Shown: piece after piece, positions 1-64,000 of the stretch
Numbering within the stretch: position 1 is the first letter of the stretch
How the letters are laid out: each line of letters begins with the position of its first letter
Source of the DNA: Thermocrinis albus DSM 14484
GTDB lineage: Bacteria > Aquificota > Aquificia > Aquificales > Aquificaceae
Direction of reading: 5' to 3'
Length of the DNA: 64,000 nt
Assembly (NCBI RefSeq): GCF_000025605.1
Contig: NC_013894.1
Location: 977,529-1,041,528 of the forward strand
Position numbers and translations under genes: made by a program
Notes under the pieces: generated by a model
What the model was told of the DNA's origin: nothing
Database searches by the model: none
What the model saw: the letters and a program-made list of their open reading frames with translations, nothing else

Positions 1-446
1 GAGACCTTGAGACGGTGGAGATAGCCCTTCGTGCTGCCGAAACGGGACACCTGGTCTTTGCCACACTTCACACCAACACAGCCATATCCACCATAACACG
101 TATCATCGACATCTTTCCCCCCGAGCAACAGGAACAGATAAGGGTTCAGCTTTCCTTCGTGTTACAGGGTGTTATATCTCAGAGATTACTTCCTAAAATA
201 GGGGGTGGTAGGGTTCTTGCCTACGAACTACTTATCCCCAACGTCGCCATACGGAACCTCATAAGGGAAAACAAACTACAGCAGGTTTACTCTCTTATGC
301 AGAGCGGACAGGCAGAGACAGGTATGCAGACCATGAATCAGTCCCTTTACAAACTCTACAGGTCTGGTCTCATAACTCTTGAAGATGCTTACAGGTACTC
401 CCCCGATGTGAAAGAGTTGGAGATGATGTTGAAGAGGGCCAGCTGA
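1..446 (+). CDS. pilT: Type IV pilus retraction ATPase PilT, C-terminal part
   Basis: Cytoplasmic hexameric ATPase that powers pilus retraction. Only the last ~147 codons are here; the reading frame is open to the left edge, so the start lies outside the window. The visible part holds the conserved DLET segment, the AAETGHLVF and TLHT (His box) region of GspE/PilT ATPases, then SQRLLP and the C-terminal helical region with the IRNLIRE and GMQTM segments, which favour PilT over PilB/GspE (no tetracysteine zinc loop is seen). The stop codon overlaps the start of pilC (TGATG), so the two are translationally coupled. Confidence 0.88.
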
Positions 447-1669
447 TGGCACGTTTCCGATACAGGGCTTACGACGAGAAAGGCAACGTTATAGAGAGGG
501 AGGTGGTTTACCCCAGTCAGGAGGTACTCCTCAGCGAGTTACAAAGTCAAGGGATATATGTAGTGGAACTGGAGGTTCTGGAAGAGGAGGAGAAGAAGAA
601 GGAGGAAAAGCCTTCCTTTTCCTTCAGAAGGAGGGTAAGTGATAGAGATATTTCCATATTCTGCAGACAGTTGGGAACAATGGTTCAAGCTGGTGTGCCT
701 TTGGTGGAAGCACTGAACGTTATAGCGGAACAGATGCCTGACAGAAGACTATCGGAAGCCTCTCAGGAAGTGGCCCGTATGATAAGCGAAGGTATGTCGG
801 TGTCAGCTGCCATGAGGAAGTTCCCCCATGTGTTCCCAGAACTTGTGGTAAACCTGATGCTGGTAGGTGAGGAAACCGGTAAGATAGACGTTGCTCTTTT
901 GAAAGCTTCCGAGTATTACGAGAAGATGGCCACCATAAAGGGTAAGATCAAGAGTGCCTCCTTTTACCCCACTTTCGTGGTGATAGTTGCTGTAACGATA
1001 GTGTCCGGAATCCTTTACTTTCTGGTTCCTACCTTTGCCCAGATATACTCCTCCCTAGGTGGAGAACTACCACTCCCTACCCAGATGTTGATAGCTGCCT
1101 CCAACGCTCTCAGAAACAACCTGCCTCTGATTCTCATATTCCTGATAGGATCTGCTTTGGTCTTTCGTTATCTTTACACCACCAACTATGGCTTTCGCAG
1201 GAGTGTCCATGCCTTCATGTTGAGAATACCCAAGATGGGCTCGCTCTTTCAGAAAAGTGCGATGGCTCAGTTTGCACGTACTATGGCTACCCTTTTCTCC
1301 AGCGGTGTGGCCTTAGAGCGCAGTTTTGAGATCTCTAAACAAGTGGTAGGAAACACCATCATAAAGGAGGCTTTAGAGGCTGCAGGTAAAGGTGTGGTGG
1401 AAGGACAGCCTATGTACAGAGCGTTAGAGAAAACAGGTGTTTTCCCCAAGTTGGTGGTGGCTATGGTGAGGGTGGGTGAGGACACAGGTAAGCTGGATCA
1501 GATGCTGGAGACCATAGCCCGTTTTTACGAAGATGAGGTAGACAGAACTGTGGATGGCCTTATAAAGCTTATAGAACCCATGCTCATAGTTTTCATAGGG
1601 GGTGCGGTGGGTCTTATTCTGATAGCTCTCTACATGCCTATCTTCAAGCTGGGAGAACTTATCAAGTAG
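446..1669 (+). CDS. pilC: Type IV pilus inner-membrane platform protein PilC (GspF family)
   Basis: Inner-membrane platform protein on which the pilus ATPases act. At 407 aa it has the usual family length. The N-terminal ~60 residues are a soluble pilin-assembly segment followed by a Lys/Glu-rich linker (about 48-56), then two repeated GspF domains, each starting with a FCRQLGTMVQAG / FARTMATLFSSG type motif (about 70 and 272), and three hydrophobic helices (about 170-195, 220-240, 375-400). The start overlaps the pilT stop. The next gene, hypE, starts 59 nt later behind its own promoter, so pilTC ends here. Confidence 0.93.
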   Translation: MARFRYRAYDEKGNVIEREVVYPSQEVLLSELQSQGIYVVELEVLEEEEKKKEEKPSFSFRRRVSDRDISIFCRQLGTMVQAGVPLVEALNVIAEQMPDRRLSEASQEVARMISEGMSVSAAMRKFPHVFPELVVNLMLVGEETGKIDVALLKASEYYEKMATIKGKIKSASFYPTFVVIVAVTIVSGILYFLVPTFAQIYSSLGGELPLPTQMLIAASNALRNNLPLILIFLIGSALVFRYLYTTNYGFRRSVHAFMLRIPKMGSLFQKSAMAQFARTMATLFSSGVALERSFEISKQVVGNTIIKEALEAAGKGVVEGQPMYRALEKTGVFPKLVVAMVRVGEDTGKLDQMLETIARFYEDEVDRTVDGLIKLIEPMLIVFIGGAVGLILIALYMPIFKLGELIK

Positions 1670-1671
1670 TG

Positions 1672-1699
1672 TTGCATTCTAGGCGCAGGCGCCTATATT
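1672..1699 (+). promoter_or_regulatory. Candidate hyp operon promoter with palindrome in the spacer
   Basis: A perfect 7-bp inverted repeat with a 2-nt centre (TAGGCGC-AG-GCGCCTA, 1680-1695) lies between pilC and hypE. It is flanked by TTGCAT (1672-1677) and TATATT (1694-1699), 16 bp apart. The -10 is good and the -35 is weak. A palindrome filling the spacer is what would be expected of a regulator that needs to alter or block a suboptimal promoter. A stem-loop terminator for pilC is less likely because no T-run follows. Confidence 0.45.
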
Positions 1700-1728
1700 A
1701 GATGAACATCCATTCATGGAGGTCTGTT

Positions 1729-2727
1729 ATGGTAAGGGAGCTACTGCTGGCTCACGGGAATGGCGGTGAAGAAACGTGGACCATCATAAAGGATCTGTTT
1801 CTCAAATACTTGGATGATCCTATACTTTCAAAACTTGAGGACGCAGCAGTTGTTCCCTTAGAAGGCCACATCGCTGTTACCACAGATGCCTTTACCGTTA
1901 GTCCCATCTTTTTCAGGGGTGGAGACATAGGAAAGCTGGCCGTATGTGGTACCGTCAACGATCTTGCCGCTATGGGTGCAAGGCCTATGTATATGACGGT
2001 GAGTTTCATACTGGAGGAAGGGATGTCTTTGGAAGATCTGGAGACTGTTGTTAGGAGTATGGGGGATACGGCCCGTAGTTTAGGTGTACGAGTGGTGGCG
2101 GGAGACACAAAGGTTGTGCCAAAGGGAACTGCCGATGGTGTCTTCATTGTCAGCACCGGTATAGGACGCGTTGTGTATCCCGGCCTCTCTTCCCACAACG
2201 TAAGGGATGGTGATATTATCATCGTCACAGGTACAATAGGTGATCACGGGGCATGCATACTTGCCGCCAGAGAGGGACTGGATTTCGAAACCCATCTGGA
2301 AAGTGACTGTGCTCCTCTCTGGGATATGGTGGAGGCTCTGTTGAAAGAAGGGGTGGAGATTCACGCTATGAGGGACCCTACTCGTGGTGGCCTCTCAGCT
2401 GTGTTACACGAATGGGCACGTGCCAGTGGTGTTTCCTTTGTGGTGGATGAACAGAGCGTACCTGTAAGGGAAGAGGTGAGGGGGCTGTGTGAGTTCCTGG
2501 GTCTAGAACCCTATCATCTTGCCTGCGAAGGTAGGATGGTGCTGGCTGTGGCGGAGGAGTCTGCTGAGAGGGTGTTGGAGATACTGCGGCAACATCCATT
2601 GGGTACCAATGCAGCCGTGATAGGAAGGGCTCAGAAAGGTAAGCCTCAGGTTCTTTTAAGAACAGCTTACGGCACTCATCGTTTTCTTGAACCTCCCATG
2701 GGTGAACTTTTACCGAGGATATGCTGA
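1729..2727 (+). CDS. hypE: HypE, carbamoyl dehydratase for [NiFe]-hydrogenase cyanide ligands
   Basis: HypE receives a carbamoyl group from HypF on its C-terminal cysteine and dehydrates it with ATP to a thiocyanate, the source of the CN ligands of the hydrogenase Fe. The protein has the PurM-like fold signature HGNGGEE near its start and ends in PRIC, the invariant C-terminal tetrapeptide with the acceptor cysteine. I take ATG 1729 as the start because GGAGGT sits 5 nt upstream and family members begin with a short MxRxxLLAHGNGG; an in-frame ATG at 1702 would add nine residues without a ribosome site. hypA starts one base after the stop. Confidence 0.95.
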   Translation: MVRELLLAHGNGGEETWTIIKDLFLKYLDDPILSKLEDAAVVPLEGHIAVTTDAFTVSPIFFRGGDIGKLAVCGTVNDLAAMGARPMYMTVSFILEEGMSLEDLETVVRSMGDTARSLGVRVVAGDTKVVPKGTADGVFIVSTGIGRVVYPGLSSHNVRDGDIIIVTGTIGDHGACILAAREGLDFETHLESDCAPLWDMVEALLKEGVEIHAMRDPTRGGLSAVLHEWARASGVSFVVDEQSVPVREEVRGLCEFLGLEPYHLACEGRMVLAVAEESAERVLEILRQHPLGTNAAVIGRAQKGKPQVLLRTAYGTHRFLEPPMGELLPRIC

Positions 2728-2728
2728 C

Positions 2729-3073
2729 ATGCATGAGATGTCTATAGTTCAAAACTTACTCCAGTTGGTGGAGATGTATGCGGAGAGGGAAGGTGCAAAA
2801 GATGTGAGGAGGATAGAGGTGGTGGTAGGGGTTCTGTCCGGTGTGGAGCCTCATCTTCTCAGAATAGCTTTCGACACTTTTAAGGAAGGAACTGTGGCAC
2901 AGAATGCTCAGTTAGATTTGGTGGTGGAAAAACTACGCCTGTGGTGTAACTCCTGCAACACCCAGGTGGAGAAAGAGGAGTTGGATATGATCTGCCCTCT
3001 GTGTGGTTCCGTTGATACACGTGTGGTGGGTGGTGATGAGTTACTTTTAAAAAGTATCGAGATGGAGGTGTAA
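2729..3073 (+). CDS. hypA: HypA, nickel insertion metallochaperone
   Basis: Nickel chaperone that works with HypB to insert Ni into the hydrogenase large subunit. It starts with the invariant MHE nickel-binding N-terminus, which fixes ATG 2729 as the start. The zinc-finger cysteines C73, C76, C89 and C92 (CNSC and CPLC) are intact. At 114 aa it has normal length. It sits between hypE and hypC with 1- and 3-nt gaps. hypB and hypF are not in this window. Confidence 0.96.
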   Translation: MHEMSIVQNLLQLVEMYAEREGAKDVRRIEVVVGVLSGVEPHLLRIAFDTFKEGTVAQNAQLDLVVEKLRLWCNSCNTQVEKEELDMICPLCGSVDTRVVGGDELLLKSIEMEV

Positions 3074-3076
3074 GGT

Positions 3077-3328
3077 ATGTGTCTTTCTATACCTTCCAAA
3101 GTGGTGGAGATACGAGAGGATAACACTGCGGTGGTGGAGGTTTTCGGTGTAAGGCGTGTGGTCTCTTTGGAGCTCATGCAAGAAGAGGTGCATGTGGGGG
3201 ACTGGCTTCTGATACACGTGGGGTTTGCTATCAATAAACTGAGTGAGGAGGAGGCTCTTCAGAGTCTGGAGCTCTTCGAAGAGATCCTTAAAGAGGAGGA
3301 AGAACTATGGCAACAGCCAGAGATGTAA
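3077..3328 (+). CDS. hypC: HypC, hydrogenase maturation chaperone
   Basis: Small chaperone (83 aa) that carries the Fe(CN)2CO unit with HypD and delivers it to the apo large subunit. It starts with MCLSIP; the N-terminal Cys2 is the essential iron ligand. The C-terminal tail is acidic (EEILKEEEELWQ). GAGGTG and the hypA stop lie just upstream. Its 3' end overlaps hypD by 22 nt, so the HypC-HypD partners are translationally coupled. Confidence 0.96.
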   Translation: MCLSIPSKVVEIREDNTAVVEVFGVRRVVSLELMQEEVHVGDWLLIHVGFAINKLSEEEALQSLELFEEILKEEEELWQQPEM

Positions 3329-4443
3329 TAGAGTCTTACAGAGATACAGAGAAGATTAAGCTTTACGAGAGGGCGATAAAGAGGGCTGTTGAGTCATTAG
3401 GAAGGGAAGTGAGGATAATGGAGTTCTGTGGAGGACACACCCACGCTATTATGAAGTATGGAATAGATCAGTTACTGGAGGGTTACGTCAGGTTCATACA
3501 TGGCCCCGGCTGTCCCGTCTGTGTTCTTCCTACCGGAAGAGTAGATATGGCCATAGAGTTGGCAAGAAACCCAGAGGTTATTCTGTGTACTTACGGTGAT
3601 GTGTTGCGCGTACCCGGGTCCCAGAGAAAGAGCCTTCTAAACGTAAGGGCAGAGGGAGGAGATGTTCGTATGCTTTACTCTTGTCTGGACGCCCTCAGGA
3701 TAGCTGAGGAAAACCCTTCAAAGCAGGTGATCTTCTTCGCTATAGGATTCGAAACCACTACACCCCAGACAGCTGTACTCCTTATGAAAGCCAAAGAGAG
3801 GGGTTTAAAGAACCTCACGGTGGTTAGTAACCACGTTATAACTCCTGCAGCTATACAGCACATACTGAACGCACCTGAAATCCGTGAGATAGGGAAAGTT
3901 CGTATAGATGCCTTCATAGGACCGGGACACGTCAGTGTGATTATAGGTAGCAAACCTTACGAGTACTTTGCTGAGGAATTTCTGAAGCCTGTGGTGATTT
4001 CGGGATTTGAGCCTTTGGACATCATGCAGTCCGTTTACATGATCGTCAGACAGTTGCGGGAAAAAAGGGCTCAAGTGGAGGTTCAGTACACACGTTTTGT
4101 GAGTAGAGAAGGTAACGTTAAAGCTCAGAAGTTGGTGGCAGAGGTGTTTGAACTGAGGAAAGAGTTTGAGTGGAGAGGTCTGGGTGTGGTACCCTACAGC
4201 TCCCTGAAGATAAAGAAGGATTATGCCCAGTACGATGCAGAAAGGCGCTTCCTTGTCTCACTTCCACCGCCGAAGGAGCATCCCGCCTGTATCTGCCCGA
4301 AGGTGATAAGAGGTGTAGCTGTACCTACCGAGTGTAAACTTTTTGGAACGGTGTGTACACCGTCCAACCCCATAGGATCCTGTATGGTATCCTCGGAAGG
4401 TGCATGCGCGGCCTATTACAAGTACAGACACGGGGGTCACTGA
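3307..4443 (+). CDS. hypD: HypD, Fe-S scaffold for Fe(CN)2CO assembly
   Basis: HypD carries a [4Fe-4S] cluster and is the scaffold on which the Fe(CN)2CO unit is built with HypC and HypE. The protein has the family motifs FCGGHTH (C41), GPGCPVC (C69, C72) and the C-terminal cluster-binding cysteines in ICPKV, PTECKLFGTVC and GSCMVSSEGAC. Its 378 aa is normal. The stop codon overlaps the hypX start (TGATG). Confidence 0.97.
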   Translation: MATARDVIESYRDTEKIKLYERAIKRAVESLGREVRIMEFCGGHTHAIMKYGIDQLLEGYVRFIHGPGCPVCVLPTGRVDMAIELARNPEVILCTYGDVLRVPGSQRKSLLNVRAEGGDVRMLYSCLDALRIAEENPSKQVIFFAIGFETTTPQTAVLLMKAKERGLKNLTVVSNHVITPAAIQHILNAPEIREIGKVRIDAFIGPGHVSVIIGSKPYEYFAEEFLKPVVISGFEPLDIMQSVYMIVRQLREKRAQVEVQYTRFVSREGNVKAQKLVAEVFELRKEFEWRGLGVVPYSSLKIKKDYAQYDAERRFLVSLPPPKEHPACICPKVIRGVAVPTECKLFGTVCTPSNPIGSCMVSSEGACAAYYKYRHGGH

Positions 4444-6125
4444 TGCGTATACTTTTTTACTGTCACAGGTTTAACTCCCTCTCCCAACGTCTTTACTGCG
4501 AGTTGGTAGACAGGGGACACGAGGTGTCTATAGAACTGGACGTACATCCAGATCTGATGATAGAGGCTGCGGAGCTTTATCAACCAGATCTTATAATAGC
4601 TCCCTTTCTGAAAAGAAAGGTACCTAAGGAGGTGTACGAGAACTATCTCACGCTGATAATACATCCTGGTCCACCCGGTGACAGAGGGCCATCTGCCCTT
4701 GACTGGGCTATTCTCAGGAGAGAAAGAAGGTGGGGTGTCACCCTTTTGGAAGCTACGGAGGAGTACGATGCGGGTGATGTGTGGGCTTACAGAACCTTCT
4801 CCATGAGGCCTGCCAGGAAGTCCAGCCTATACAGAAACGAAGTGACAGAGGGTGCGGTGGAGTGTGTGTTACAAGCCGTAACCATGTTGGAGGAGGGGAA
4901 AGTAACCAAAAAACCTCAGGAGTACGGTGTGTGGAATCCAAAGGTAGAGGTGGAGTGGAGGCGTATAAACTGGGAGAAGGACAACACGGAAAGTGTGTTA
5001 ACAAAGGTCTACGCCAGTGACGGACATCCAGGAGCACCGGCAGAACTCTTTGGAAGAGAGTTTCTCCTCTACAACGCCTTTCCCGAGAGCAAACTCAGAG
5101 GTGAGCCAGGAAGGATACTGGCGGTGAGGGATGAGGCTGTTTGTATTGCAACAACCGACGGCGCTGTATGGATAACTCACATGAGAGAAAAGAAAAGAGA
5201 TTCCATCAAACTGCCATCTGTAAGGGTTTTAGAACCCTTCCTGAGGGATGTTAAGGAGGATCCCATCGAACCCTGGGAAGATACAGAAGGAGAAACTTAC
5301 AGAGAGATACTTTACGAAGAGGAAAAGGGTGTAGGATACATACACTTTCCTTTCTACAACGGTGCTATGTCTACCGAGCAGTGTGAGAGACTTCTTAAGG
5401 TAATAAAGTACGCCAAGAAAAGGCCTATAAAAGCGCTCGTTCTTTTAGGTGGCGAGGACTTCTTTTCCAACGGGATGAACCTCAACACCATAGAGCAAGC
5501 GGAGAGTCCTGCCGATGAGTCGTGGCGGAACATAAACGCTATGGACGACGTATGCGAGGAGATCCTTACAGCCCTGGATATACTAACTGTTGCAGGACTG
5601 CGCGGTAATGCAGGTGCAGGGGGGGTATTCCTGGCCCTTACGTGCGATTGGGTCTTTGCACGGGATGGCGTTGTTTTAAACCCCCATTACAAAAACATAG
5701 GTAATCTTTACGGTTCTGAGTTTTGGACCTATACCCTTCCCAAACGTGTCGGTTGGGAGAAAGGAAGGCAGATCATGGAGAACAGGATGCCCATAAGTGC
5801 GAAGAGAGCAGCCCAGCTAGGGTTGATAGACGGCGTCCTTGGAAAGGATCATTCAGAGTTCTTAGGTCAACTGAAAGATCTGGTGACGAACTTTGTCCAT
5901 TCCGAAGCTTACCATCCTTTTATAGAAAGAAAGAGAAGAGAGAGACTAACCGATTGGTCTCAGAAACCCCTCTCTTCATACAGAACGGAGGAGTTGGAAA
6001 GGATGAAGATAAACTTCTACGGTTTTGACACCAGCTATCACATAGCACGTTACTACTTCGTAAGGAGAATACTACCTTTCCGTACACCTCCTTACCTAGC
6101 CATTCACAGAAGGCTCAGCACTTAA
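4443..6125 (+). CDS. hypX: HypX, CO-ligand-forming hydrogenase maturation protein
   Basis: Two-domain enzyme that makes the CO ligand of the hydrogenase iron from the formyl group of formyl-tetrahydrofolate; this role is established for aerobic hydrogen oxidisers including Aquifex. Residues about 1-270 form the formyltransferase-like part (HPGPPGDRGPSALDW near residue 75); about 290-540 form a crotonase-like part (GGEDFFSNGMNL, GNAGAGGVFLAL). I start it at ATG 4443, which overlaps the hypD stop; a start at 4353 would lie inside hypD and extend past the family N-terminus. Length is 560 aa. The 3' end overlaps the convergent tetR gene by 30 nt. Confidence 0.95.
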   Translation: MRILFYCHRFNSLSQRLYCELVDRGHEVSIELDVHPDLMIEAAELYQPDLIIAPFLKRKVPKEVYENYLTLIIHPGPPGDRGPSALDWAILRRERRWGVTLLEATEEYDAGDVWAYRTFSMRPARKSSLYRNEVTEGAVECVLQAVTMLEEGKVTKKPQEYGVWNPKVEVEWRRINWEKDNTESVLTKVYASDGHPGAPAELFGREFLLYNAFPESKLRGEPGRILAVRDEAVCIATTDGAVWITHMREKKRDSIKLPSVRVLEPFLRDVKEDPIEPWEDTEGETYREILYEEEKGVGYIHFPFYNGAMSTEQCERLLKVIKYAKKRPIKALVLLGGEDFFSNGMNLNTIEQAESPADESWRNINAMDDVCEEILTALDILTVAGLRGNAGAGGVFLALTCDWVFARDGVVLNPHYKNIGNLYGSEFWTYTLPKRVGWEKGRQIMENRMPISAKRAAQLGLIDGVLGKDHSEFLGQLKDLVTNFVHSEAYHPFIERKRRERLTDWSQKPLSSYRTEELERMKINFYGFDTSYHIARYYFVRRILPFRTPPYLAIHRRLST

Positions 6126-6707
6126 CGCCCTCCACAGGTTTTCCGTAAGTTCATCCACATAGTCCATCAGAGGCTTGTCCAACACACCCTCGTTGTTGAG
6201 GAACACCATACCTCCCAAAGGACCCATTACGGTGGTAAAGGCGGTGAAGAAACTCTGATTTCTGAAAACACCCTTCTCCACACCGTCACTTACCAATACC
6301 ATGATTTCTGTCACTACATCTCCTACGCACGTAAACCCCTCACACCCTTCTCTAAACACCTCTCTGTTGACCAAAAACACCCTCAGAAAGTAGTTAATAA
6401 GTTCAGGTTCCTTCAAAGCTATCTCAAAAAAACTCCTGACGAGCTCTCTGAGCTTCTCTTTAAAGGGAATATTTTTCTCGTTTATAACCTTTATCCTCTC
6501 TCCTACGATACGAGAAGTGGTGAGCATTATCTCCTTTGCCAGTTCTTCTTTGGACTCAAAGTAGTTGTAAAGGTTTCCTACGCTCATACCCAGAGCCTGG
6601 GCTATGTCAGGTATGGTGGTGTTGTAATATCCCTTCTCCGCAAAGAGCTTACAGGCAGTCCTTATTATCCGCATTCTATTCCTTTCTTTAAGTGCTTGTC
6701 TTGGCAT
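6096..6707 (-). CDS. TetR family transcriptional regulator
   Basis: DNA-binding regulator of 203 aa. The N-terminal ~60 residues are a typical TetR helix-turn-helix (TACKLFAEKGYYNTTIPDIAQ, recognition helix SVGNLYNYFESKEEL); the C-terminal ligand domain has no obvious metal-binding His/Cys cluster. It starts 15 nt after the nikO stop and so is probably the last gene of the nickel uptake operon. It may control the dyad at the nikK promoter, or a different target; nothing in the sequence decides this. Its end overlaps hypX by 30 nt. Confidence 0.85.
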   Translation of the reverse strand: MPRQALKERNRMRIIRTACKLFAEKGYYNTTIPDIAQALGMSVGNLYNYFESKEELAKEIMLTTSRIVGERIKVINEKNIPFKEKLRELVRSFFEIALKEPELINYFLRVFLVNREVFREGCEGFTCVGDVVTEIMVLVSDGVEKGVFRNQSFFTAFTTVMGPLGGMVFLNNEGVLDKPLMDYVDELTENLWRALSAEPSVNG

Positions 6708-6722
6708 ATTTTTAATTTTAAC

Positions 6723-7457
6723 TTACAGGGAATGGAAATGCCACTGGGATCCTGAGTGAGTGTGCATGAACCCTGCTTCCAGAAGCAGAGATGTGTCTTT
6801 GAGGAAGTTCTCTGGAGCACCGTCGTAGAGTAATCTCCCGTGGGGTGATAATACCACCAGTCTGTTTCCTAGTTCAGGTGCGAGGGATATGTGGTGAGTG
6901 GATATCACGCATGTAGCTTCAGTTTTCTGTATGATCTCTATAAGACGTCCCACCGATGGAAGGTCCATATGGGCTGTAGGTTCGTCCAGCAGAAGAATCT
7001 GGGGCTCTGCTGCCAACACACTGGCGAGGGCTACCCTCTGTTTCTGTCCTCCACTCAGTTTGTAAGGTGGAAGAGAAACAAGATCCTCTATAGCTAACTC
7101 CTTCAGCCAGTACATCACTTTTTCCTTTACTTCACTTTCTTTCAGGCCCTTTTTACGTAAAGAGTAAGCCACTTCATCGTAGACGGTGGGGTTGAAGAGC
7201 ATAACGTCCGGATTCTGAAAAAGCATAATGCTTTCCTTCCTTATATCCTTTATAGCGTCCTTCAGCTTCTTCCCTTTATAGAGAAATTCTCCAGAACTAG
7301 GATATATAAGAGCGTTGAGGAGTTTCAAGAGGGTTGTCTTTCCACTGCCATTTATTCCCAAAAGGACTACTTTTTCCCCCTTACCGATCTTTAAACTTAT
7401 ATCCTTTATAGCGATCCTATCTTGGTATTTAACGCTCACTTCTTTAAGTTCCATCAT
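6723..7457 (-). CDS. nikO: Nickel ECF transporter ATPase NikO (CbiO family)
   Basis: ATPase of an energy-coupling-factor importer for Ni2+ (or Co2+). Walker A is GINGSGKT (about 34-41), the signature is LSGGQKQR, Walker B LLLDEP, and the switch His lies in STHH. The C-terminus is His-rich (HTHSGSQWHFH), unusual for an ATPase and consistent with metal sensing or storage at the cytoplasmic face. It overlaps nikQ by 14 nt. Nickel rather than cobalt is inferred from the NikK/NikL proteins upstream and the hyp operon next door. Confidence 0.9.
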   Translation of the reverse strand: MMELKEVSVKYQDRIAIKDISLKIGKGEKVVLLGINGSGKTTLLKLLNALIYPSSGEFLYKGKKLKDAIKDIRKESIMLFQNPDVMLFNPTVYDEVAYSLRKKGLKESEVKEKVMYWLKELAIEDLVSLPPYKLSGGQKQRVALASVLAAEPQILLLDEPTAHMDLPSVGRLIEIIQKTEATCVISTHHISLAPELGNRLVVLSPHGRLLYDGAPENFLKDTSLLLEAGFMHTHSGSQWHFHSL

Positions 7458-7998
7458 CTTCTATAACCCCCCTCGAGCGCATGGCCTGGTGTACTTCCTC
7501 AGAAAGTCTCAGAGAAAGGTGGAAAAAGTATCCGCTCATGGAGAGAATAAGATTCTTTCTATCTCTCCAACTGTCCTTACCCATACTTCTGGAAATGTAA
7601 GCCTGGAAGAACTCCTCCATAGTTCTTTTGTAAAACTGAACATAGGTAAGTGTTACAGCTATGAGCATAGTGAGATCTCGCGAAAAGTCAAACACTTTGA
7701 GTAGATTTATGCGACTCATCACAGAGGAGCAGATCCATAAGATACAAAAACTCCGGGCAGGTAACAGTATCGTTGCATGAAAGTCCGGTGTTCCTTTTAC
7801 ATACTGAAGTACCGTGTAGGGAAGTACGAGGAGTAAGGAGAAAAGGGCAGAGTATACGGGGATCTTTAGCACCGGTGTGTTTTTAAGGGAAGCTATGAGA
7901 AACAGGGCCATAGTTCCCAAAAGGATCCTTATGTCGGACACGAAGGAGATACCCACTATGAGTCCACAGCATAACAAAAAGAGGACTTTATCCCTCAT
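7444..7998 (-). CDS. nikQ: Nickel ECF transporter transmembrane protein NikQ (CbiQ family)
   Basis: T-component membrane protein that couples the ATPase to the metal-binding NikM. It is 184 aa, shorter than most CbiQ proteins (~220-260 aa), with hydrophobic helices in the first ~115 residues and the cytoplasmic coupling motif region with the conserved Ala-Arg-Gly-type box seen as QAMRSRGV near the C-terminus. It overlaps nikM by 11 nt and nikO by 14 nt. Confidence 0.82.
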   Translation of the reverse strand: MRDKVLFLLCCGLIVGISFVSDIRILLGTMALFLIASLKNTPVLKIPVYSALFSLLLVLPYTVLQYVKGTPDFHATILLPARSFCILWICSSVMSRINLLKVFDFSRDLTMLIAVTLTYVQFYKRTMEEFFQAYISRSMGKDSWRDRKNLILSMSGYFFHLSLRLSEEVHQAMRSRGVIEDDGT

Positions 7999-8623
7999 AC
8001 TTTACCCTCCGGATTATCAACAAGGTGTAGAGGCTTTCCAGTAGGCCAGCCAACGCATGGGGAACTATAAGGGCGGGTAAGGTGACACTAAGGGGATAAG
8101 GGAAGTAAAGGGGCTGTCCCGACGCAGACCTGAAGAGGATAGGATGTATTCCTAAAACAAGACCTATCAGTATCGCTGGAACGAGTACAGAAAGGTAAGC
8201 ACTTATCAGTACAGCCGGAGTGTCTCCCCACATCTTCTGGATGATTCTGTGAACATGGTAGGCCGTTTGCCCTCCTATAAACCCCATAGCTAAGAGGTTT
8301 ATGGGTAGTGTAGTGACTCCCCCCACACCCAAGAGGAAGGCTTGCAGAAATAGGATGATGGTGGTGCATACAAAAGCTACCGCAGGTCCCATGAGAATAG
8401 ACATAACCGCTATACCCTCCAAGTGTACGCTGGTACCACCAGGTAGAGGTAAAGTTATGGACATAAGTGAGAAGGAAAAGGCGGAAAGAAGAGCTAAGAG
8501 GGGCATACTCTTACTTCCCACCCTCTTTTTAAACTCCTTCATATACTTGATAAAGAGGGTTATACTGACACCGTAAGCGGGTACATATACGTGAGGAGCA
8601 ACGAAACCATCCGGTATGTGCAT
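7988..8623 (-). CDS. nikM: Nickel ECF transporter substrate-binding membrane protein NikM
   Basis: The S-component that binds Ni2+ and sets specificity. The N-terminus MHIPDGF is the hallmark of NikM/CbiM: the free amino group, His2 and a later His form the square-planar metal site. It is 211 aa with about six to seven membrane helices and has HVHR and PHALAG His residues further on. Start ATG 8623 follows a GGAGGG site. It is preceded in the operon by an outer-membrane protein gene, an uncommon arrangement. Confidence 0.92.
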   Translation of the reverse strand: MHIPDGFVAPHVYVPAYGVSITLFIKYMKEFKKRVGSKSMPLLALLSAFSFSLMSITLPLPGGTSVHLEGIAVMSILMGPAVAFVCTTIILFLQAFLLGVGGVTTLPINLLAMGFIGGQTAYHVHRIIQKMWGDTPAVLISAYLSVLVPAILIGLVLGIHPILFRSASGQPLYFPYPLSVTLPALIVPHALAGLLESLYTLLIIRRVKYEG

Positions 8624-8633
8624 TCCATCCCTC

Positions 8634-9677
8634 CTAAAAGAGGTAGCTGAGAGTTAGAATAAGGCGGTACTTCTCCTTTCCTTCAGCACCCTGCTGCTGA
8701 TTCTCTTCGTTGAGTCTCTTCCAAAGGGGAACTTTTAGACCTACACCCATGGACGTACTTTTGTAGTAAAGCCTTGTACCCAGAACCCCGTAAATTATCT
8801 TACCACCAGAGCCTTCAAGTTTCACGCCATCTTCTTTATCCCTCTGGTTGTATTGAAAGTTAGCCTCTAAGAGCAAGTCTGCACGGAACTTCTTTTCCAT
8901 ATTTGTGTATAGTCTGTAGGCTAACGCTGCGTTGAATCTGAATTCATCACCAAACTTATACTTTTTTCTAGGTGAATCAGGAGTATCTCTAAAGTTATAA
9001 GTATGCTCCAGGAACTTTAGGTAGTTGGTGTCAAAAACTAAGGTAAGGGCTGGAAAGCTAACCAACTGTTTTGTAGAAGTAAACCCAACGGTAAAGGCAG
9101 GTTTTCCAAAACCAGTGGACATATCAGGTTCAAACTCACCTTTTGGATCCCTTGCTCTATCGTACTTGTTAGGGTTTCCGGTAGGTATAGATACACCTCC
9201 GTATATGGTAAAATGCCAGTCCATAAGGTCGTCAAGACTTTCGTTCTTAGGGATCAGCTTAAAACCTCTATCGTACTTAAAACCCAACACAGCCATAAGG
9301 GATATATCCGCAAATCCAGAGTTGGTATAGGAGTACTGTCCTTTTGTGGGGTCGTTGTCTATGGACTTGAGTTCAGTCTTTACATAATAAGGGGTAAAAA
9401 GGTAAACAGAAAGCCAAGGTTTCAATCCGTAGCCTATACCGTACGTGAAAAAGTTGTAGGTATCTTTCTGGTCTGGGAACTCCTGAAAAGAGAACTTTTT
9501 CCACCTCACATGATCCAACTTTACATAAAAGAGCCAACTACCTTCAGGCAGAGTTGCTGAACTTGATGTTTCTAAGGGGGCTCCAGGACCTTCAAGGCCG
9601 GCAGCACCCAACGTAGCAACTCCGTGATGAGCCAAAGCGGTACCACATGTGAGGAACATCAAGAGGGTCTTTCTCAC
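8634..9677 (-). CDS. Putative outer-membrane beta-barrel of the nickel operon
   Basis: A 347-aa protein with a signal peptide (KTLLMFLTCGTALA) followed at once by a His-His pair, then many alternating amphipathic strands ending in aromatic residues, and a C-terminal LTLSYLF that matches the terminal strand signal of outer-membrane barrels. The long N-terminal extension of the frame to 9716 is unlikely; GTG 9677 has GGAGGAG just upstream and overlaps the end region of nikL. Its position between nikL and nikM suggests a nickel channel across the outer membrane. I know no named family assignment for it with certainty; it may belong to the large class of MetA-like barrels. Confidence 0.7.
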   Translation of the reverse strand: MRKTLLMFLTCGTALAHHGVATLGAAGLEGPGAPLETSSSATLPEGSWLFYVKLDHVRWKKFSFQEFPDQKDTYNFFTYGIGYGLKPWLSVYLFTPYYVKTELKSIDNDPTKGQYSYTNSGFADISLMAVLGFKYDRGFKLIPKNESLDDLMDWHFTIYGGVSIPTGNPNKYDRARDPKGEFEPDMSTGFGKPAFTVGFTSTKQLVSFPALTLVFDTNYLKFLEHTYNFRDTPDSPRKKYKFGDEFRFNAALAYRLYTNMEKKFRADLLLEANFQYNQRDKEDGVKLEGSGGKIIYGVLGTRLYYKSTSMGVGLKVPLWKRLNEENQQQGAEGKEKYRLILTLSYLF

Positions 9678-9679
9678 GA

Positions 9680-10099
9680 CTATCTCCTCCTTACGTAGAT
9701 TTGGTATAGACCCCAAATACCTATGAGTAGGGACACACCTGTCAGTACCTTTGAGTACCTTTCGTATAAACTCACCTTTTCCACAGCACCCACCTCTTTC
9801 ACCTCAATGTCCACACGTGCACCGTGACCATCCTCCGAGTAGGTACTCACTCTCCACACACCCGGTGTGGATGGACAAAAGACCACTCTCCCTAAGGCAT
9901 CCGTCCTACCTATCTGAAAAGGTACCTGACTTCTTTCACTGAAGACTTTGTAGCTTTCGTAAGAAAAGGGCGTCCCATCGGGGAAGAAAAAGCGCACCAC
10001 CGCACATTTACCTTCCCAGTTCACCGTATGCTGAACATCGTGAGCCAAAACTACAGAAGATAACAGGAGCAGAAGTATCTCAATGTATCTCAAAAACAA
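9680..10099 (-). CDS. nikL: NikL-like periplasmic/membrane accessory protein
   Basis: A 139-aa protein: signal peptide to about residue 19 with mature N-terminal HDVQH, a small beta-sandwich domain of carboxypeptidase-regulatory type, and one C-terminal membrane helix (about 115-134) followed by YVRRR. This matches NikL, the accessory subunit found with NikM in proteobacterial nickel ECF systems. The start is TTG 10099 with GGAGG 6 nt upstream, inside the end of nikK (20-nt overlap). The assignment rests on topology and gene order more than on motifs. Confidence 0.72.
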   Translation of the reverse strand: MFLRYIEILLLLLSSVVLAHDVQHTVNWEGKCAVVRFFFPDGTPFSYESYKVFSERSQVPFQIGRTDALGRVVFCPSTPGVWRVSTYSEDGHGARVDIEVKEVGAVEKVSLYERYSKVLTGVSLLIGIWGLYQIYVRRR

Positions 10100-10751
10100 G
10101 GGTCGCCTCCCTTATGATGTAATCAGCCTTCTTACCATCCCCCATCTCTTTCAGGCTTGTTTCCACTACGTTTAATCCCTTCTCCTTCAAACGTATGTTT
10201 ATCCTTCCCCTGTCGTCTGTTGTGCCCACCACGTGACCGTTGTAACTGACAGGCACATTGGCCAGCGGCCTACCTCTGTAGGTTACCAGAAATGTGAGTT
10301 TTTCTCCCACCTTTGCCTTTGTAAAGTCATCCAGTGGTGTTATCTCCAGTTCTTGCCCTATGGGTTTTGGCACCCAAAGGTCCAGACGCTTTACGTAACC
10401 GTAAGATGCCCAACTTTCTATTGGTTCTTTCACCTCATCCTTGGCAGCTTTCTTTAAACCTTCCGTCGTTTTGGTCCAGTAGCCTTCCCACAGAGTGGCA
10501 ACGGCCACCTTGCAGTTTCCCTTTATTCTGAGAGGGTAGGTGTGGATTACGGAGATCTTCTGTTGGTATCCCTCGGCGTCGTAACAGGCTACATGCTTCA
10601 CCCAAGAGGGCTCGTACCTGACGTAACGCTCCTCTCCGGGCGCTGGTTTTAGGTGTCCGTAGTGGAGAAGGAGAGTGTCCCCCTCTCGCTCCATCCAAAG
10701 CTGATGGGAGAAGGCGCTAACTGTCAGTGCCAATGGCAGTATCCATCGCAT
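10080..10751 (-). CDS. nikK: NikK-like periplasmic protein (DUF4198 type)
   Basis: A 223-aa protein with a signal peptide (cleavage near AFSHQLW) and the HxxW start of the mature chain, which is typical of DUF4198/NikK proteins thought to bind Ni2+ in the periplasm. The C-terminal half has the GRPLANVPVSYNG segment followed by TDDRGRINI, an Ig-like fold signature. It is the first gene of the nickel operon: ATG 10751 follows AGGAGGTGGG, and a strong promoter with a dyad operator lies directly upstream. Confidence 0.78.
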   Translation of the reverse strand: MRWILPLALTVSAFSHQLWMEREGDTLLLHYGHLKPAPGEERYVRYEPSWVKHVACYDAEGYQQKISVIHTYPLRIKGNCKVAVATLWEGYWTKTTEGLKKAAKDEVKEPIESWASYGYVKRLDLWVPKPIGQELEITPLDDFTKAKVGEKLTFLVTYRGRPLANVPVSYNGHVVGTTDDRGRINIRLKEKGLNVVETSLKEMGDGKKADYIIREATLVFEIH

Positions 10752-10762
10752 GTCCCACCTCC

Positions 10763-10816
10763 TAATATTACTTATAACACAAAAGTAATATTAATAAAAG
10801 ATCATTCATAAGTCAA
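10763..10816 (-). promoter_or_regulatory. nik operon promoter with 11-bp inverted-repeat operator
   Basis: On the minus strand TTGACT (10816-10811) and TAATAT (10793-10788) are 17 bp apart, a good sigma-70 promoter. The -10 is part of a perfect inverted repeat, TAATATTACTT (10763-10773) and AAGTAATATTA (10783-10793), separated by 9 nt. The dyad covers the -10 and the probable transcription start, 12 nt before the nikK start codon, the place where a repressor would act. NikR, Fur-family and TetR proteins can all bind sites of this general size; the binder is not determined. Confidence 0.85.
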
Positions 10817-10854
10817 GAGACTTTAAAGAGGGAGAACCACGGAGAGAAGGAAAG

Positions 10855-11922
10855 TTAGGTGGTGGAACCTTCTTCGTCTAGGTAGAAGACGTCATCGGAT
10901 ATTGCTTCGTTCCAACGTTTGAAGCCCGGTAAGGCTTCTATTCTGTACCACGCTGATCTGTACCATATGCCCTTAGGATTGCGTTTCACGGGAGCTATTT
11001 CGGCAGCTCTAGTTTCCGGATGATAGTCCCACGTTATGTAATCGTTGAAATCCTGTACTATGTCGGTAATGGCCACACCGAACTCTGTGGTGAGGCTCGC
11101 TTGGAACTCTCTCCACCTGAAGACAGAAGAGTCCCGGAGCGTAAGACCAAAGTATCCTACCCCACCCTCTTCCCTCAAGGTGGCTATGCCTCTACCTATA
11201 AAGGCTCTAAAAGCCGGCAAGGTTTCGGGAGGGTCTGATACAAAAACGTCGAACTTCCCCAGCATTTCGGGAGGGAAGGGATTTCTCAGATCCCATACCA
11301 TAGCTCTGGCATTGTCTAGACCCAACTCCCTGAATATAGCGTTATCGAAGTCTATGAGTCTCTTGTCTATGTCTATCACCAAAACGCTTCTTGGTTTTCT
11401 ACTGAGGGCCACTGCGAGTCCCGTCAGGTCGTCCTCTGCACCAAGAACTATTATGTCCTTGTTTCTTAGATCTCCTCGCGAATCCATAAAGAGCACTCTT
11501 GCCACTGTAGTCTCAGGAGTCACTGAACCCTGATCGTAGTCCCTTATGGCCTTGGGCCTGTCTTTGGTTATCTGGAGAAACTCTCTGTAGAACTCTATAT
11601 CAGCGTAGAAGGGTATGCCTCTCCCTTCACAGGCACCACAGGCGTAGTCTACGTAAGGTTCTATTCCCAACTCTCTTACCAAATCCATACCTTTCTGGGT
11701 AAGTCTTATATCTTCTGTATCGTCTATGAAAGCCAGACCTTCCTCTATAAGCACCTTAACTATAGCGGAGGCTGCCGGCACAGGAAGATCCGACATATCC
11801 ACCACTTCCCAAAAATCCCCACTCTTTAGAAGGGCAGAAAGAACACGCTCCACACTCTTTTTATAAACCCTAACCTGTCCTACCTCTCTCGCTCTCTCCG
11901 CCAACTTAACTAGTGGGTTCAA
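10855..11922 (-). CDS. bpsA: Branched-chain polyamine synthase BpsA
   Basis: Adds aminopropyl groups to spermidine to make N4-bis(aminopropyl)spermidine, a nucleic-acid-stabilising polyamine of thermophiles. The 355-aa protein has an N-terminal winged-helix-like domain (about 1-90), a CGAC zinc-type pair near residue 94, and a Rossmann aminopropyltransferase domain with GAEDDLTGLA, the DIDKR acidic strand end and the catalytic DPPE motif. The start is TTG 11922 with GGAGGTG ahead of it. It has its own promoter and is followed by the nik control region. Confidence 0.88.
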   Translation of the reverse strand: MNPLVKLAERAREVGQVRVYKKSVERVLSALLKSGDFWEVVDMSDLPVPAASAIVKVLIEEGLAFIDDTEDIRLTQKGMDLVRELGIEPYVDYACGACEGRGIPFYADIEFYREFLQITKDRPKAIRDYDQGSVTPETTVARVLFMDSRGDLRNKDIIVLGAEDDLTGLAVALSRKPRSVLVIDIDKRLIDFDNAIFRELGLDNARAMVWDLRNPFPPEMLGKFDVFVSDPPETLPAFRAFIGRGIATLREEGGVGYFGLTLRDSSVFRWREFQASLTTEFGVAITDIVQDFNDYITWDYHPETRAAEIAPVKRNPKGIWYRSAWYRIEALPGFKRWNEAISDDVFYLDEEGSTT

Positions 11923-11955
11923 CGGACACCTCCTGAAGCGAGATTTAGCCTATTA

Positions 11956-11982
11956 ATTATACCATAGCTTCTCTGTTATACT
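11956..11982. promoter_or_regulatory. Divergent promoters for bpsA and the old yellow enzyme gene
   Basis: Within the 67-bp gap, the minus strand has TATAAT (11961-11956) with an upstream TGG that makes an extended -10, leaving bpsA a leader of about 30 nt with a Shine-Dalgarno site. The plus strand has TGTTATACT (-10 TATACT at 11977-11982) only 7 nt before the ATG at 11990, so the oxidoreductase mRNA is probably leaderless. No clear -35 is seen for either. Confidence 0.6.
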
Positions 11983-11989
11983 ACACCTT

Positions 11990-13045
11990 ATGGTGCATCT
12001 GTTCAGTCCCATAGATGTCAGGGGCGTGAACATAAGAAACAGAATCGTTATGTCCCCCATGTGTATGTACTCTGCGGAGGATGGTCATGTCACCCACTGG
12101 CATCTGGTCCACTATGTATCAAGGGCCGTGGGTGGTGCCGGTCTCATAATCTTGGAGGCCACAGCTGTGGAGGAGAGGGGAAGAATATCTCCTTTGGACC
12201 TGGGGATTTACAGGGATGATCATGTAGATGGCCTCGCAAAACTGGTAGATCTCTGTAAGAAGTACGGTGCAGCCGTAGGCATACAGCTGGCACACGCAGG
12301 CAGAAAGGCTGAGGACTACCCACCTTGGGAGAGATCTGTGAGGAAGGTGAGGGGAAGTAAACACGCCATAGCTCCCAGTCCGTTACCTTTTGGAAAAAAC
12401 TGGACAATTCCTCGTGAGATGAGTGTGGAGGACATTAAAGAGGTTCAAGGAAGTTACAGAAATGCTGTGAAAAGAGCTGTTGAGGCAGGTTTTGATATTA
12501 TAGAGATACACGCTGCACACGGTTATCTTATACACGAGTTTTTGTCTCCAGTAAGCAACAAGAGGAAGGATCAGTACGGTGGTAGTTTTGAAAACAGGGT
12601 TCGCTTTTTGCTGGAGGTGGTAAGGATAGCTCGTAGTGAGATGCCCGACAGCATGCCTCTGTGGGTACGTATATCATCTGTAGACTACGTGGAGGGAGGA
12701 TGGACCTTGGAGGAAAGTGTGGAGCTGGCAAAAATCTTGAAAAAAGAAGGTGTGGACGTGATAGATTGCTCTTCCGGCAGGATAGTGGAGGATGAACCCT
12801 TTGGAGAATACCCAGGTCATCAGGTACCCTTTGCCGAGAGGATAAAAAGAGAGGCTGGAGTTCTAACCCAAGCTGTGGGTATGATAACCAGTTACGAATT
12901 AGCTCAAGAGATAGTGGCTAACGGTAGGGCCGACTTTGTAGCTATAGGTAGGGAGTTTCTCAGAGATCCTTATCTGCCTGTAAGGTGGGCCCAAAAGGCA
13001 GGTGTAAAGGGGATGGTACCCAGGCAGTATCTGAGGGCCTGGTGA
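11990..13045 (+). CDS. Old yellow enzyme, NADH:flavin oxidoreductase (YqjM/NamA class)
   Basis: FMN-dependent ene-reductase, 351 aa, TIM barrel. It has the thermophilic-like (YqjM) class marks: SPMCMY with the flavin-tuning Cys, HWHLVHY, QLAHAGRKA, the catalytic HAAHGYLIHEFLSP segment and the SNKRKDQYGG phosphate-loop region. The in vivo substrate is unknown. The gene stands alone between bpsA and recA, and its start has no Shine-Dalgarno but a -10 box 7 nt upstream. Confidence 0.92.
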   Translation: MVHLFSPIDVRGVNIRNRIVMSPMCMYSAEDGHVTHWHLVHYVSRAVGGAGLIILEATAVEERGRISPLDLGIYRDDHVDGLAKLVDLCKKYGAAVGIQLAHAGRKAEDYPPWERSVRKVRGSKHAIAPSPLPFGKNWTIPREMSVEDIKEVQGSYRNAVKRAVEAGFDIIEIHAAHGYLIHEFLSPVSNKRKDQYGGSFENRVRFLLEVVRIARSEMPDSMPLWVRISSVDYVEGGWTLEESVELAKILKKEGVDVIDCSSGRIVEDEPFGEYPGHQVPFAERIKREAGVLTQAVGMITSYELAQEIVANGRADFVAIGREFLRDPYLPVRWAQKAGVKGMVPRQYLRAW

Positions 13046-13048
13046 AGG

Positions 13049-13077
13049 TTGTCCGCAAAAGGGGAAGGGTTTAAATT
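13049..13077 (+). promoter_or_regulatory. recA promoter
   Basis: TTGTCC (13049-13054) and TAAATT (13072-13077) are 17 bp apart, and the recA ATG follows after 9 nt. There is no Shine-Dalgarno site. Both hexamers and the spacing are identical to those of the phosphoribosyltransferase promoter at 59547-59575. No SOS-type (LexA) box was recognised here. Confidence 0.7.
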
Positions 13078-13086
13078 AGATATAAC

Positions 13087-14085
13087 ATGAGCGTAACCGA
13101 GGAAAAAAAGAAAGCTCTGGAGAGTGTGCTGGCCAGTATAGAGAGAAAGTTCGGAAAGGGGGCCATAATGCCCCTAAAAAACGCAGAGCGTGTGGTGGTG
13201 GAGGCTATACCCACCGGTTCCATAGCTCTGGACATAGCAACGGGTGTGGGGGGCATTCCCAGAGGTAGGATAGTGGAGCTGTTTGGTCCGGAATCCTCTG
13301 GTAAAACTACACTGGCTTTGCATGTGATAGCCGAAGCCCAGAAGAATGGTGGTGTAGCGGTCTTCATAGACGCGGAGCATGCCCTTGATCCGAGATATGC
13401 TGAGAAGATAGGTGTAGATACCGAAAGGCTCTTCATCTCTCAACCCGATTACGGAGAGCAGGCCCTTGAGATAGCGGAGAGTCTTCTCTCCAGCGGAGCT
13501 GTAGATGTCATAGTGGTGGACTCGGTGGCCGCCCTAGTTCCCAAGGATGAACTGGAAGGTTCTATGGAGGACATTCACGTAGGTAAACAGGCAAGACTCA
13601 TGTCACAAGCTCTTAGGAAGCTCAAAGGTTTAGCTCACAAGGCTAACGCTGCTGTGATATTTATAAACCAGCTGAGAGAGAAGATAGGTGTCATGTACGG
13701 TAATCCTGAAACCACACCTGGTGGGAGAGCTCTCAAGTTCTTTGCCGACATGAGACTAGATATAAGGAAGGTGGGAGACCTTAAGGAGGGGGATGGTAAG
13801 GTAGGTAGCAGGGTGAGGGTTAGGATAGTGAAGAACAAGCTGGCCCCACCTTTCCAAGAGGCAGAGTTTGATGTTATATACGGTGAAGGGATTTGTAAGC
13901 TCTGTGACCTTATAGACACAGCCACCCAGTACGGTATCATAAAGAAGAGTGGTGCTTGGTACAGCTACGGTGATGTTAGGTTAGGTCAAGGGAGGGATCA
14001 GGTTAAAAAGTTCCTGCAAGAGAACCCCACCCTTACCGAGGAGATAGAAAAGAAGCTGAGGGAGCTTCTCAACCATGGCCCGTGA
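13087..14085 (+). CDS. recA: RecA recombinase
   Basis: Recombinase for homologous recombination and DNA repair. At 332 aa it is complete but slightly short, with a brief acidic tail. Walker A is GPESSGKT (67-74), Walker [11 protein letters not shown], loop L1 [10 protein letters not shown] and L2 [22 protein letters not shown]. It heads a long plus-strand run of genes to 22212; its 3' end overlaps the next small gene by 11 nt. Confidence 0.98.
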
Positions 14086-14332
14086 AAAGGAACTTAAACA
14101 GGAGAGCTTAGAGGACCAAGTGGAGGAACTGAGGAAGGAGGTCTTCAGACTCCTGGAAATCTTCCTACCTCCTAAGGAGCTGCGTTCTGAGATAATGCAT
14201 CACCTTTACAGTATGGAACTCTCCTTCCTTAAGATCTTCAAAACCCTATTAGATTACCAGATATCCCACGTAGAAAGAAAACTGGAAAGAACCCAGAAAA
14301 AGGAGAAAGTTAAGAGGATAGAGGTGGAGTGA
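14075..14332 (+). CDS. Small coiled-coil protein of unknown function
   Basis: An 85-aa, highly charged protein that I do not recognise. It is predicted to be almost wholly helical: a Glu/Lys-rich N-terminal heptad region, a central amphipathic helix ([17 protein letters not shown]), and a basic C-terminus. It begins inside the last codons of recA (11-nt overlap, ATG in CCATGGCC). The tight link to recA suggests co-expression; no function can be inferred. Confidence 0.7.
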
Positions 14333-14351
14333 TCAGTTAAAATATAGGCCT

Positions 14352-15179
14352 GTGCTGAAAGAAAGAAGACTTATCTTATTGGTGGTTAGGTTGCTCATCT
14401 TAAGTTACTTCACGGTGATAGCCCTCCAAAAAAATATCCATACAAAGGCCGCCCTTCTAGTCATCGGTAGTCTGTACCTTTCGGGTATCCTCTACAGTCA
14501 TCTCCGTTTCTGGAAGACAGGTGTACTTGGCAGATATATGGATCTCATCTTCCTGATACCAATGATATATTTATCTAAGGAACCTATATCTGTGGTAAGT
14601 CTTCTGCTACCTATGGTGCATTACGTGAACAGGTATGTGGGTGTGTCACTCTTGGCTCTTTGGTCTGCTGCTGTTATGGCGGTGATACTGAGTGGGGTCA
14701 AGGGTCTAGAAATACTGCCCCTCTTGCTGGGAGCCTTTCTGTCAGCCTACGCCCCTGACCTTGTGGAGAGTATAAGGAAGGAGAGGAGTTACTTTGTTAG
14801 GCTCAGAAAGGGTTTTGCCCACCTAACTAAAGAGCTCTCCTCTCTGGACGAGGAGAGAAGACGTAGGAAAACCTTAGAAGATCTCTTTGAACTTTTCACC
14901 AAGAGTGACGGTGTAGGAGATTACATCAGATCGGTGAAGGAAACATTCTCTCTGAAGGGTATTAGAGTGGTGAGAGGCAGAACACCATCGGTGGAAGTTG
15001 ATACCGCTAACCTCTCCTTCAGTGTACCTGTGGGGGATCAGCACACAGTGATCTTCTATATGAATCACCCTGCCCAGCTGAGGGATAGGTGGCTTTTGGA
15101 GAACCTTGAAAGAGCAGCTCGTTTACTTAATCTTTACATTAAAGACATCCATGAAGGGATAGTCCATTTGGCTGTGTGA
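14352..15179 (+). CDS. Membrane protein with degenerate sensor-like cytoplasmic domain
   Basis: A 275-aa protein with about six membrane helices (residues ~5-145), a charged coiled-coil linker (~147-185), and a C-terminal soluble domain resembling a shortened GAF domain. It looks like the input half of a sensor kinase without a histidine-kinase core: no H-box or ATP-binding region follows. Start GTG 14352 has no Shine-Dalgarno; TAAAAT at 14338-14343 lies 8 nt upstream. The next gene follows after 9 nt. Confidence 0.72.
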   Translation: MLKERRLILLVVRLLILSYFTVIALQKNIHTKAALLVIGSLYLSGILYSHLRFWKTGVLGRYMDLIFLIPMIYLSKEPISVVSLLLPMVHYVNRYVGVSLLALWSAAVMAVILSGVKGLEILPLLLGAFLSAYAPDLVESIRKERSYFVRLRKGFAHLTKELSSLDEERRRRKTLEDLFELFTKSDGVGDYIRSVKETFSLKGIRVVRGRTPSVEVDTANLSFSVPVGDQHTVIFYMNHPAQLRDRWLLENLERAARLLNLYIKDIHEGIVHLAV

Positions 15180-15188
15180 GGTGTTGCC

Positions 15189-15758
15189 ATGGAGGAAAGA
15201 GTACTTGATCTGAGTGGACTTATGTGTCCTTTACCTGTAGTTATGACGTCTCAGCAGATGAACCAGCTTAAGGAAGGAGATATCCTTAAGGTTATATCCA
15301 CGGACCCCGGTTTTGAAAGAGACATCTATAACTGGTGTATGCAGACAGGTCATCTCCTTCTTGCTCTTCACAAGGAGGATGGAAAAGTGATCGCCCGCAT
15401 TCAAAAAACTTCCCAATCTCAGCACCAGTCCCTGTGGTACTGGGTAAAGTTCCATGCCTTGGGTGTAAAACTTCATGCCAGATATTACCTGACGGTCCTT
15501 AACCCTTTTGTGGAAAAGCCCGATCATTTTATAACCTTTGTGGCTATTTCTGAAGGCCTCAGAGCAGAGAAGATGGTGGGTAAGAGGGCTAAACTACTAC
15601 CTATACCTGATGAGATAGATCCGCGCTGCGGTGTAGTGTTGGCTGTTAAGGGGAGAGATAGAGCTGTTCTTCTTTACAAAGAGCTTTCTGAGGCAGGTGT
15701 AGGTGTTGAAGCTATATACAGCAAAGAGGGAAAGGACTACAGGAGAATTTACCCTTGA
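15189..15758 (+). CDS. TusA-DUF3343 fusion, sulfur/selenium carrier-like protein
   Basis: A 189-aa fusion. Residues ~4-70 form a TusA domain with the DLSGLMCPLPV motif (sulfur-carrying C13). Residues ~112-178 match the DUF3343 putative Se/S carrier domain (ITF..SEGLRAEKM, PIPDEIDPRCGVVLAV with a conserved Cys). A ~40-residue linker joins them. TusA proteins pass persulfide sulfur to tRNA thiolation or, in sulfur oxidisers, to the sHdr/Dsr system. The start has the extended site GAGGTGTTGCC directly before ATG. Its stop overlaps the trpC start. Confidence 0.85.
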   Translation: MEERVLDLSGLMCPLPVVMTSQQMNQLKEGDILKVISTDPGFERDIYNWCMQTGHLLLALHKEDGKVIARIQKTSQSQHQSLWYWVKFHALGVKLHARYYLTVLNPFVEKPDHFITFVAISEGLRAEKMVGKRAKLLPIPDEIDPRCGVVLAVKGRDRAVLLYKELSEAGVGVEAIYSKEGKDYRRIYP

Positions 15759-16522
15759 GCTTTCTTGAGAAGATACTAAAAGTCAAGAGGAGAGAGATTT
15801 CCAAAAGTAAAGACTACAGAAAAAACCTTGCTCAGTTAATATCCCTCAGGGGGCCCACACGTCCTTGGGAACAGATTTTCACAAAAGATGGAACAAGGAT
15901 AATAGCGGAAGTCAAGCGAGCCTCACCTTCTGCCGGTTCTCTGAAAGATGTGAAGGCCTCCCATCAGGCGGTACTTTACGAAAGGGCCGGGGCTGTGGCT
16001 ATATCGGTACTGACGGACAAAGAGTTCTTCAAAGGTTCTTTGGAGGATCTTAGGGAGGTGAGCGCGGCTGTGAAGGTCCCCGTTTTACGTAAAGACTTTC
16101 TGTTAGATCCCGTGCAGGTAGAGGAAGCGAGAGCCTTCGGAGCGGACGCTGTTCTCCTAATAGTGAGGATCTTAGACGATGCGCTCCTGAAGGATCTTTT
16201 GGAACTGTCCCGTGAACTAACACTTGGGCATCTGGTGGAAGTCTTTAACCTTAGGGAGGCGGAGAGAGCTCTCAAAGCAGGTGCTTACGTTATAGGCATC
16301 AACAACAGGGACCTTGATACCTTCAGGGTGGATATATCTGTGACAAAACAGCTGGCACCTGTCCTGAAAGAGATGGGTGCCAGGTATGTGGTGGCAGAGA
16401 GCGGTATAGAAAGCAAAGACCAGATAGAGGAACTTAAAAAGTGTGGTGTAGATGCCTTTCTGATAGGTACAAGTCTTATGAAGAGTGACGATCCTGTTAA
16501 AAAACTTATGGAGCTGTTATAA
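15755..16522 (+). CDS. trpC: Indole-3-glycerol phosphate synthase TrpC
   Basis: Tryptophan pathway enzyme closing the indole ring. The 255-aa TIM barrel carries the expected IAEVKRASPSAG, VLRKDF, GINNRDLDTF and VAESGI motifs. The start codon is TTG in TTGA, overlapping the upstream stop; the same TTGA arrangement is used for the hydrogenase protease at 60760. No other trp gene is adjacent. Confidence 0.96.
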   Translation: MSFLEKILKVKRREISKSKDYRKNLAQLISLRGPTRPWEQIFTKDGTRIIAEVKRASPSAGSLKDVKASHQAVLYERAGAVAISVLTDKEFFKGSLEDLREVSAAVKVPVLRKDFLLDPVQVEEARAFGADAVLLIVRILDDALLKDLLELSRELTLGHLVEVFNLREAERALKAGAYVIGINNRDLDTFRVDISVTKQLAPVLKEMGARYVVAESGIESKDQIEELKKCGVDAFLIGTSLMKSDDPVKKLMELL

Positions 16523-16541
16523 TAGAAGGAGGAGGTTCGCT

Positions 16542-16874
16542 ATGAAAAACCCCGTAGATGTACACCTCATAGAAGAGCTTTCACATCTTGAGTACTTCAT
16601 CGTTAAGACACCTATAAACGCCAGTGATTTTTGGAAGGAGTGGCAGGAGAAGTTTTCCAGAGCTTATATGAGTAGGATAGCTGTAAAGAAGCTTCTCAAG
16701 AACAAAAGGTTGGCATATGAAGAAGCGGCTCGTTACAGGTCTCTCCTTCAGACTTACGAAGATGTCCTTATGTATCTTGAAAACCTTAAAAACCTGGCAT
16801 TAGGTCTCAGGGGAGTTTTTCCTACAGGCCATAACGTAGAACTAGATGACGAAGATATAGACTTAGACTTCTGA
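16542..16874 (+). CDS. Hypothetical small protein with acidic tail
   Basis: A 110-aa cytoplasmic, mainly helical protein that I do not recognise. It ends in an acidic stretch (ELDDEDIDLDF) like that of some RNA-polymerase or ribosome-associated small proteins, but that is only a resemblance. ATG 16542 is chosen because GGAGGAGGT lies 8 nt upstream; the open frame begins earlier inside trpC. It sits between trpC and pgk, and its stop codon is embedded in the pgk ribosome site (TGAGGTGTT). Confidence 0.8.
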   Translation: MKNPVDVHLIEELSHLEYFIVKTPINASDFWKEWQEKFSRAYMSRIAVKKLLKNKRLAYEEAARYRSLLQTYEDVLMYLENLKNLALGLRGVFPTGHNVELDDEDIDLDF

Positions 16875-16883
16875 GGTGTTAAC

Positions 16884-18101
16884 ATGCCTTACAGAAAAAA
16901 AACCCTCAGAGATGTTAACCTTTCTGGTAAGAGGGTTTTGGTGAGAGTAGATTTCAATGTACCTATGGATGATTTAGGTAATATAGAGGATGACACGCGC
17001 ATAAGGGCGAGCCTACCCACAATCCAGTACCTCTTAGATGCAAGAGCCAAGGTGATCCTTATGTCTCATCTGGGAAGACCAAAAGGTAGAGATCCTAAGT
17101 ACAGCTTGGCTCCGGTAGCCAAAAGACTCTCCCGATACATAGCAAGGGAAGTGAAGTTGGCCCCCGACTGTGTAGGTGCTGAGGTAAAAAAGCTGGTGGA
17201 GGATATGAAGGAAGGAGATGTTCTCCTTTTGGAAAACCTGCGGTTTCATCAGGGAGAAGAGCAGGCAGATGTAGATTTTGCCAAAGAGCTGGCCAGTTTG
17301 GGAGAGGTTTACGTAGCGGACGCTTTCGGTACATGCCACAGAAAACACGCCTCCACTTACCTGGTACCTCAGATCCTCAAGCCAGCGGTGATGGGTTTCC
17401 TTCTTGAAAAGGAGGTGAGTTACTTTGAGAGGGCTATGGTTAATCCTCAGAGACCGGTGGTAGCGATAATAGGAGGTGCCAAAGTTTCCTCCAAGCTGGG
17501 CATTCTGAAGAACCTCCTCAAGAGGGTTGACAAGCTGTTTGTGGGGGGAGCCATGGCCTTCACCTTCATAAAATCCATGGGCTTTCCCGTGGGTAACTCT
17601 CTGGTGGAGGAAGATCTCCTTGACACGGCCAGGGATATACTGGAGGTGGCCAGAAAGCTGGATGTGAAGTTTTACCTGCCTGTGGACTTTGTCATAGGTA
17701 GGGAACTGTCTGACAACACACCTACCCGAGTGGTTCCATGGCAGGAGATACCTTCAGGTTGGATGGGATTGGACATAGGTCCTGTTTCGGTATCTCTTAT
17801 AAGGGAAGTAATAGCGGATGCTCAGACTATAGTGTGGAACGGTCCTTTAGGTGTGTTTGAACTGGACAGATTTAAGGAAGGTACTTACCAGACAGCCAAG
17901 ATGTTGGCCGAGTCACCTGCCCTCACCATAGCTGGTGGTGGAGACACCGATCACGCCATTCACAGAGCTGGTGTTTATAACTCCATAGACTTTGTATCTA
18001 CGGGTGGTGGTGCCTTTTTGGAACTCTTGGAAGGAAACACTTTACCCTGTATTGAAGTGTTAGATGACAGAGAAGGTGATGGATTTACACATATTTCTTA
18101 G
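16884..18101 (+). CDS. pgk: Phosphoglycerate kinase
   Basis: Gluconeogenic/glycolytic kinase interconverting 1,3-bisphosphoglycerate and 3-phosphoglycerate; here mainly gluconeogenic in an autotroph. The 405-aa protein has RVDFNVP near the start, SHLGRPKG, the hinge region and the C-terminal STGGGAFLELLEG nucleotide-binding motif. Its 3' end overlaps the start of the inositol-phosphatase gene by about 23 nt. Confidence 0.98.
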   Translation: MPYRKKTLRDVNLSGKRVLVRVDFNVPMDDLGNIEDDTRIRASLPTIQYLLDARAKVILMSHLGRPKGRDPKYSLAPVAKRLSRYIAREVKLAPDCVGAEVKKLVEDMKEGDVLLLENLRFHQGEEQADVDFAKELASLGEVYVADAFGTCHRKHASTYLVPQILKPAVMGFLLEKEVSYFERAMVNPQRPVVAIIGGAKVSSKLGILKNLLKRVDKLFVGGAMAFTFIKSMGFPVGNSLVEEDLLDTARDILEVARKLDVKFYLPVDFVIGRELSDNTPTRVVPWQEIPSGWMGLDIGPVSVSLIREVIADAQTIVWNGPLGVFELDRFKEGTYQTAKMLAESPALTIAGGGDTDHAIHRAGVYNSIDFVSTGGGAFLELLEGNTLPCIEVLDDREGDGFTHIS

Positions 18102-18867
18102 AGTGGCTAAGGAAGCTGCCCTTCTGGGCGGTGCTGTCCTGAGAGAGTACTTTGGAAAACTCCAAGAACAGGACCTCAGTTTCAAGGGAGAAAAAGATCT
18201 GGTGAGTTTGGCGGATAAAGAGGCGGAGGAGCGCATAAGGGACCATATACTGAGATACTTTCCCCATCACGGAGCTGTAGGAGAGGAAAAGGGTGGTGAC
18301 CGGAACACCGATTTTGTTTGGTTTATAGATCCTCTGGATGGAACCAAGAACTTTGTGACCGGGTTTCCCATATTCGGGGTCTCTGTGGCTCTGACCTTCC
18401 GTGAAGAGCCTGTGGTAGGTGCCGTTTATCTTCCTTACACCAATAACCTCTATTGGGCAGCCAAGGGTCTAGGTGCCTACAAGGACGGCAGGGAAATACA
18501 CGTAAGTTATAGAAAGGAGCTCAAGAAGTGTGCTGTGGCCTATGGTTTTCCCTCAAGGGCGCGTAGGAATCTTGACTTTTACTGGAAGATCCTTAAAGAG
18601 ATCTTCGATAAAGTGGGTTCCATGCGTAGGCCCGGTGCTGCGGCTGTGGATCTCTGTTTTCTGGCAGAGGGTATCTTTGACGGTCTTGTGGAGTTTGAAC
18701 TAAATCCATGGGACGTGGCAGCAGGTTTGCTTATAGTTAAAGAGGCTGGAGGTATGGTAGAACTGAGCAAAGGGTTAAGGGAAGGGACGGATGTGGTGGC
18801 AGGAACACCCTACCTTTTTCCTTTCCTGAGAGATGTTTGCAGCCACATTATGGAGGGGTTAGTATGA
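18079..18867 (+). CDS. Inositol monophosphatase family protein (SuhB-like)
   Basis: Mg2+-dependent phosphatase of about 262 aa with the family metal motifs GEEKGGD, WFIDPLDGTKNF and the C-terminal NPWDVAAG. The substrate could be inositol phosphate, fructose-1,6-bisphosphate or NADP; the pgk neighbour makes a sugar phosphate plausible. I prefer ATG 18079 (MDLHIFLRVAKEAA, matching the usual family N-terminus) to ATG 18064, which adds five residues. The stop overlaps the next start (ATGA). Confidence 0.88.
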   Translation: MDLHIFLRVAKEAALLGGAVLREYFGKLQEQDLSFKGEKDLVSLADKEAEERIRDHILRYFPHHGAVGEEKGGDRNTDFVWFIDPLDGTKNFVTGFPIFGVSVALTFREEPVVGAVYLPYTNNLYWAAKGLGAYKDGREIHVSYRKELKKCAVAYGFPSRARRNLDFYWKILKEIFDKVGSMRRPGAAAVDLCFLAEGIFDGLVEFELNPWDVAAGLLIVKEAGGMVELSKGLREGTDVVAGTPYLFPFLRDVCSHIMEGLV

Positions 18868-19739
18868 AGATCCTAGTGCCTGTGGATTTCAGTGAAGTGA
18901 CAAATCCTCTTCTGAGGCTGGCCAAGAGTTTGGCTAACCTTCATTCCGCAGAAGTTATCCTGATGCATGCTGTAGCCCCCGTCATGCTGTTTCCTTATCC
19001 CGAAAGCTTTGGTCTCAACACTGTGGATCTGGAAATACTGTCGCAGATGGAACAAGAAAAGATAAAGAACGCCCGAGAAAAACTGGCGGCCTTAGTGGAG
19101 TTTATGAAACCTGTTAAGACAGATCTTTACATAACGGTGGGCGATCCTGCGGAGGCTATCATAGAGAAGGAGAGGGAGGTGGATCTGGTAATAATGGCCA
19201 GTCACAGGAAAGGTTTGGTGGAGAGGATCCTCCTGGGATCCACCGCCCAAAAAGTGGTAAGGTACAGCACAAAACCTGTGTTGGTTTTCAAAGGAGAAGA
19301 TAGGGAGACCTTTCACAAAGTGTGTGTGGCCTACGATTTTTCCCAGTTGGCAAGAGAAGCCTTCTTCTTTGCTTTGGATCTTATTGCTTTCACACCCGTG
19401 GAGTTCCTCTTGCTGCACGTAGAGGAGAGTATCAATCTACCCATAATGGAAAGAATAGTGACGGATATAGAAGAGAGGATAAAGGAAGAAAAGAGGAAGC
19501 ACCTGCAGAGTATGGTGGAAGAGGCAAAGAAGAGAGGCATAAAGGCCTCTTACGAGATAGGGGAGCACCACCATGTGGCGGTTGCCATACTGGAGAAAAG
19601 TGCGCAGTGGGGTGCGGACCTTCTGGTTATGGGTAGCAGAGGACTCACAGGTCTAAAGAGAGTCATAGTGGGTAGTACATCGGAGGAAGTTATCAGAAAG
19701 GCAGAGATGCCTGTATTGATCTACAGGAACCCATCATGA
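18864..19739 (+). CDS. Tandem universal stress protein (UspA family)
   Basis: A 291-aa protein with two Usp domains (about 1-140 and 150-290). Domain 1 ends with MASHRKGLVERILLGSTAQKVV and domain 2 with MGSRGLTGLKRVIVGSTSEEVI, each a G-x2-G-x9-G-S/T ATP-binding motif. Such proteins bind ATP and respond to stress in ways not well defined. ATG 18864 overlaps the upstream stop; earlier in-frame TTG is unlikely. It is also coupled to the TPR gene (ATGA). Confidence 0.92.
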   Translation: MKILVPVDFSEVTNPLLRLAKSLANLHSAEVILMHAVAPVMLFPYPESFGLNTVDLEILSQMEQEKIKNAREKLAALVEFMKPVKTDLYITVGDPAEAIIEKEREVDLVIMASHRKGLVERILLGSTAQKVVRYSTKPVLVFKGEDRETFHKVCVAYDFSQLAREAFFFALDLIAFTPVEFLLLHVEESINLPIMERIVTDIEERIKEEKRKHLQSMVEEAKKRGIKASYEIGEHHHVAVAILEKSAQWGADLLVMGSRGLTGLKRVIVGSTSEEVIRKAEMPVLIYRNPS

Positions 19740-21352
19740 GGATACTGCTCCTTCTCTTGACCTTGCACTTTGTTTACGCTTATAACCCTTACCGTGATTA
19801 CCTTTTCTGTAGGTACAGAGAGGATCTTTCGGTGTGTGAGAGGGCCATCAAGCATGCTCCTACGCCCACCCTCTTTGTGGACACGGTAAGGCTGGCCATC
19901 CTTCAGAAAAAGTACGATAGGGCTTTACAGCTAGCTCTGGAGTTTAGGAAACAGTATCCAAAGCTCCCTGAAGCTTACCTTACGTTACACAGTGTGTATT
20001 CTGTCAGAGGAGAGCAACATAAGGCTATGTCCGCTTTAGAAGAAGGCTACAGAGTAGTTCCCGATTCTCCTCAGATACTCCTGCTTTTGGCAGATGAGTA
20101 TATGCGAAGGAGTCAGTACGACAAAGCGACACCCTTACTTCAAAGACTGTCTGAGCTGAACCCCCAGAATCCCCTACCCTACTATCTTCTAGCCCGGTTG
20201 TACATGGCACAGGGAGATCAGAAGAAGGCTATAGAGTACTTGGAAAAGTCTCTGAGAGTAAAACCCACCTTTGAAGCGGGCTTTATAACCCTCGGTGGAC
20301 TTTACGAAAGTAGAGGGGAGCTTTCCAAAGCAGAAACCCTCTACAAAAGTATACTGGAGAAGGACCCCAACAACAGGGTGGCCTTAGAGAGGTTGGCAAG
20401 TCTCTATGCCTCTTCGGGTAGATGGGAAGAGGCTAAGGAAACATACAGAAAGCTGATAGATCTTTACCCAGACAGTGGTTATCAGTATCAGTATGCTCTT
20501 GTACTTATAAAAGCCTCTCAGTATGAGGAGGCCTTGCAAGTCCTTTCAGAACTTCGCCAGAAAAACAAGGATGATCTTCAGGTGAACTTCACCTACGGCG
20601 TAGTGTTGGAACTTCTCAAGAGGACGGAAGAGGCCAAAAAGGTGTACGAGGAGCTTTTGCAGAAGGATCCCAACAACGTGAGGATAATGGAGAGGCTAGC
20701 CGGTGTTTATGCAGATCTGGGGGATTACACTAAGGCGGAAGAAACCGCCCAGAAGGTTCTAAAAATAGATCCCAGCAATTACAACATGCTGCTTTTGATG
20801 GCTCACCTTCTTTCAGAAACCAACAGGCTTCAGGATGCTTTCCTTTACGTTCAGAAAGCTAAGGAGATAAACCCCAACGACTACAGAGTCTACTTTGTTA
20901 CCGCCATCCTGTTGGACAAAGAGGGCAAGTATCTGGAGGCAGAGAAGAACCTCAGAAAGGCTATAGAGCTAAATCCGGAAGACCCAGATCTTTACAACCA
21001 TCTTGGCTACTCGTTGCTACTGTGGTACCACAGTGCAAGGGTTGAGGAAGGGGAGAAACTGATACTGAAGGCCTTAGAGAAAGATCCTGACAACCCGGCT
21101 TATCTGGACAGCTACGCTTGGGCCCTTTATTACAGAGGAAAGTATCACGAAGCTTATCAGCTTCTGAAGAAGGCTCTGGAGAAGGAAAAAGAGGACCCTG
21201 TCATTCACGAGCATATGGGAGAAGTACTCATGAAGCTGGGTAACAGAGAGGAGGCCCTCTATCACTACAGAGAGGCTTTGAAACTTCTAGAGAAGGGTAA
21301 GAGAGGAGAGCCGGGTCAGAAGGAGAGGCTTATGGAAAAGTTAAGGTTCTGA
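19736..21352 (+). CDS. Secreted tetratricopeptide repeat protein
   Basis: A 538-aa protein with a signal peptide (MRILLLLLTLHFVYA) followed by about a dozen TPR units of ~34 residues (for example AIEYLEKSLRVKPTFEAG, AEKNLRKAIELNPEDPDLYN). TPR arrays are scaffolds for protein complexes; the signal peptide places it in the periplasm or, if not cleaved, anchored in the membrane. The overlap with the following LptF-like gene hints at a cell-envelope role. Confidence 0.9.
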   Translation: MRILLLLLTLHFVYAYNPYRDYLFCRYREDLSVCERAIKHAPTPTLFVDTVRLAILQKKYDRALQLALEFRKQYPKLPEAYLTLHSVYSVRGEQHKAMSALEEGYRVVPDSPQILLLLADEYMRRSQYDKATPLLQRLSELNPQNPLPYYLLARLYMAQGDQKKAIEYLEKSLRVKPTFEAGFITLGGLYESRGELSKAETLYKSILEKDPNNRVALERLASLYASSGRWEEAKETYRKLIDLYPDSGYQYQYALVLIKASQYEEALQVLSELRQKNKDDLQVNFTYGVVLELLKRTEEAKKVYEELLQKDPNNVRIMERLAGVYADLGDYTKAEETAQKVLKIDPSNYNMLLLMAHLLSETNRLQDAFLYVQKAKEINPNDYRVYFVTAILLDKEGKYLEAEKNLRKAIELNPEDPDLYNHLGYSLLLWYHSARVEEGEKLILKALEKDPDNPAYLDSYAWALYYRGKYHEAYQLLKKALEKEKEDPVIHEHMGEVLMKLGNREEALYHYREALKLLEKGKRGEPGQKERLMEKLRF

Positions 21353-22212
21353 TGCTGTGGAACTGGATAGCGTGGAGGACGATTCGGTTATCTCTCTTGG
21401 TGAGCACCTTCCTCACACTGTCTTTCTTTATAGTCCAGCTGGTGAAGCTGGATAAACTCATCTTCAAGCTTCCCGTTTTTGATGCTGTAGGTTTTATGTT
21501 CCTTTGGTGGTCCTACTTTTTTGTGTACTTTATTCCATCCTCTTTACTTCTGTCTTGGTGTTGGAACCTTTACGAACTTAAGGAGAACAAAAAACTTCAC
21601 GTGATGCAGACCTTTGGTATATCATTGGGTAACGTACTGTTTCACACCCTCCTTCGCCTTTCTCCGCTACTTTTGGCTATGGCGGTAGGAGCCTATCTTT
21701 TGCATCAGTCTGACATATCTACCGCCAGAAACATACTGCTGAGTAAGTATTACTCCAAGTTGCTCATGGGTATACCGGCCGGTGATTTCTACACTGCGGG
21801 AGACGTAACCTTTTACGTGGGAGAAAGGGAAGGGAATACGTGGAAAAACGTTTTTCTGAAAACCCAGGACCTTACTGTGGTAGCAAAGGAGGCCGTGCTA
21901 CACTCCGATGGAATTCTGTTAAAGCACGGATCCGTCCTTACAGAGAAGGAAAACAAGAGGTTTCTGGCCCGTTTTGATGTATACCTATTACGCCTTGGCA
22001 CACCTCCCGGAACCATCTCCCAAACCACCACAAAAGACACGCTGGTGAACTTTATAAACCTCTTCTTCAGTATCGCACTGATACCTGTTGTTTCTCCTCT
22101 CGTACTGGGACTTATAAGGACACACACTCAACTTTACTACCTAGTGGGTCTTATATCCATCTTCTATCACCTTACCATCCTCCTCATCAGGTCCTCTCTC
22201 ACCTTTTCATGA
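21352..22212 (+). CDS. LptF/LptG-family permease (YjgP/YjgQ)
   Basis: Inner-membrane permease resembling the LptFG subunits that extract lipopolysaccharide. The 286-aa protein is short for the family (~350 aa) and shows the expected plan: three N-terminal helices, a periplasmic beta-rich domain (about 125-210), and three C-terminal helices. It starts one base into the TPR stop codon. It ends the long run of genes that begins at recA. Confidence 0.8.
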   Translation: MLWNWIAWRTIRLSLLVSTFLTLSFFIVQLVKLDKLIFKLPVFDAVGFMFLWWSYFFVYFIPSSLLLSWCWNLYELKENKKLHVMQTFGISLGNVLFHTLLRLSPLLLAMAVGAYLLHQSDISTARNILLSKYYSKLLMGIPAGDFYTAGDVTFYVGEREGNTWKNVFLKTQDLTVVAKEAVLHSDGILLKHGSVLTEKENKRFLARFDVYLLRLGTPPGTISQTTTKDTLVNFINLFFSIALIPVVSPLVLGLIRTHTQLYYLVGLISIFYHLTILLIRSSLTFS

Positions 22213-22271
22213 AGTTTTCATGTTGGATACGATATTATTTTCCTTAGTAAAACTTTTAAGGAGGTGTTGCC

Positions 22272-22493
22272 ATGAAGAAGCTCCTCGTAGCTCTGCTCAC
22301 CGTAGCCTTTGCAGGTTCTGCAGCCTTAGCTGCCGAGCAAGCAGCTCCAGCCGAGCAGAAGAAGGAAGAAAAGCCCGCTGCTGAGCAAAAGAAAGCTCAC
22401 AAAAAGAAAGCCCACAAAAAGCACATGAAGAAGAAGGAGGAGAAGAAGGAAGAAAAGAAGGAGCAAGCTCCCGCAGAGCAACAGAAGAAGTAA
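22272..22493 (+). CDS. Small Lys/Ala/Glu-rich secreted protein
   Basis: A 73-aa protein with a clear signal peptide (cleaved after ALA-A near residue 20) and a low-complexity mature part: Ala/Glu/Gln flanks around a Lys/His-rich core (KKAHKKKAHKKHMKKKEE). I do not recognise a family. The ribosome site GAGGTGTTGCC-ATG is identical to that of dnaK, suggesting high expression. A strong hairpin follows the stop codon. Possible roles include binding of anionic envelope polymers or metals; none is shown by the sequence. Confidence 0.78.
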   Translation: MKKLLVALLTVAFAGSAALAAEQAAPAEQKKEEKPAAEQKKAHKKKAHKKHMKKKEEKKEEKKEQAPAEQQKK

Positions 22494-22499
22494 GCTTTA

Positions 22500-22523
22500 A
22501 AGGGGGGGGTCTGCCCCCTCCTT
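22500..22523. terminator. Hairpin between convergent genes
   Basis: Ten-base-pair stem (AAGGGGGGGG against CCCCCTCCTT, one G-T pair) with a TCTG loop at 22510-22513, between two converging genes 31 bp apart. No good T-run follows on either strand, so termination may be partly structural. Confidence 0.7.
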
Positions 22524-22524
22524 G

Positions 22525-23283
22525 TCACTCTTTCAGTAACACCCTTCTCAGTAGGTCTCTATCTCCTTCTATACTTTCAAGTTCAGCCTTCACACTTCCT
22601 ATCACAAAGGAGAGTTGCATCTTTACGGGTAGCAACATTCCGTCATCAAGCCAAAGAGTCCACTGTCCAGTGGGACGGAGCAGACCCTTAGTCTGTATGT
22701 TGGGATTTACCAACACTTTCACACTCTCAAAGTTACCAGCCGGTGTTCTCACCAGCTCTTTACCTACCACCTGATAGGGTATCTCGTAGTTCTTATCGTC
22801 GTAAAACATTTTGATTTTACCGGCGCTGGTCTTTTTAACATTGGCGTAAAGGGTGAGGCTGGCGGTGTAAGGCTCCACGTATCCCGTATAGACGTACTCT
22901 TTAACCTCTTCCTTCTGTATGTTGTTGGTAAGATCCTCGTACTTTACCTCCCTAACCTTTATTCTTCCGTTCTGAAAGTGATAAAACTGTTCTCTCTTAA
23001 AGGTCCCCTCTTCCTGATGGTAGAAAAAAGATATGGGTCTGATGGGGTTTAGATCTACAAGGGCGTTTCCATAGTTGTACACTCTCTTAACTAGTTTTCC
23101 TACGTTTACAGTTTTGACCCAGCTGGATATGTGTAGCTTGTCACCCTTTTGACTGTAAGTTATGCAGGTGACAGCTACAGGTAAGAAGAGGTACTTGGCG
23201 GTGTAGCAGGCAGTAAGTTCCGCAGCCCATAGGGTGGAGCTAAGGGTCAGGAAGGCCAGGAGGTACGAAGATCCTCTAACCAT
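22525..23283 (-). CDS. Periplasmic DUF3108 protein
   Basis: A 252-aa protein with a signal peptide (SSYLLAFLTLSSTLWA) and a beta-rich body matching DUF3108: opening YTAKYLFLPVAV, a central block, and the late TPAGNFESVKV and WTLWLDDGMLLPVKMQL motifs. DUF3108 proteins have a barrel shared with outer-membrane lipoprotein carriers; their role is not established. It is the last gene of a three-gene minus-strand operon and overlaps the TPR gene by 37 nt. Confidence 0.82.
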   Translation of the reverse strand: MVRGSSYLLAFLTLSSTLWAAELTACYTAKYLFLPVAVTCITYSQKGDKLHISSWVKTVNVGKLVKRVYNYGNALVDLNPIRPISFFYHQEEGTFKREQFYHFQNGRIKVREVKYEDLTNNIQKEEVKEYVYTGYVEPYTASLTLYANVKKTSAGKIKMFYDDKNYEIPYQVVGKELVRTPAGNFESVKVLVNPNIQTKGLLRPTGQWTLWLDDGMLLPVKMQLSFVIGSVKAELESIEGDRDLLRRVLLKE

Positions 23284-23570
23284 TGTCGATATTCCTGTAC
23301 CATGGAGGGATGGTTAAACTTAACGGCCTGTTTTATACCCTCTTCCAAGGCACGTGCAGCCTTTTCGTAATCTCCCAGCTCTTGGTAACACTCGGCTAGT
23401 AATCTGTAAGCTGCTCCTTCGTCCTCTTTCATACTGAGGTATTTTTCCATATGTTCTATGGCCTTTTCCAGATGTCCCTTCTTTTTGTACTCCAAGGCGA
23501 GAGAATAGTGAACAAGAGGGTTGTTGGGATCCTTCTCCAGAAGCTGTAAGAAGTAGTTAAGCCTGTCCAT
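23247..23570 (-). CDS. Small TPR protein
   Basis: A 107-aa cytoplasmic protein containing about two and a half TPR units (NPLVHYSLALEYKKKGHLEKAIEHMEKYL, AAYRLLAECYQELGDYEKAARALEEGI). It overlaps the disulfide-oxidoreductase gene by 14 nt and the DUF3108 gene by 37 nt, so the three are co-translated. The partner it binds is unknown. Confidence 0.85.
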   Translation of the reverse strand: MDRLNYFLQLLEKDPNNPLVHYSLALEYKKKGHLEKAIEHMEKYLSMKEDEGAAYRLLAECYQELGDYEKAARALEEGIKQAVKFNHPSMVQEYRQWLEDLRTSWPS

Positions 23571-24222
23571 TCTTCAACCTCCCATAAGCTGCCATCACAT
23601 ACCCAAGAAAGGCATTTTCCGGTTGTGCTCCCACAAACTCCACCAGTCCCCTGTTTATCACGATTTTAGGGACACCCACCACCTGGTACAACTGGGCAAG
23701 GTCAGGGTTTTCAGAGGCGTCTACCACTACAGCCTTTATGTTATCGTTGGCTATGGCAAAGTTTACCGCCGTTATGGCGGCAGCCGGACAGTAGCCACAC
23801 GACGTGGTGACAAACACCATGATCTCTATAGGAACGTCTATCTCACTTAGAAACTCCAGTGTCTTTTCGGAGAGTTTGGGTTCCCTTTTGGAAACCTGCA
23901 GTATGGTGTGAACGAGGGTGGAAAACTCAAGCCCTGCGGGCAGTCCTATGTAGCGTATCCCATAGTCCTTATCACCTTCCACCACTATGGTGGGTACACG
24001 CTCAATACCATAGCGGGCACTGATTTCTCTATCCACGAGGGGAGAGTATATATCCAGCTTTATCCTTTCATCCAGCTGTGCCACTTCTTTGAGTAACTCC
24101 TCGGCGGTGGGACAGGTATCACAACCTATAGCCTGAGAGAAGAGTTTGATGTTAACCGGTTCCTTAAGGTCCTTTGAGAAAATCTCCCTCAGTTGAGTTC
24201 TTACGTCTAACCCTAGCAGCAT
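23557..24222 (-). CDS. Protein disulfide oxidoreductase (PDO)
   Basis: A 221-aa protein made of two thioredoxin folds, the form typical of hyperthermophile cytoplasmic disulfide systems. The first redox motif is CDTC (about 34-37), the second CGYC (about 142-145), and both folds have the cis-Pro (VPTI, VPKI). It supports intracellular disulfide formation. ATG 24222 follows AAGGAGG. A thioredoxin-reductase-like gene that could be its partner lies at 50192. Confidence 0.93.
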   Translation of the reverse strand: MLLGLDVRTQLREIFSKDLKEPVNIKLFSQAIGCDTCPTAEELLKEVAQLDERIKLDIYSPLVDREISARYGIERVPTIVVEGDKDYGIRYIGLPAGLEFSTLVHTILQVSKREPKLSEKTLEFLSEIDVPIEIMVFVTTSCGYCPAAAITAVNFAIANDNIKAVVVDASENPDLAQLYQVVGVPKIVINRGLVEFVGAQPENAFLGYVMAAYGRLKNGQA

Positions 24223-24262
24223 CCTCTTCCTCCTTAAGGGAATGATTATATTCTTAAAAGAT

Positions 24263-25267
24263 ATGCGTACGGAGGAGTTTGACTATTATCTGCCTAAGGA
24301 ACTCATAGCCAAGTATCCTGTAGAGCCACGCCACGCAGCACGCCTTATGGTGATAAACAGAAAGGATGGTAGCATAAAACACGACATCTTTTGGAACCTT
24401 CCTCTCTATCTACAAGAGGGTGATCTCGTGATCTTCAACAACTCTAAGGTGCTACCTGCCAGACTCTTCGGACACAAGCCTACAGGTGGAAGGGTAGAGA
24501 TCCTCCTTACCGATTATGTGGATAAACACGTGTGGCGCGCTCTCATAGGTGGTAAGAACATAAGGGAAGGCATGGTGATAGAGGTGGGGGAAGATCTTAA
24601 GGTGGAGGTAAGAAGACACTTGGAGGGAGGTAAGTTTGAAGTTTTTCTCATATCTTCTGATCCTGCGAGAGCTTTGGACCGTTACGGTCACATACCAATC
24701 CCTCCTTACTTAGAGAGGGAGGATGAGCCCATTGACAGGGTGTATTACCAGACAGTCTTTGCTCAGGAAGAGGGTTCTGTGGCAGCACCCACAGCCTCTT
24801 TACACTTTTCCCAAGAGCTTCTGGACCGACTGGAGGAGTTTGGTATAAAGAAAGCCTTTATAACCCTGCACGTGTCTTATGGTACCTTTAAACCTGTAAA
24901 GGTCTCCGAGGTAGAAGAGCATCGTGTGGATCCTGAGTACATAAAGGTACCCCAAGAGACCATAGAGCTTATCAAGAGAACCAAGGAGAAAGGTAAAAGG
25001 GTTGTGGCTGTAGGAACAACCGTGGTGAGAGCTCTTGAGACGGCCGTGGATAAGCCTTACGAAGGCTGGACAGATCTCTACATATACCCAGGATATCAGT
25101 TTAAGGTAGTGGATGCCTTAGTTACCAACTTCCATCTCCCCAGGTCCTCCCTCCTCTTTCTGGTGTGCGCCTTTGGCGGAAAGGATCTTATAATGCATGC
25201 TTACAACGTGGCTGTAAAGGAGCGTTACAGGTTTTACAGCTATGGAGATGGTATGTTGATACTGTGA
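24263..25267 (+). CDS. queA: S-adenosylmethionine:tRNA ribosyltransferase-isomerase QueA
   Basis: Queuosine pathway enzyme that transfers ribose from SAM to 7-aminomethyl-7-deazaguanine in tRNA. It has DYYLPxELIAxYP near the start, VGTTVVRALE and the C-terminal TNFHLPRSSLLFLVCAF and SYGDGMLI motifs. I start it at ATG 24263 (334 aa): TATATT at 24247-24252 lies 10 nt upstream, so an ATG at 24242 would fall ahead of the likely transcription start. Its 3' end overlaps convergent lipA by 28 nt. Confidence 0.93.
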   Translation: MRTEEFDYYLPKELIAKYPVEPRHAARLMVINRKDGSIKHDIFWNLPLYLQEGDLVIFNNSKVLPARLFGHKPTGGRVEILLTDYVDKHVWRALIGGKNIREGMVIEVGEDLKVEVRRHLEGGKFEVFLISSDPARALDRYGHIPIPPYLEREDEPIDRVYYQTVFAQEEGSVAAPTASLHFSQELLDRLEEFGIKKAFITLHVSYGTFKPVKVSEVEEHRVDPEYIKVPQETIELIKRTKEKGKRVVAVGTTVVRALETAVDKPYEGWTDLYIYPGYQFKVVDALVTNFHLPRSSLLFLVCAFGGKDLIMHAYNVAVKERYRFYSYGDGMLIL

Positions 25268-26085
25268 AGAACCTCAAAGGCTCTGTAAGAACTCCTCACA
25301 TTAGGACCGCTTGCAACCCATTTGAACCCCAAAGACAGAGCTTCTTCCTTTAAAGCTTCAAACTCCTCCTTGGTGTAGTATTTCAGCACGGGATGATGAC
25401 GCCTACTGGGTTGGTAGTACTGCCCTATAGTCAGTACGTCACACCCGGCGTTTCTGAGGTCCTTCATAACCTGCAAGATCTCGTCCCACCTTTCTCCAAA
25501 ACCCAGTATTATGGCCGACTTGGTGGTGATATCTCCCGATAGTTTTTTGACATTCTCCAAAAGTCTCAGACTTCTGATATAGTCGGATCCTTTCCTTACG
25601 TAGTTGTAAAGGCGTGGTACTGTTTCCACGTTGTGAGCCAGCACATCTGGCTTCGCATCCAAAACAATGCGTAGAGCTTCCACAGACCCTCCCATGTCGG
25701 GCACCAGCGCCTCCACCTTTATGCCGGGTATCCCTTCCTTCAAGATACGAGTGCAAAGAGCAAACTGTGATGCACCACCATCCACAAGATCATCCCGTGT
25801 AGGGGAAGTTATGACCACATACTTAAGGTTCAGCTGTCTCACCACATGTAGTAACCTCATCGCCTCATCTGGATCCACCTTTGTACCCTCTTTACCCCTT
25901 CTTACATTACAGAAACTACAACTCCTGGTACATACATCTCCCAATATCATGAAAGTGGCTGTGCCACGTGAGAAACACTCAGAGATGTTGGGACACCGTG
26001 ACTCCTCACATACGGTATGTAACAGAGCTTTCCTCAGAATCCTTTTCAGGGAGTGAGTTTGGGACAGGTGAACCACTGGTTTCAT
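25240..26085 (-). CDS. lipA: Lipoyl synthase LipA
   Basis: Radical-SAM enzyme inserting two sulfurs into octanoyl groups. The 281-aa protein has both iron-sulfur motifs: the auxiliary CEESRCPNISEC (C-x4-C-x5-C) and the radical-SAM CTRSCSFC (C-x3-C-x2-C), and the C-terminal Ser ligand (VRSSY). ATG 26085 has no Shine-Dalgarno and a TATAAT 11 nt upstream. It diverges from the thiamine-binding gene with 27 nt between start codons. Confidence 0.96.
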   Translation of the reverse strand: MKPVVHLSQTHSLKRILRKALLHTVCEESRCPNISECFSRGTATFMILGDVCTRSCSFCNVRRGKEGTKVDPDEAMRLLHVVRQLNLKYVVITSPTRDDLVDGGASQFALCTRILKEGIPGIKVEALVPDMGGSVEALRIVLDAKPDVLAHNVETVPRLYNYVRKGSDYIRSLRLLENVKKLSGDITTKSAIILGFGERWDEILQVMKDLRNAGCDVLTIGQYYQPSRRHHPVLKYYTKEEFEALKEEALSLGFKWVASGPNVRSSYRAFEVLHSINIPSP

Positions 26086-26096
26086 GAGGGTTTTAT

Positions 26097-26104
26097 ATTA
26101 TAAT
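26097..26104. promoter_or_regulatory. Overlapping divergent -10 elements for lipA and the MTH1187-family gene
   Basis: The palindromic core ATTATAAT carries TATAAT on the plus strand (26099-26104, 8 nt before ATG 26113) and TATAAT on the minus strand (26102-26097, 11 nt before the lipA ATG). Both transcripts would be leaderless or nearly so. No strong -35 is visible, and any -35 would lie inside the opposing gene. Confidence 0.65.
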
Positions 26105-26112
26105 GCTTTTCC

Positions 26113-26430
26113 ATGAGTGTGTTGGTGTTCGTCAGTATGACGCCTTTAGGTAAAGGAGAGAGTGTGAGCCAGTATGTGGCCAGAGTTGTGGATATAGTGG
26201 ACAGGTCTGGTCTACCTTATGTCCTGACGCCTATGGGTACCATAATAGAGGGTGAATCCTGGGATGAGGTGATGGCCGTTCTAAAAGAAGGGTTTGAGGC
26301 CCTTAAGAAAGACTGCTCGCGTATATCTATCACCATGAAGATAGACTACAGGGAAGGTAAATCGGGACGCCTTGAGTCTAAGATAAAGTCGGTGGAGGAA
26401 AAACTGGGTAGGGAAGTAAAGAAACTGTGA
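26113..26430 (+). CDS. MTH1187 family thiamine-binding protein
   Basis: A 105-aa ferredoxin-like fold protein of the MTH1187/YkoF type (SVLVFVSMTPLGKGESVSQYV, YVLTPMGTIIEG, ISITMKIDYREGKSGRL). Members bind thiamine or related ligands as homotetramers; the physiological role is unclear. No Shine-Dalgarno precedes it. Its stop overlaps the GTG start of the Lon-like gene, which suggests coupling, although no functional link is obvious. Confidence 0.9.
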   Translation: MSVLVFVSMTPLGKGESVSQYVARVVDIVDRSGLPYVLTPMGTIIEGESWDEVMAVLKEGFEALKKDCSRISITMKIDYREGKSGRLESKIKSVEEKLGREVKKL

Positions 26431-28769
26431 GAGAACTCAGGGCCGAAGACCTGATCTTAGATGTTAAGTTCAACACATCTACAGCAGAGGTAGAGTCTGC
26501 GGAGATTTTCATAGGACAGGACAGGGTAAAGAGAGCCTTTCAGGTGGCTCTAAGCACCTGGAACGAAGGTTACAACATCTACGTCTCAGGACCTGAGAGT
26601 ATAGGAAGAACTACCTACACCTTACAGAGGCTAATGGAGGCTGCGAAAGATCAGCCTGTGCCGGAGGATATATGCTATGTCCATAACTTCGATGATCCTT
26701 TAAAGCCCCTCTGTTTACTCCTTCCAGCCGGTATGGGTAAGAAACTGGCGGAGGAGATAGATAGGGCGTTGGAGACTCTGAAGGTGGAACTGCCAAGAGC
26801 TTTTGAGAGTAAAGAGTACGAAGAGGAGCTTGCCCATATAGGAAAGCAGGTGGAGGAGAAAAGACAGAAACTTTTAGACAAGATGGCCGAAGAAGCCAGA
26901 CACTACGGTCTCGGTGTAGTACTGACACCTGCAGGTATAAAGTTACTACCTCTTATGGGGAAGAGACTTATACCGGAGGAGGAGATTTATGCCGACAACC
27001 GTCTGATGGAGGCATACGAAAAGAATCTATCCGCCTTTGAGGAAAAATTCAGGGACTATATGAGAGAGCTTAGAGAGCTGGATCACTTTTACATGGAAAA
27101 AGTTTTCCAACTCAAAGAGAAGGTAGCTCGGTACGTGGTGGAGAAAGCTTTGGGAAGATGTGAGGAGAGATACTGTCATATACCTCAGGTGGAGACATTT
27201 CTCGCGAGACTAAAAGAAGAACTTGTCAGAAACGTGGATCTCTTCTTGTCCTGGAAGAGTGCTGAGGCCAATCCCGAGTGGAGGAAGGCCCTGGAGAGAA
27301 ACTTCAGACGTTTTAGGATAAACGTACTGGTGGACAACTCCCATCTTAAGGGAGCACCGGTAATACTGGAAGAAGTTCCTTCCTTTCCCGCTCTTTTTGG
27401 AAAAGTATCCTACAGTATGGAGATGGGTGTTCTGTATGCAGACCACATGAGTCTTTCTCCTGGGAGTTTACACAAGGCAAGGGGAGGATACTTGGTGGTG
27501 CGCGTGCTGGATCTTTTGAAGAATCCCTTTCTGTGGGATGCTTTTAAGAAGGTCATCATGCACGGAAAGATCCACATGCAGGGTTACCCCTTGGAAGATA
27601 TGCTCGTACCTTATGTAGGTATAACTCCAGAACCTACGCCAGCTACCTTAAAGGTGGCTCTGATAGGAGATCCACTAACGTATCATCTTCTTTCCCTGTA
27701 CGATCCTGAGTTTGGAAGGTTGTTTAAAGTAAAAGCCGAGTTTGATCCGGTGGTAGATCTCAGTGAGGAAAAACTTCGTCTCTTTCCTCAAGTTATAAGG
27801 AAGGTGGTGGAGAAGGAGGGACTCAAACATGTATCTGCTGACGGACTTGAGGAACTGGCGCGTTATGCTATAAAACTGGCCGGTAACAGGAAGAAGATGA
27901 GTGTGGTTATGGGGCCTCTGGTGGATTTACTGAGGGAGGCTCAGATCTTTTCCGGAGACAGCCCTTTTATAAGGGGTGAGCATGTGAAGAGAGCCTATCG
28001 GGAGAAGGTGTACAGGTCCAACCTGTTGGAGGAAAAGATCCAGAAGGCTATAAAAGAGGGAAAACTTTTCATAGATATAGAGGGGAGTAAGGTAGGCCAG
28101 GTGAACGGGCTCAGTGTTTACGATCTGGGAGATATAAGTTTTGGAAAGCCTACGCGGATAACAGCCTCCGTTTACATGGGTGAGAAGGGGATCATTAACA
28201 TAGAGAGAGAGGTGGAACTAAGCGGTCCCATACATTCCAAGGGTGTACTCATCCTCAGTGGTTATATAGGGAACACCTATGGTAGAGACATACCTCTTCA
28301 CCTAACCTGTAACATCACTTTTGAACAGTCTTATGAGGAGGTGGAGGGAGACAGTGCATCGGTGGCCGAGTTGGTTGCCATCCTCTCCGCTATAGCGGAG
28401 GTTCCAGTAAGACAGGACATAGCCATCACTGGCTCTGTAGATCAGAGGGGTAACGTGCAACCGGTGGGAGGTATAAAGGAGAAGGTGGAGGGCTTTTATA
28501 AAGTGTGTAAACTCATGGGTCTTACGGGAACACAGGGCGTGGTGCTGCCTGAGGCTAATGTGGACGACCTTGTTTTGGAAGATGAACTGATAGAGGCTGT
28601 GGATAAAGGATTGTTTCATATATACGCGGTACGTCATGTGGACGAGGTGATAGAACTTCTTACGCATATGAAGGCGGAACAGTTTCACCGTTTGGTACGG
28701 AGGAAGCTGGTAGATCTTCTTAAAAAGAGTTTAAAACCTAAGAAGAACGGGGGTATGAAGGATGGGTAA
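26427..28769 (+). CDS. Lon-related ATP-dependent protease (AAA_32 type)
   Basis: A 780-aa protein of the COG1067 class: N-terminal ATPase region with the variant Walker A GPESIGRT (55-62; Arg replaces Lys, as is common in this class), a long helical insert (~100-260), a second ATPase part, and a C-terminal Lon protease domain. The catalytic Ser-Lys dyad is visible as GDSAS (S643) and GGIKEK (K684). The lack of an N-terminal substrate domain sets it apart from bacterial Lon. It overlaps fabD by 8 nt. Confidence 0.92.
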   Translation: MRELRAEDLILDVKFNTSTAEVESAEIFIGQDRVKRAFQVALSTWNEGYNIYVSGPESIGRTTYTLQRLMEAAKDQPVPEDICYVHNFDDPLKPLCLLLPAGMGKKLAEEIDRALETLKVELPRAFESKEYEEELAHIGKQVEEKRQKLLDKMAEEARHYGLGVVLTPAGIKLLPLMGKRLIPEEEIYADNRLMEAYEKNLSAFEEKFRDYMRELRELDHFYMEKVFQLKEKVARYVVEKALGRCEERYCHIPQVETFLARLKEELVRNVDLFLSWKSAEANPEWRKALERNFRRFRINVLVDNSHLKGAPVILEEVPSFPALFGKVSYSMEMGVLYADHMSLSPGSLHKARGGYLVVRVLDLLKNPFLWDAFKKVIMHGKIHMQGYPLEDMLVPYVGITPEPTPATLKVALIGDPLTYHLLSLYDPEFGRLFKVKAEFDPVVDLSEEKLRLFPQVIRKVVEKEGLKHVSADGLEELARYAIKLAGNRKKMSVVMGPLVDLLREAQIFSGDSPFIRGEHVKRAYREKVYRSNLLEEKIQKAIKEGKLFIDIEGSKVGQVNGLSVYDLGDISFGKPTRITASVYMGEKGIINIEREVELSGPIHSKGVLILSGYIGNTYGRDIPLHLTCNITFEQSYEEVEGDSASVAELVAILSAIAEVPVRQDIAITGSVDQRGNVQPVGGIKEKVEGFYKVCKLMGLTGTQGVVLPEANVDDLVLEDELIEAVDKGLFHIYAVRHVDEVIELLTHMKAEQFHRLVRRKLVDLLKKSLKPKKNGGMKDG

Positions 28770-29697
28770 AATAGCTTACGTCTTTCCCGGTCAAGGTTCT
28801 CAGTACGTGGGAATGGGTTACGATTTTTACAAGGAGTTTCATACGGCAGCCGATGTTTTTCACTCTGCTGAAACAGCGCTACGTTACAACCTCACCGACA
28901 TTATCTTCAAAGGCCCTGAAGAGGAGCTAGGCAGGACCATTCATACACAGCCTGCTATTCTTACAGTATCTGTGGCCATATACCGAGTCATGCGGGATAT
29001 GGGATTTCCCCCTCCCCAAGTGGTGGCCGGACATTCCTTAGGGGAGTATACGGCTCTGGTAGTAGCTGGAGGTGTGGAGCTTTTTGAGGCTGTCAGGCTT
29101 GCTCACCTGAGGGGTAAGTACATGCAGGAGGCCGTTCCACCAGACAGGGGAGCTATGTACGCCATACTGCAACTACCTCCCGAAAAGGTGGAAGAGGCCT
29201 GCAGGATGGCGGGTGACGAGGGAGTAGTGGAACCTGCCAACTACAACTCTCCCAAACAGACCGTTATAGCGGGGGAGAAAAAAGCTGTGGAGAAGGCAGC
29301 GGAGATATGCAGACAGATGGGTGGGAAGGTGATACCCCTTAAGGTATCTGTTCCGTCTCACTGTTCTCTAATGAAGAGTGCTGCGGATGCCTTTCGCCTC
29401 AAACTGGCCCAAACTCCCATAAAGAACATATCCATACCTCTGGTTCAGAACTATACAGCGAAGGAACACACCATGGCCCACGAAATTAGGGAGAATCTCT
29501 ACAGACAGATGTTCTCACCGGTGCGTTGGTTCCAAAGTGTAGTTTATATGGTGCAGAACATGGGTGTGGATACTTTCGTGGAGATAGGTCCCAAAAACGT
29601 CCTTTCTAAACTAATACAACAGACGGTAGATAAGGTGAGGATCTTTAACGTAGAGAAGGTAGAAGACCTCGAAAAGGTGTTAAAAGCTGTAAGTTAA
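28762..29697 (+). CDS. fabD: Malonyl-CoA:acyl carrier protein transacylase FabD
   Basis: Loads malonyl groups onto acyl carrier protein for fatty acid synthesis. The 311-aa protein has FPGQGSQYVGMG, the nucleophile motif GHSLGEY (S92), the catalytic His in VPSH (H200), and the C-terminal GPKNVLSKL. A hairpin terminator follows directly. No other fab gene is nearby. Confidence 0.97.
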   Translation: MGKIAYVFPGQGSQYVGMGYDFYKEFHTAADVFHSAETALRYNLTDIIFKGPEEELGRTIHTQPAILTVSVAIYRVMRDMGFPPPQVVAGHSLGEYTALVVAGGVELFEAVRLAHLRGKYMQEAVPPDRGAMYAILQLPPEKVEEACRMAGDEGVVEPANYNSPKQTVIAGEKKAVEKAAEICRQMGGKVIPLKVSVPSHCSLMKSAADAFRLKLAQTPIKNISIPLVQNYTAKEHTMAHEIRENLYRQMFSPVRWFQSVVYMVQNMGVDTFVEIGPKNVLSKLIQQTVDKVRIFNVEKVEDLEKVLKAVS

Positions 29698-29700
29698 GAA

Positions 29701-29724
29701 GGGGCACGAAAGTGCCCCTCTTTC
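29701..29724. terminator. Bidirectional rho-independent terminator
   Basis: Perfect 7-bp stem GGGGCAC / GTGCCCC with a GAAA tetraloop (29701-29718), followed by TCTTT on the plus strand and by a T-rich CTTCTTAA on the minus strand. It separates fabD from the convergent cytochrome c552 gene. Confidence 0.9.
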
Positions 29725-29726
29725 CC

Positions 29727-30194
29727 TCACTTGAGGGAGAGGATCCACTGGGCCAGATCCTTAGCCTCCTGGTCCGTCACGTTTTGGGGAGGCATGGGTA
29801 CGGATCCCCACACGCCGGAACTACCGTTCTTGATCCTCTTGGCCAACTCGTCCACCGCCTTAGGATCGCCGGCAAACTTCTTAGCTACGTCCTTCCAAGC
29901 AGGACCCACCTTCTTGGTGTTTATATCGTGACAGGCAAAGCAGCCTTTAGCCTGGGCTAGGGCCTTCATGTCTTTAGCAGGGGCAGCAGACTGCTCTTTC
30001 TTTTCTTCAGCAGGCTTTTGCTGCTGTTGTTGCTGTTGCTCACCAGCTGCCGGAGGTTGTGCAGGTTGTGCTGGTTGCGCTGGTTGTGCAGGTTGCTGCT
30101 GCTCGCCCGTAGGCTGCTGCTGCTCTGCAGGTTTTTGCTGGCATGAGGCCAGGAGTGCGACCGATACAGCTCCCAAAAGAAGAGCTCTTCTCAT
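29727..30194 (-). CDS. Lipid-anchored cytochrome c552-like protein
   Basis: A 155-aa c-type cytochrome. The heme domain (~75-155) has CFACH (C85, C88, H89) and the axial Met in SVPMPPQN (M134) and is very close to Hydrogenobacter soluble cytochrome c552, which feeds the terminal oxidase. In front is a lipobox LASC (C18) and a ~55-residue Gln/Pro/Ala linker with PAQ repeats and a run of seven Gln. So this form should be tethered to a membrane by a lipid and a flexible arm. ATG 30194 follows AAGGAGG; an upstream extension to 30287 is unlikely. Confidence 0.92.
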   Translation of the reverse strand: MRRALLLGAVSVALLASCQQKPAEQQQPTGEQQQPAQPAQPAQPAQPPAAGEQQQQQQQKPAEEKKEQSAAPAKDMKALAQAKGCFACHDINTKKVGPAWKDVAKKFAGDPKAVDELAKRIKNGSSGVWGSVPMPPQNVTDQEAKDLAQWILSLK

Positions 30195-30197
30195 GAC

Positions 30198-30226
30198 TTG
30201 ATACCTCCTTGAAAGGATACTAAAAT
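30198..30226 (+). promoter_or_regulatory. Promoter of the GltD-like gene
   Basis: TTGATA (30198-30203) and TAAAAT (30221-30226) are exactly 17 bp apart, and the ATG follows the -10 by 12 nt with no Shine-Dalgarno. TATAAT on the minus strand (30233-30228) may serve the divergent cytochrome gene, which does have a leader and a Shine-Dalgarno. Confidence 0.7.
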
Positions 30227-30238
30227 AATTATACAACC

Positions 30239-31663
30239 ATGAAAAAGATCCGCTACACAGATAGAAACCCCGAGCCCCTTCTCCCACCCCACCAGAGATC
30301 CAAAACCTTCCGAGAATACGCTCTTGGTTTTTCGGTGAGTCTTGCTCTGGACGAAGCCCAGAGGTGTCTCTTTTGCAGAGATGCCCATCAGCGGTGTATC
30401 AAAGCCTGCCCCATAGGAGTAGATATACCGGGGTTCATAAGGAAGATAACAGAAGGTGACCTTATCGGTGCTTACAGGGTGATAACGCTCTCTAACCCCT
30501 TTCCTTCTGTATGTGGTAGAGTGTGCCCTCAGGAAAAGCAGTGCGAAGGTGCCTGTATACTCTACTACGATACCGTTAAGGGAAGGAGGAACAAGGGTCT
30601 TCCGGTGAGTATAGGCGCTCTGGAGAAATTTGTGGGAGATTTCGTACGCATCTCAGGTGTAGAGGTCAGTGAAGAGAGGGCAAACCCTACAGGGAAGAGG
30701 GTGGCCGTGGTAGGTGCAGGTCCGGCAGGTTTGGCGTGTGCCTATCAGCTGGCTAAACTGGGACACCATGTAGATGTTTACGAGGCTCTCCCTACTGCCG
30801 GTGGTGTTATGGCCTACGGTATTCCTGCGGCGCGGCTGCCCAGAGAGGTTCTCAGTTGGGAGATGGGCAAACTGGAGAAATTGGGAGTGCGTTTCTTCTT
30901 TGGATACGTAATAGGAAGGACTTTAAGCCTGAGGGAGCTCTTGTCTTCTTACCACGCTGTTTTTCTGGGTGTAGGGGCAGGCAGAGGATCTTTGGGAATA
31001 AAGGGGGATCACCTGAAGGGTGTTTACTCCGCTATAGAGGTTCTGATGCGAGTTGGTTTAATGGGTGCCCATATGTTTCCTCAAGTACCCACGCCCGTGA
31101 AACTGGGAAGAAAGACAGTGGTGGTGGGAGGAGGTTTCACAGCAGTGGACTGTGCCATAACAGCTCTACGTTTGGGAGTGGAAACTCACGTAGTCTACAG
31201 AAGAACCAGAGAGACGTCCTCAGCAAGAGATGAAGAGTGGGACCACATACAGGAGGAGGGAGCTGTGATCCACTGGTTGACCCAGCCTGTGGAGATCTTG
31301 GGAGATGAAGAGGGTAAAGTAATCGGCATAAAATGTGTGAAGATGACGTTGGGCGAACCTGACGAAACTGGAAGACCCAGACCAGTTCCTGTACCTGACT
31401 CCGAGCACGTGATAGAGTGTGATTCTGTGATATTGGCCATAGGGCAGAAGGCTAATCCTGTAGCTTACGAGGATATGAAGGAACTGGCACTGACCCAGTG
31501 GGGAACTGTGAAGGTGGACGATCAGTTCAGAACCAACATACCTGGCCTTTTTGCAGGAGGAGATGTAGTCAACGGAGGTGATACTGTAGTAAGAGCCCTT
31601 GCTCACGGCCGTAAGGCGGCACTTTCCATACACCAGTATCTCATGGAGGAGGTAACACCATGA
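30239..31663 (+). CDS. GltD/NfnL-family NAD(P)-dependent FAD oxidoreductase
   Basis: A 474-aa protein of the glutamate synthase small-subunit family. The N-terminus has Cys motifs for two [4Fe-4S] clusters (CLFC...C...CPIG and CGRVCP...CEGAC), then an FAD Rossmann motif VAVVGAGPAGLACA (~153) and an NAD(P) motif VVVGGGFTAVDCA (~291), and the C-terminal PGLFAGGDVVNGG flavin motif. It could be GltD, the large subunit of an NADH-dependent ferredoxin:NADP reductase, or a sulfide dehydrogenase; no gltB or nfnS is adjacent, so the partner is open. Confidence 0.87.
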   Translation: MKKIRYTDRNPEPLLPPHQRSKTFREYALGFSVSLALDEAQRCLFCRDAHQRCIKACPIGVDIPGFIRKITEGDLIGAYRVITLSNPFPSVCGRVCPQEKQCEGACILYYDTVKGRRNKGLPVSIGALEKFVGDFVRISGVEVSEERANPTGKRVAVVGAGPAGLACAYQLAKLGHHVDVYEALPTAGGVMAYGIPAARLPREVLSWEMGKLEKLGVRFFFGYVIGRTLSLRELLSSYHAVFLGVGAGRGSLGIKGDHLKGVYSAIEVLMRVGLMGAHMFPQVPTPVKLGRKTVVVGGGFTAVDCAITALRLGVETHVVYRRTRETSSARDEEWDHIQEEGAVIHWLTQPVEILGDEEGKVIGIKCVKMTLGEPDETGRPRPVPVPDSEHVIECDSVILAIGQKANPVAYEDMKELALTQWGTVKVDDQFRTNIPGLFAGGDVVNGGDTVVRALAHGRKAALSIHQYLMEEVTP

Positions 31664-32088
31664 AAAAGGTACTGCTGGCTGCTGGCCTCGTTTTGTTGGC
31701 CATATTGGTTATAAGATCCTGCTCAGGCAGTCCTGAGAAGGAGGCGAAAGGTACTGTGGCTGAGTTTGTGGATCTCGTGAAGGATGGGGAAGGTAAAGAT
31801 GCTGTAAAACTTCTGTATCCACCCTTCAGAGATGCCCTCGTGCAGGAGGTTAAACTGCCGGTACAGCTCACCGAGATGAAACCGTCAGAACTTCTGGCCT
31901 GTGCCCTTTCCTCCATGGGAGAGAACATCAAAAAAGTCAAGGTGGTGGAAACCAGACCCATAGACGACAAACATGTGGAGGTGCTTGTAAGAATAACTGA
32001 CAGACAGGACATAGACAAACTCTTCTCCTTCATCGTTATAAAGGATGAGAAAGGTTGGAAAATAGCCAGCATATCTCCCGTTAAATGA
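31660..32088 (+). CDS. Membrane-anchored NTF2-like (DUF4878-type) protein
   Basis: A 142-aa protein with an N-terminal hydrophobic segment (VLLAAGLVLLAILVI) and a periplasmic domain with the order of a small NTF2-like fold (AKGTVAEFVDLVKDGEGKDAVKLL at the start; KDEKGWKIASI at the end). A Cys at ~21 lies after the helix but the lipobox is poor. Function unknown. It overlaps its upstream neighbour (ATGA) and the glycosyltransferase downstream. Confidence 0.75.
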   Translation: MKKVLLAAGLVLLAILVIRSCSGSPEKEAKGTVAEFVDLVKDGEGKDAVKLLYPPFRDALVQEVKLPVQLTEMKPSELLACALSSMGENIKKVKVVETRPIDDKHVEVLVRITDRQDIDKLFSFIVIKDEKGWKIASISPVK

Positions 32089-33077
32089 AGGTAGTCCTGT
32101 GGCAGACAGCCTACCTGGGGGACGTGGTACTCACCACCCCCCTCCTTCGCTCTCTTTTAAGACATAAGTTGGAAGTAACTTTTGTGGGTAGACCCTTTTG
32201 TGTCCCCCTTCTGGAGGGTTATAACGTAAATATCATCCCCTTTGACAAAGGTCTCAGATCCTCCTTCTCTATGCTGGAAGTTCTGGAAGGTCATCATGTA
32301 GCCATAACGCCTCACAGATCCATGAGGACGGCTCTCATCCTCTTCTTTTCTCGTATACCGGTTCGCGTAGGTTTCGACAAGTCTGAACTGCCCTTCCTTT
32401 ACACCCACCTGGTAAAACACTCGTGGCACATGCACGAAGTAGAGAGAAATCTTACACTTCTAAAACCCATAGGAATAGTACCTAAGGAGGAGGACAGACT
32501 TCCCCTCCTCTTTGTGAGGGAGGAAGAAGTACAAAGGGTAAGAAAACTTTACCGGCTACCTCAGCGGTACGTGGTTTTATCTCCCTTTTCCCAGTTTCCC
32601 TTAAAGGAGTGGGACCTGCAAAACTGGGTAAAACTGGCAAAGAGTTTGGATATTCCTGTAGTGATCACAGGAGCAGAGAAGGACAGAGCCAGGGCCTCTG
32701 TTTTTGACAGGGTGGGGATAAACCTGGTGGGCAAAACGGGTCTGCGAGAGTTCATGGCTGTTCTGAAGGGCGCAGAGCTGGTCATATCCTGCGACTCTTC
32801 CGCTGTTCATGTGGCCAATGCTTTAGGTGTTCCTGCCATCACCGTATATACATCCACATCTCCAGCTTACGGTTTTTATCCTTTGATAGGCACCTATGTC
32901 ACACCCCAACTGAGCTGTTCTCCATGCTCACCTAACCCAAAGAGGTGTAAGACAGGTAGTTACGCGTGTTTAAAGGACGTAAGTTGGGATAAAGTCCTGT
33001 ATCTTTCGTACTCTCTTATGACGGAAAAGCACAGGCCTAACAGTATCATGGAACCCAGTAGGTTGGACACACCGTAA
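32085..33077 (+). CDS. Glycosyltransferase family 9 (heptosyltransferase-like)
   Basis: A 330-aa GT-B enzyme related to LPS heptosyltransferases: N-terminal TAYLGDVVLTTPLLRSL and C-terminal SCDSSAVHVANALGVPAITVYTSTSP donor-binding motif, plus a Cys-rich stretch (CSPCSPNPKRC) often seen in this family. It likely builds the LPS core. The last ~39 codons lie antisense over the end of rodA/ftsW (118-nt overlap), so the C-terminal tail may be an extension gained by loss of an earlier stop. Confidence 0.88.
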   Translation: MKVVLWQTAYLGDVVLTTPLLRSLLRHKLEVTFVGRPFCVPLLEGYNVNIIPFDKGLRSSFSMLEVLEGHHVAITPHRSMRTALILFFSRIPVRVGFDKSELPFLYTHLVKHSWHMHEVERNLTLLKPIGIVPKEEDRLPLLFVREEEVQRVRKLYRLPQRYVVLSPFSQFPLKEWDLQNWVKLAKSLDIPVVITGAEKDRARASVFDRVGINLVGKTGLREFMAVLKGAELVISCDSSAVHVANALGVPAITVYTSTSPAYGFYPLIGTYVTPQLSCSPCSPNPKRCKTGSYACLKDVSWDKVLYLSYSLMTEKHRPNSIMEPSRLDTP

Positions 33078-34075
33078 CTGACAAAAGGTAGGGCTATACC
33101 TTTGGGAGGTAAAAGATTCATAGCCATCCCACCGTTCCAAAGGAAGGACAGGGCGAAGTTAACACCGGCACCTAAAAGGATAAGCCTACCGAAGGGTTCA
33201 TTGACCTTTAGGGAGAGGTAAAGGAGCCTAAAGACTAAAAGAGCGTAGAGAGAAGTTACCAACGTAACACCCACAAACCCCCACTCTTCGCCTATAACAG
33301 AAAGAGCATAGTCGGTGTCTGCCTCTGGAAGGCTTCCCCTCCCCTGAAGACCTCTACCTATGCCCACACCCCACAGACCTCCTCTGGCGAAAGCATACAG
33401 AGACTGTAGGATCTGATAACCTGTATCCTCAGCATCTACGAAGGGATCCTTCCAGGCATTGATTCTCTCCGAAACATACCCGGCGTTTAACAAAAAGAGC
33501 ACAAAGACCGCAGATACTACAGAGAAGGGAATGTACACCTGGAAAGGTATACCCCCTACGTACATGATGGTGAGAGCCAACACCAAAAGAAAAACGGCAC
33601 CACCTTTATCGGGTTGTAAAGATACCAGAAAAGCCTGAAGCAGAACTATGGAAGCTACCCAGATCATGTAAGAGTTCTTTCTTAAAGAGCCCTTTATGGC
33701 TATGTAGCCTGACACAAAGAGAATGAGAGACACCTTCACCAACTCAAGGGGTTGTAGACTACCACCTATCAGCCACCTCTCCACTGCTTTACCCGTTGCC
33801 CATTTTTTCACCAGTACAGCTATTAGGGAAAGGGTGGAGACACCTACGAGGCTGTAAAGCCATTCCTTCCTCAAGAGAACTCTGTAATTTTGAAAACTCA
33901 GCCAGCGAGCCAGTGCAAGCCCAACCAGAAAAGAAGCTAGTTGCAGTAGAGGCCGCTTGTAGATGGAAAACTTAGAGTAGTTCTCCGGAAGGAAGGGAAT
34001 AAGATTTACCGACAAAACCACCGAGTAACCCATACAGAAGAGAAGTAACACCGCTGTCAGTATGTATCTGTCCAT
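32960..34075 (-). CDS. RodA/FtsW-family SEDS peptidoglycan polymerase
   Basis: A 371-aa protein with about ten membrane helices, a glycosyltransferase that builds peptidoglycan strands with a partner PBP. The motif GWGVGIGRGLQGRGSLPEADTDY region and IGEEWGF are typical, and LPFVSYGVSNL replaces the usual SYGGSS. RodA and FtsW cannot be told apart with confidence here. ATG 34075 has no Shine-Dalgarno. It diverges from ileS with 18 nt between start codons. Confidence 0.88.
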   Translation of the reverse strand: MDRYILTAVLLLFCMGYSVVLSVNLIPFLPENYSKFSIYKRPLLQLASFLVGLALARWLSFQNYRVLLRKEWLYSLVGVSTLSLIAVLVKKWATGKAVERWLIGGSLQPLELVKVSLILFVSGYIAIKGSLRKNSYMIWVASIVLLQAFLVSLQPDKGGAVFLLVLALTIMYVGGIPFQVYIPFSVVSAVFVLFLLNAGYVSERINAWKDPFVDAEDTGYQILQSLYAFARGGLWGVGIGRGLQGRGSLPEADTDYALSVIGEEWGFVGVTLVTSLYALLVFRLLYLSLKVNEPFGRLILLGAGVNFALSFLWNGGMAMNLLPPKGIALPFVSYGVSNLLGSMILLGLCFSVIREYERYRTLSQLTSFKHA

Positions 34076-34087
34076 GCTATAATTCTA
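34054..34087. promoter_or_regulatory. Overlapping divergent promoters of rodA/ftsW and ileS
   Basis: For ileS, CTGTCA (34054-34059) is 18 bp from TATAAT (34078-34083), which also has the extended TGC in front; the ATG follows after 10 nt. For the SEDS gene the best minus-strand -10 is TAGAAT (34087-34082), 6 nt from its ATG. The two -10 boxes overlap, and the ileS -35 lies within the other gene's coding sequence. Confidence 0.65.
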
Positions 34088-34093
34088 ATCCCT

Positions 34094-36874
34094 ATGAGGG
34101 ATTACAGAGATACCCTCAACTTACCAAGAACTGAGTTTCCTATGAAGGCCAGCCTTCCCCAAAAAGAACCCCATATACTACAGAAGTGGAAAGATCTCTA
34201 CCAACGGTTAAGGGAAGCCAGGAAGGACTGTCCTACCTTTGTGCTACACGATGGACCACCTTACGCCAACGGCCACATCCACATAGGACACGCCCTCAAC
34301 AAAATCCTTAAGGATGTCATCAACAAGTACTGGCTACTGAAAGGCTATCGTGTAGATTACGTGCCCGGTTGGGACTGTCATGGACTCCCCATAGAGCAAC
34401 AGGTGGAGAAAGAACTGAAGGCCAAGAAGATAAGAAAAGAAGATTTACCTAAGGTGGAGTTTAGAAGACTATGCAGGGAATACGCAGAAAGATTCGTGCA
34501 GATACAGAAGGAAGAGTTTGTGAGACTCGGTGTTTTGAGTGACTGGGATAACCCTTACCTCACCATGGATCCCCTTTACCAGGCACAGGAGATAAGGGAG
34601 CTGGGAAGACTCTTCAGTAAAGGACTTGTTGTGAGAAGTAAGAAGCCTGTTTACTGGTGCATCTACGACAAAACAGCTGAAGCCGAAGCGGAGGTGGAGT
34701 ACTACCAGAAGGAAGATCCCAGCGTATACGTAAAGTTTCCCGTAAAGAACTCCCCCAACCTCTATCTTGTAGTGTGGACCACCACACCGTGGACCCTCCC
34801 TGCCAACAGAGGCGTTATGGTGGGAGAGAACTACCGCTACATCTTCTGGAAGGTAGATGAAAAGATCTACATCGTGGCTGAGGAATTACTGGAATCCTTA
34901 AAGGAAAAGTTGGGAAAAGAGGGCCAAGTCATTAAGAGGGTTACAGGAAAGGATCTACTGCACATGGAATACATACCCCCCTACCACCAGGAACCTCAGA
35001 AGGTATACCCTTCCGAGTTTGTGGAGCTGTCAGCAGGTACAGGTATCGTTCACATGGCACCTGGACATGGAAGAGAGGACTATACGGTGGGTCTCCGCTA
35101 CGGTATAGAACCTTTCTCACCGGTGGATGACGAGGGAAGATTTACCCAAGATGCGCCCTCCTTCCTACAGGGTGTGAGAGTCTTTGAAGCTAACCAACTT
35201 ATACTGGAGGATCTTCGTAAGAGAGGTCTACTTCTTCACGAGGAGAAGATCGTTCACTCTTATCCCCACTGTTGGCGCTGTAAGAATCCCGTAATCTTTA
35301 GGGCAACGGATCAGTGGTTCGTCAACTTATCCGCTCCGGTGGAAGGAGGGAAAACTCTCAGGGAGCTCTGTCTTGAGGAGATCCATAAGGTGAGATGGAT
35401 ACCTCCTCAAGGAAAGAACAGGATCTTCAGTATGGTGGAAAACAGACCAGACTGGTGTATATCCCGTCAACGTTACTGGGGTGTTCCCATAACGGTTCTT
35501 TACTGTAAGAACTGTGGATATGTGATAAAAGATCAATGGCTTTTCGAAAAGGTGGCGCAGCTGGTGGAGAACTCACCCACAGGTGCCGATGTGTGGTTCA
35601 CTTTGCCGGTGGAGGATCTACTTCCCCAAGGTTATAGATGTCCTGCTTGTGGTGGTGATGAGTTTCTGAAGGAGGAGGACATTCTGGATGTTTGGTTTGA
35701 TTCAGGGTCATCCCACGCCTTTGTACTGAGAAGAAGGGGTATAGATAAAGCTGATATGTACCTGGAAGGATCTGACCAACATAGGGGATGGTTTCAGGCG
35801 TCGCTTTTGGAATCTGTGGCCTCCTACGGACATGCTCCCTACCGATCTGTGTTAACTCACGGCTTTACTGTGGATGAGCAGGGTAGAAAAATGTCCAAGT
35901 CTCTGGGTAATGTGGTTTCGCCTCAGGAAGTTCTAAAGGAGTACGGTGCAGATATACTCAGGTTGTGGGTTGTTTCGGAAGACTACACGGAAGATATAAG
36001 GCTCGGTAAAGGCATCCTCCAGAGACTGGCGGAGGACTACAAGAAGATAAGGAACACCCTCCGTTTCCTTTTAGGTAACCTTTACGACTTTACCATCCAG
36101 AATACGGTGGAGTACCAAAATCTTCACCCATTGGACAGATGGATGGTGTCTTATCTTCAAAAGGTCTTGGAAAAGATGCACCTCTATTATCAGGAGTATA
36201 CCTTCCACAGGGTTTTCCATCTTATCAGGAACTTCTGTAGTGTGGAGCTGTCCAGCTTTTATCTGGATGTTCTCAAGGATAGGCTTTACGTGTATGCTCC
36301 TGACTCTTGGGAGAGGAGATCCGCTCAAACGGTCCTCTACCAGCTTCTCATAGCCCTCACCACAGGTGTGGCTCCTTTCCTCAGTTTTACGGCAGAGGAA
36401 GTGTGGGACCATGTCAGAAAGATAGATCCCTCTCTACCTGACAGCGTCTTTCTTTACAGGATGCCAGAACCTGATCCTGCTTGGGTGGACGAGGAACTCC
36501 TCAAGGACTTTGACGTAATCCTAAAGGTGAGGGATGACGCCATGTCGGCCATAGAGCTCGCCCGTAGACAGAAGGAGGTGAATCATCCTTACGAGGTACA
36601 CCTCTTCGTGTGGGGAAGGGAAGATGTCCTGAGCATCCTTGCCAAGTATCGGGAGAATCTTAAGTTCTTCTTCAGCGTAAGTAGTGTGAGTTTGGAGGAA
36701 GGTGGTAAGTACAGACATGCCTCTGAGGAACTACAGGGTCTGTGGGTAGGTGCTCAGAGGGTAGAGGGTGTCAAATGCCCCCGCTGTTGGCTCTATTACC
36801 CTCAGGAGGAGATGGAAGGAGAGCTATGCAAAAGGTGTGCCGAAGTGTTAAGGTATGTGGGACACAGTTCTTGA
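34094..36874 (+). CDS. ileS: Isoleucyl-tRNA synthetase
   Basis: Class I aminoacyl-tRNA synthetase charging tRNA-Ile, 926 aa, complete. HIGH is at 63-66, the editing domain (CP1) follows with TTTPWTLPAN and GTGIVHMAPGHG, KMSKS is near residue 600, and a C-terminal zinc finger is seen (CPRCW...CKRC). There is no Shine-Dalgarno; the -10 TATAAT ends 10 nt upstream, so the mRNA is probably leaderless. No T-box or other leader fits. Its end overlaps the next gene by 20 nt. Confidence 0.97.
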   Translation: MRDYRDTLNLPRTEFPMKASLPQKEPHILQKWKDLYQRLREARKDCPTFVLHDGPPYANGHIHIGHALNKILKDVINKYWLLKGYRVDYVPGWDCHGLPIEQQVEKELKAKKIRKEDLPKVEFRRLCREYAERFVQIQKEEFVRLGVLSDWDNPYLTMDPLYQAQEIRELGRLFSKGLVVRSKKPVYWCIYDKTAEAEAEVEYYQKEDPSVYVKFPVKNSPNLYLVVWTTTPWTLPANRGVMVGENYRYIFWKVDEKIYIVAEELLESLKEKLGKEGQVIKRVTGKDLLHMEYIPPYHQEPQKVYPSEFVELSAGTGIVHMAPGHGREDYTVGLRYGIEPFSPVDDEGRFTQDAPSFLQGVRVFEANQLILEDLRKRGLLLHEEKIVHSYPHCWRCKNPVIFRATDQWFVNLSAPVEGGKTLRELCLEEIHKVRWIPPQGKNRIFSMVENRPDWCISRQRYWGVPITVLYCKNCGYVIKDQWLFEKVAQLVENSPTGADVWFTLPVEDLLPQGYRCPACGGDEFLKEEDILDVWFDSGSSHAFVLRRRGIDKADMYLEGSDQHRGWFQASLLESVASYGHAPYRSVLTHGFTVDEQGRKMSKSLGNVVSPQEVLKEYGADILRLWVVSEDYTEDIRLGKGILQRLAEDYKKIRNTLRFLLGNLYDFTIQNTVEYQNLHPLDRWMVSYLQKVLEKMHLYYQEYTFHRVFHLIRNFCSVELSSFYLDVLKDRLYVYAPDSWERRSAQTVLYQLLIALTTGVAPFLSFTAEEVWDHVRKIDPSLPDSVFLYRMPEPDPAWVDEELLKDFDVILKVRDDAMSAIELARRQKEVNHPYEVHLFVWGREDVLSILAKYRENLKFFFSVSSVSLEEGGKYRHASEELQGLWVGAQRVEGVKCPRCWLYYPQEEMEGELCKRCAEVLRYVGHSS

Positions 36875-37535
36875 ACTACAGAGGAGGGAGGAGGAGCTGC
36901 AGCGTCTTAGAAAACTTTTGGAAAAGTTAAAAAGCCAGAGAGATGATTATCTAAGACAGATAGATGAAGTGCTTCAAGAAGAGAGGCAGATAATAGCAGA
37001 GTTGAACGAAGCCATAGATAGCATAAGACATCAGGAAGAAAAACTCAGAGAGTGTGAGGAAAATTTGAAAAGATCAGAAGAAAGGCTTAAAAAGGTGAGA
37101 AAAGCCGAAGAGTATAGAGCACTTCTTAAGGAAAAGGCCAAGAACGAGGACTGCATAATAAAGGGCAGACAACGCCTTCAGGAACTGAAAAGACAGAAAA
37201 CCCACATAGAGCAGAAACTGAAGGAACCTACCAGAGTGAAGAGAAAAACACAGTTGGAAGAAGCGCTGGGAGAACTGGAGGATGACATAAGAAGATTGGA
37301 GAAAAAATATCAGGAGTCTTACGAGGAGTTTATCGCTTTCTGTCAAAAGGTACCCCCCGATATACTGGAAGAGTACCAGAAACTGAAGGAGAAGGTGGGA
37401 CTGCCTGTGATGGTTAAGGTGGATACCTTCGGTACCTGTAGCTACTGTGGTACCAAGCTTCCCTCTTCCCTTTACTCTAAGGTTATCAGGGGAGAAAAAG
37501 TGATCTGTCCCACCTGCGGTAAAGTGGTCTACTGA
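36855..37535 (+). CDS. Coiled-coil protein with C4 zinc ribbon (CT398-like)
   Basis: A 226-aa protein: residues ~1-175 are one long antiparallel-type coiled coil, followed by a zinc ribbon with CSYCGTKLP and CPTCGKV. This matches the zf-RING_7/CT398 family, proposed to interact with sigma-54 or other nucleic-acid complexes in Chlamydia, but without a settled role. The start overlaps ileS. The last 7 nt overlap the convergent AAA+ gene. Confidence 0.85.
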   Translation: MWDTVLELQRREEELQRLRKLLEKLKSQRDDYLRQIDEVLQEERQIIAELNEAIDSIRHQEEKLRECEENLKRSEERLKKVRKAEEYRALLKEKAKNEDCIIKGRQRLQELKRQKTHIEQKLKEPTRVKRKTQLEEALGELEDDIRRLEKKYQESYEEFIAFCQKVPPDILEEYQKLKEKVGLPVMVKVDTFGTCSYCGTKLPSSLYSKVIRGEKVICPTCGKVVY

Positions 37536-40339
37536 ATAGACTCTATTATGCTCCGTATCACCTCCCTCTCTAAGGGAGATCCTGCCTTAGGCAGAACTGT
37601 CTCTATAACCACTCTCTTTGCATCTTGGTATCTTTCCAGTCTTCTTGCGCATCTCACTGTGTCCCTTATGGAGAACACCAACTCCACGGGTTCTTCCGAC
37701 TGTTGTGTCTGGTACTGGCGGTAGGCGTTTCTTATGGCGTTGGCTATCTTGAGAAGCTCCCATAGAAGAAGTATTCTTTTTTCTCTTTCCTTAGACCAGA
37801 CAGCCTTTGCCCTCTCTGTGGCCACACCGTTCACCACCAGGTACCATAGATAGCTGAACTCTTCCGTGTTGAGTTCTGAAAGATGAGGCACGTAATCCTT
37901 CAGTATTATGGCCTCGTCGGGATAGTAAAAACCTCTCCCGTCCTCAAAGGGAGGATAGTCTATGTAAAGCACATCTGCCCGCGATTTTATGTCCTGCGGT
38001 AGTTCTGAAACCCCAAGGTAATGCTGTGGGTTCATTCCCCCTACCAGAATAACATCTCTTCTTGCCTTTATGACTTCTCCCGTAGGTAAAGCCAGGTACC
38101 TTCTGTAATCAAAGAGGGGGTTAAAAAGCTTTACTAAAGAGGGCGGAAGCGTGTTGATCTCATCCAGGTATATAACGGCACCCGGTGTCTGAAGAGCTTT
38201 TACCAGTTCCGAATATACCCTTCTTGTACCCCTTCTGGCATCAAACTCATACGTAAAAGTGAGATCTTCCTTCTCCAGCTTAGAGTTACAGGGTATTATG
38301 TAAAGGGGTCTGCCTGTAAGGGCAGAAAAAACCTCCACTAGGAAGTTTTTACCAGTACCTGCATCACCTTCCAGTATGAGGATGCCCTCGCCGAAGGCCA
38401 GTTGGTCCTTCACCAGAGAGGTAAAACGCTCTAGGTTTTCCACAAACCAAGGAGTTTCCTCGTAGGCCACCACTACAGGTCTTCTGTACTCTTGGTGGGA
38501 ACAAAGCCCACGGAGATGTCTAAGATAGTTACTGAGCCATCTGGGAGGGTGTCTGAGTTCCTCTTGGGATAATATGGCAGGATAACGCTTAGGTTCCACC
38601 ACAACACCATCCTCACGCTGGAAAGCTATCTTAACGAGAGTCTTACCCTCCCACACTAACCTGTCTTCTACCACCAGTCTCCAGTGAAGCCTTCGCCTTT
38701 CGCCTGAGAACTTGGGAAACTCCTCTTTTCCCAGCATCACCTTGTCGGGAGTAATTTGTATCCTGAACCTTTTCAACCTATACTCCACCAATCTCTCCTG
38801 CAGGAGACGCGTGAGCTCCTCCTGTGCCTTATGCTGAAGGTCACTTACCAACTTGGTCATAAACTCCCTGAAGGACTTAACCTCCTCAAGGGCTTCCATT
38901 TCCGTGATATCTCTAACCTCTATCTGAGCTAGAAGTTTTCTGAGTTCCTCCAGCCTCTGTTCCATGGATGTTCGCATGTAGGTTAAAACTTCTTCTTTGA
39001 GTTGCTCCAGTCTTCTGATGTCTTCTTCCCTCTCCGCGGTTTTAATTCTTTCCTCTAAGAGTTTCACATCTTCCTTGTCTACGGTGCCATTCTGTAGTTT
39101 TTCCCTCATCTCTTGAAGAAAGATCTGAAGGAGTTTCTCCCTCATCTCCTCCTGGGCTTTGGTAATCATCTGCCGTACCTTCCCGAGAGGTATGTCTATA
39201 GACAGAAGTTGCTTAAACTCCTCTATAGTCTCTATCTCTTCCTGCCTTTTTGCTCTCTTTAACTTCTTCTGAAACTCCCTGTAAAGATCCTCCGCATTTT
39301 TTATGACTTGTCGCTGTCTTTCCTGAGGGTACACAAAATCCAGTATGTTGGAGGAGAGCTTGGTAAGATAGTAAAAAGTTCTTTCTTCTGTTTCTTCCTT
39401 CCTACAGGTGTACACGCTTCCGTCCGGGGATACCCTAACTACCGAGTAACCGAACCCCTCCAGGACCGTTAGAGTGCTGAGAGTTTTTGCGTCCAGTATA
39501 CCCATACGGTTTTGCTCTGCATCTGCAAGAAAGAGAAAGTTACCTTCGGGATCCAAATCCATCTGGGATACCTTCATGTCCACATATCCTGTCTGGAGCA
39601 CACTTCCGCTAACCGTATCCAAAACCACCACTGTGTTCCCTTCTGCCAGATAAAGTCTTTGGTTCTGTAAAGCCACCGCGCCTCCCGATCTATACGGAAA
39701 AACTTTTTCCTGACTACCGTTAAGGTGGTATATGGCTCCTCCCTCCGTTCCCGAGAGGTAGATCCTGTTGTTATCAATGAACCGAATCTCCCTGAGATCC
39801 CCAATCCCTGAGTAAGATATACTGTATCTGAAATCCACTGTCTGAAAGTTGATGTCTGACCCCAGGTCTATCACGTAAACCCTACTACCTACTGTACCGA
39901 AAGCTAGAAGATTATTTCTTATGTCCAGTCCGAAGGATGGTCTGAAGCCTTCCTGAGAGAAACGGAAACTCTTCCACGCAGGAGGGTTTTTGGGATCTTC
40001 CATGAAGTACACCACAAGGTATGGGGGCGTCAGAAGGGCGAGATACCTACCTCTGAACAGCACCTTGGAGACCACCTGTGCGGGTGGTCTGGAAGGAAGG
40101 CGGTGTAGTTTCCCAGTCCAGTCGTACAACTGGAACATACCGTGTCTTCTACCTACCAAAAGCCAGTAAGCGTCTTCCGATACGTCCATACTCTCTATCC
40201 AGAACTCCTCCATACGGGCATCTGGATCCTTCTCCAGCGTGTCCTCCACCCAGAGCCTTAGCTCACCTACAGGCGAGTCTATTTTGTAAACAGGAGTTTC
40301 GTCCTTCTTCAGACCCATAAGCCTTCTGAGAAAGTCCAT
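37529..40339 (-). CDS. Beta-propeller/coiled-coil/AAA+ (AAA_5, MoxR-like) ATPase
   Basis: A 936-aa multidomain protein I cannot assign to a named family. Residues ~45-330 consist of repeated short beta-strand blades with Asp-rich turns (for example DLDPEGNFLFLAD, VRVSPDGSVYTC), most like a WD40/YVTN-type propeller. Residues ~340-520 are charged coiled coil; ~525-600 form a small beta domain. Residues ~630-935 are an AAA_5-type ATPase: Walker A GDAGTGKN (658-665; Asn in place of Ser/Thr), Walker B VIYLDEIN (722-729), sensor 1 GGMN (767-770). No signal peptide or membrane helix. A VWA partner gene, usual for MoxR ATPases, is absent. Start ATG 40339 has no Shine-Dalgarno; TAAATT ends 9 nt upstream. 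Confidence 0.85.
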   Translation of the reverse strand: MDFLRRLMGLKKDETPVYKIDSPVGELRLWVEDTLEKDPDARMEEFWIESMDVSEDAYWLLVGRRHGMFQLYDWTGKLHRLPSRPPAQVVSKVLFRGRYLALLTPPYLVVYFMEDPKNPPAWKSFRFSQEGFRPSFGLDIRNNLLAFGTVGSRVYVIDLGSDINFQTVDFRYSISYSGIGDLREIRFIDNNRIYLSGTEGGAIYHLNGSQEKVFPYRSGGAVALQNQRLYLAEGNTVVVLDTVSGSVLQTGYVDMKVSQMDLDPEGNFLFLADAEQNRMGILDAKTLSTLTVLEGFGYSVVRVSPDGSVYTCRKEETEERTFYYLTKLSSNILDFVYPQERQRQVIKNAEDLYREFQKKLKRAKRQEEIETIEEFKQLLSIDIPLGKVRQMITKAQEEMREKLLQIFLQEMREKLQNGTVDKEDVKLLEERIKTAEREEDIRRLEQLKEEVLTYMRTSMEQRLEELRKLLAQIEVRDITEMEALEEVKSFREFMTKLVSDLQHKAQEELTRLLQERLVEYRLKRFRIQITPDKVMLGKEEFPKFSGERRRLHWRLVVEDRLVWEGKTLVKIAFQREDGVVVEPKRYPAILSQEELRHPPRWLSNYLRHLRGLCSHQEYRRPVVVAYEETPWFVENLERFTSLVKDQLAFGEGILILEGDAGTGKNFLVEVFSALTGRPLYIIPCNSKLEKEDLTFTYEFDARRGTRRVYSELVKALQTPGAVIYLDEINTLPPSLVKLFNPLFDYRRYLALPTGEVIKARRDVILVGGMNPQHYLGVSELPQDIKSRADVLYIDYPPFEDGRGFYYPDEAIILKDYVPHLSELNTEEFSYLWYLVVNGVATERAKAVWSKEREKRILLLWELLKIANAIRNAYRQYQTQQSEEPVELVFSIRDTVRCARRLERYQDAKRVVIETVLPKAGSPLEREVIRSIIESIQ

Positions 40340-40458
40340 GGTTTTTTAAATTTAAGAGAGCTAAAGGCATTAACTTATAAGTATTTACTTATATCTATAT
40401 AAGCACTCCTTATCTGGGGGTGTGAGGTTATCCTGTTTGAAGTATTATATTAAGTACT
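40340..40458. promoter_or_regulatory. Divergent control region with two dyads
   Basis: This AT-rich gap separates the AAA+ gene (minus) and a small gene (plus). It holds a 10-bp palindrome ACTTATAAGT (40373-40382) and an inverted repeat CTTATAT-CT-ATATAAG (40388-40403). Candidate -10 boxes are TAAATT on the minus strand (40354-40349) and TATATT on the plus strand (40446-40451), each 7-9 nt before the start codon. The dyads lie where they could control the AAA+ promoter from its -35 side. Confidence 0.55.
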
Positions 40459-40773
40459 ATGGAAGAGATCACACACCACGTTCTTCAAATCTCCCGCTTG
40501 TTGGGTCTTGCCGAACCTGTTGGTTTTATGCTATCTTACGAGATGGGCGATCTATGGATAGACGTTTACTTGGAGAAGGATGAAGATGGGCAGTTTTCCG
40601 GAAGGACATACACCCTCAGCGTACCTCTTCATAAGAGGGAGAGGTTGGAGAGTTTGGTGAGGAGCTTCTTCAACGGCAACGTACAGATAAGTAACGATAA
40701 CGAGAGACTTTATGTAAGCTTCTCCCAAGAAGAGTGGGAAGAGATAAACAGGGAACTTACCAGTCTCTTCTGA
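40459..40773 (+). CDS. Hypothetical small protein
   Basis: A 104-aa soluble protein with an alpha/beta pattern (N-terminal helix, strands LWIDVYLEKDEDGQFSGRTYTLSVP, C-terminal helix EEWEEINRELTSLF). I do not recognise a family. It is transcribed divergently from the propeller-AAA+ gene and shares the control region, which makes a joint role possible. There is no Shine-Dalgarno; TATATT lies 7 nt before ATG. Its stop is part of the next gene's ribosome site (TGAGGTGCT). Confidence 0.75.
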   Translation: MEEITHHVLQISRLLGLAEPVGFMLSYEMGDLWIDVYLEKDEDGQFSGRTYTLSVPLHKRERLESLVRSFFNGNVQISNDNERLYVSFSQEEWEEINRELTSLF

Positions 40774-40782
40774 GGTGCTGGT

Positions 40783-41657
40783 ATGAGGGTAGGTTTTATA
40801 GGATTGGGTAGTTTGGGGAAAACCATAGCCAGAAGGCTTCTGGACCAGGGTGTACCTCTGATAGTTTGGAATAGAACCCGTGAGAAGGCTGCTGATCTGG
40901 GCGTTCCGGTAGCGGAGAGTCCGGCAGATCTCATAAAACAGGTAGATGTAGTGTTAATGATAGTGTTTGACAGTGCGGCTTCCGAGGAAGTGATACTTGG
41001 TAAAGGGGGACTCATAGAGGGTGGTGTTAAGGGTAAAGTGGTGGTGGATATGACCACCAATCACTTCGCCTTTCCTCCATTAGCTTACAGAGAGATAAAA
41101 GGCAGAGGGGGTTTTTACTTAGATGCTCCTGTACTGGGCAGTGTTGTACCTGCTCAGAGAGGTGAGTTGGTGATGTTGGTGGGAGGTGATGAGGAGAAGC
41201 TTCGGGAGGTGAGACCCATACTGGAGAGGTTCTGTAGAAAGATATACTACGTGGGCGAGGCAGGTAAGGCTACTCAGCTTAAGCTTATCAACAACATAGT
41301 GCTGGGTGGGATAATGGAGGTGCTGGCAGAGGCCATAGCCATAGCCGAAAAAGCCGGTTTTGACAGACAGCTGGTTATAGACGTACTGAATGACGGTGCA
41401 GGCAAATCTTACATACTGGATGTAAAGAGGGAAAAACTCCTTAGAGAGGACTTCTCTACTCACTTCTCTGTAGATCTTATCCACAAGGATCTCCACTACG
41501 CTCAGGATCTTATAAAAGAGCTTGGTGTCTTTTCCTTTAGTGTGCAGAACATAAAGGAGGCTTACGGTTTTGCCAAAGCTATGGGAATGGGTAAGGAGGA
41601 TTTCTCCGCAGTGTTGGGTGCTCTCCTGAGCGCTTATTTTTATAAAGGAGGTAAGGT

Positions 41658-41661
<4 letters not shown>
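40783..41661 (+). CDS. Beta-hydroxyacid dehydrogenase (3-hydroxyisobutyrate dehydrogenase family)
   Basis: A 292-aa NAD(P)-dependent dehydrogenase: N-terminal Rossmann motif GFIGLGSLGKTIA, the substrate loop DAPVLGS with a GG-less variant, and the catalytic Lys region GKATQLKLINN. NRTREKA after beta-2 suggests NADPH preference. Members reduce glyoxylate, succinic semialdehyde or tartronate semialdehyde; the exact substrate is not determined. It overlaps ctpA (ATGA). Confidence 0.9.
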
Positions 41662-44592
<2,931 letters not shown>

Positions 44593-44602
<10 letters not shown>

Positions 44603-45456
44603 CTTTGCACCTCAGCCGTTATAGTATCAAAGAGTTTTACAAGATCATCTCCATCGTGGGGGAGCACTATCACCGGCACACCTGTTTTGGAGGACACCCA
44701 TTGAGCCACCTTACGATCGTGATAGACATCCTGCAGTATGCACTTAACACCCTCCCTCTTCATGGTTTCTATAAGGTTCTCTAAATGCCGGGGATTTGGA
44801 GGTATACCCGGTAGAGGTTCCAAAGTACCCACCAGTATCATGTTATACCTTCTCAGAAAGTAATCGTAAAGTTTGTGATAGGATACTACCTTTGTACCCT
44901 TCATGTTGGCCATAACGGTGTTCCACTCTTTACTCTTGCGCTCCCACATACTCAGGAAGTTTGTGAGATTTCGCTTATAAGAAGTACAGTTTCCTTCGTC
45001 TAGTTGACAGAGTTTCTCCGCCATCACCTTTGCCAGTGTAGGTATGTTGTCAGGATCCAACTGGTAGTGAGGATTCCCCTCCGGATGAACATCTCCCATA
45101 GCTCTGGATACATAAGTTGGCCTTTCTATAAGATTCACAAACATAGATAGATCCAGAAAACCTGATCTTCCGGGTTGAATGTGGGGGTTGGCTGACTGTT
45201 GAAGGAGAGGTGGGAGAAAACCCACCTCTAAGGATGCACCTTGTACTATCAGGAGGTTTGCGTTCCGCATATGTACAAGGTGAGAAGGTTTAGGTACCAC
45301 AAAGTGAGGGTCCTCCCAGCTTTTGGCTATGACATGTACCTTTACGCTATTACCACCTATCTCCCTCACCAGATAACCTATCCAAGGGTAGGTAACAACC
45401 ACCTTAAGCTGGGCAAAGCTGAAAGATATCAAAAACAGAAGCGCTAATAATCTCAT
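44593..45456 (-). CDS. znuA: Zinc-binding periplasmic protein ZnuA
   Basis: Cluster A-I metal-binding protein of 287 aa with a signal peptide (RLLALLFLISFSFA). Likely metal ligands are His in EDPHF, His in NPHYQLDPDN and His in SYHKLYDYF, plus the late Asp (QDVYHD region). The His-rich charged loop of many ZnuA proteins is short here (GDVHPEGNPH). It lies after the porin-like gene and is coupled to znuB. Manganese or iron specificity cannot be fully excluded. Confidence 0.88.
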
Positions 45457-45468
45457 GGCTGTTCCTCC

Positions 45469-46644
45469 TTAAAAGGGATGAGCACCATGGGCACCTATGG
45501 CCATCTGAAAGATTAAAGACACTTCGTTTACCCTCTTGGAAGTTTCCTCACCGAAGAGTTTTCTCTGCCCCAGCTGTAGCCTGAAGCGAGAAAACTCGGT
45601 AGGATTAAACTCTAACATCCAGGCGTAACCATAACTGGTTTTGTGCTGATCTACAAACTCGTATCTGATGCCTGTCCTCCACCGATTGTGGAACCTCCAC
45701 ACTAGCTGAGCGTAGGCGCCTTTATCCTTCTCCTGTTTGTCTCTGTAAAGATACTCTGCCTGCAGTGCTACGTAACGGTAGGAGTCTATACCGTAGCGCG
45801 CTGTGAGATCGGCTCCATAAAGCCTCGTATCATACCTGTCCGTCATGGCAGATGTACCCGCCAGTACCGAAAGATTACCTACATCAAAGGAAGTTTTAAC
45901 AAAGCCTGTGTACACAAACTTTCTGTTAAAGGTAGGTCCTTGTTCTCCCTGGAGAGCTTCTCCTCCAATAAGGAGATAGAAGGGAGTTGGTGCCAGCCAC
46001 GTAACCTGAACGCCTTTGTCAGAGTAACCTTCCTCTCCCAAAAAGCGAAGGTAGGGTAGAGGAAGATCTGTAAAATCCCACATGTGAGGATGAAAGACGT
46101 TCAGCCTACCGAAGGAAGACCTAAACTTACCGGCCTTTAACTGAAAGCCGTAAGGTAGACCTCTGGTTACAAAGTAGGCTTCTTCTACCTCAGCACCATC
46201 CTCTGTAAAGGGAATAACAGCGTACAGATCAAAGTAAGGATCTACAGGAGCATAGAAGTAAAGTTCTGCATAATCCAGGTTGAAACCTCTTTCAGAAATT
46301 CCATGACTATGGTCGGCGTGACTGTGGCCGAATAGAAGATCCTGGTAAGTTTTGTCCGACACGTTTCTGTTGATATAACTTCCTTGCACTATAAGGGATA
46401 TGTTAGGTAAGAAAGCTCTCTGACTGAAGGGTGCGTAGACCCTTAGAGAATCCGAATACTTAAGTTTTAACTGAAGGCTTCTGTCTGCTGGCTCAAAAGG
46501 TTTGGCGGTCTCCTGCGGCCTACCGCCTTTCTCTAACTGGTCTATCTTTTTTTGAAGCTCTTGTAGTTGTCTTTTCAAATCTTCTAAATTTTCCTCAGCA
46601 TAAGCAAAGGATAAAAGACTCAACAAAAGTACAATCTTTCTCAT
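45469..46644 (-). CDS. Putative outer-membrane porin of the zinc operon
   Basis: A 391-aa protein with a signal peptide (KIVLLLSLLSFAYA), a coiled-coil segment (~18-40) like those that trimerise porins, a His cluster HSHADHSH (107-114), and a body of amphipathic strands. It ends in Phe (GAHGAHPF), the usual last residue of a barrel. The His cluster and the place in the operon suggest a zinc-selective channel or zinc-binding barrel. It is too small for a TonB-dependent receptor and has no plug domain. Confidence 0.78.
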   Translation of the reverse strand: MRKIVLLLSLLSFAYAEENLEDLKRQLQELQKKIDQLEKGGRPQETAKPFEPADRSLQLKLKYSDSLRVYAPFSQRAFLPNISLIVQGSYINRNVSDKTYQDLLFGHSHADHSHGISERGFNLDYAELYFYAPVDPYFDLYAVIPFTEDGAEVEEAYFVTRGLPYGFQLKAGKFRSSFGRLNVFHPHMWDFTDLPLPYLRFLGEEGYSDKGVQVTWLAPTPFYLLIGGEALQGEQGPTFNRKFVYTGFVKTSFDVGNLSVLAGTSAMTDRYDTRLYGADLTARYGIDSYRYVALQAEYLYRDKQEKDKGAYAQLVWRFHNRWRTGIRYEFVDQHKTSYGYAWMLEFNPTEFSRFRLQLGQRKLFGEETSKRVNEVSLIFQMAIGAHGAHPF

Positions 46645-46688
46645 GGTACACCTCCTTACTTTTTTTTGGGGATGATGAAGTTGGAAAT

Positions 46689-46955
46689 CTATGAGATGTA
46701 AGGAGGTGCCCTGCTATAGAGGAATGTTTCGAAAGGAGAGGCAGGTTCCTTTTCCGAGAACTTCTCTATTTCGAAAATGAAGAAAATTACTTCCTTCGGC
46801 TCAAGAATCTCAGAGGTGGTGTCGTTTTGTTGGTGTGTCTGCTGAATAACGCACAGGTTACAGTCATTGTGAAGTTTACCATCTTTGTGATGGTGTTCTA
46901 TCAAGACAAAGTCCAACAGGAGTAACAAGAATACAGAAATGAGTCTCAGTATCAT
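46689..46955 (-). CDS. Small exported His/Cys protein, first gene of the zinc operon
   Basis: An 88-aa protein with a signal peptide-like start (ILRLISVFLLLLLDFVLIE) followed by a compact metal-ligand motif: HHH (21-23), H29, CNLC (C32, C35), H41. It resembles the short DUF2946-type proteins that accompany copper/zinc transport genes but is too short for certainty. The C-terminal ~40 residues lack ligands. It leads the operon, with a strong promoter and dyad directly upstream. Confidence 0.72.
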   Translation of the reverse strand: MILRLISVFLLLLLDFVLIEHHHKDGKLHNDCNLCVIQQTHQQNDTTSEILEPKEVIFFIFEIEKFSEKEPASPFETFLYSRAPPYIS

Positions 46956-46957
46956 GC

Positions 46958-47614
46958 TTAAAGGTAATTATACCTTTTAACCATAAGTTTGGCAACTCTG
47001 TAACCTACAAAGAAACCACCTATGTGGGCGAACCAGGCCACACCTCCGTAACCTGCAAGGGGCAGTGTAAGAAGACCGTTGATTATCTGTATAAAGACCC
47101 ACATCCCTATGAAGAACACAGCGGGTAGTTCCACAAAGGTGAGAAAGATGAAGATAGGCACCAACGCCAGTATGCGTGCATGGGGAAACAGAAAGAGGTA
47201 TGCTCCTAAAACACCACTTATAGCTCCACTGGCTCCCACCATAGGCACATCTGTGCCACCCATCAAAAAGCTTACCAATGTCTGCAGCAAGGCAGCACCT
47301 ATACCTGAGGTGAAGTAAAGAATCAGGTACCTGATACGCCCCAACCTGTCTTCCACGTTATCTCCAAAAATCCATAGGAACCACATGTTGCCCAGAATAT
47401 GAAGCCAGCTACCATGTAAGAACATATGGGTAAGGAGGGTGTAAGGTCTTGCAAAAATCTCTCCGGGAACAAGGCCGTATTGATATATATAAAGGTTAAA
47501 ATCCTCTTCGTCTAAACTCACCTGATGAAACCACACAAGAACACACAGAGCTATCAGGGTCAGGTTGACGAAGGGAACAGTTCTGCTTGGGTTCACATCC
47601 TTTATGGGTATCAT
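46958..47614 (-). CDS. Rhomboid family intramembrane serine protease
   Basis: A 218-aa protein with about six membrane helices. The catalytic Ser is in GASGAISG (S129) and the His in HIGGF near residue 200; the L1-loop region WFLWIFGDNVED is also typical. ATG 47614 (MIPIKDxNPS, the usual N-terminus of this group) is preferred over a much longer frame from 47746. It sits just upstream of the zinc operon, whose promoter lies in its 3' end. Confidence 0.93.
   Translation of the reverse strand: MIPIKDVNPSRTVPFVNLTLIALCVLVWFHQVSLDEEDFNLYIYQYGLVPGEIFARPYTLLTHMFLHGSWLHILGNMWFLWIFGDNVEDRLGRIRYLILYFTSGIGAALLQTLVSFLMGGTDVPMVGASGAISGVLGAYLFLFPHARILALVPIFIFLTFVELPAVFFIGMWVFIQIINGLLTLPLAGYGGVAWFAHIGGFFVGYRVAKLMVKRYNYL
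46960..46995 (-). promoter_or_regulatory. Zinc operon promoter with dyad operator inside the rhomboid gene end
   Basis: On the minus strand TTGCCA (46995-46990) and TATAAT (46972-46967) are 17 bp apart. The -10 is centred in a dyad, AAAGGTA-ATTA-TACCTTT (46960-46977), and the ATG at 46955 follows the -10 by 11 nt. The whole element lies in the last codons of the rhomboid gene. Size, AT-rich core and gene content fit a Zur-type site; the regulator gene is not in the window. Confidence 0.78.
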
Positions 47615-47717
47615 GGATAGATGTAAAATTTTAGCAGATGTTGGGATTTTTGACGGGTTAATAAATACGAGATATCTTATTCGGTAAAGGGAAAGTGGAG
47701 GCCTCCCAAGTTCTCCT

Positions 47718-48749
47718 TCAGTCCACCTTAAGGACCACCTTCCCAAAATGAAGGGATTTCTCCAGATAACGATGGGCTTCTGGGGCTTCCTGTAGAGGAA
47801 AGACTCTGTCCACCACCGGTTTCAGGAGACCCCTCTCAAAGAGTTCAGTGATCTTGTAAAGATCAGCTCGCGGTCCCATATAAACACCTAAGAGTTCTAT
47901 CTCCCTAACGAAGAGGTATCTGATATCTATGTGAGCGTAAGATCCAGTAGTGGTACCAAAGAACACCAGCTTCCCTCCTTTTTTTAAACACTCCACACTC
48001 TTCCAAAAGGTCTTTTCTCCCACGTGGTCCACCACAATGTCCACCCCTTCTTTGAACATCTCCCTCACTCTTTTGGGAACATCTTCAGTGTAGTGATCTA
48101 TAACCATATCGGCACCCAACTCTCTGCATCTTTTGGCCTTTTCAGAGTTTCCTGCGGTAGTTATTACAAAAGCACCCATAAGTTTAGCCAGCTGTATAGC
48201 GGCTACTCCCACACCGGAGGAACCTGCCCATATTAGCACCCTGCTGTGGGGACCTATCTTACCTTTACCAACGAGAGCATTCCACACGGTGAGAAAAGTA
48301 AGAGGGTAGCTGGCGGCTTCCACAAAGCTCAGATTTGCAGGTTTACGTATGACATTTCTGGCGTGTACCTTTACGTACTGAGCATACCCTCCTTTACTTC
48401 TCAGGCCTAAGATGTCGTACTCCTTACAGAGGTTGTCTCTGCCACTCTGACACTCATGACATACGCCGCAGGAAATCCCCGGTGCCACTATCACCTCGTC
48501 ACCCTCTTTTACGTTTCTCACAAGAGATCCCACCTTTTCTACGATGCCGCTTACATCCGAGCCAAGAATATGGGGGAGGGACGGCTTAACGGCAAGGGCC
48601 CCCATCCTCACCCACACGTCCAGGTGGTTTAAGGCCACCGCCTTTACCCTAATAAGGACTTCATCTTCGCCAACGGAAGGTGTGGGGAAGTCATCTACGT
48701 ATCTGAGATTCTCAGGTCCGCCGAAGTTCTCTAAAACAACAGCTTGCAT
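47718..48749 (-). CDS. MDR-family zinc-binding dehydrogenase (quinone oxidoreductase-like)
   Basis: A 343-aa medium-chain dehydrogenase/reductase. The structural zinc lobe is intact (CGVCHECQSGRDNLC), and the NAD(P) motif is GSSGVGVAA (~177). The usual catalytic-zinc Cys near residue 42 is replaced (NHLDVW), so it may lack the catalytic zinc and act as an enoyl/quinone reductase. No Shine-Dalgarno; TATAAT lies 7 nt upstream. It diverges from the DUF411 gene with 18 nt between start codons. Confidence 0.88.
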   Translation of the reverse strand: MQAVVLENFGGPENLRYVDDFPTPSVGEDEVLIRVKAVALNHLDVWVRMGALAVKPSLPHILGSDVSGIVEKVGSLVRNVKEGDEVIVAPGISCGVCHECQSGRDNLCKEYDILGLRSKGGYAQYVKVHARNVIRKPANLSFVEAASYPLTFLTVWNALVGKGKIGPHSRVLIWAGSSGVGVAAIQLAKLMGAFVITTAGNSEKAKRCRELGADMVIDHYTEDVPKRVREMFKEGVDIVVDHVGEKTFWKSVECLKKGGKLVFFGTTTGSYAHIDIRYLFVREIELLGVYMGPRADLYKITELFERGLLKPVVDRVFPLQEAPEAHRYLEKSLHFGKVVLKVD

Positions 48750-48753
48750 GGCA

Positions 48754-48762
48754 TATATTATA
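48754..48762. promoter_or_regulatory. Overlapping divergent -10 elements between MDR and DUF411 genes
   Basis: In the 18-nt gap the plus strand has TATATT/TATTAT (48754-48761), 6-8 nt before ATG 48768, and the minus strand has TATAAT (48762-48757), 7 nt before ATG 48749. There is no room for a leader or for separate promoters. Confidence 0.62.
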
Positions 48763-48767
48763 GAACT

Positions 48768-49136
48768 ATGAAATATATAGCTATACTCTTACTCCCATTA
48801 ACGGTGATGGCGGCAACTTCCATCACAGCCTACTACAATCCCGGATGTGGTTGCTGTAGCTCTTACTTTAAAAAGCTGGAAAGGGATGGTTTTGTGGTTA
48901 AAAGGGTAGCGGTAGACGCCCAGCAACTGGATAAGATAAAGAACACCTTGGGGATACCTCTCAATGCAAGATCCTGTCATACTATGGTGATGGGTGGTAG
49001 GTGGATAGAGGGACATGTCCCACCAACCGGTATAAGGGAGGTATCCAAAAAAGGAGGTATCATGGGAGTGTACTCTCCACATGGTGTCAGAAGTGCAAGA
49101 GGTGAGTACGAAGAGAAGTACTACCTGGTGAAGTGA
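48768..49136 (+). CDS. DUF411 periplasmic metal-binding protein
   Basis: A 122-aa protein with a signal peptide (MKYIAILLLPLTVMA) and the DUF411 motifs: NPGCGCCSSYFKKLERDGF (thioredoxin-like metal site), RSCHTMVMGG and EGHVPP. Members are often found with copper-resistance genes and are thought to bind copper. ATG 48768 is chosen because the promoter leaves no space for the frame start at 48744. It leads an operon of five genes to 52089. Confidence 0.92.
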   Translation: MKYIAILLLPLTVMAATSITAYYNPGCGCCSSYFKKLERDGFVVKRVAVDAQQLDKIKNTLGIPLNARSCHTMVMGGRWIEGHVPPTGIREVSKKGGIMGVYSPHGVRSARGEYEEKYYLVK

Positions 49137-49137
49137 G

Positions 49138-49623
49138 ATGGCAAGGGTAGTGTTAGCTCTACTGATGTTTCTGGTCGCCTCTTTCTCTAAGGAAAAGGCC
49201 CTCTATGTTCAGACAGAGTATGCAAAGCCTTTCCGTGTGGTGGTGGAGTTTTATTTTGATCACCCTGAGAAGATAAGACCTGCCCTTGGTTGGGTATCCA
49301 ACATAGTTTATGTCCTCACTAACCCACCCTACAACTACCCTCTTGAGGATATAGACATAGTGGTTATATCCCACGGTCGAGAACTGGAAGCCTTCGTCAA
49401 AAGAAACAGGGAGAAGTACAGGGACGTAGTGGAGAGGATGGAGAGTTTAAGTCAGTACGGTGTCAAGTTTTTTGTGTGTGCTATGGCCGCAAGGCAGCTT
49501 TATAACCTCAAGGAAGAAGACTTTTATCCCTTCGTTACGTTGGTACCCTCTGCCATAACGGAGCTGGCTCATTGGCAACATAAAGGTTACGCTCTTATAA
49601 TACCTCAGATTTTTTTTAAGTGA
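49138..49623 (+). CDS. Exported DsrE-family protein
   Basis: A 161-aa protein with a short signal peptide (VVLALLMFLVASFS) and a DsrE-like fold: DIDIVVISHGRELEAF, YGVKFFVCAMAARQL with the conserved Cys, and FVTLVPSAITELAHWQ. DsrE proteins carry sulfur; periplasmic ones have been linked to thiol or copper handling. The gene starts one base after the DUF411 stop. Confidence 0.82.
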   Translation: MARVVLALLMFLVASFSKEKALYVQTEYAKPFRVVVEFYFDHPEKIRPALGWVSNIVYVLTNPPYNYPLEDIDIVVISHGRELEAFVKRNREKYRDVVERMESLSQYGVKFFVCAMAARQLYNLKEEDFYPFVTLVPSAITELAHWQHKGYALIIPQIFFK

Positions 49624-50195
49624 AGTATGATATTAACATGGAGAAGAGGATCACCACACCCCTTACGGAATCTGTAGTGGAGAGTCTAAAGGCGGGAGAT
49701 AAAGTGCTGATAACAGGTTACATATACACAGCCAGAGATGCAGCCCACAAGAGGATGGTGGAAGCCATAGAAAGAGGTGAAGCTCCACCCTTTGATCTAC
49801 GTGGACAAATCATATACTACGTGGGTCCAACACCCCCTAAGCCGGGTCAGGTGATAGGGTCTGCGGGTCCTACCACTTCCATACGTATGGATAAATATGT
49901 AGAGCCTCTCCTTAAGTTAGGCCTCAAGGGTATGATAGGCAAAGGTTACAGATCTCCTCATGTTAAGGAGCTTCTTAAGCAGTATAGAGCCGTTTACTTT
50001 GCTGCTGTGGGTGGCGTAGCAACTCTTCTGGCCAAGTGTATAAAATCTTCGGAGCTTATAGCTTATGAGGATCTGGGTACTGAGGCCATAAGGAGGCTTT
50101 ACGTGGAGGACTTTCCGGTGGTGGTAGCCAATGACATATACGGTGGAGACGTGTTTGAAGAGGGTAGAAAGAAGTTTGCCAAAATAGACATATGA
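49620..50195 (+). CDS. Fumarate hydratase class I, beta subunit
   Basis: C-terminal subunit of two-subunit, iron-sulfur fumarase, which interconverts fumarate and malate in the reductive TCA cycle. It has KRITTPLTESVV, the GPTTSIRMD substrate segment and GMIGKG. Start is either GTG 49620, overlapping the DsrE stop (GTGA), or ATG 49638; neither has a clear Shine-Dalgarno. Length is 191 or 185 aa. The alpha subunit with the [4Fe-4S] cysteines is not in the window. A tartrate dehydratase beta subunit is the alternative. Confidence 0.88.
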   Translation: MKYDINMEKRITTPLTESVVESLKAGDKVLITGYIYTARDAAHKRMVEAIERGEAPPFDLRGQIIYYVGPTPPKPGQVIGSAGPTTSIRMDKYVEPLLKLGLKGMIGKGYRSPHVKELLKQYRAVYFAAVGGVATLLAKCIKSSELIAYEDLGTEAIRRLYVEDFPVVVANDIYGGDVFEEGRKKFAKIDI

Positions 50196-51121
50196 TGCAG
50201 GTTGTCATAATAGGGGGTGGTCCTGCTGGTATTTCTGCCTCTATATACGCTGCACGTAAGAAGATGAACTTTTTACTGGTCACCAGAGACATAGGTGGAC
50301 AGGTTATGAAAGCCGGCAACATAGAAAACTACCTAGGCTACGCCATGGTGGACGGTGTGTCCCTTGTGGAAAGGATGATACAGCAGATGGAGCGTTTAGG
50401 AATACAGCCCATTCTGGACCAAGTGGTGGATATAAAAAAGTTGGAGAGTGGATTCCAGGTGATAACCCTTTCAGGTAAAACCTTCACCACCAAAACTGTT
50501 TTGCTGTGTACAGGGTCAGAACACCGTAGACTTAACGTTCCAGGAGAGGCAGAGTACGTAGGTCGTGGCGTATCTTACTGCTATACCTGTGATGCTCCTT
50601 TCTTTAAGGACAGCAGAGTACTGGTGGTGGGAGGAGGCAACTCAGGTTTCGAGGCTGCAGACCAGCTTCTCCAGTACGCCAGCAAAGTGTATCTGACAGA
50701 GATATCCGATAGCTTCAGAGCTGACGAGGTTCTGAGAGAAAAAGTTCTGACAAACCCTAAAGTGACACCCCTTCTTAGACACCGTGTGTTGGAGATAAGG
50801 GGAGACACGAAAGGTGTAAGGAGTGTGATACTGGAGGATCTTTCTTCAGGTAACGTGCGCCAGTTGGAAGTGGAAGGAGTGTTTGTAGAGATAGGGTTAG
50901 AGCCTAACACAGAACTGGCGTCACGCTTGGGTGTCCTTACCAACAGCAGGGGTGAGATACTGGTGGATTGTAACAACAGAACTTCAGAGCTTGGGATTTA
51001 CGCTGCGGGGGACTGTACCAACATATTCGCCAAGCAGATAGTAACAGCTGCGGGAGATGGTGCCAAAGCGCTTCTCTCCATCTACCATGATCTTACGTAC
51101 GGAGTAAGTAACTGGATCTGA
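50192..51121 (+). CDS. Thioredoxin-reductase-like flavoprotein
   Basis: A 309-aa low-molecular-weight TrxR fold: FAD motif GGGPAGISAS (8-17), redox pair CYTC (C130, C133), second nucleotide motif GGGNSGFEA (147-155), and late AGDCTN. The NADPH-binding HRRxxxR box is absent; the strand ends in Glu (YLTEISDSFRA, E170), which fits NADH rather than NADPH. It could reduce thioredoxin or the PDO at 23557. It overlaps both neighbours. Confidence 0.9.
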   Translation: MMQVVIIGGGPAGISASIYAARKKMNFLLVTRDIGGQVMKAGNIENYLGYAMVDGVSLVERMIQQMERLGIQPILDQVVDIKKLESGFQVITLSGKTFTTKTVLLCTGSEHRRLNVPGEAEYVGRGVSYCYTCDAPFFKDSRVLVVGGGNSGFEAADQLLQYASKVYLTEISDSFRADEVLREKVLTNPKVTPLLRHRVLEIRGDTKGVRSVILEDLSSGNVRQLEVEGVFVEIGLEPNTELASRLGVLTNSRGEILVDCNNRTSELGIYAAGDCTNIFAKQIVTAAGDGAKALLSIYHDLTYGVSNWI

Positions 51122-52089
51122 TGTCTATAAAGTTGTACCTCTTGGGAAGAAAAAGGGGATTCTTGCCTATAACGTTGATGCATGCCATGGCACGCCTCGG
51201 TTACACAGGTGTAATACTGGTGGAACCTGAGGATCTTTTTCTATGTCTTGGCTACTTTGACTATCTTCCTCAGATAGTAGACCTAAGAGAGTGCAGGAAT
51301 CTCAAAATACCCATTATAAGGAGGGAGATAGGTGGAGGCACCGTACTTCTCGGACCGGGACAGGTGTTTTACCAGATGGTGTTAGAGAAAAGAGACGTTC
51401 CTTTCAAAGTAGAGGATGCTTATAAAAAACTCTCCAGTCCCGTAGTAAGGGCATACAGGCGTTTAGGGGTTGATGTAGAGTACAGGCCTATTAACGATAT
51501 TGTGGTGAAAGGTTCTCAACGTAAGATAAGTGGACAAGGAGCGGGGGATGTAGGAAAGTGTTTTGTGTTTGCAGGGAACATTTTGGTGGATTTTAATGTA
51601 GATATTATGGCCAGACTACTGGCGGTGGTTCATAAGGATAAAGTGAGGGAGAAGCTTCTGGAAAACATGTCCTGGTTGAAGAGAGAAACAGGCACAGATT
51701 ACACCTTTGAAGACATAGCCTCCCTGCTGGTGGAGGAATTCTCCAGAGAGTGGGATCTGGAACCTACGGAGGTTCCTCAGGAAGCTTTGGATCTGGCCCA
51801 TCAGCTGGAGAGAGAGCTTACTTCAGAAGAAACCCTTTGGGAAGAGACGGGTAGAAAGCATAATGTGGTAAAGATAAGGGAGGGCGTGTACATAAGGAGT
51901 AAGGAGGTACAGATAGAGGGTTCTTCCGTAAAGGTATATGCGGAGATTGTGGACGGTGTAGTCAGATACATAGAGTTAGAACCACCAGACCATCATCTGG
52001 AGAAACAACTTACGGGCATACCTTATGAGCTCAATGTAGAGAAGGAGGGGATCCCTAAGCATTTACTGAGAGTTCTTCTCTTTGAGTAA
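51121..52089 (+). CDS. Lipoate-protein ligase A family protein
   Basis: A 322-aa protein of the biotin/lipoate ligase fold with RREIGGGTVLLGPGQ (lipoate-binding) and the catalytic-lysine region QRKISGQGAGDVGKCF, followed by an ~80-residue C-terminal domain. It may attach lipoate to glycine-cleavage H-like or LbpA-type carriers used in sHdr sulfur oxidation; with lipA also in the window, both scavenging and synthesis are possible. It ends the five-gene operon; its stop codon overlaps the sigma-28 -35 of flgK. Confidence 0.83.
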   Translation: MSIKLYLLGRKRGFLPITLMHAMARLGYTGVILVEPEDLFLCLGYFDYLPQIVDLRECRNLKIPIIRREIGGGTVLLGPGQVFYQMVLEKRDVPFKVEDAYKKLSSPVVRAYRRLGVDVEYRPINDIVVKGSQRKISGQGAGDVGKCFVFAGNILVDFNVDIMARLLAVVHKDKVREKLLENMSWLKRETGTDYTFEDIASLLVEEFSREWDLEPTEVPQEALDLAHQLERELTSEETLWEETGRKHNVVKIREGVYIRSKEVQIEGSSVKVYAEIVDGVVRYIELEPPDHHLEKQLTGIPYELNVEKEGIPKHLLRVLLFE

Positions 52090-52113
52090 AAGAGGAGAGA
52101 GTAGATCCGATTA
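52087..52113 (+). promoter_or_regulatory. Sigma-28 (FliA) type promoter of flgK
   Basis: TAAA (52087-52090), 15 nt, then TCCGATTA (52106-52113), against the FliA consensus TAAA-N15-GCCGATAA: the -35 and spacing are exact, and 6 of 8 bases match at -10. GGAGGGTGA follows at 52123-52131 and ATG at 52136. The TAAA includes the stop codon of the upstream gene. Confidence 0.75.
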
Positions 52114-52135
52114 TACTCTTAGTGGAGGGTGAAAC

Positions 52136-53686
52136 ATGCTGGGAGCGACGTTCGGTATAGTATCCCAAGGTCTTCAGATTCTAAGGAAGGCCATCGAAAT
52201 CAGAAACAGAAATGTGCTTAACGCCTCCAATCCGGATTACGCCCAAGAAAACCCGCGCATAGAGAGTTTCGCTCCAGTAGGCATAAAACTGGAGGATGTG
52301 GAGAGGGTGAGAAACTTCTATCTTTTATCCGAGAGGAACAACAGGCTTTCGGTGGTAAATTACCTTGAGGAGAGAATAAAGAAGGGCGAAGCAGTGGAAG
52401 ATCTGTTTCAGGAGTTCACAGGTGGAGTAGGTGGGGCAGAGTATATAAACAACTTCTTCCGAGCCTTTCAGGATCTTATGAAAGATCCCACCAACGTGGG
52501 GGCGAGGGCAGATCTGGTGAGGCAAGCCAACACCCTGATGGGATATATCAGGGACAGAAAGGGCGATATGGACAGAGTATTCAACAGCACTGTCTACAAT
52601 CTTCAACGGTACGTAGGGCGAGTAAACGAACTTACACAGAAACTAGCACAGATAAACAGAGATATACTCACCACATACGCAAGAACTTACTCCAGCGGTA
52701 AGGATTACAAGAATTTACTGGATGAAAGAGATAGGCTTCTGAGAGAGTTATCAGAACTTATCAACGTGAGGGTTCAGGAGGATGACATAGGCAGGGTCAG
52801 AGTGGAGATGGCGGGTGGTTTCCTTCTAGTGGAAGAGGGTAGAAGCTGGACTATCACGTACGATGCTTCTAGCAGAAAGGTGTTTTGGAACTCGAAGGAT
52901 GGCTCCACAGTGGATGTGACAGGGCATATCAACGGAGGAAGGATAAAAGGAGCCGTTGAGTTTCTCAAAGATCTGGACCTTTACTTACAGGGTTTAGACA
53001 ACGTAGCTAAGAGACTCATAAGCAGAGTAAAGTTACCTGTTATAAAGGGCTCCGACCAGTATTACTGGACTACCGTCAAAAACAGTCCCGGCGATCCTAT
53101 AGGTGAGAGTGGTAGTATAACTCTTGTAGGAGTTTCCTCTGTCACAGTAAGCTACCAACCATCCGACACTTTACAGGACATAGCCAACATTATTAATGCC
53201 CAAAACGCGGGTTTTACCGCATCGGTTGTACAAGAGCCCGATGGTACCTACACACTCCGCATAGTCTCCTCAGATCCTTCCTACCAGATAACTGACTCTA
53301 ACGGTAACATAGGTGTGAAGGTATTCACAGGTACGGGACTGCAGGACGGTGGTGTAAACCCTCAGCTCCCCTCCTTAATGGGTAACCTAGATTACTCTGT
53401 TGCGGACCGGTTCTTCTCTCTATCCTCCCGTTGGTGGGAGGACTTGAAGGATCTTTACCAAAAGCTTGTATCCGACATATCCTCCACACAGAACACTCTC
53501 AAAAAGCAACACGAGATAGAAAAAGCCCTGTTAGACTCCTTAAATGCGAGACTCAGTGAGTTACAGGGTGTTTCCATAGATCAGGAATTCATGGAGATAA
53601 TGCAGTTGCAGAGAAGTTATGAGGCACTTGCTAAAACTGTCAGCGCTATGGATGATCTCCTAAGGACAACTTTGAATATGGTGTGA
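52136..53686 (+). CDS. flgK: Flagellar hook-associated protein 1 FlgK
   Basis: Hook-filament junction protein, 516 aa. The N-terminus has the axial-protein helix (GIVSQGLQILRKAIEIRNRNVLNASNPDYAQE) and the C-terminus the matching coiled segment (FMEIMQLQRSYEALAKTVSAMDDLLRTTLNMV). GGAGGGTGA precedes the ATG. Followed by flgL with the stop codon built into its ribosome site, under a sigma-28 type promoter. Confidence 0.94.
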   Translation: MLGATFGIVSQGLQILRKAIEIRNRNVLNASNPDYAQENPRIESFAPVGIKLEDVERVRNFYLLSERNNRLSVVNYLEERIKKGEAVEDLFQEFTGGVGGAEYINNFFRAFQDLMKDPTNVGARADLVRQANTLMGYIRDRKGDMDRVFNSTVYNLQRYVGRVNELTQKLAQINRDILTTYARTYSSGKDYKNLLDERDRLLRELSELINVRVQEDDIGRVRVEMAGGFLLVEEGRSWTITYDASSRKVFWNSKDGSTVDVTGHINGGRIKGAVEFLKDLDLYLQGLDNVAKRLISRVKLPVIKGSDQYYWTTVKNSPGDPIGESGSITLVGVSSVTVSYQPSDTLQDIANIINAQNAGFTASVVQEPDGTYTLRIVSSDPSYQITDSNGNIGVKVFTGTGLQDGGVNPQLPSLMGNLDYSVADRFFSLSSRWWEDLKDLYQKLVSDISSTQNTLKKQHEIEKALLDSLNARLSELQGVSIDQEFMEIMQLQRSYEALAKTVSAMDDLLRTTLNMV

Positions 53687-53696
53687 GGTGTTAGCC

Positions 53697-54863
53697 ATGA
53701 GAGTACCAGACTACTTTATATTTTCCTTGCTAAAGGAACAGGAAGCGAAGGTCAGAAGGCAACTGGAGGACAAGATACTGGAAGTATCTACAGGTAGAAA
53801 GGTGAGGAGTATATCCGATGAACCCAACGTAACCTTTAACGTCATAAGTCTCAAGAAGGAGGTAGCTCAACTGTCCCAGTACTCGAAAAACAGACTCTTT
53901 TCGGATACCTACCTAGCTTACACAGACTTTACCTTAGGCAAGATGGAGGATCTTCTTAAGGGTGCCTACTCTAATGTGGTAAGGGCTAAGAACAGTGCCA
54001 CTTTAACGCCTCAGGAACTGAAGGCCACAGCTGATGGTATGTACGCTACATTGAAGGCCCTTCTCGACAGAGCCAACGATAAACTGGGACAAGTGTTTGT
54101 TTTTTCTGGTACGGACCTGGAACGCAGACCTTTTGATGAGACTACTCTTGACTACGTAGCCTCACCTCAGGACTTCCAAGTGTGGATCTCCGACAGCACC
54201 AGTATCCCCACTGTACTGAGTGGAGGGGAAGTGTTTTATACATCGAGCACCCTTTCAAAGGCAACGTACTTATCACCCACACAGAGCTTCACCTCCTCAG
54301 GTACAATAACTATAACTGTTGGTGCAACTACGGTAAACATCAGTTACGGGGCACAGAACCAACCACAGAGTATTGAAGAGCTCGCAAGCTATATGAACGC
54401 CAGTTATGGGAACTTGCTGGGAGCTTTGGTCTCCCAAAATCCAGACGGCAGCTACTCCTTACTTATATACAGCAAGGACCCATCTTCGAAGCTTACCCTC
54501 TCCGCTACTGGAGAACTCTCCGTAGGCTTTCAGGACACCAATGTCCTGCAAGCTGTGAAGAGGGTAGCCGACAAATTAAGTTCCGGATTATATCCCGACG
54601 AATCTGACCTTTTCCTAATAGAAAGGTCCTATAGCACCGTAAGCGCTTGGAGGGCGAAGGTGGGGTCAGTACTGGCGGTGGTTAGAAACATGCAGGATCT
54701 TCAGGAGAACAGTATGGATATCCTTCAGGCACGCAAGTCTGATCTTGAGGATGCGGATCTCCCGCAGAGTGTTCTGGAATACACACGCTACAGGATAGCC
54801 TATGAGGCCCTTATGAGAATTGTGGCAGACCAGAAGGACCTCACCATACTGCGCTATATCTAA
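53697..54863 (+). CDS. flgL: Flagellar hook-associated protein 3 FlgL
   Basis: Second hook-filament junction protein, 388 aa, flagellin-like at both ends (N-terminal LEDKILEVSTGRKVRSISDEPN; C-terminal YRIAYEALMRIVADQKDLTILRYI) with a variable middle. ATG 53697 is preferred over GTG 53688 because GAGGTG lies 8 nt upstream. Last gene of the flgKL unit. Confidence 0.92.
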   Translation: MRVPDYFIFSLLKEQEAKVRRQLEDKILEVSTGRKVRSISDEPNVTFNVISLKKEVAQLSQYSKNRLFSDTYLAYTDFTLGKMEDLLKGAYSNVVRAKNSATLTPQELKATADGMYATLKALLDRANDKLGQVFVFSGTDLERRPFDETTLDYVASPQDFQVWISDSTSIPTVLSGGEVFYTSSTLSKATYLSPTQSFTSSGTITITVGATTVNISYGAQNQPQSIEELASYMNASYGNLLGALVSQNPDGSYSLLIYSKDPSSKLTLSATGELSVGFQDTNVLQAVKRVADKLSSGLYPDESDLFLIERSYSTVSAWRAKVGSVLAVVRNMQDLQENSMDILQARKSDLEDADLPQSVLEYTRYRIAYEALMRIVADQKDLTILRYI

Positions 54864-54879
54864 GTAAGTATCAAAAAAC

Positions 54880-54908
54880 TTGACAAAGTTTCACTAAAGT
54901 TTTACATT
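54880..54908 (+). promoter_or_regulatory. dnaK promoter
   Basis: TTGACA (54880-54885), 17 bp, TACATT (54903-54908), followed by a short leader with GGAGGTG and ATG 54934. The -35 is a perfect consensus. No CIRCE element (the HrcA site) was found in the gap, so control by a different heat-shock mechanism is likely. Confidence 0.78.
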
Positions 54909-54933
54909 ATAGAGGAAGGAAGGAGGTGTTGCC

Positions 54934-56802
54934 ATGGCAGAAAAGGTGATAGGCATAGACTTGGGAACCACCAACTCTGTGGTGGCGGTGATGATGGGAG
55001 ATGAACCTGTTGTGATACCCAATCAAGAGGGTTCCCGTCTTACACCTTCCGTGGTCTCTTGGACCAAGGAGAAGGAGATTCTGGTAGGTGAACCAGCCAA
55101 ACGCAGAGCTATTTTGGATCCCGAAAACACTATATACGAATCAAAGAGGTTCATAGGTAGGAAGTTTGAGGAGGTTAAAGAAGAGGCCAAAAGGGTGTCT
55201 TACAAGGTGGTGGCTGACGAGAAGGGAGATGCCGCCTTTGATGTACCTAACGCGGGTAGGTTGGTGAGACCTGAGGAGGTTGGCGCTCAGGTCCTTAAGA
55301 AACTTAAAGAGGCTGCGGAAGCTTATCTGGGAGAGAAGATAACAAAGGCCGTGATAACTGTACCTGCCTACTTTAACGAAAGACAGCGTCAGGCTACGAA
55401 GGATGCGGGAAGAATAGCAGGACTGGAAGTGGTACGTATCCTCAACGAGCCAACGGCGGCAGCTCTGGCTTACGGTCTTGACAAAAAGTCGGACGTGAGG
55501 ATACTGGTTTATGACTTCGGTGGTGGTACCTTTGACGTGTCCATACTGGAGGGAGGTGAGGGCGTCATAGAGGTGAAAGCCACTGCTGGAGACACCCATC
55601 TCGGTGGAGCCAACATAGACGAGAGGATAATGGAGTGGCTCATAGAGGAGTTTAAGAAGGATACAGGTATAGATCTACGCAAGGATAGGACGGCTCTCCA
55701 AAGGTTGAAGGATGCAGCTGAACAGGCCAAGAAGGAACTTTCCTTCAAAATGGAGACAGAGATAAACCTACCCTTCATCACCATAGATCCATCCACCAAC
55801 CAGCCCCTACACCTACAGAAGACTCTCACCAGAGCCAGATTGGAGGCTATGATACAGGACCTCATAGACAGAACTATGGAGGTGGTCAAGAGGGCTCTGG
55901 AAGATGCCAAGCTGAGACCTCAGGACATAGATGAAGTGGTGCTGGTGGGTGGTTCCACCCGTATACCCTTGGTGCAGCAGAGAATCAGGGAGTTCTTTGG
56001 AAAGGAACCCCACAAAGGTGTCAACCCTGACGAGGTAGTGGCGGTAGGTGCAGCCATACAGGCGGGTATAGTGTCCGGACAGGTGAAGGAGATCCTGCTG
56101 GTGGACGTCACACCTCTTTCCCTCGGAGTGGAGACTTACGGAGGTGTGATGACGGTTCTCATACCCAGAAACACTCCCATTCCTTACAGGAAGTGTGAGA
56201 TCTTTACCACAGCTGCCGATTACCAAACTGAGGTAGAGATCCACGTTCTTCAGGGAGAAAGACCTTTGGCGAAGGACAACAAGTCACTGGGTAGGTTCTA
56301 CCTCACGGGCATACCTCCAGCCCCCAGAGGAGTACCCAAGATAGAGGTGTGTTTTGACATAGACGTGGACGGGATACTGCACGTGACAGCTAAAGATCTG
56401 GCTACAGGAAAAGAACAGTCCATGAGAATTCAACCTTCCTCTGGACTCACCCAAGAAGAGATCGAGAGGATCATAAGGGAAGCTCAGATGCACGAAGAGG
56501 AGGACAGAAAGAAGAAGGAGCTCATAGAAGCCAAGAACCAACTGGACCAGCACGTCTACCACTTGGAGAAGGTGTTGAGGGAAAGCAGGGATAAACTACC
56601 TTCTGATCTTGTATCGGAAGCTGAAGCGGTCATTACGGAAGCCAGAAAGGCCATAGAGTCCTCCCAACAGATAGAAGAAGTGAGGAGAGTTACGGAAAAG
56701 GTTCTGAGCGTAGCGGGTAAGGTGGGTAGCTATCTTTATCAGGAGGCAGGTAAGAAGCCGGGTGGAGATAGTGGGGATGTGATAGAGGGGAAACCCCTCT
56801 AA
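54934..56802 (+). CDS. dnaK: Molecular chaperone DnaK (Hsp70)
   Basis: ATP-dependent chaperone of 622 aa. The nucleotide domain has [25 protein letters not shown] and [10 protein letters not shown]; the substrate domain begins near residue 390, and the C-terminal tail is short and polar without the EEVD-like ending. grpE and dnaJ are not adjacent. The start has the GAGGTGTTGCC-ATG site. The stop codon sits in the loop of the terminator hairpin and overlaps the end of the convergent PIN gene by 4 nt. Confidence 0.98.
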
Positions 56803-56824
56803 GGAGGGGTCCCTATCTTTTCAC
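56793..56824. terminator. dnaK terminator hairpin
   Basis: Perfect 7-bp stem ACCCCTC / GAGGGGT (56793-56799, 56804-56810) with a TAAG loop that contains the dnaK stop codon, followed by a T-rich stretch ending in CTTTT. The minus-strand PIN gene ends within the same hairpin. Confidence 0.8.
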
Positions 56825-57152
56825 TTATCCTGTTCTTCTTATACTGAGCTTCTTTGAGAGCTTCGAGAAGATCCATTCCATCTTTGTAAAATCGTAGAGC
56901 TTCTTCTAGCTCTGTTTCGTGCTCCACCTTGAACACAGGATCCTCCAACAATGTTCTCAGTATCTCCTCTACCTCCTTTTTACTAACACCCAACACTTTT
57001 TCCAGCACGTAGGCAAGTTCCAGCAACGTGTAAGTGGATATGAAGATCTTTGTCTTTCTCTTTTCCGCATTTCTGAGTTCCCTCTCCACATACTGGGCAT
57101 CCTCCTTTCCCTGCAGTAAAGAGAGAAGACCCTGTGTATCTATAGCCTTCAT
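56799..57152 (-). CDS. Truncated PIN-domain protein
   Basis: About 117 aa, resembling the PIN ribonuclease fold of VapC-type toxins: [13 protein letters not shown] with the first acidic residue, [17 protein letters not shown] with the second (Glu), and [12 protein letters not shown] in place of the usual GADFADAL. The usual last motif (TFD) is missing, because the protein ends in a basic tail at the dnaK terminator. No antitoxin gene is adjacent. The ATG overlaps the rpoD stop (TGATG; a GTG lies one codon earlier), so it is translated with sigma factor. Confidence 0.75.
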
Positions 57153-58858
57153 CACAGTTCAAAATCCTTCAGGTACTTGGATCTCGCCGGGTGTCTCAGT
57201 TTCCTTATCGCCTTGGTTTCTATCTGCCTTATCCTCTCACGGGTTACGTTAAACATCCTCCCTATCTGTTCCAGGGTGTACTCGGTACCATCCACAAGAC
57301 CATACCTGTACATGAGTATCTCTCTCTCCTTCTCACCGAGGGTACTGAGAACTTTTATAAGTTGCTCTCTGAGGAGTTTACGGGTGACCTGTTCTTCGGG
57401 TGATGGGACACTTTTGTCCTCTATGAAGTCCTTCAGGTGAGCATCCTCATCGTCCCCTATGGGAGTCTCCAAGGATATGGGCTCTTGGGCCATTCTCATC
57501 ACCTTTCTAGCTTTATCGACAGGTATGCCGAGATACTTAGCTATTTCCTCCGCGGTAGGTTCCCTACCTAACTCCTGAGTGAGCTTCTTGTGAGCCTTTG
57601 TTATATCGTTTATGGTCTCTATCATGTGAACAGGTATCCTGATGGTTCGTGCCTGATCCGCTATGGCTCTGGTTATGGCCTGACGTATCCACCAGGTGGC
57701 GTAGGTGGAGAACTTATAACCTTTCCTGTAATCGTACTTGTCCACAGCCTTCATAAGACCTATGTTACCCTCCTGTATAAGATCCAGGAAGTGCAGCCCC
57801 CTGTTGACATACTTTTTGGCTATGGAAACAACCAGTCTGAGGTTACACTTCACCATAACCTGCTTTGCCTGCGTTACCTTCGTCCTTCCCTCCTTTATTA
57901 TCTGTATGACCCTGCCTATCTCCTCCGGAAGAATACCCATCTCCCTTCTGAGTTCCTCCACCTCTTTTCTTAGCGCTAAGTACTCGTTCCTCAAAATCTG
58001 GAAACGGGCAAAGCCGTAGCCCGCCTTTTCGGCCTTTTCCTGAAGATCCGGTCTTAAGTCATACTCTCTTATCAACTCTTCTATGTTGGGATGGATAGAC
58101 TCCAACTTGCTCTTCCTCTGTTCCAACTCCTTGATCCTCTTGGAATACCTGTTGTAGAGGTTGAGAAGCTCGTCCGCTATCTTTTCAAAACGCGAGTACT
58201 TGAGTTTCATGTCTTTAAGAACTCTGTTCATTCTGGCGTGGCGTTTCAGATACTCCTTCTTATACTCGGATAGTCCGTACTGCAGGTACAGATCCCTCCA
58301 CTGAAGGGCTTCTTTGTAAGCTTTCGCCAGTTCTAACCCTTTCTGCATGAAGTACCTCTCCAGCTGCTCGTGGCTTTCTTCATACTCTTCTACCGTTCTG
58401 CTGTCGTCCACTGTGTCCACTATGTCTTGTACTCTGAGCTTGCCGTTGCACACGTTGGCCCAGTCCTTCAGGACCCTGTCTATGAGGAAGGATGTTCTCA
58501 AAAGCCCCCTTCTCATTATCTTTCTTCCCATCTCTATCTGCTTGGCATACTTTATCTCCTCTTCTCTCGTGAGGAGAGGAATCTTTCCCATCTCCCTCAT
58601 GTAAAGTCTCACCGGGTCACCGTCCTTGGAAGACTGGAGAAGGTGGTCCGCTGAGACCATGAGGTGTTCGTCTCTTTCTTCCCTATCTTCTTCAGACTCC
58701 ACCAGCTTTATTCCCCTCTCCTGAAGAAAGTCCATGATCTCTTCGTAAAGTTCGGTGTCCATGAGAGAATCACCCAAAGCTTCGTTCAGCTCATCGTAAG
58801 TTACGTAACCTTTTTCGCCAAGGCTCATAAGTTTTTTCATGAGGCCTCTGTTTATCAT
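57152..58858 (-). CDS. rpoD: RNA polymerase primary sigma factor RpoD
   Basis: Housekeeping sigma-70, 568 aa. It has a short region 1.1 (~1-65), region 1.2 starting at [11 protein letters not shown], a medium non-conserved insert rich in helices (~130-310), and complete regions 2 ([34 protein letters not shown]), 3 and 4 ([22 protein letters not shown] helix-turn-helix). It is followed by the PIN gene with overlapping codons. The start ATG 58858 follows GGAGGTAGG. Confidence 0.98.
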
Positions 58859-58906
58859 CGCCTACCTCCTACCTCAAAACTTGTAAAAATATAAGATTTT
58901 AAAGGG

Positions 58907-59536
58907 TTATGACAACACCCTGATGACCTCATCGTCCTCTACCTGTCTGAAGTCTCTGTAGAACATACCTACAGCAAAGGGATGTTGATCAGATACGTGA
59001 TAACACAGAACCACCTCTGCATGTTTCATCAGTTTAGGAAGGATGTCTCTGGGACAAACAGGAGAAGCTACTATCACCTTCTCGGCACCCTTTCTTCGTA
59101 GATACTCAGCTCCTGCGGTTACCGTCATACCCGTAGCTATACCATCGTCCACTAAGATGACCGTCTTTCCGGAGAAGTTGGGTGTGCGGTTCTTTAGGAA
59201 AAGTCTCTCCCTCTCCCTTATCTTTTCCAGTTCCTTCTTGGCTATTCTCTTTATATCCTCTTCCGAAAGGCGGAAATGCTTTACTGTCTCTTCGTCTAAG
59301 TAGATATTCCCATCAGGATCTATGGCGCCGAAGGCCAGTTCCGGGTTTTCCGGTACTCCCAACTTTCTCACCAGAAGGATACTCATGTCCGCACCTAAGA
59401 CTTTTGCCACCTCCTTGGCCACTACCACCCCACCCCTAGGTATGCCCAATACAAGGATGTCTTTCGGATCCTTTAGGTTCTCTTTTATATAACCTCCCAA
59501 CAGTTTACCGGCCGTCTCCCTATCTGGGAAGATCAT
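58907..59536 (-). CDS. Phosphoribosyltransferase family protein
   Basis: A 209-aa type I PRTase fold with the PRPP-binding loop VILVDDGIATGMTVTAG and an opening GIPRGGVVVAKEVAK. It belongs to the group often annotated as a predicted phosphoribosyltransferase and found near dienelactone hydrolase-like domains; the base is unknown and a true nucleotide salvage role is not certain. ATG 59536 has no Shine-Dalgarno, with TAAATT 10 nt upstream. Confidence 0.85.
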   Translation of the reverse strand: MIFPDRETAGKLLGGYIKENLKDPKDILVLGIPRGGVVVAKEVAKVLGADMSILLVRKLGVPENPELAFGAIDPDGNIYLDEETVKHFRLSEEDIKRIAKKELEKIRERERLFLKNRTPNFSGKTVILVDDGIATGMTVTAGAEYLRRKGAEKVIVASPVCPRDILPKLMKHAEVVLCYHVSDQHPFAVGMFYRDFRQVEDDEVIRVLS

Positions 59537-59546
59537 ATCTTAGATT

Positions 59547-59575
59547 AATTTAGTCCCTGAAGTAAAAGCGGACAA
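59547..59575 (-). promoter_or_regulatory. Promoter of the phosphoribosyltransferase gene
   Basis: Minus strand TTGTCC (59575-59570), 17 bp, TAAATT (59552-59547), then 10 nt to the ATG. It is identical in both hexamers and in spacing to the recA promoter; the two also share TTGTCCGC. Confidence 0.72.
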
Positions 59576-59599
59576 TTATGGAGTTATCTCCTCACACCG

Positions 59600-59974
59600 T
59601 TAGAGATCCTTAAGAATAGCTTTGAGTCTCTCCTCCAGTTTCCTTATAGATTCCAGTATATCTTCCTTCTGAGCGGCGGCCAGCTTAGGGAAAGTGGTCA
59701 CCTCTATGGTTTCTAGTATAGGTTTCTTCTCTCTGTCAAAGAAAACCCCTATCCACACACCACTTATTCCCGTCTCTCTCCACTCCACAGGATAGGTGGT
59801 GGACTCCATCCTTATGGTGATCTGCCCTTCTCCCAGCACGTCTAGTATGGCTATCCTGTCCTCCTCCGTTATAGGTATCTTGTTGATGTATATGGTGTGC
59901 TCCTCCCCCTTTTCTACCAGATCCTTTAAAGCATCCAGTATCTCCTTCAGCAGATAGGGTGCGTTCATAAGCAT
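59600..59974 (-). CDS. hupH: HupH/HyaF-family hydrogenase expression protein
   Basis: A 124-aa protein matching the C-terminal conserved part of HupH/HyaF: ITEEDRIAILDVLGEGQITIRM, YPVEWRETGISGVWIGVFFD, ETIEVTTFP. Full HupH proteins are ~280 aa with two such repeats, so this is a single-repeat form. It is needed for maturation of group 1 hydrogenase in other bacteria, perhaps in iron-sulfur handling of the small subunit. It overlaps the HyaE gene by 10 nt and ends the operon. Confidence 0.85.
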   Translation of the reverse strand: MLMNAPYLLKEILDALKDLVEKGEEHTIYINKIPITEEDRIAILDVLGEGQITIRMESTTYPVEWRETGISGVWIGVFFDREKKPILETIEVTTFPKLAAAQKEDILESIRKLEERLKAILKDL

Positions 59975-60288
59975 GATTTGAACTCCTCTATGTATTCGTT
60001 CCAGGCCTTTATACCTACTAACACCTTTATCACCTCACCATCCTTGAGTATGAGGAGGGCGGGAACTGAGGAAACAGACAACAGATTCTCTATATCCTTT
60101 TCCACACCGTCTACGTTAATACGGAGGAACCTAAAGTTGGTAAAAACCTTCTCCAGTTCGGGAGCTACCACCTCTACATCAAATATCTCCTTTATCCTAC
60201 TTTTTCTAGCTTCGGAAGTAAGAAACAGACAGATATCACCTTTCTGTCTTAACAGACTCTTGAGCTCATCCAAGGTGATGGTCACCAT
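59965..60288 (-). CDS. hyaE: HyaE/HupG-like thioredoxin-fold hydrogenase accessory protein
   Basis: A 107-aa thioredoxin-fold protein: NFRFLRINVDG, VSSVPALLILKDGEVI (cis-Pro) and a C-terminal helix. The CxxC redox motif is absent, as in HyaE, which acts as a chaperone for the small subunit before Tat export. ATG 60288 has GGAGGT 8 nt upstream; GTG 60306 has none. It overlaps the protease gene by 23 nt. Confidence 0.83.
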   Translation of the reverse strand: MVTITLDELKSLLRQKGDICLFLTSEARKSRIKEIFDVEVVAPELEKVFTNFRFLRINVDGVEKDIENLLSVSSVPALLILKDGEVIKVLVGIKAWNEYIEEFKSCL

Positions 60289-60760
60289 GGCATCGAACCT
60301 CCACACCCCAGTTCTTCAGTTGTTCTATCACAGCCATCAGAAGCTCAGGCATCTTTTCCTTTACAGGATCTGACAAATCTGTTGAAACCTCAAAAGAGAA
60401 GGGCTCCATACCTATCAGTACTATCTCCGCCGGCTTTTTACCTGTGAGTTCTGCCAGTGCGAGGACCTCCTGTACGCCCACCTCATGAGCGGAGACCTTC
60501 TTTCTGAAATGGGATTTCACCTCATGATCCTTCAGAAGGTATAAGGTGCCGGGGGGACCACCACCCAGCACCGCGTCTATTATCAGAAGTTTATCCACAC
60601 CCTCCATGTAATAAAGCAAGTCTATTCCCAAAGTACCACCGTCCAACAGTTGTAGATCATCTCCGAAACTACAGTTTCTTTTAAGTTGGTTGACAGCATG
60701 CACACCTAATCCCTCATCCGAGAGAAGAATGTTGCCCACTCCGAGTACCATAACCTTCAA
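60266..60760 (-). CDS. hyaD: Hydrogenase maturation protease HyaD/HupD
   Basis: Endopeptidase that removes the C-terminal tail of the large subunit after Ni insertion. The 164-aa protein opens with LGVGNILLSDEGLGVHA (Glu/Asp metal-sensing residues), then DGGTLGIDLL and the His of SAHEVGVQEVL. The start is TTG 60760, in TTGA with the cytochrome stop and GGAGG 7 nt upstream; ATG 60751 has no proper site. Confidence 0.93.
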   Translation of the reverse strand: MKVMVLGVGNILLSDEGLGVHAVNQLKRNCSFGDDLQLLDGGTLGIDLLYYMEGVDKLLIIDAVLGGGPPGTLYLLKDHEVKSHFRKKVSAHEVGVQEVLALAELTGKKPAEIVLIGMEPFSFEVSTDLSDPVKEKMPELLMAVIEQLKNWGVEVRCHGDHHLG

Positions 60761-61440
60761 GAGACATCCTCCACGTCCACAGGATCTTTTTTGAGAAACT
60801 TCACACCACTGAACATAGAGGAGATTTCTCCACTCTTCTTCAATGCGTCCTCTCTGATCACCATGTACACGTGCAGTATAACAAAGAAGATCACTATCCA
60901 AGCAAACCAATGATGCCACATATGTGTCATAAACTCGCCACCCAACATGGGTATAACCCAACCGGTTATCTTAGACCAGAAACCTCCAGGGTTAGACATA
61001 CCGTACATGGCGAATCCCGTGAGAACCATAAAGATAAGAAGCAGGTACACCAACAGGTAAACCACCCTTGCAAGAGGATTCCTTACGTACAGAGGATGCT
61101 GGGGTTTTATGAAGAGATAGTAGAGGAGCATGTCCCATATACCTTTCCAGAAATCTCCTCTCAGTTTGGGAAGAAACAGTCTGTCTCCCTTTCTGAAGAA
61201 GGCTATGAAGAACCGAAACAGAAGACCTACCAACAGCACATAACCGGCAGCGAAATGGACCATTCTGAGAAGATCCATAGTGAGGCGTTGTCCGTAGGCA
61301 TAGGTAGCCTCAAGACCTTGAGATCCAACGAAGAAGGGATTACCTATGTACAAACCTGTTAAAAAGAGGAGGGTGATGGCAAGGGCGTTAACCCAGTGCC
61401 ACACCCTTAGGGAAGGGCTGAATATGTATATCTTCTTCAT
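60757..61440 (-). CDS. hyaC: Ni/Fe-hydrogenase b-type cytochrome subunit HyaC
   Basis: Membrane diheme cytochrome b that passes electrons from the hydrogenase to quinone. The 227-aa protein has four membrane helices with the expected His ligands: RVWHW near the start, HFAAGY, and MWHHWFAW...VILHVY. It follows the large subunit after 12 nt and overlaps the maturation protease. Confidence 0.95.
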   Translation of the reverse strand: MKKIYIFSPSLRVWHWVNALAITLLFLTGLYIGNPFFVGSQGLEATYAYGQRLTMDLLRMVHFAAGYVLLVGLLFRFFIAFFRKGDRLFLPKLRGDFWKGIWDMLLYYLFIKPQHPLYVRNPLARVVYLLVYLLLIFMVLTGFAMYGMSNPGGFWSKITGWVIPMLGGEFMTHMWHHWFAWIVIFFVILHVYMVIREDALKKSGEISSMFSGVKFLKKDPVDVEDVS

Positions 61441-61452
61441 GATAAGACCTCC

Positions 61453-63336
61453 TTACAAAACCTTTACCTTTAGGATCTCCCTACCCTCAGTATCGTACAG
61501 GTGTGTGGAACACGCAAGGCATGGGTCAAAGGAGTGTATACCTCTTAGAACTTCCAGGGGCTTGTCTACTACCTTAACGGGTGTGTCTTTCATACACTCT
61601 TCGAAGGCTCCTTGTCCTCCCATAGGATCCCTTGGACTACCGTTCCATGTGGTAGGAACGACACATTGATAGTTGGCTATTTTACCGTCCTTGATAACAC
61701 ACCAGTGACCTAGTGATCCACGGGGAGCTTCAGTTATACCTACGCCCTTGGCCTCCTTGGGCCACGTGGAAGGATCCCACTTTTCCATGTTGGCAACCGC
61801 TGTGTCTCCTGCCTTTATGTTGTCTACCAGTTTCTTAAAGAAGTAGAGGTTGGCGGCAGCACCTACCTGAGCCTCCAGACCTCTCGCCGCTGTTCTTCCT
61901 ACGGTGGTGGGAAGCCATACATGAGGTGGAAGACCGAGAACCTTAGAAACAAGATCTATCTGTCTTACCACCATCTCATCCATCCATGAGGGTTTTATAT
62001 GACCCTGTTTCACAGCGGTGTAGATAACTATATAACGGGCAAGCGGGCCAACCTCGCAGGGCTTTCCGCGCCATCTGGGAGATTTTATCCATGAGTATTT
62101 TCCTTTTTCGTCAAGGTACTTCCACTGGGTCTTAGTTCCTTCTTTTGGTCCCGTATAGTTAGGTTCTGTTATACCATCCCAAGGATGAAGCCCTTTCGTC
62201 TCGTCAGGATACTTGTACCAAGAGTGGGCCACAAACTCCTGTATCACTTCAGGGTTGGTAAAGTCCTTACCTACCATAGGATAGTATTTAGCCTTTTCTA
62301 CACCCTCCGCGAAGTCTTCTACCACACCATTAGAGTGGTACAGAATCTTGGCGTGATAGTCCCCACCCTTTATATTTCTGTAAGGTTCATCTGGAAACTC
62401 CCCGTACCCTATTACCCTCTTCTTGGCCAGTCCACCACCGTATGTTTGGCCTTTTTGAACGTACAGGTGTCCTATAGCCAAAAGATCAATGAGGTAGAAG
62501 TAGTTGACAGCTTCTATCTGAGTATAGATTGAGTCCTCCACCACCGCCAGTCTTTCAGCGTTTATGGGAGCGTTCATATCCTCAAAGGATATGGAACAGG
62601 TCATACCACCTACAAGGTAATGGGGGTGCGGGTTCTTACCGCCAAAGACCACCTGAGGTATAAAGAATTCTCTCTGCACGTCCAACATGTTAAGGTAGTG
62701 AGCTACCGCCATCAGGTGAACTTCGGGAGGCAACAGTTTGTAGTCAGGGTGATCCCACCAGTGTGCTGCAAATATACCTAGCTGGCCACTCTCTACTACT
62801 TTCTTTATCCTCTCTTGGAACGTTCTGTAATAGCCAGGCGTGGCTTTAGGAAATTTTTTAGGATAGGCCCTGTGCCCCATAAAGTCGGGCATGAGCTCCG
62901 TTATGGCACCGTATTTTTCCAAAAGTTGATTTTGTAAAACTGCTGTTTGAACAGGATCAGCTTTCAGAGCCTCTAAAGGTGAAACCCAGTCGAGGGCGTG
63001 TAGGTGATAGAAGTGTACCAAGTGGTCGTGTACTTGCAGGGATCCGTACATGATGTTCCTTATGTAATTGGCATTCTTGGGTATCTGGATATCGAGAGCG
63101 TCCTCCACACAACGTACCGATGCGAGAGCGTGTATGGAAGTACACACACCACAGATCCTTTGGGTGAAGGCCCATACGTCTCTTGGGTCTCTGTTACGCA
63201 CTATGAGTTCTATACCGCGCCACATAGTTCCAGAAGATACAGCATCCAACACTTTTCCACTCTTTTCGTCCACTATCAACTCGATCCTTAAATGGCCTTC
63301 GATTCTGGTTACTGGGTCCACCACCACTCTCGCCAT
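61453..63336 (-). CDS. hyaB: [NiFe]-hydrogenase large subunit HyaB (group 1)
   Basis: Catalytic subunit for H2 oxidation, 627 aa. The four Ni ligands are RICGVC (C62, C65) and DPCLAC (C606, C609). The protein ends with a 15-residue tail after the conserved His (H612), the site where HyaD cuts. Start ATG 63336 has GGAGGTGA 6 nt upstream and overlaps the small-subunit stop region; a GTG two codons earlier is too close to the site. Confidence 0.97.
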   Translation of the reverse strand: MARVVVDPVTRIEGHLRIELIVDEKSGKVLDAVSSGTMWRGIELIVRNRDPRDVWAFTQRICGVCTSIHALASVRCVEDALDIQIPKNANYIRNIMYGSLQVHDHLVHFYHLHALDWVSPLEALKADPVQTAVLQNQLLEKYGAITELMPDFMGHRAYPKKFPKATPGYYRTFQERIKKVVESGQLGIFAAHWWDHPDYKLLPPEVHLMAVAHYLNMLDVQREFFIPQVVFGGKNPHPHYLVGGMTCSISFEDMNAPINAERLAVVEDSIYTQIEAVNYFYLIDLLAIGHLYVQKGQTYGGGLAKKRVIGYGEFPDEPYRNIKGGDYHAKILYHSNGVVEDFAEGVEKAKYYPMVGKDFTNPEVIQEFVAHSWYKYPDETKGLHPWDGITEPNYTGPKEGTKTQWKYLDEKGKYSWIKSPRWRGKPCEVGPLARYIVIYTAVKQGHIKPSWMDEMVVRQIDLVSKVLGLPPHVWLPTTVGRTAARGLEAQVGAAANLYFFKKLVDNIKAGDTAVANMEKWDPSTWPKEAKGVGITEAPRGSLGHWCVIKDGKIANYQCVVPTTWNGSPRDPMGGQGAFEECMKDTPVKVVDKPLEVLRGIHSFDPCLACSTHLYDTEGREILKVKVL

Positions 63337-63338
63337 GA

Positions 63339-64000
63339 TCACTCACCTCCTTCTTTATCTTTGTTTCTTATCTTAGAAACAACACCATGCAGTACAGCAC
63401 CTGCTGCTGCGGCAGTAGCCACAGCTACACCTACTTTATCAGCGTTGGCTTCTACCGATGGTACAGGTATAGTGGTCAGTCTTTGGTAGAAGGGACCGTT
63501 GTCCCAGAAGTTATCCTCAGCACACCCTATACAACCGTGACCTGCTTGAATGGGGTAGGACAAACCGTTGTACCATCTTATGTTACCACAAGAGTTGTAG
63601 GTGGTCGGTCCTCTGCACCCTACCTTGTAGAGACACCACCCTTTCTTTGCTCCTTCATCGTCAAATCTTTCCACAAACTGACCTGCATTGAAGAAGGCTC
63701 TCCTGTAACACGTGTCGTGAATCCTATTACCGTAGTACTGCTTGGGTCTTCCTTGAGCATCTAAGGGAGGTATGCTTCCGAAAAGGGCTATGTGCATTAT
63801 AACACCCGTCATCACTTCCGCAATGGGAGGGCATCCAGGTACCTTGATGATAGGTTTGTCCTTTATTACCTTATCTATGGGCACAGCGGTGGTGGGGTTT
63901 GGTTTCGCTGCCTGTACACATCCCCAGCTGGCACAAGATCCCCAAGCTATAACGGCCATAGCACCTTCAGCAGTTTCCTTCAAAACTTCCAAAAAGGGTC
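63339..64000 (-). CDS. hyaA: [NiFe]-hydrogenase small subunit HyaA, 3' part
   Basis: Electron-transfer subunit; the N-terminus, twin-arginine signal and first cluster cysteines lie beyond the window end. The visible 219 residues include GSCASWGC, in which the second Cys is the extra ligand of the proximal [4Fe-3S] cluster of oxygen-tolerant group 1 hydrogenases, VPGCPP, the distal-cluster HDTC...GWCLYKVGC and the medial-cluster C...GHGCIGC. A C-terminal membrane anchor ([21 protein letters not shown]) follows. Electrons then pass to HyaC. Confidence 0.95.

Follow-up and report, generated by a model that had tools for sequence, protein, structure and literature searches.

Little is understood of the TonB-independent passage of scarce transition metals through the outer membrane; the dedicated nickel routes that the accessible text of PMC11247825 names are TonB-dependent receptors. 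The question is raised by the window, the 64,000-nucleotide stretch of Thermocrinis albus DNA analysed here, whose host is a heat-loving, hydrogen-eating bacterium and in which a gene for a predicted outer-membrane barrel lies inside a nickel ECF operon. Is this barrel the outer-membrane step of nickel uptake? The presence of the barrel gene within the nickel pump cluster of several phyla suggests a dedicated nickel doorway through the outer membrane, and we put at about 0.7 the probability that the gene encodes a dedicated outer-membrane channel, a 12-stranded barrel of the COG4313 type, of NikKLMQO nickel uptake that is co-transcribed under a NikR-type operator.

Layout and control of the operon

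From open reading frames and profile matches, the operon runs on the minus strand in the order nikK-nikL-barrel-nikM-nikQ-nikO (window 6723-10751), with the NikKMLQO gene set (nikK, nikL, nikM, nikQ and nikO) complete in the window and nikN absent from it. By their coordinates, nikK and nikL overlap by 20 nt, nikL and the barrel gene are separated by 2 nt and the barrel gene and nikM by 10 nt, while nikM/nikQ and nikQ/nikO overlap by 11 and 14 nt, respectively; the order and the junctions of 20 nt or less given in the original prediction are thus borne out by gene calls, profiles and coordinates. The features of the locus are as follows.

10765..10791, no strand assigned: NikR-type operator (ATATTAC-N13-GTAATAT) lying 13 nt before the start codon of nikK; binding predicted from sequence
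10080..10751, minus strand: nikK, periplasmic component (DUF4198); PF10670 E 2e-15; predicted mature start is His
9680..10099, minus strand: nikL, membrane-anchored periplasmic component; NCBIfam NikL NF058648 E 5e-14, under the curated cut-off; predicted mature start is His
8634..9677, minus strand: barrel gene, COG4313 / PF13557 family; 347 aa, GTG start; PF13557 match and AlphaFold2 model
9630..9677, minus strand: predicted signal peptide of the barrel, 16 residues ending ALA (cleavage ALA/HHG), from sequence; the Ala before HHG is invariant in 27 aligned Aquificota proteins
9540..9629, minus strand: mature N-terminal segment of the barrel, HHGVATLGAAGLEGPGAPLETSSSATLPEG, preceding the first strand; near-invariant in 27 Aquificota proteins and 77 relatives
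7988..8623, minus strand: nikM, substrate-specific S component (beginning MHIPDGF); PF01891 CbiM E 1e-45
7444..7998, minus strand: nikQ, T component; CbiQ TIGR02454 E 1.6e-4, under the cut-off and weak alone, the gene being identified mainly by synteny and by an iterated profile that recovers nikQ in relatives
6723..7457, minus strand: nikO, ECF ATPase with a His-rich tail; PF00005 E 3e-32; TIGR04521 E 5e-54, the ECF ATPase model scores staying under those models' cut-offs
6096..6707, minus strand: TetR-family regulator, 15 nt past nikO; PF00440 E 1e-17
4353..6125, plus strand: hoxX-like hydrogenase maturation gene, a convergent neighbour outside the operon; PF02911 and PF00378 domains
3307..4443, plus strand: hypD, context; TIGR00075 494 bits
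1702..2727, plus strand: hypE, context; TIGR02124 460 bits

With hypE, hypD and the hoxX-like gene at 1702-6125 convergent to it, the operon has [NiFe]-hydrogenase maturation genes as its neighbours. The TetR gene is possibly the last of the nik transcription unit, a related gene being present at 5 of 80 relative loci (the best 80 of 99 relatives), and its end overlaps that of the convergent hoxX-like gene by ~30 nt. The His-rich C-terminal tail of the window NikO reads MHTHSGSQWHFHSL and is longer still in the NikO of genome G100, at whose locus the order is nikK-barrel-nikL-nikM, with nikR, hypB and a TetR gene past nikO. Comparisons with PHROGs and with plasmids gave no matches.

The window holds no Rfam match at the gathering threshold, so that control of the operon is not explained by any curated riboswitch family. 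The predicted operator, by contrast, is the sole perfect match to RTRTTAC-N13-GTAAYAY both in the window, where 0.01 were expected, and in the 1.5 Mb genome. Its half-site ATATTAC departs at two positions from GTGTTAC, GTGTTAC-[N13/14]-GTAACAC being the NikR signal described for delta-proteobacterial nik operons in PMC545781, where nikK and nikL are also named. That published consensus stands letter for letter upstream in two relatives (L116 and L119). Across 88 distinct upstream regions, left after one N-containing region, duplicates and short regions had been dropped, 22 score 13 or 14 of 14 against the pattern (shuffle mean 0.1) and the other 66 fall below 13 of 14; when spacers of 6 to 20 were compared, 13 alone stood out. 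As the pattern was partly shaped by the window's own site, these shuffle and spacer controls weigh more than the raw count.

Both features of a NikR regulon are therefore present, namely a NikR gene in the window's genome (G000:C1:1425575-1425976) and an inverted repeat with a 13-nt spacer at the promoter. Among the best 80 of the 99 relatives, nikR occurs at 37 loci, and at least one of nikR, a hyp gene and a hydrogenase small-subunit gene at 47, both counts being lower bounds because many flanks are short. The NikR-type operator, the NikR gene and the nikR, hyp and hydrogenase neighbours together support the predicted nickel specificity. A cobalt reading of the window operon is countered by the NikR-type control and the hyp neighbours; a few NikK1ML1QO operons lie near B12 genes (PMC2667541), and cobalt may be the substrate of some family members.

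Predicted fold and N-terminus of the barrel

PF13557 is the sole domain matched by the barrel protein (27.5 bits, the cut-off being 22, and 26.1 bits when the genome was searched), the TonB plug PF07715 giving no match in it. Searches of PDB sequences with the window protein and with a 78-row profile returned nothing, and only fold comparison succeeded. From an input alignment that combines the window protein with 77 relatives, AlphaFold2 builds an all-beta model (pLDDT 88.5, pTM 0.86) that has 12 strands, provided that E98-106 and E109-119 are counted as one bulged strand. Among PDB entries, Foldseek ranks FapF (E 6.5e-13) and the COG4313 channel from Pseudomonas putida F1 highest, and the top VIA-align match is 4rl8 (Pput2725), with a Z of 25.5, an rmsd of 2.6 and ~15% identity over 257 aligned residues. 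The 4rl8 alignment covers model residues 1-331, yet pLDDT is only 55-64 across residues 1-20. In the alignment with the 77 relatives, P149, T150 and G151 of the window protein are each kept at 90% or more.

The predicted mature protein starts HHGVATLGAAGLEGPGAP, that is, with His-His-Gly. HHG directly follows the predicted signal peptide in all 27 uncut Aquificota barrels and stands at the signal-peptide junction in 77 of 80 relatives (the best 80 of 99), the remaining three being unread at HHG, one because an upstream HHG was picked (L078) and two because they are cut or frameshifted (L086, L145). The same three, mis-picked in its start or incomplete, are omitted from the alignment of 77 relatives; its rows were trimmed at HHG, which makes H1-H2-G3 invariant there by construction, so that independent support comes from the 27 of 27 uncut proteins and the 77 of 80 junctions.

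Histidine also leads the exported partners. By a strict signal-cleavage pattern, mature NikK starts with His in 79 of 102 cases and mature NikL in 82 of 101, and 15 exceptions viewed for each gene also seem by eye to start with His after cleavage. The window NikM begins Met-His, and we take Met1 and His2 of NikM to bind nickel. The His-first NikK, NikL and barrel, together with the Met-His of NikM, suggest a series of N-terminal ligands along which nickel could be passed through the periplasm.

In Pput2725, also a 12-stranded barrel, the first 14 residues close off the periplasmic side of the lumen (PMC4493636), and FapF offers a precedent for gating from that side (PMC5557850). By analogy, the invariant 28-30-residue N-terminus of the nik barrel, with His1-His2, is a candidate lumenal gate. 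The original prediction had called the protein an outer-membrane barrel that starts with His-His and lacks a TonB plug. Its barrel is upheld by the predicted 12-stranded fold (the model confidence and the 4rl8 match above), for which a barrel prediction had been proposed as the check, and its His-His start by a predicted cleavage site that is near-invariant among relatives. The absence of a plug stands as far as PF07715 is concerned, but the closest solved relatives are self-occluded by an N-terminal segment or plug, and such a gate is a candidate here.

Linkage of the barrel to nickel genes

A profile search found barrel matches in 30 of 136 Aquificota genomes. At the 30 loci, nikK and/or nikL adjoins the barrel in 29 and nikM in 27. 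CbiM is present in 69 of the 136 genomes, 29 of which are among the 30 barrel carriers; the exception is G002, the only Aquificota genome with barrel pieces in which CbiM was not found, where the pieces lie on two contigs with a short nikK-like ORF nearby, and where decay of the barrel accompanies loss of nikM. In G091 and G092, the genes next after nikK-nikL-barrel are hypA, one resembling a nuclease gene, and hypF, and CbiM is elsewhere in the genome; upstream of nikK-nikL-barrel, both loci encode a TonB-dependent receptor as well as a ferredoxin-type membrane protein.

Beyond this phylum, a scan of 84,980 species genomes found 99 relatives, of which the best 80 were kept, the loci being chosen by two peptide patterns so that distant subfamilies are unsampled. 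Most of the 80 lie outside Aquificota, in Beta- and Gammaproteobacteria, Campylobacterota, WOR-3, Gemmatimonadota, Latescibacterota and others (depositors' taxonomy). By profiles built in the analysis, nikM follows the barrel on the same strand in 78 of these 80, and the full nikK-nikL-barrel-nikM-nikQ-nikO arrangement is the commonest (60/80); such recurrence of one gene order across phyla makes insertion of the barrel more than chance. The barrel of a Thermocrinis MAG is 83% identical to that of the window. Two checks were made with profiles, independently of the peptide patterns. In the order of Rhodocyclus purpureus (150 genomes) there are seven profile matches, four at 444-503 bits, in which nikM and the barrel are 7-73 bases apart, and three at 32-40 bits; in Campylobacterota (200 genomes) all six matches (397-511 bits) have CbiM 5-21 bases away. 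Wherever copy number was examined, the barrel is single-copy per genome. The neighbourhood survey that had been proposed as a check of the original prediction thus places close homologues nearly always in nickel ECF operons rather than in unrelated contexts.

Over 57 loci, the barrel is as conserved as NikM and NikO: mean pairwise identity is 54% for the barrel, a figure biased upward since the loci were picked by the barrel, 52% for NikM and 54% for NikO. The mirror-tree correlation of the barrel with nikM is 0.71 (57 loci), no higher than for other gene pairs, and so adds nothing beyond shared ancestry.

The linkage is not universal. In the Rhodocyclus-order set, G157 has nikK, L, M, Q and O and a NikR-like gene without the barrel, and in five further genomes of that order with strong CbiM loci (G277, G270, G199, G254, G282) nikK and nikL were not seen. 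G049, its cluster otherwise complete, retains only a 107-codon barrel remnant from which a large internal stretch is deleted, and in one Hydrogenothermaceae MAG (loci L028 and L145) the barrel frame is broken with the nik genes otherwise present; the deletion and the frame break may be real changes or assembly errors. In Aquificota, locus L067 of family f5 reads nikK-nikM-nikL-nikQ-nikO and lacks the COG4313 barrel. Diverging from its nikK is a different porin-like gene (L067:5697-7043, plus strand; 448 aa, with a coiled-coil head), with ~49% identical homologues at two further f5 loci (L045, L060); here an outer-membrane protein may have been recruited independently. That every nikKL operon carries the barrel is accordingly rejected, on G157 and the f5 loci.

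The three weak matches of the Rhodocyclus order (L162-L164) adjoin what, read from the sequence and not by profile, appear to be HMA-domain and copper-ATPase or CzcA-like pump genes. Since they have neither nik genes nor HHG, we reject the view that all PF13557 proteins near metal genes are alike; judged by sequence, the nik barrels are a discrete subfamily.

Proposed role, alternatives and known systems

Under our main reading, nickel shortage would cause NikR to release the operon, so that the barrel is made together with the pump. Ni(II), free or as a small complex, would cross the barrel by diffusion and meet His1-His2-Gly3 at or within the lumen's opening to the periplasm, a position taken by homology with Pput2725. 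Nickel would then be handed on to the His-first mature ends of NikL and NikK and from there to NikM, operated by NikQ together with the ATPase NikO. Removal of nickel by the ATP-driven pump, and not TonB, would supply the driving force. Co-transcription, nickel permeation, N-terminal gating, hand-over and TonB-independence are what we infer from the evidence above, as is the role of the N-terminal histidines. The original prediction of a complete trans-envelope nickel route not dependent on TonB is therefore supported in part, through the predicted fold and the nickel linkage, while passage of nickel, completeness of the route and freedom from TonB are putative. The genome encodes one plug-bearing TonB-dependent receptor (L170:4798-7454), with a TonB-like gene directly downstream and away from the nickel genes. 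A fuller version of the scheme is tentative, and we would sooner bet against it: a trans-envelope nickel relay whose exported members are all His-first, in which HHG would be a nickel-actuated gate of the lumen and nickel would move from the barrel's free amino terminus and imidazoles, via the N-terminal histidines of NikL and NikK, to NikM at Met1-His2, the ECF ATPase providing the pull independently of TonB. If true, the relay would define a class of metal-gated outer-membrane channel.

Counting against the channel reading, NikKMLQO operates without the barrel elsewhere (G157, G049) and most CbiM-bearing genomes lack it, both genes being present in 29 of 69 CbiM-bearing genomes of Aquificota and 6 of 57 of Campylobacterota. 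The operator pattern also falls short of 13 of 14 in the majority of upstream regions (66 of 88), and the lumenal placing of the N-terminus is of low confidence in the model. The properties of the structural relatives also bear on what the barrel admits. At low voltage Pput2725 is almost shut, and hydrophobic substrates, rather than a channel for hydrophilic solutes, are what its authors argue for (PMC4493636). As Pput2725 conducts only at high voltage, the nik barrel would either be opened by metal or a partner, or carry a nickel complex. In the latter direction lies an alternative that we consider unlikely, though worth keeping in mind, in which the barrel admits an amphipathic nickel complex or small metallophore instead of Ni(II) itself and the histidines then take the metal off the complex or stabilise it. 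Detergent binding is known from COG4313 relatives, which have been proposed to take up hydrophobic compounds (PMC4493636), and the PTG extracellular loop motif common to three COG4313 proteins is kept here as P149-T150-G151; no chelator biosynthesis genes, however, were identified in the operon or in the neighbours viewed, which were not exhaustively annotated.

That FapF, a gated polypeptide exporter that secretes FapC (PMC5557850), is the top Foldseek match raises the further idea that the barrel is a structural or secretion partner holding or exporting NikK, NikL or another peptide. FapF depends on some 80 periplasmic residues at its N-terminus that include a coiled coil (PMC5557850), a region absent from the nik barrel, and no gene for a small secreted substrate was seen between the six nik genes, the only recurrent cluster parts scored, so that we give this idea very little weight. 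Least probable of all, in our view, is a general small porin that sits in the operon by chance and serves bulk permeability: the occurrence of PF13557 members at other metal loci (L162-L164) does mean that the family is not nickel-only, but the cross-phylum nik linkage, the single copy per genome where examined, the joint decay in G002 and the NikR-type operator all speak against it. A dedicated nickel channel remains our preferred reading. It provides a function hypothesis for a channel family now annotated 'phenol degradation', with a conserved N-terminal His motif that is open to mutation, and the single-copy barrel that Aquificota, Campylobacterota and Proteobacteria carry in a nickel ECF operon is a genetically testable case.

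A literature search, with many subscription papers outside its reach, found no description of a nik-operon barrel; the accessible parts of PMC2667541, PMC545781 and PMC11247825 do not mention one, and the words 'outer membrane' are absent from that of PMC2667541. With the NikKMLQO transporters described there (PMC545781, PMC2667541) the window operon shares nikK/L/M/Q/O, NikR-type control, a hydrogenase context and the lack of nikN; it differs in the outer-membrane barrel gene between nikL and nikM, which goes unmentioned in the available text of both papers.

Among outer-membrane proteins, the closest in form are the COG4313 / PF13557 channels (Pput2725, TcpY, SphA), which share the 12-stranded barrel, a segment before strand 1, the PTG loop motif (Pro-Thr-Gly 119-121 is among the residues common to three COG4313 proteins in loops L2-L4; PMC4493636) and a similar length. 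In contrast to these channels, which are encoded with aromatic or sphingosine genes, the nik barrel has a nickel operon with NikR-type control and an invariant HHG, and is only ~15% identical to 4rl8. FapF belongs to the same barrel class and is likewise gated from the periplasmic side, as the nik barrel may be, but is a trimeric polypeptide exporter with an N-terminal coiled-coil domain. The TonB-dependent nickel receptors FrpB4, FecA3, CntO and NikH (PMC11247825) also provide a dedicated outer-membrane nickel step; compared with them, the nik barrel has no plug, is about half the size, forms a different barrel and has no linkage to TonB. The FUR-controlled porins of Geobacter and Desulfuromonas, one of them by feoAB (PMC545781), provide a further case of a porin encoded with an inner-membrane metal importer, although those serve iron, belong to other families (OprB, phosphate-selective) and, as reported there, have a narrow distribution.

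Follow-up and report, generated by a model that had tools for sequence, protein, structure and literature searches.

We analyzed a gene in a 64-kb stretch of DNA (hereafter the window) that encodes a 936-residue protein with an AAA+ module at its C-terminus. The AAA_5 match of the protein in Pfam was far above chance (E value 2.6e-27; 95.9 bits against a cut-off of 22), and no other Pfam match exceeded its cut-off in the remainder of the sequence. No family in Pfam or NCBIfam covers the protein as a whole. The initial annotation of the locus had proposed a propeller, a helical region and an AAA_5 module in that order, and the same order was obtained with Pfam, AlphaFold2 and Foldseek. The features of the gene and its upstream region are listed in Table 1.

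Table 1 Features of the propeller ATPase gene and its upstream region. Coordinates refer to the window; residue numbers refer to the 936-residue protein.
Feature	Position	Strand	Basis
ORF for the 936-residue protein with propeller, helical arm and MoxR-clade AAA+ module	37529..40339	-	ATG start, stop codon included
Beta-propeller, residues about 17-330, seven blades predicted	39350..40291	-	AlphaFold2; Foldseek to WD40/G-beta; weak profile matches to propeller structures
Helical/coiled-coil arm, residues about 333-524	38768..39343	-	Helices in the AlphaFold2 model, pLDDT mostly 70-93
Beta-rich and helical linker with conserved E-P-[KR]-R motif, residues about 527-626	38462..38761	-	Conserved alignment columns; strands in the AlphaFold2 model
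AAA+ module (AAA_5, MoxR clade), residues about 627-936	37532..38461	-	Pfam; CbbQ and NorQ as best solved relatives
Walker A, GDAGTGKN (658-665)	38345..38368	-	GDAG[TV]GKN invariant
Walker B, VIYLDE (722-727)	38159..38176	-	D726 and E727 invariant
Sensor 1, GGMN (767-770)	38030..38041	-	M769 and N770 invariant
R787, candidate arginine finger (SRAD)	37979..37981	-	Invariant; role by analogy with MoxR proteins
R892, candidate sensor 2 (SIRDT)	37664..37666	-	Invariant; role by analogy
Divergent intergenic region with AT-rich inverted repeats	40340..40458	.	Inverted-repeat search

The structure prediction that the initial annotation had suggested as a check, computed by AlphaFold2 from an alignment of 15 orthologues, gave approximately seven four-stranded blades over residues 17 to 330, mostly with pLDDT values of 83 to 92. 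The predicted propeller is about 310 residues long, somewhat longer than the 285 residues initially estimated. Foldseek placed the model on G-protein beta and other WD40 propellers, with a best E value of 3.5e-13 and a target-normalised TM-score of about 0.70. Sequence searches with this region returned no named propeller family. These results suggest that the N-terminal region adopts a seven-bladed WD40-like propeller fold. The region that follows had been described as a coiled coil of about 180 residues; a helical arm was indeed predicted, but it spans about 190 residues and consists of broken helices, not of a single continuous coiled coil. Residues 527 to 626 form a conserved beta/helical linker that had escaped the initial annotation, and a conserved E-x-TPWFV motif directly follows it at the border of the AAA module in the orthologue alignment. 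The AAA core was the weakest part of the AlphaFold2 model (pLDDT 40-75).

The GDAGTGKN, YLDEIN and GGMN motifs noticed at the outset are the catalytic motifs of the AAA module, and the orthologue alignment showed that GDAG[TV]GKN, D726-E727, M769-N770, R787 and R892 are all invariant. By its sequence, the protein appears to carry an AAA_5/MoxR-clade module complete with Walker A, Walker B, sensor 1 and arginine finger motifs. The asparagine after the Walker A lysine, which had been called unusual, is so, and it is also a fixed trait of the family: it replaces the typical serine or threonine in all orthologues examined, and the motif read GDAG[TV]GKN at each of the 67 orthologue loci where it was detected. 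Serine or threonine at this position does not define the AAA_5/MoxR clade, because plasmid-encoded relatives also possess GKN.

The gene had been described as standing alone, which agrees with the orthologue loci, where the neighbours change from genus to genus and none is conserved. The small gene at 40459, singled out as a possible conserved neighbour, was absent from all 208 of the other loci examined. The proposal of a controlled promoter is not supported: our search for a sigma-70-like pattern upstream of the gene found no such site. The divergent intergenic region contains AT-rich inverted repeats, TATAAGTA/TACTTATA and CTTATAT/ATATAAG, at positions 40374 to 40403 of the window, and these could possibly represent an operator. 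On the other side, a gene for a coiled-coil zinc-ribbon protein (Zn_ribbon_9, with a weak CdsZ-like match) at 36855 to 37535 of the window is convergent with the ATPase gene, and the stop ends of the two genes overlap by 7 bases. A search of the locus for defence systems gave no PADLOC match.

A survey of Aquificota, as the initial annotation had advised, found orthologues in 58 of 64 genomes of the Aquificaceae (family f1, including Aquifex, Hydrogenobaculum and others) and in no other family of the phylum. The propeller ATPase is a core gene of this one bacterial family. Every full-length orthologue aligned carries propeller and ATPase in a single chain. When two peptide patterns were searched against 84,980 species, full-length relatives among the matches listed were essentially restricted to Aquificaceae. 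The single exception was an orthologue with 57% identity on a 182-kb contig (L033) from a bin labelled Acidobacteria; this is probably a mislabelled or misbinned Aquificaceae contig.

The initial annotation had stated that no VWA-domain protein is encoded here, and had reasoned that the propeller takes the place of the VWA partner. This argument rested on a search confined to the 64-kb window and is not supported. A family search of the whole genome detected one VWA_2 match, a 622-residue protein encoded at G000:C1:481533-483392, more than 500 kb from the ATPase gene. Like the propeller ATPase, this protein is restricted to Aquificaceae. Its MIDAS is complete, with D-x-S-x-S, T518 and D549 invariant across the family. 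The best solved relative of the VWA profile was the MIDAS domain of midasin, and the match included an extension before the VWA core; the same extension was included when the protein was aligned with NorD/CbbO-type proteins (E value 1e-9). In the predicted structure, which shows no propeller, a disordered linker joins an N-terminal domain of helices to the VWA domain at the C-terminus. The best fold matches of the model were the MIDAS domains of Rea1/MDN1, followed by NorD from NorQ-NorD complexes. NorD itself is organised as an N-terminal domain, a linker and a VWA domain (PMC9976466), and the "finger" before its VWA core, described as missing from integrin-type VWAs, inserts into the NorQ pore (PMC9976466, PMC13036017). 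The corresponding residues of the Aquificaceae protein (about 399 to 439, before the first VWA strand) are conserved and can be aligned with both midasin and NorD; their pLDDT in the model is 30 to 40. Sequence and predicted fold together suggest that the protein belongs with the VWA proteins that partner AAA rings, such as midasin and NorD.

The surroundings of the VWA gene vary. In the window genome, it is followed by genes for a type IIG restriction-methyltransferase-like protein and a PLD plus SNF2 helicase protein (L109:365-7067, minus strand), which are a candidate defence cassette. In genome G016, a gene for an encapsulin shell protein (Linocin_M18, E value 4.8e-68; L112:8068-8916, minus strand) lies directly upstream of the VWA gene, a neighbourhood not shared with the other genomes compared.

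Although never adjacent in the loci examined, and unlinked in the window genome, the ATPase and VWA genes occur together. Among the 64 Aquificaceae genomes, 55 contain both genes (including two in which neither is intact), three contain neither (G005, G018 and G019), three contain only the ATPase gene and three only the VWA gene. None of the six genomes with one gene (G047, G010, G079, G048, G049 and G070) is more than 94% complete. Frameshifts and stop codons disrupt the two genes in G001 and G041, whereas the flanking genes and the gene for IleRS are intact. With broken genes counted as lost, the Fisher test, which ignores phylogeny, gave p 3.6e-4 for co-loss in the 64 genomes and p 1.5e-5 in the 51 genomes that are at least 85% complete. 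The losses represent about three to four independent events because G001 and G005 are near sisters (97% IleRS identity, compared with 68% between G018 and G041). An apparent frameshift in the VWA gene of G020 proved to be an assembly gap of Ns.

The two proteins also diverge together. The distance matrices of ATPase and VWA protein from 15 genomes were correlated with r 0.98 and with a partial correlation of 0.95 (Mantel p 2e-4) given the standalone MoxR protein, the one control used, in a genome set that includes two fast-evolving genera; without these genera, r was 0.87 and the partial correlation 0.83. The ATPase gene and one unlinked VWA gene are joined in presence, absence, decay and divergence.

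We considered three other explanations for these observations. The proposal of the initial annotation, in which the propeller replaces the VWA partner and the ATPase acts with no such protein, draws on the invariable fusion of propeller and ATPase and on the lack of a VWA neighbour at the ATPase orthologue loci. It does not account for a VWA protein encoded elsewhere in the genome that tracks the ATPase gene through presence, loss, decay and divergence, and several of the closest AAA relatives outside Aquificaceae are encoded beside VWA genes; we regard it as unlikely. A second explanation assigns the VWA protein to the standalone MoxR protein (AAA_3; G000:C1:940265-941185 in the window genome) and treats its agreement with the propeller ATPase as coincidence. 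MoxR proteins usually have VWA partners, and none is encoded beside this one. However, MoxR is spread through the phylum, also where the VWA protein is absent; it is retained in G019, G018, G041 and G001, where the ATPase/VWA pair is lost or broken, and it went undetected in G004 and G006, where the pair is kept. In the genomes of at least 85% completeness, MoxR losses were not associated with losses of the ATPase or VWA genes; across all 64 genomes, a weak association between the losses of VWA and MoxR remained (p 0.054), but it disappeared once incomplete genomes were dropped. Nor did MoxR show co-divergence beyond that explained by the ATPase, as the partial correlation of MoxR and ATPase distances given the VWA protein was -0.17. 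This explanation therefore seems highly improbable.

The remaining explanation is that the ATPase and the VWA protein act in one pathway, for instance on the same client, without forming one machine. Joint loss and co-divergence do indicate functional linkage and not contact; on the other hand, ATPases of this class operate with VWA proteins, and VWA proteins of this class with AAA rings, and we give such a separation of the two very little weight. In the window genome, the MoxR gene adjoins a likely porphobilinogen synthase (hemB) gene (L126:6266-7189, plus strand), and no VWA or DUF58-like neighbour was recognised there.

We propose, with a probability of about 0.72, that the propeller ATPase belongs to a MoxR/VWA remodelling machine that is restricted to Aquificaceae, has its two genes apart in the genome and would operate in the manner of NorQ-NorD, CbbQ-CbbO or midasin. 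Physical contact between the two proteins is what we infer from their shared history and from the classes to which they belong. Because the history of the VWA protein follows that of this ATPase, and not that of the standalone MoxR, the propeller more likely serves as an extra module for targeting or scaffolding than as a replacement for the VWA protein. In the proposed machine, the AAA modules would assemble into a hexameric ring, and the extension at residues 399 to 439 or so of the VWA protein would enter the ring pore, as the NorD finger enters NorQ. As in that complex, the VWA protein would act as a plug of the ring and pass force to the client: its MIDAS and N-terminal domain may grip the client, and ATP hydrolysis would strain the client through the VWA linker, so that a protein complex is matured or rebuilt. 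Since every ATPase subunit has a predicted propeller and helical arm, docking modules would surround the ring; these could bring in the client, tether it to a complex or keep the VWA protein in place. The most likely docking partner of the propellers is the client, some scaffold or else the VWA protein.

Two respiratory enzymes were considered as clients. The aa3 cytochrome oxidase as an obligate client was suggested by its absence from G001 and G005; it was argued against by G020 and the g10 genomes, which keep the pair without an aa3-class match, and by G019, which has aa3 without the pair. NO reductase is an unlikely client: the four COX1-family matches of the window genome include no homologue of the classes of about 470 or about 750 residues. 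This exclusion is indirect, because the 472-residue class matches cbb3 subunit I weakly and the 748-residue class has no NCBIfam name. A conserved client should be sought among the genes lost together with the ATPase/VWA pair.

MoxR/VWA machines are usually detected by gene adjacency, as in the paired examples compared below. The Aquificaceae case points to a pair scattered over the genome that only shared losses and parallel divergence can reveal, and to a propeller docking arm built into the ATPase. As a thermostable system, it would allow the function of such arms in MoxR machines to be studied.

The nearest solved AAA modules were CbbQ (best, E value 9e-15) and NorQ, both of which have VWA partners. 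In a 20-sequence tree, which does not settle the deep order, the Aquificaceae AAA modules formed a clade of their own outside the NorQ/CbbQ clade (support 100/99), and the propeller ATPase does not appear by sequence to be a member of the latter. NorQ-NorD, which inserts iron into cNOR, resembles the Aquificaceae pair in its single MoxR-clade AAA module and in a VWA protein with N-terminal domain, linker, MIDAS and pre-core extension (PMC13036017, PMC9976466). By contrast, NorQ lacks a propeller and arm and has GKT in Walker A instead of GKN, and norQ and norD lie together in nor operons, whereas the genes are unlinked here. The Rubisco activase CbbQ-CbbO includes the best solved AAA relative and likewise has a VWA partner, but it has no propeller, its genes are adjacent and the NorQ/CbbQ clade (100%) excludes the propeller ATPase.

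Among the neighbourhoods examined, five plasmid homologues (L100, L101, L211, L212 and L213) lie directly beside a VWA-domain gene. Two of these, on Paenibacillaceae plasmids (L100:5287-9340 and L101:5296-9119), share the rare GKN Walker A as well as the adjacent VWA gene, which follows the ATPase gene, but their ATPases have a different, unusual N-terminal region in which no propeller was seen. Both pairs are near genes for thymidine kinase, SSB and a primase-like protein. Propellers are also known from the MoxR-vWA beta-propeller ternary conflict systems of Kaur et al. 2020, in which the propeller is fused to the VWA protein or to a third component and the P-loop is often GXXXTAKS (PMC7159879). 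These systems likewise combine MoxR, VWA and propeller, whereas in Aquificaceae it is the ATPase that bears the propeller, the P-loop reads GDAGxGKN, the genes belong to the core genome and are unlinked, and PADLOC gave no match. The DUF3686 "DNA repair ATPase" (about 1750 residues) has a parallel layout, with DUF3686 at the N-terminus, a long coiled-coil-looking middle and a C-terminal AAA module. Membership in this family was rejected: the profile comparison aligned only the AAA part, weakly (probability 1.4%, E value 0.036), the DUF3686 domain had no match in the propeller ATPase, and the AAA module falls in a separate clade from those of the DUF3686 ATPases.

Midasin (Rea1) contains the MIDAS domain that best matches the VWA protein in both sequence and fold, and the titles of its solved complexes indicate that it acts on clients through their UBL domains. 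These clients are propeller-bearing proteins. Midasin differs in joining six fused AAA modules and the VWA domain in one chain; here, a single AAA module would work with a VWA protein in trans, and it is the ATPase that bears the propeller. The Aquificaceae pair might on this comparison resemble a midasin taken apart, in which a homomeric MoxR ring with a crown of propellers and a midasin/NorD-type VWA in trans uses its own propellers to recruit or present a clade-specific client, for example a respiratory or ribonucleoprotein complex; we offer this arrangement tentatively, as a possible but rather doubtful extension of the split-machine reading.
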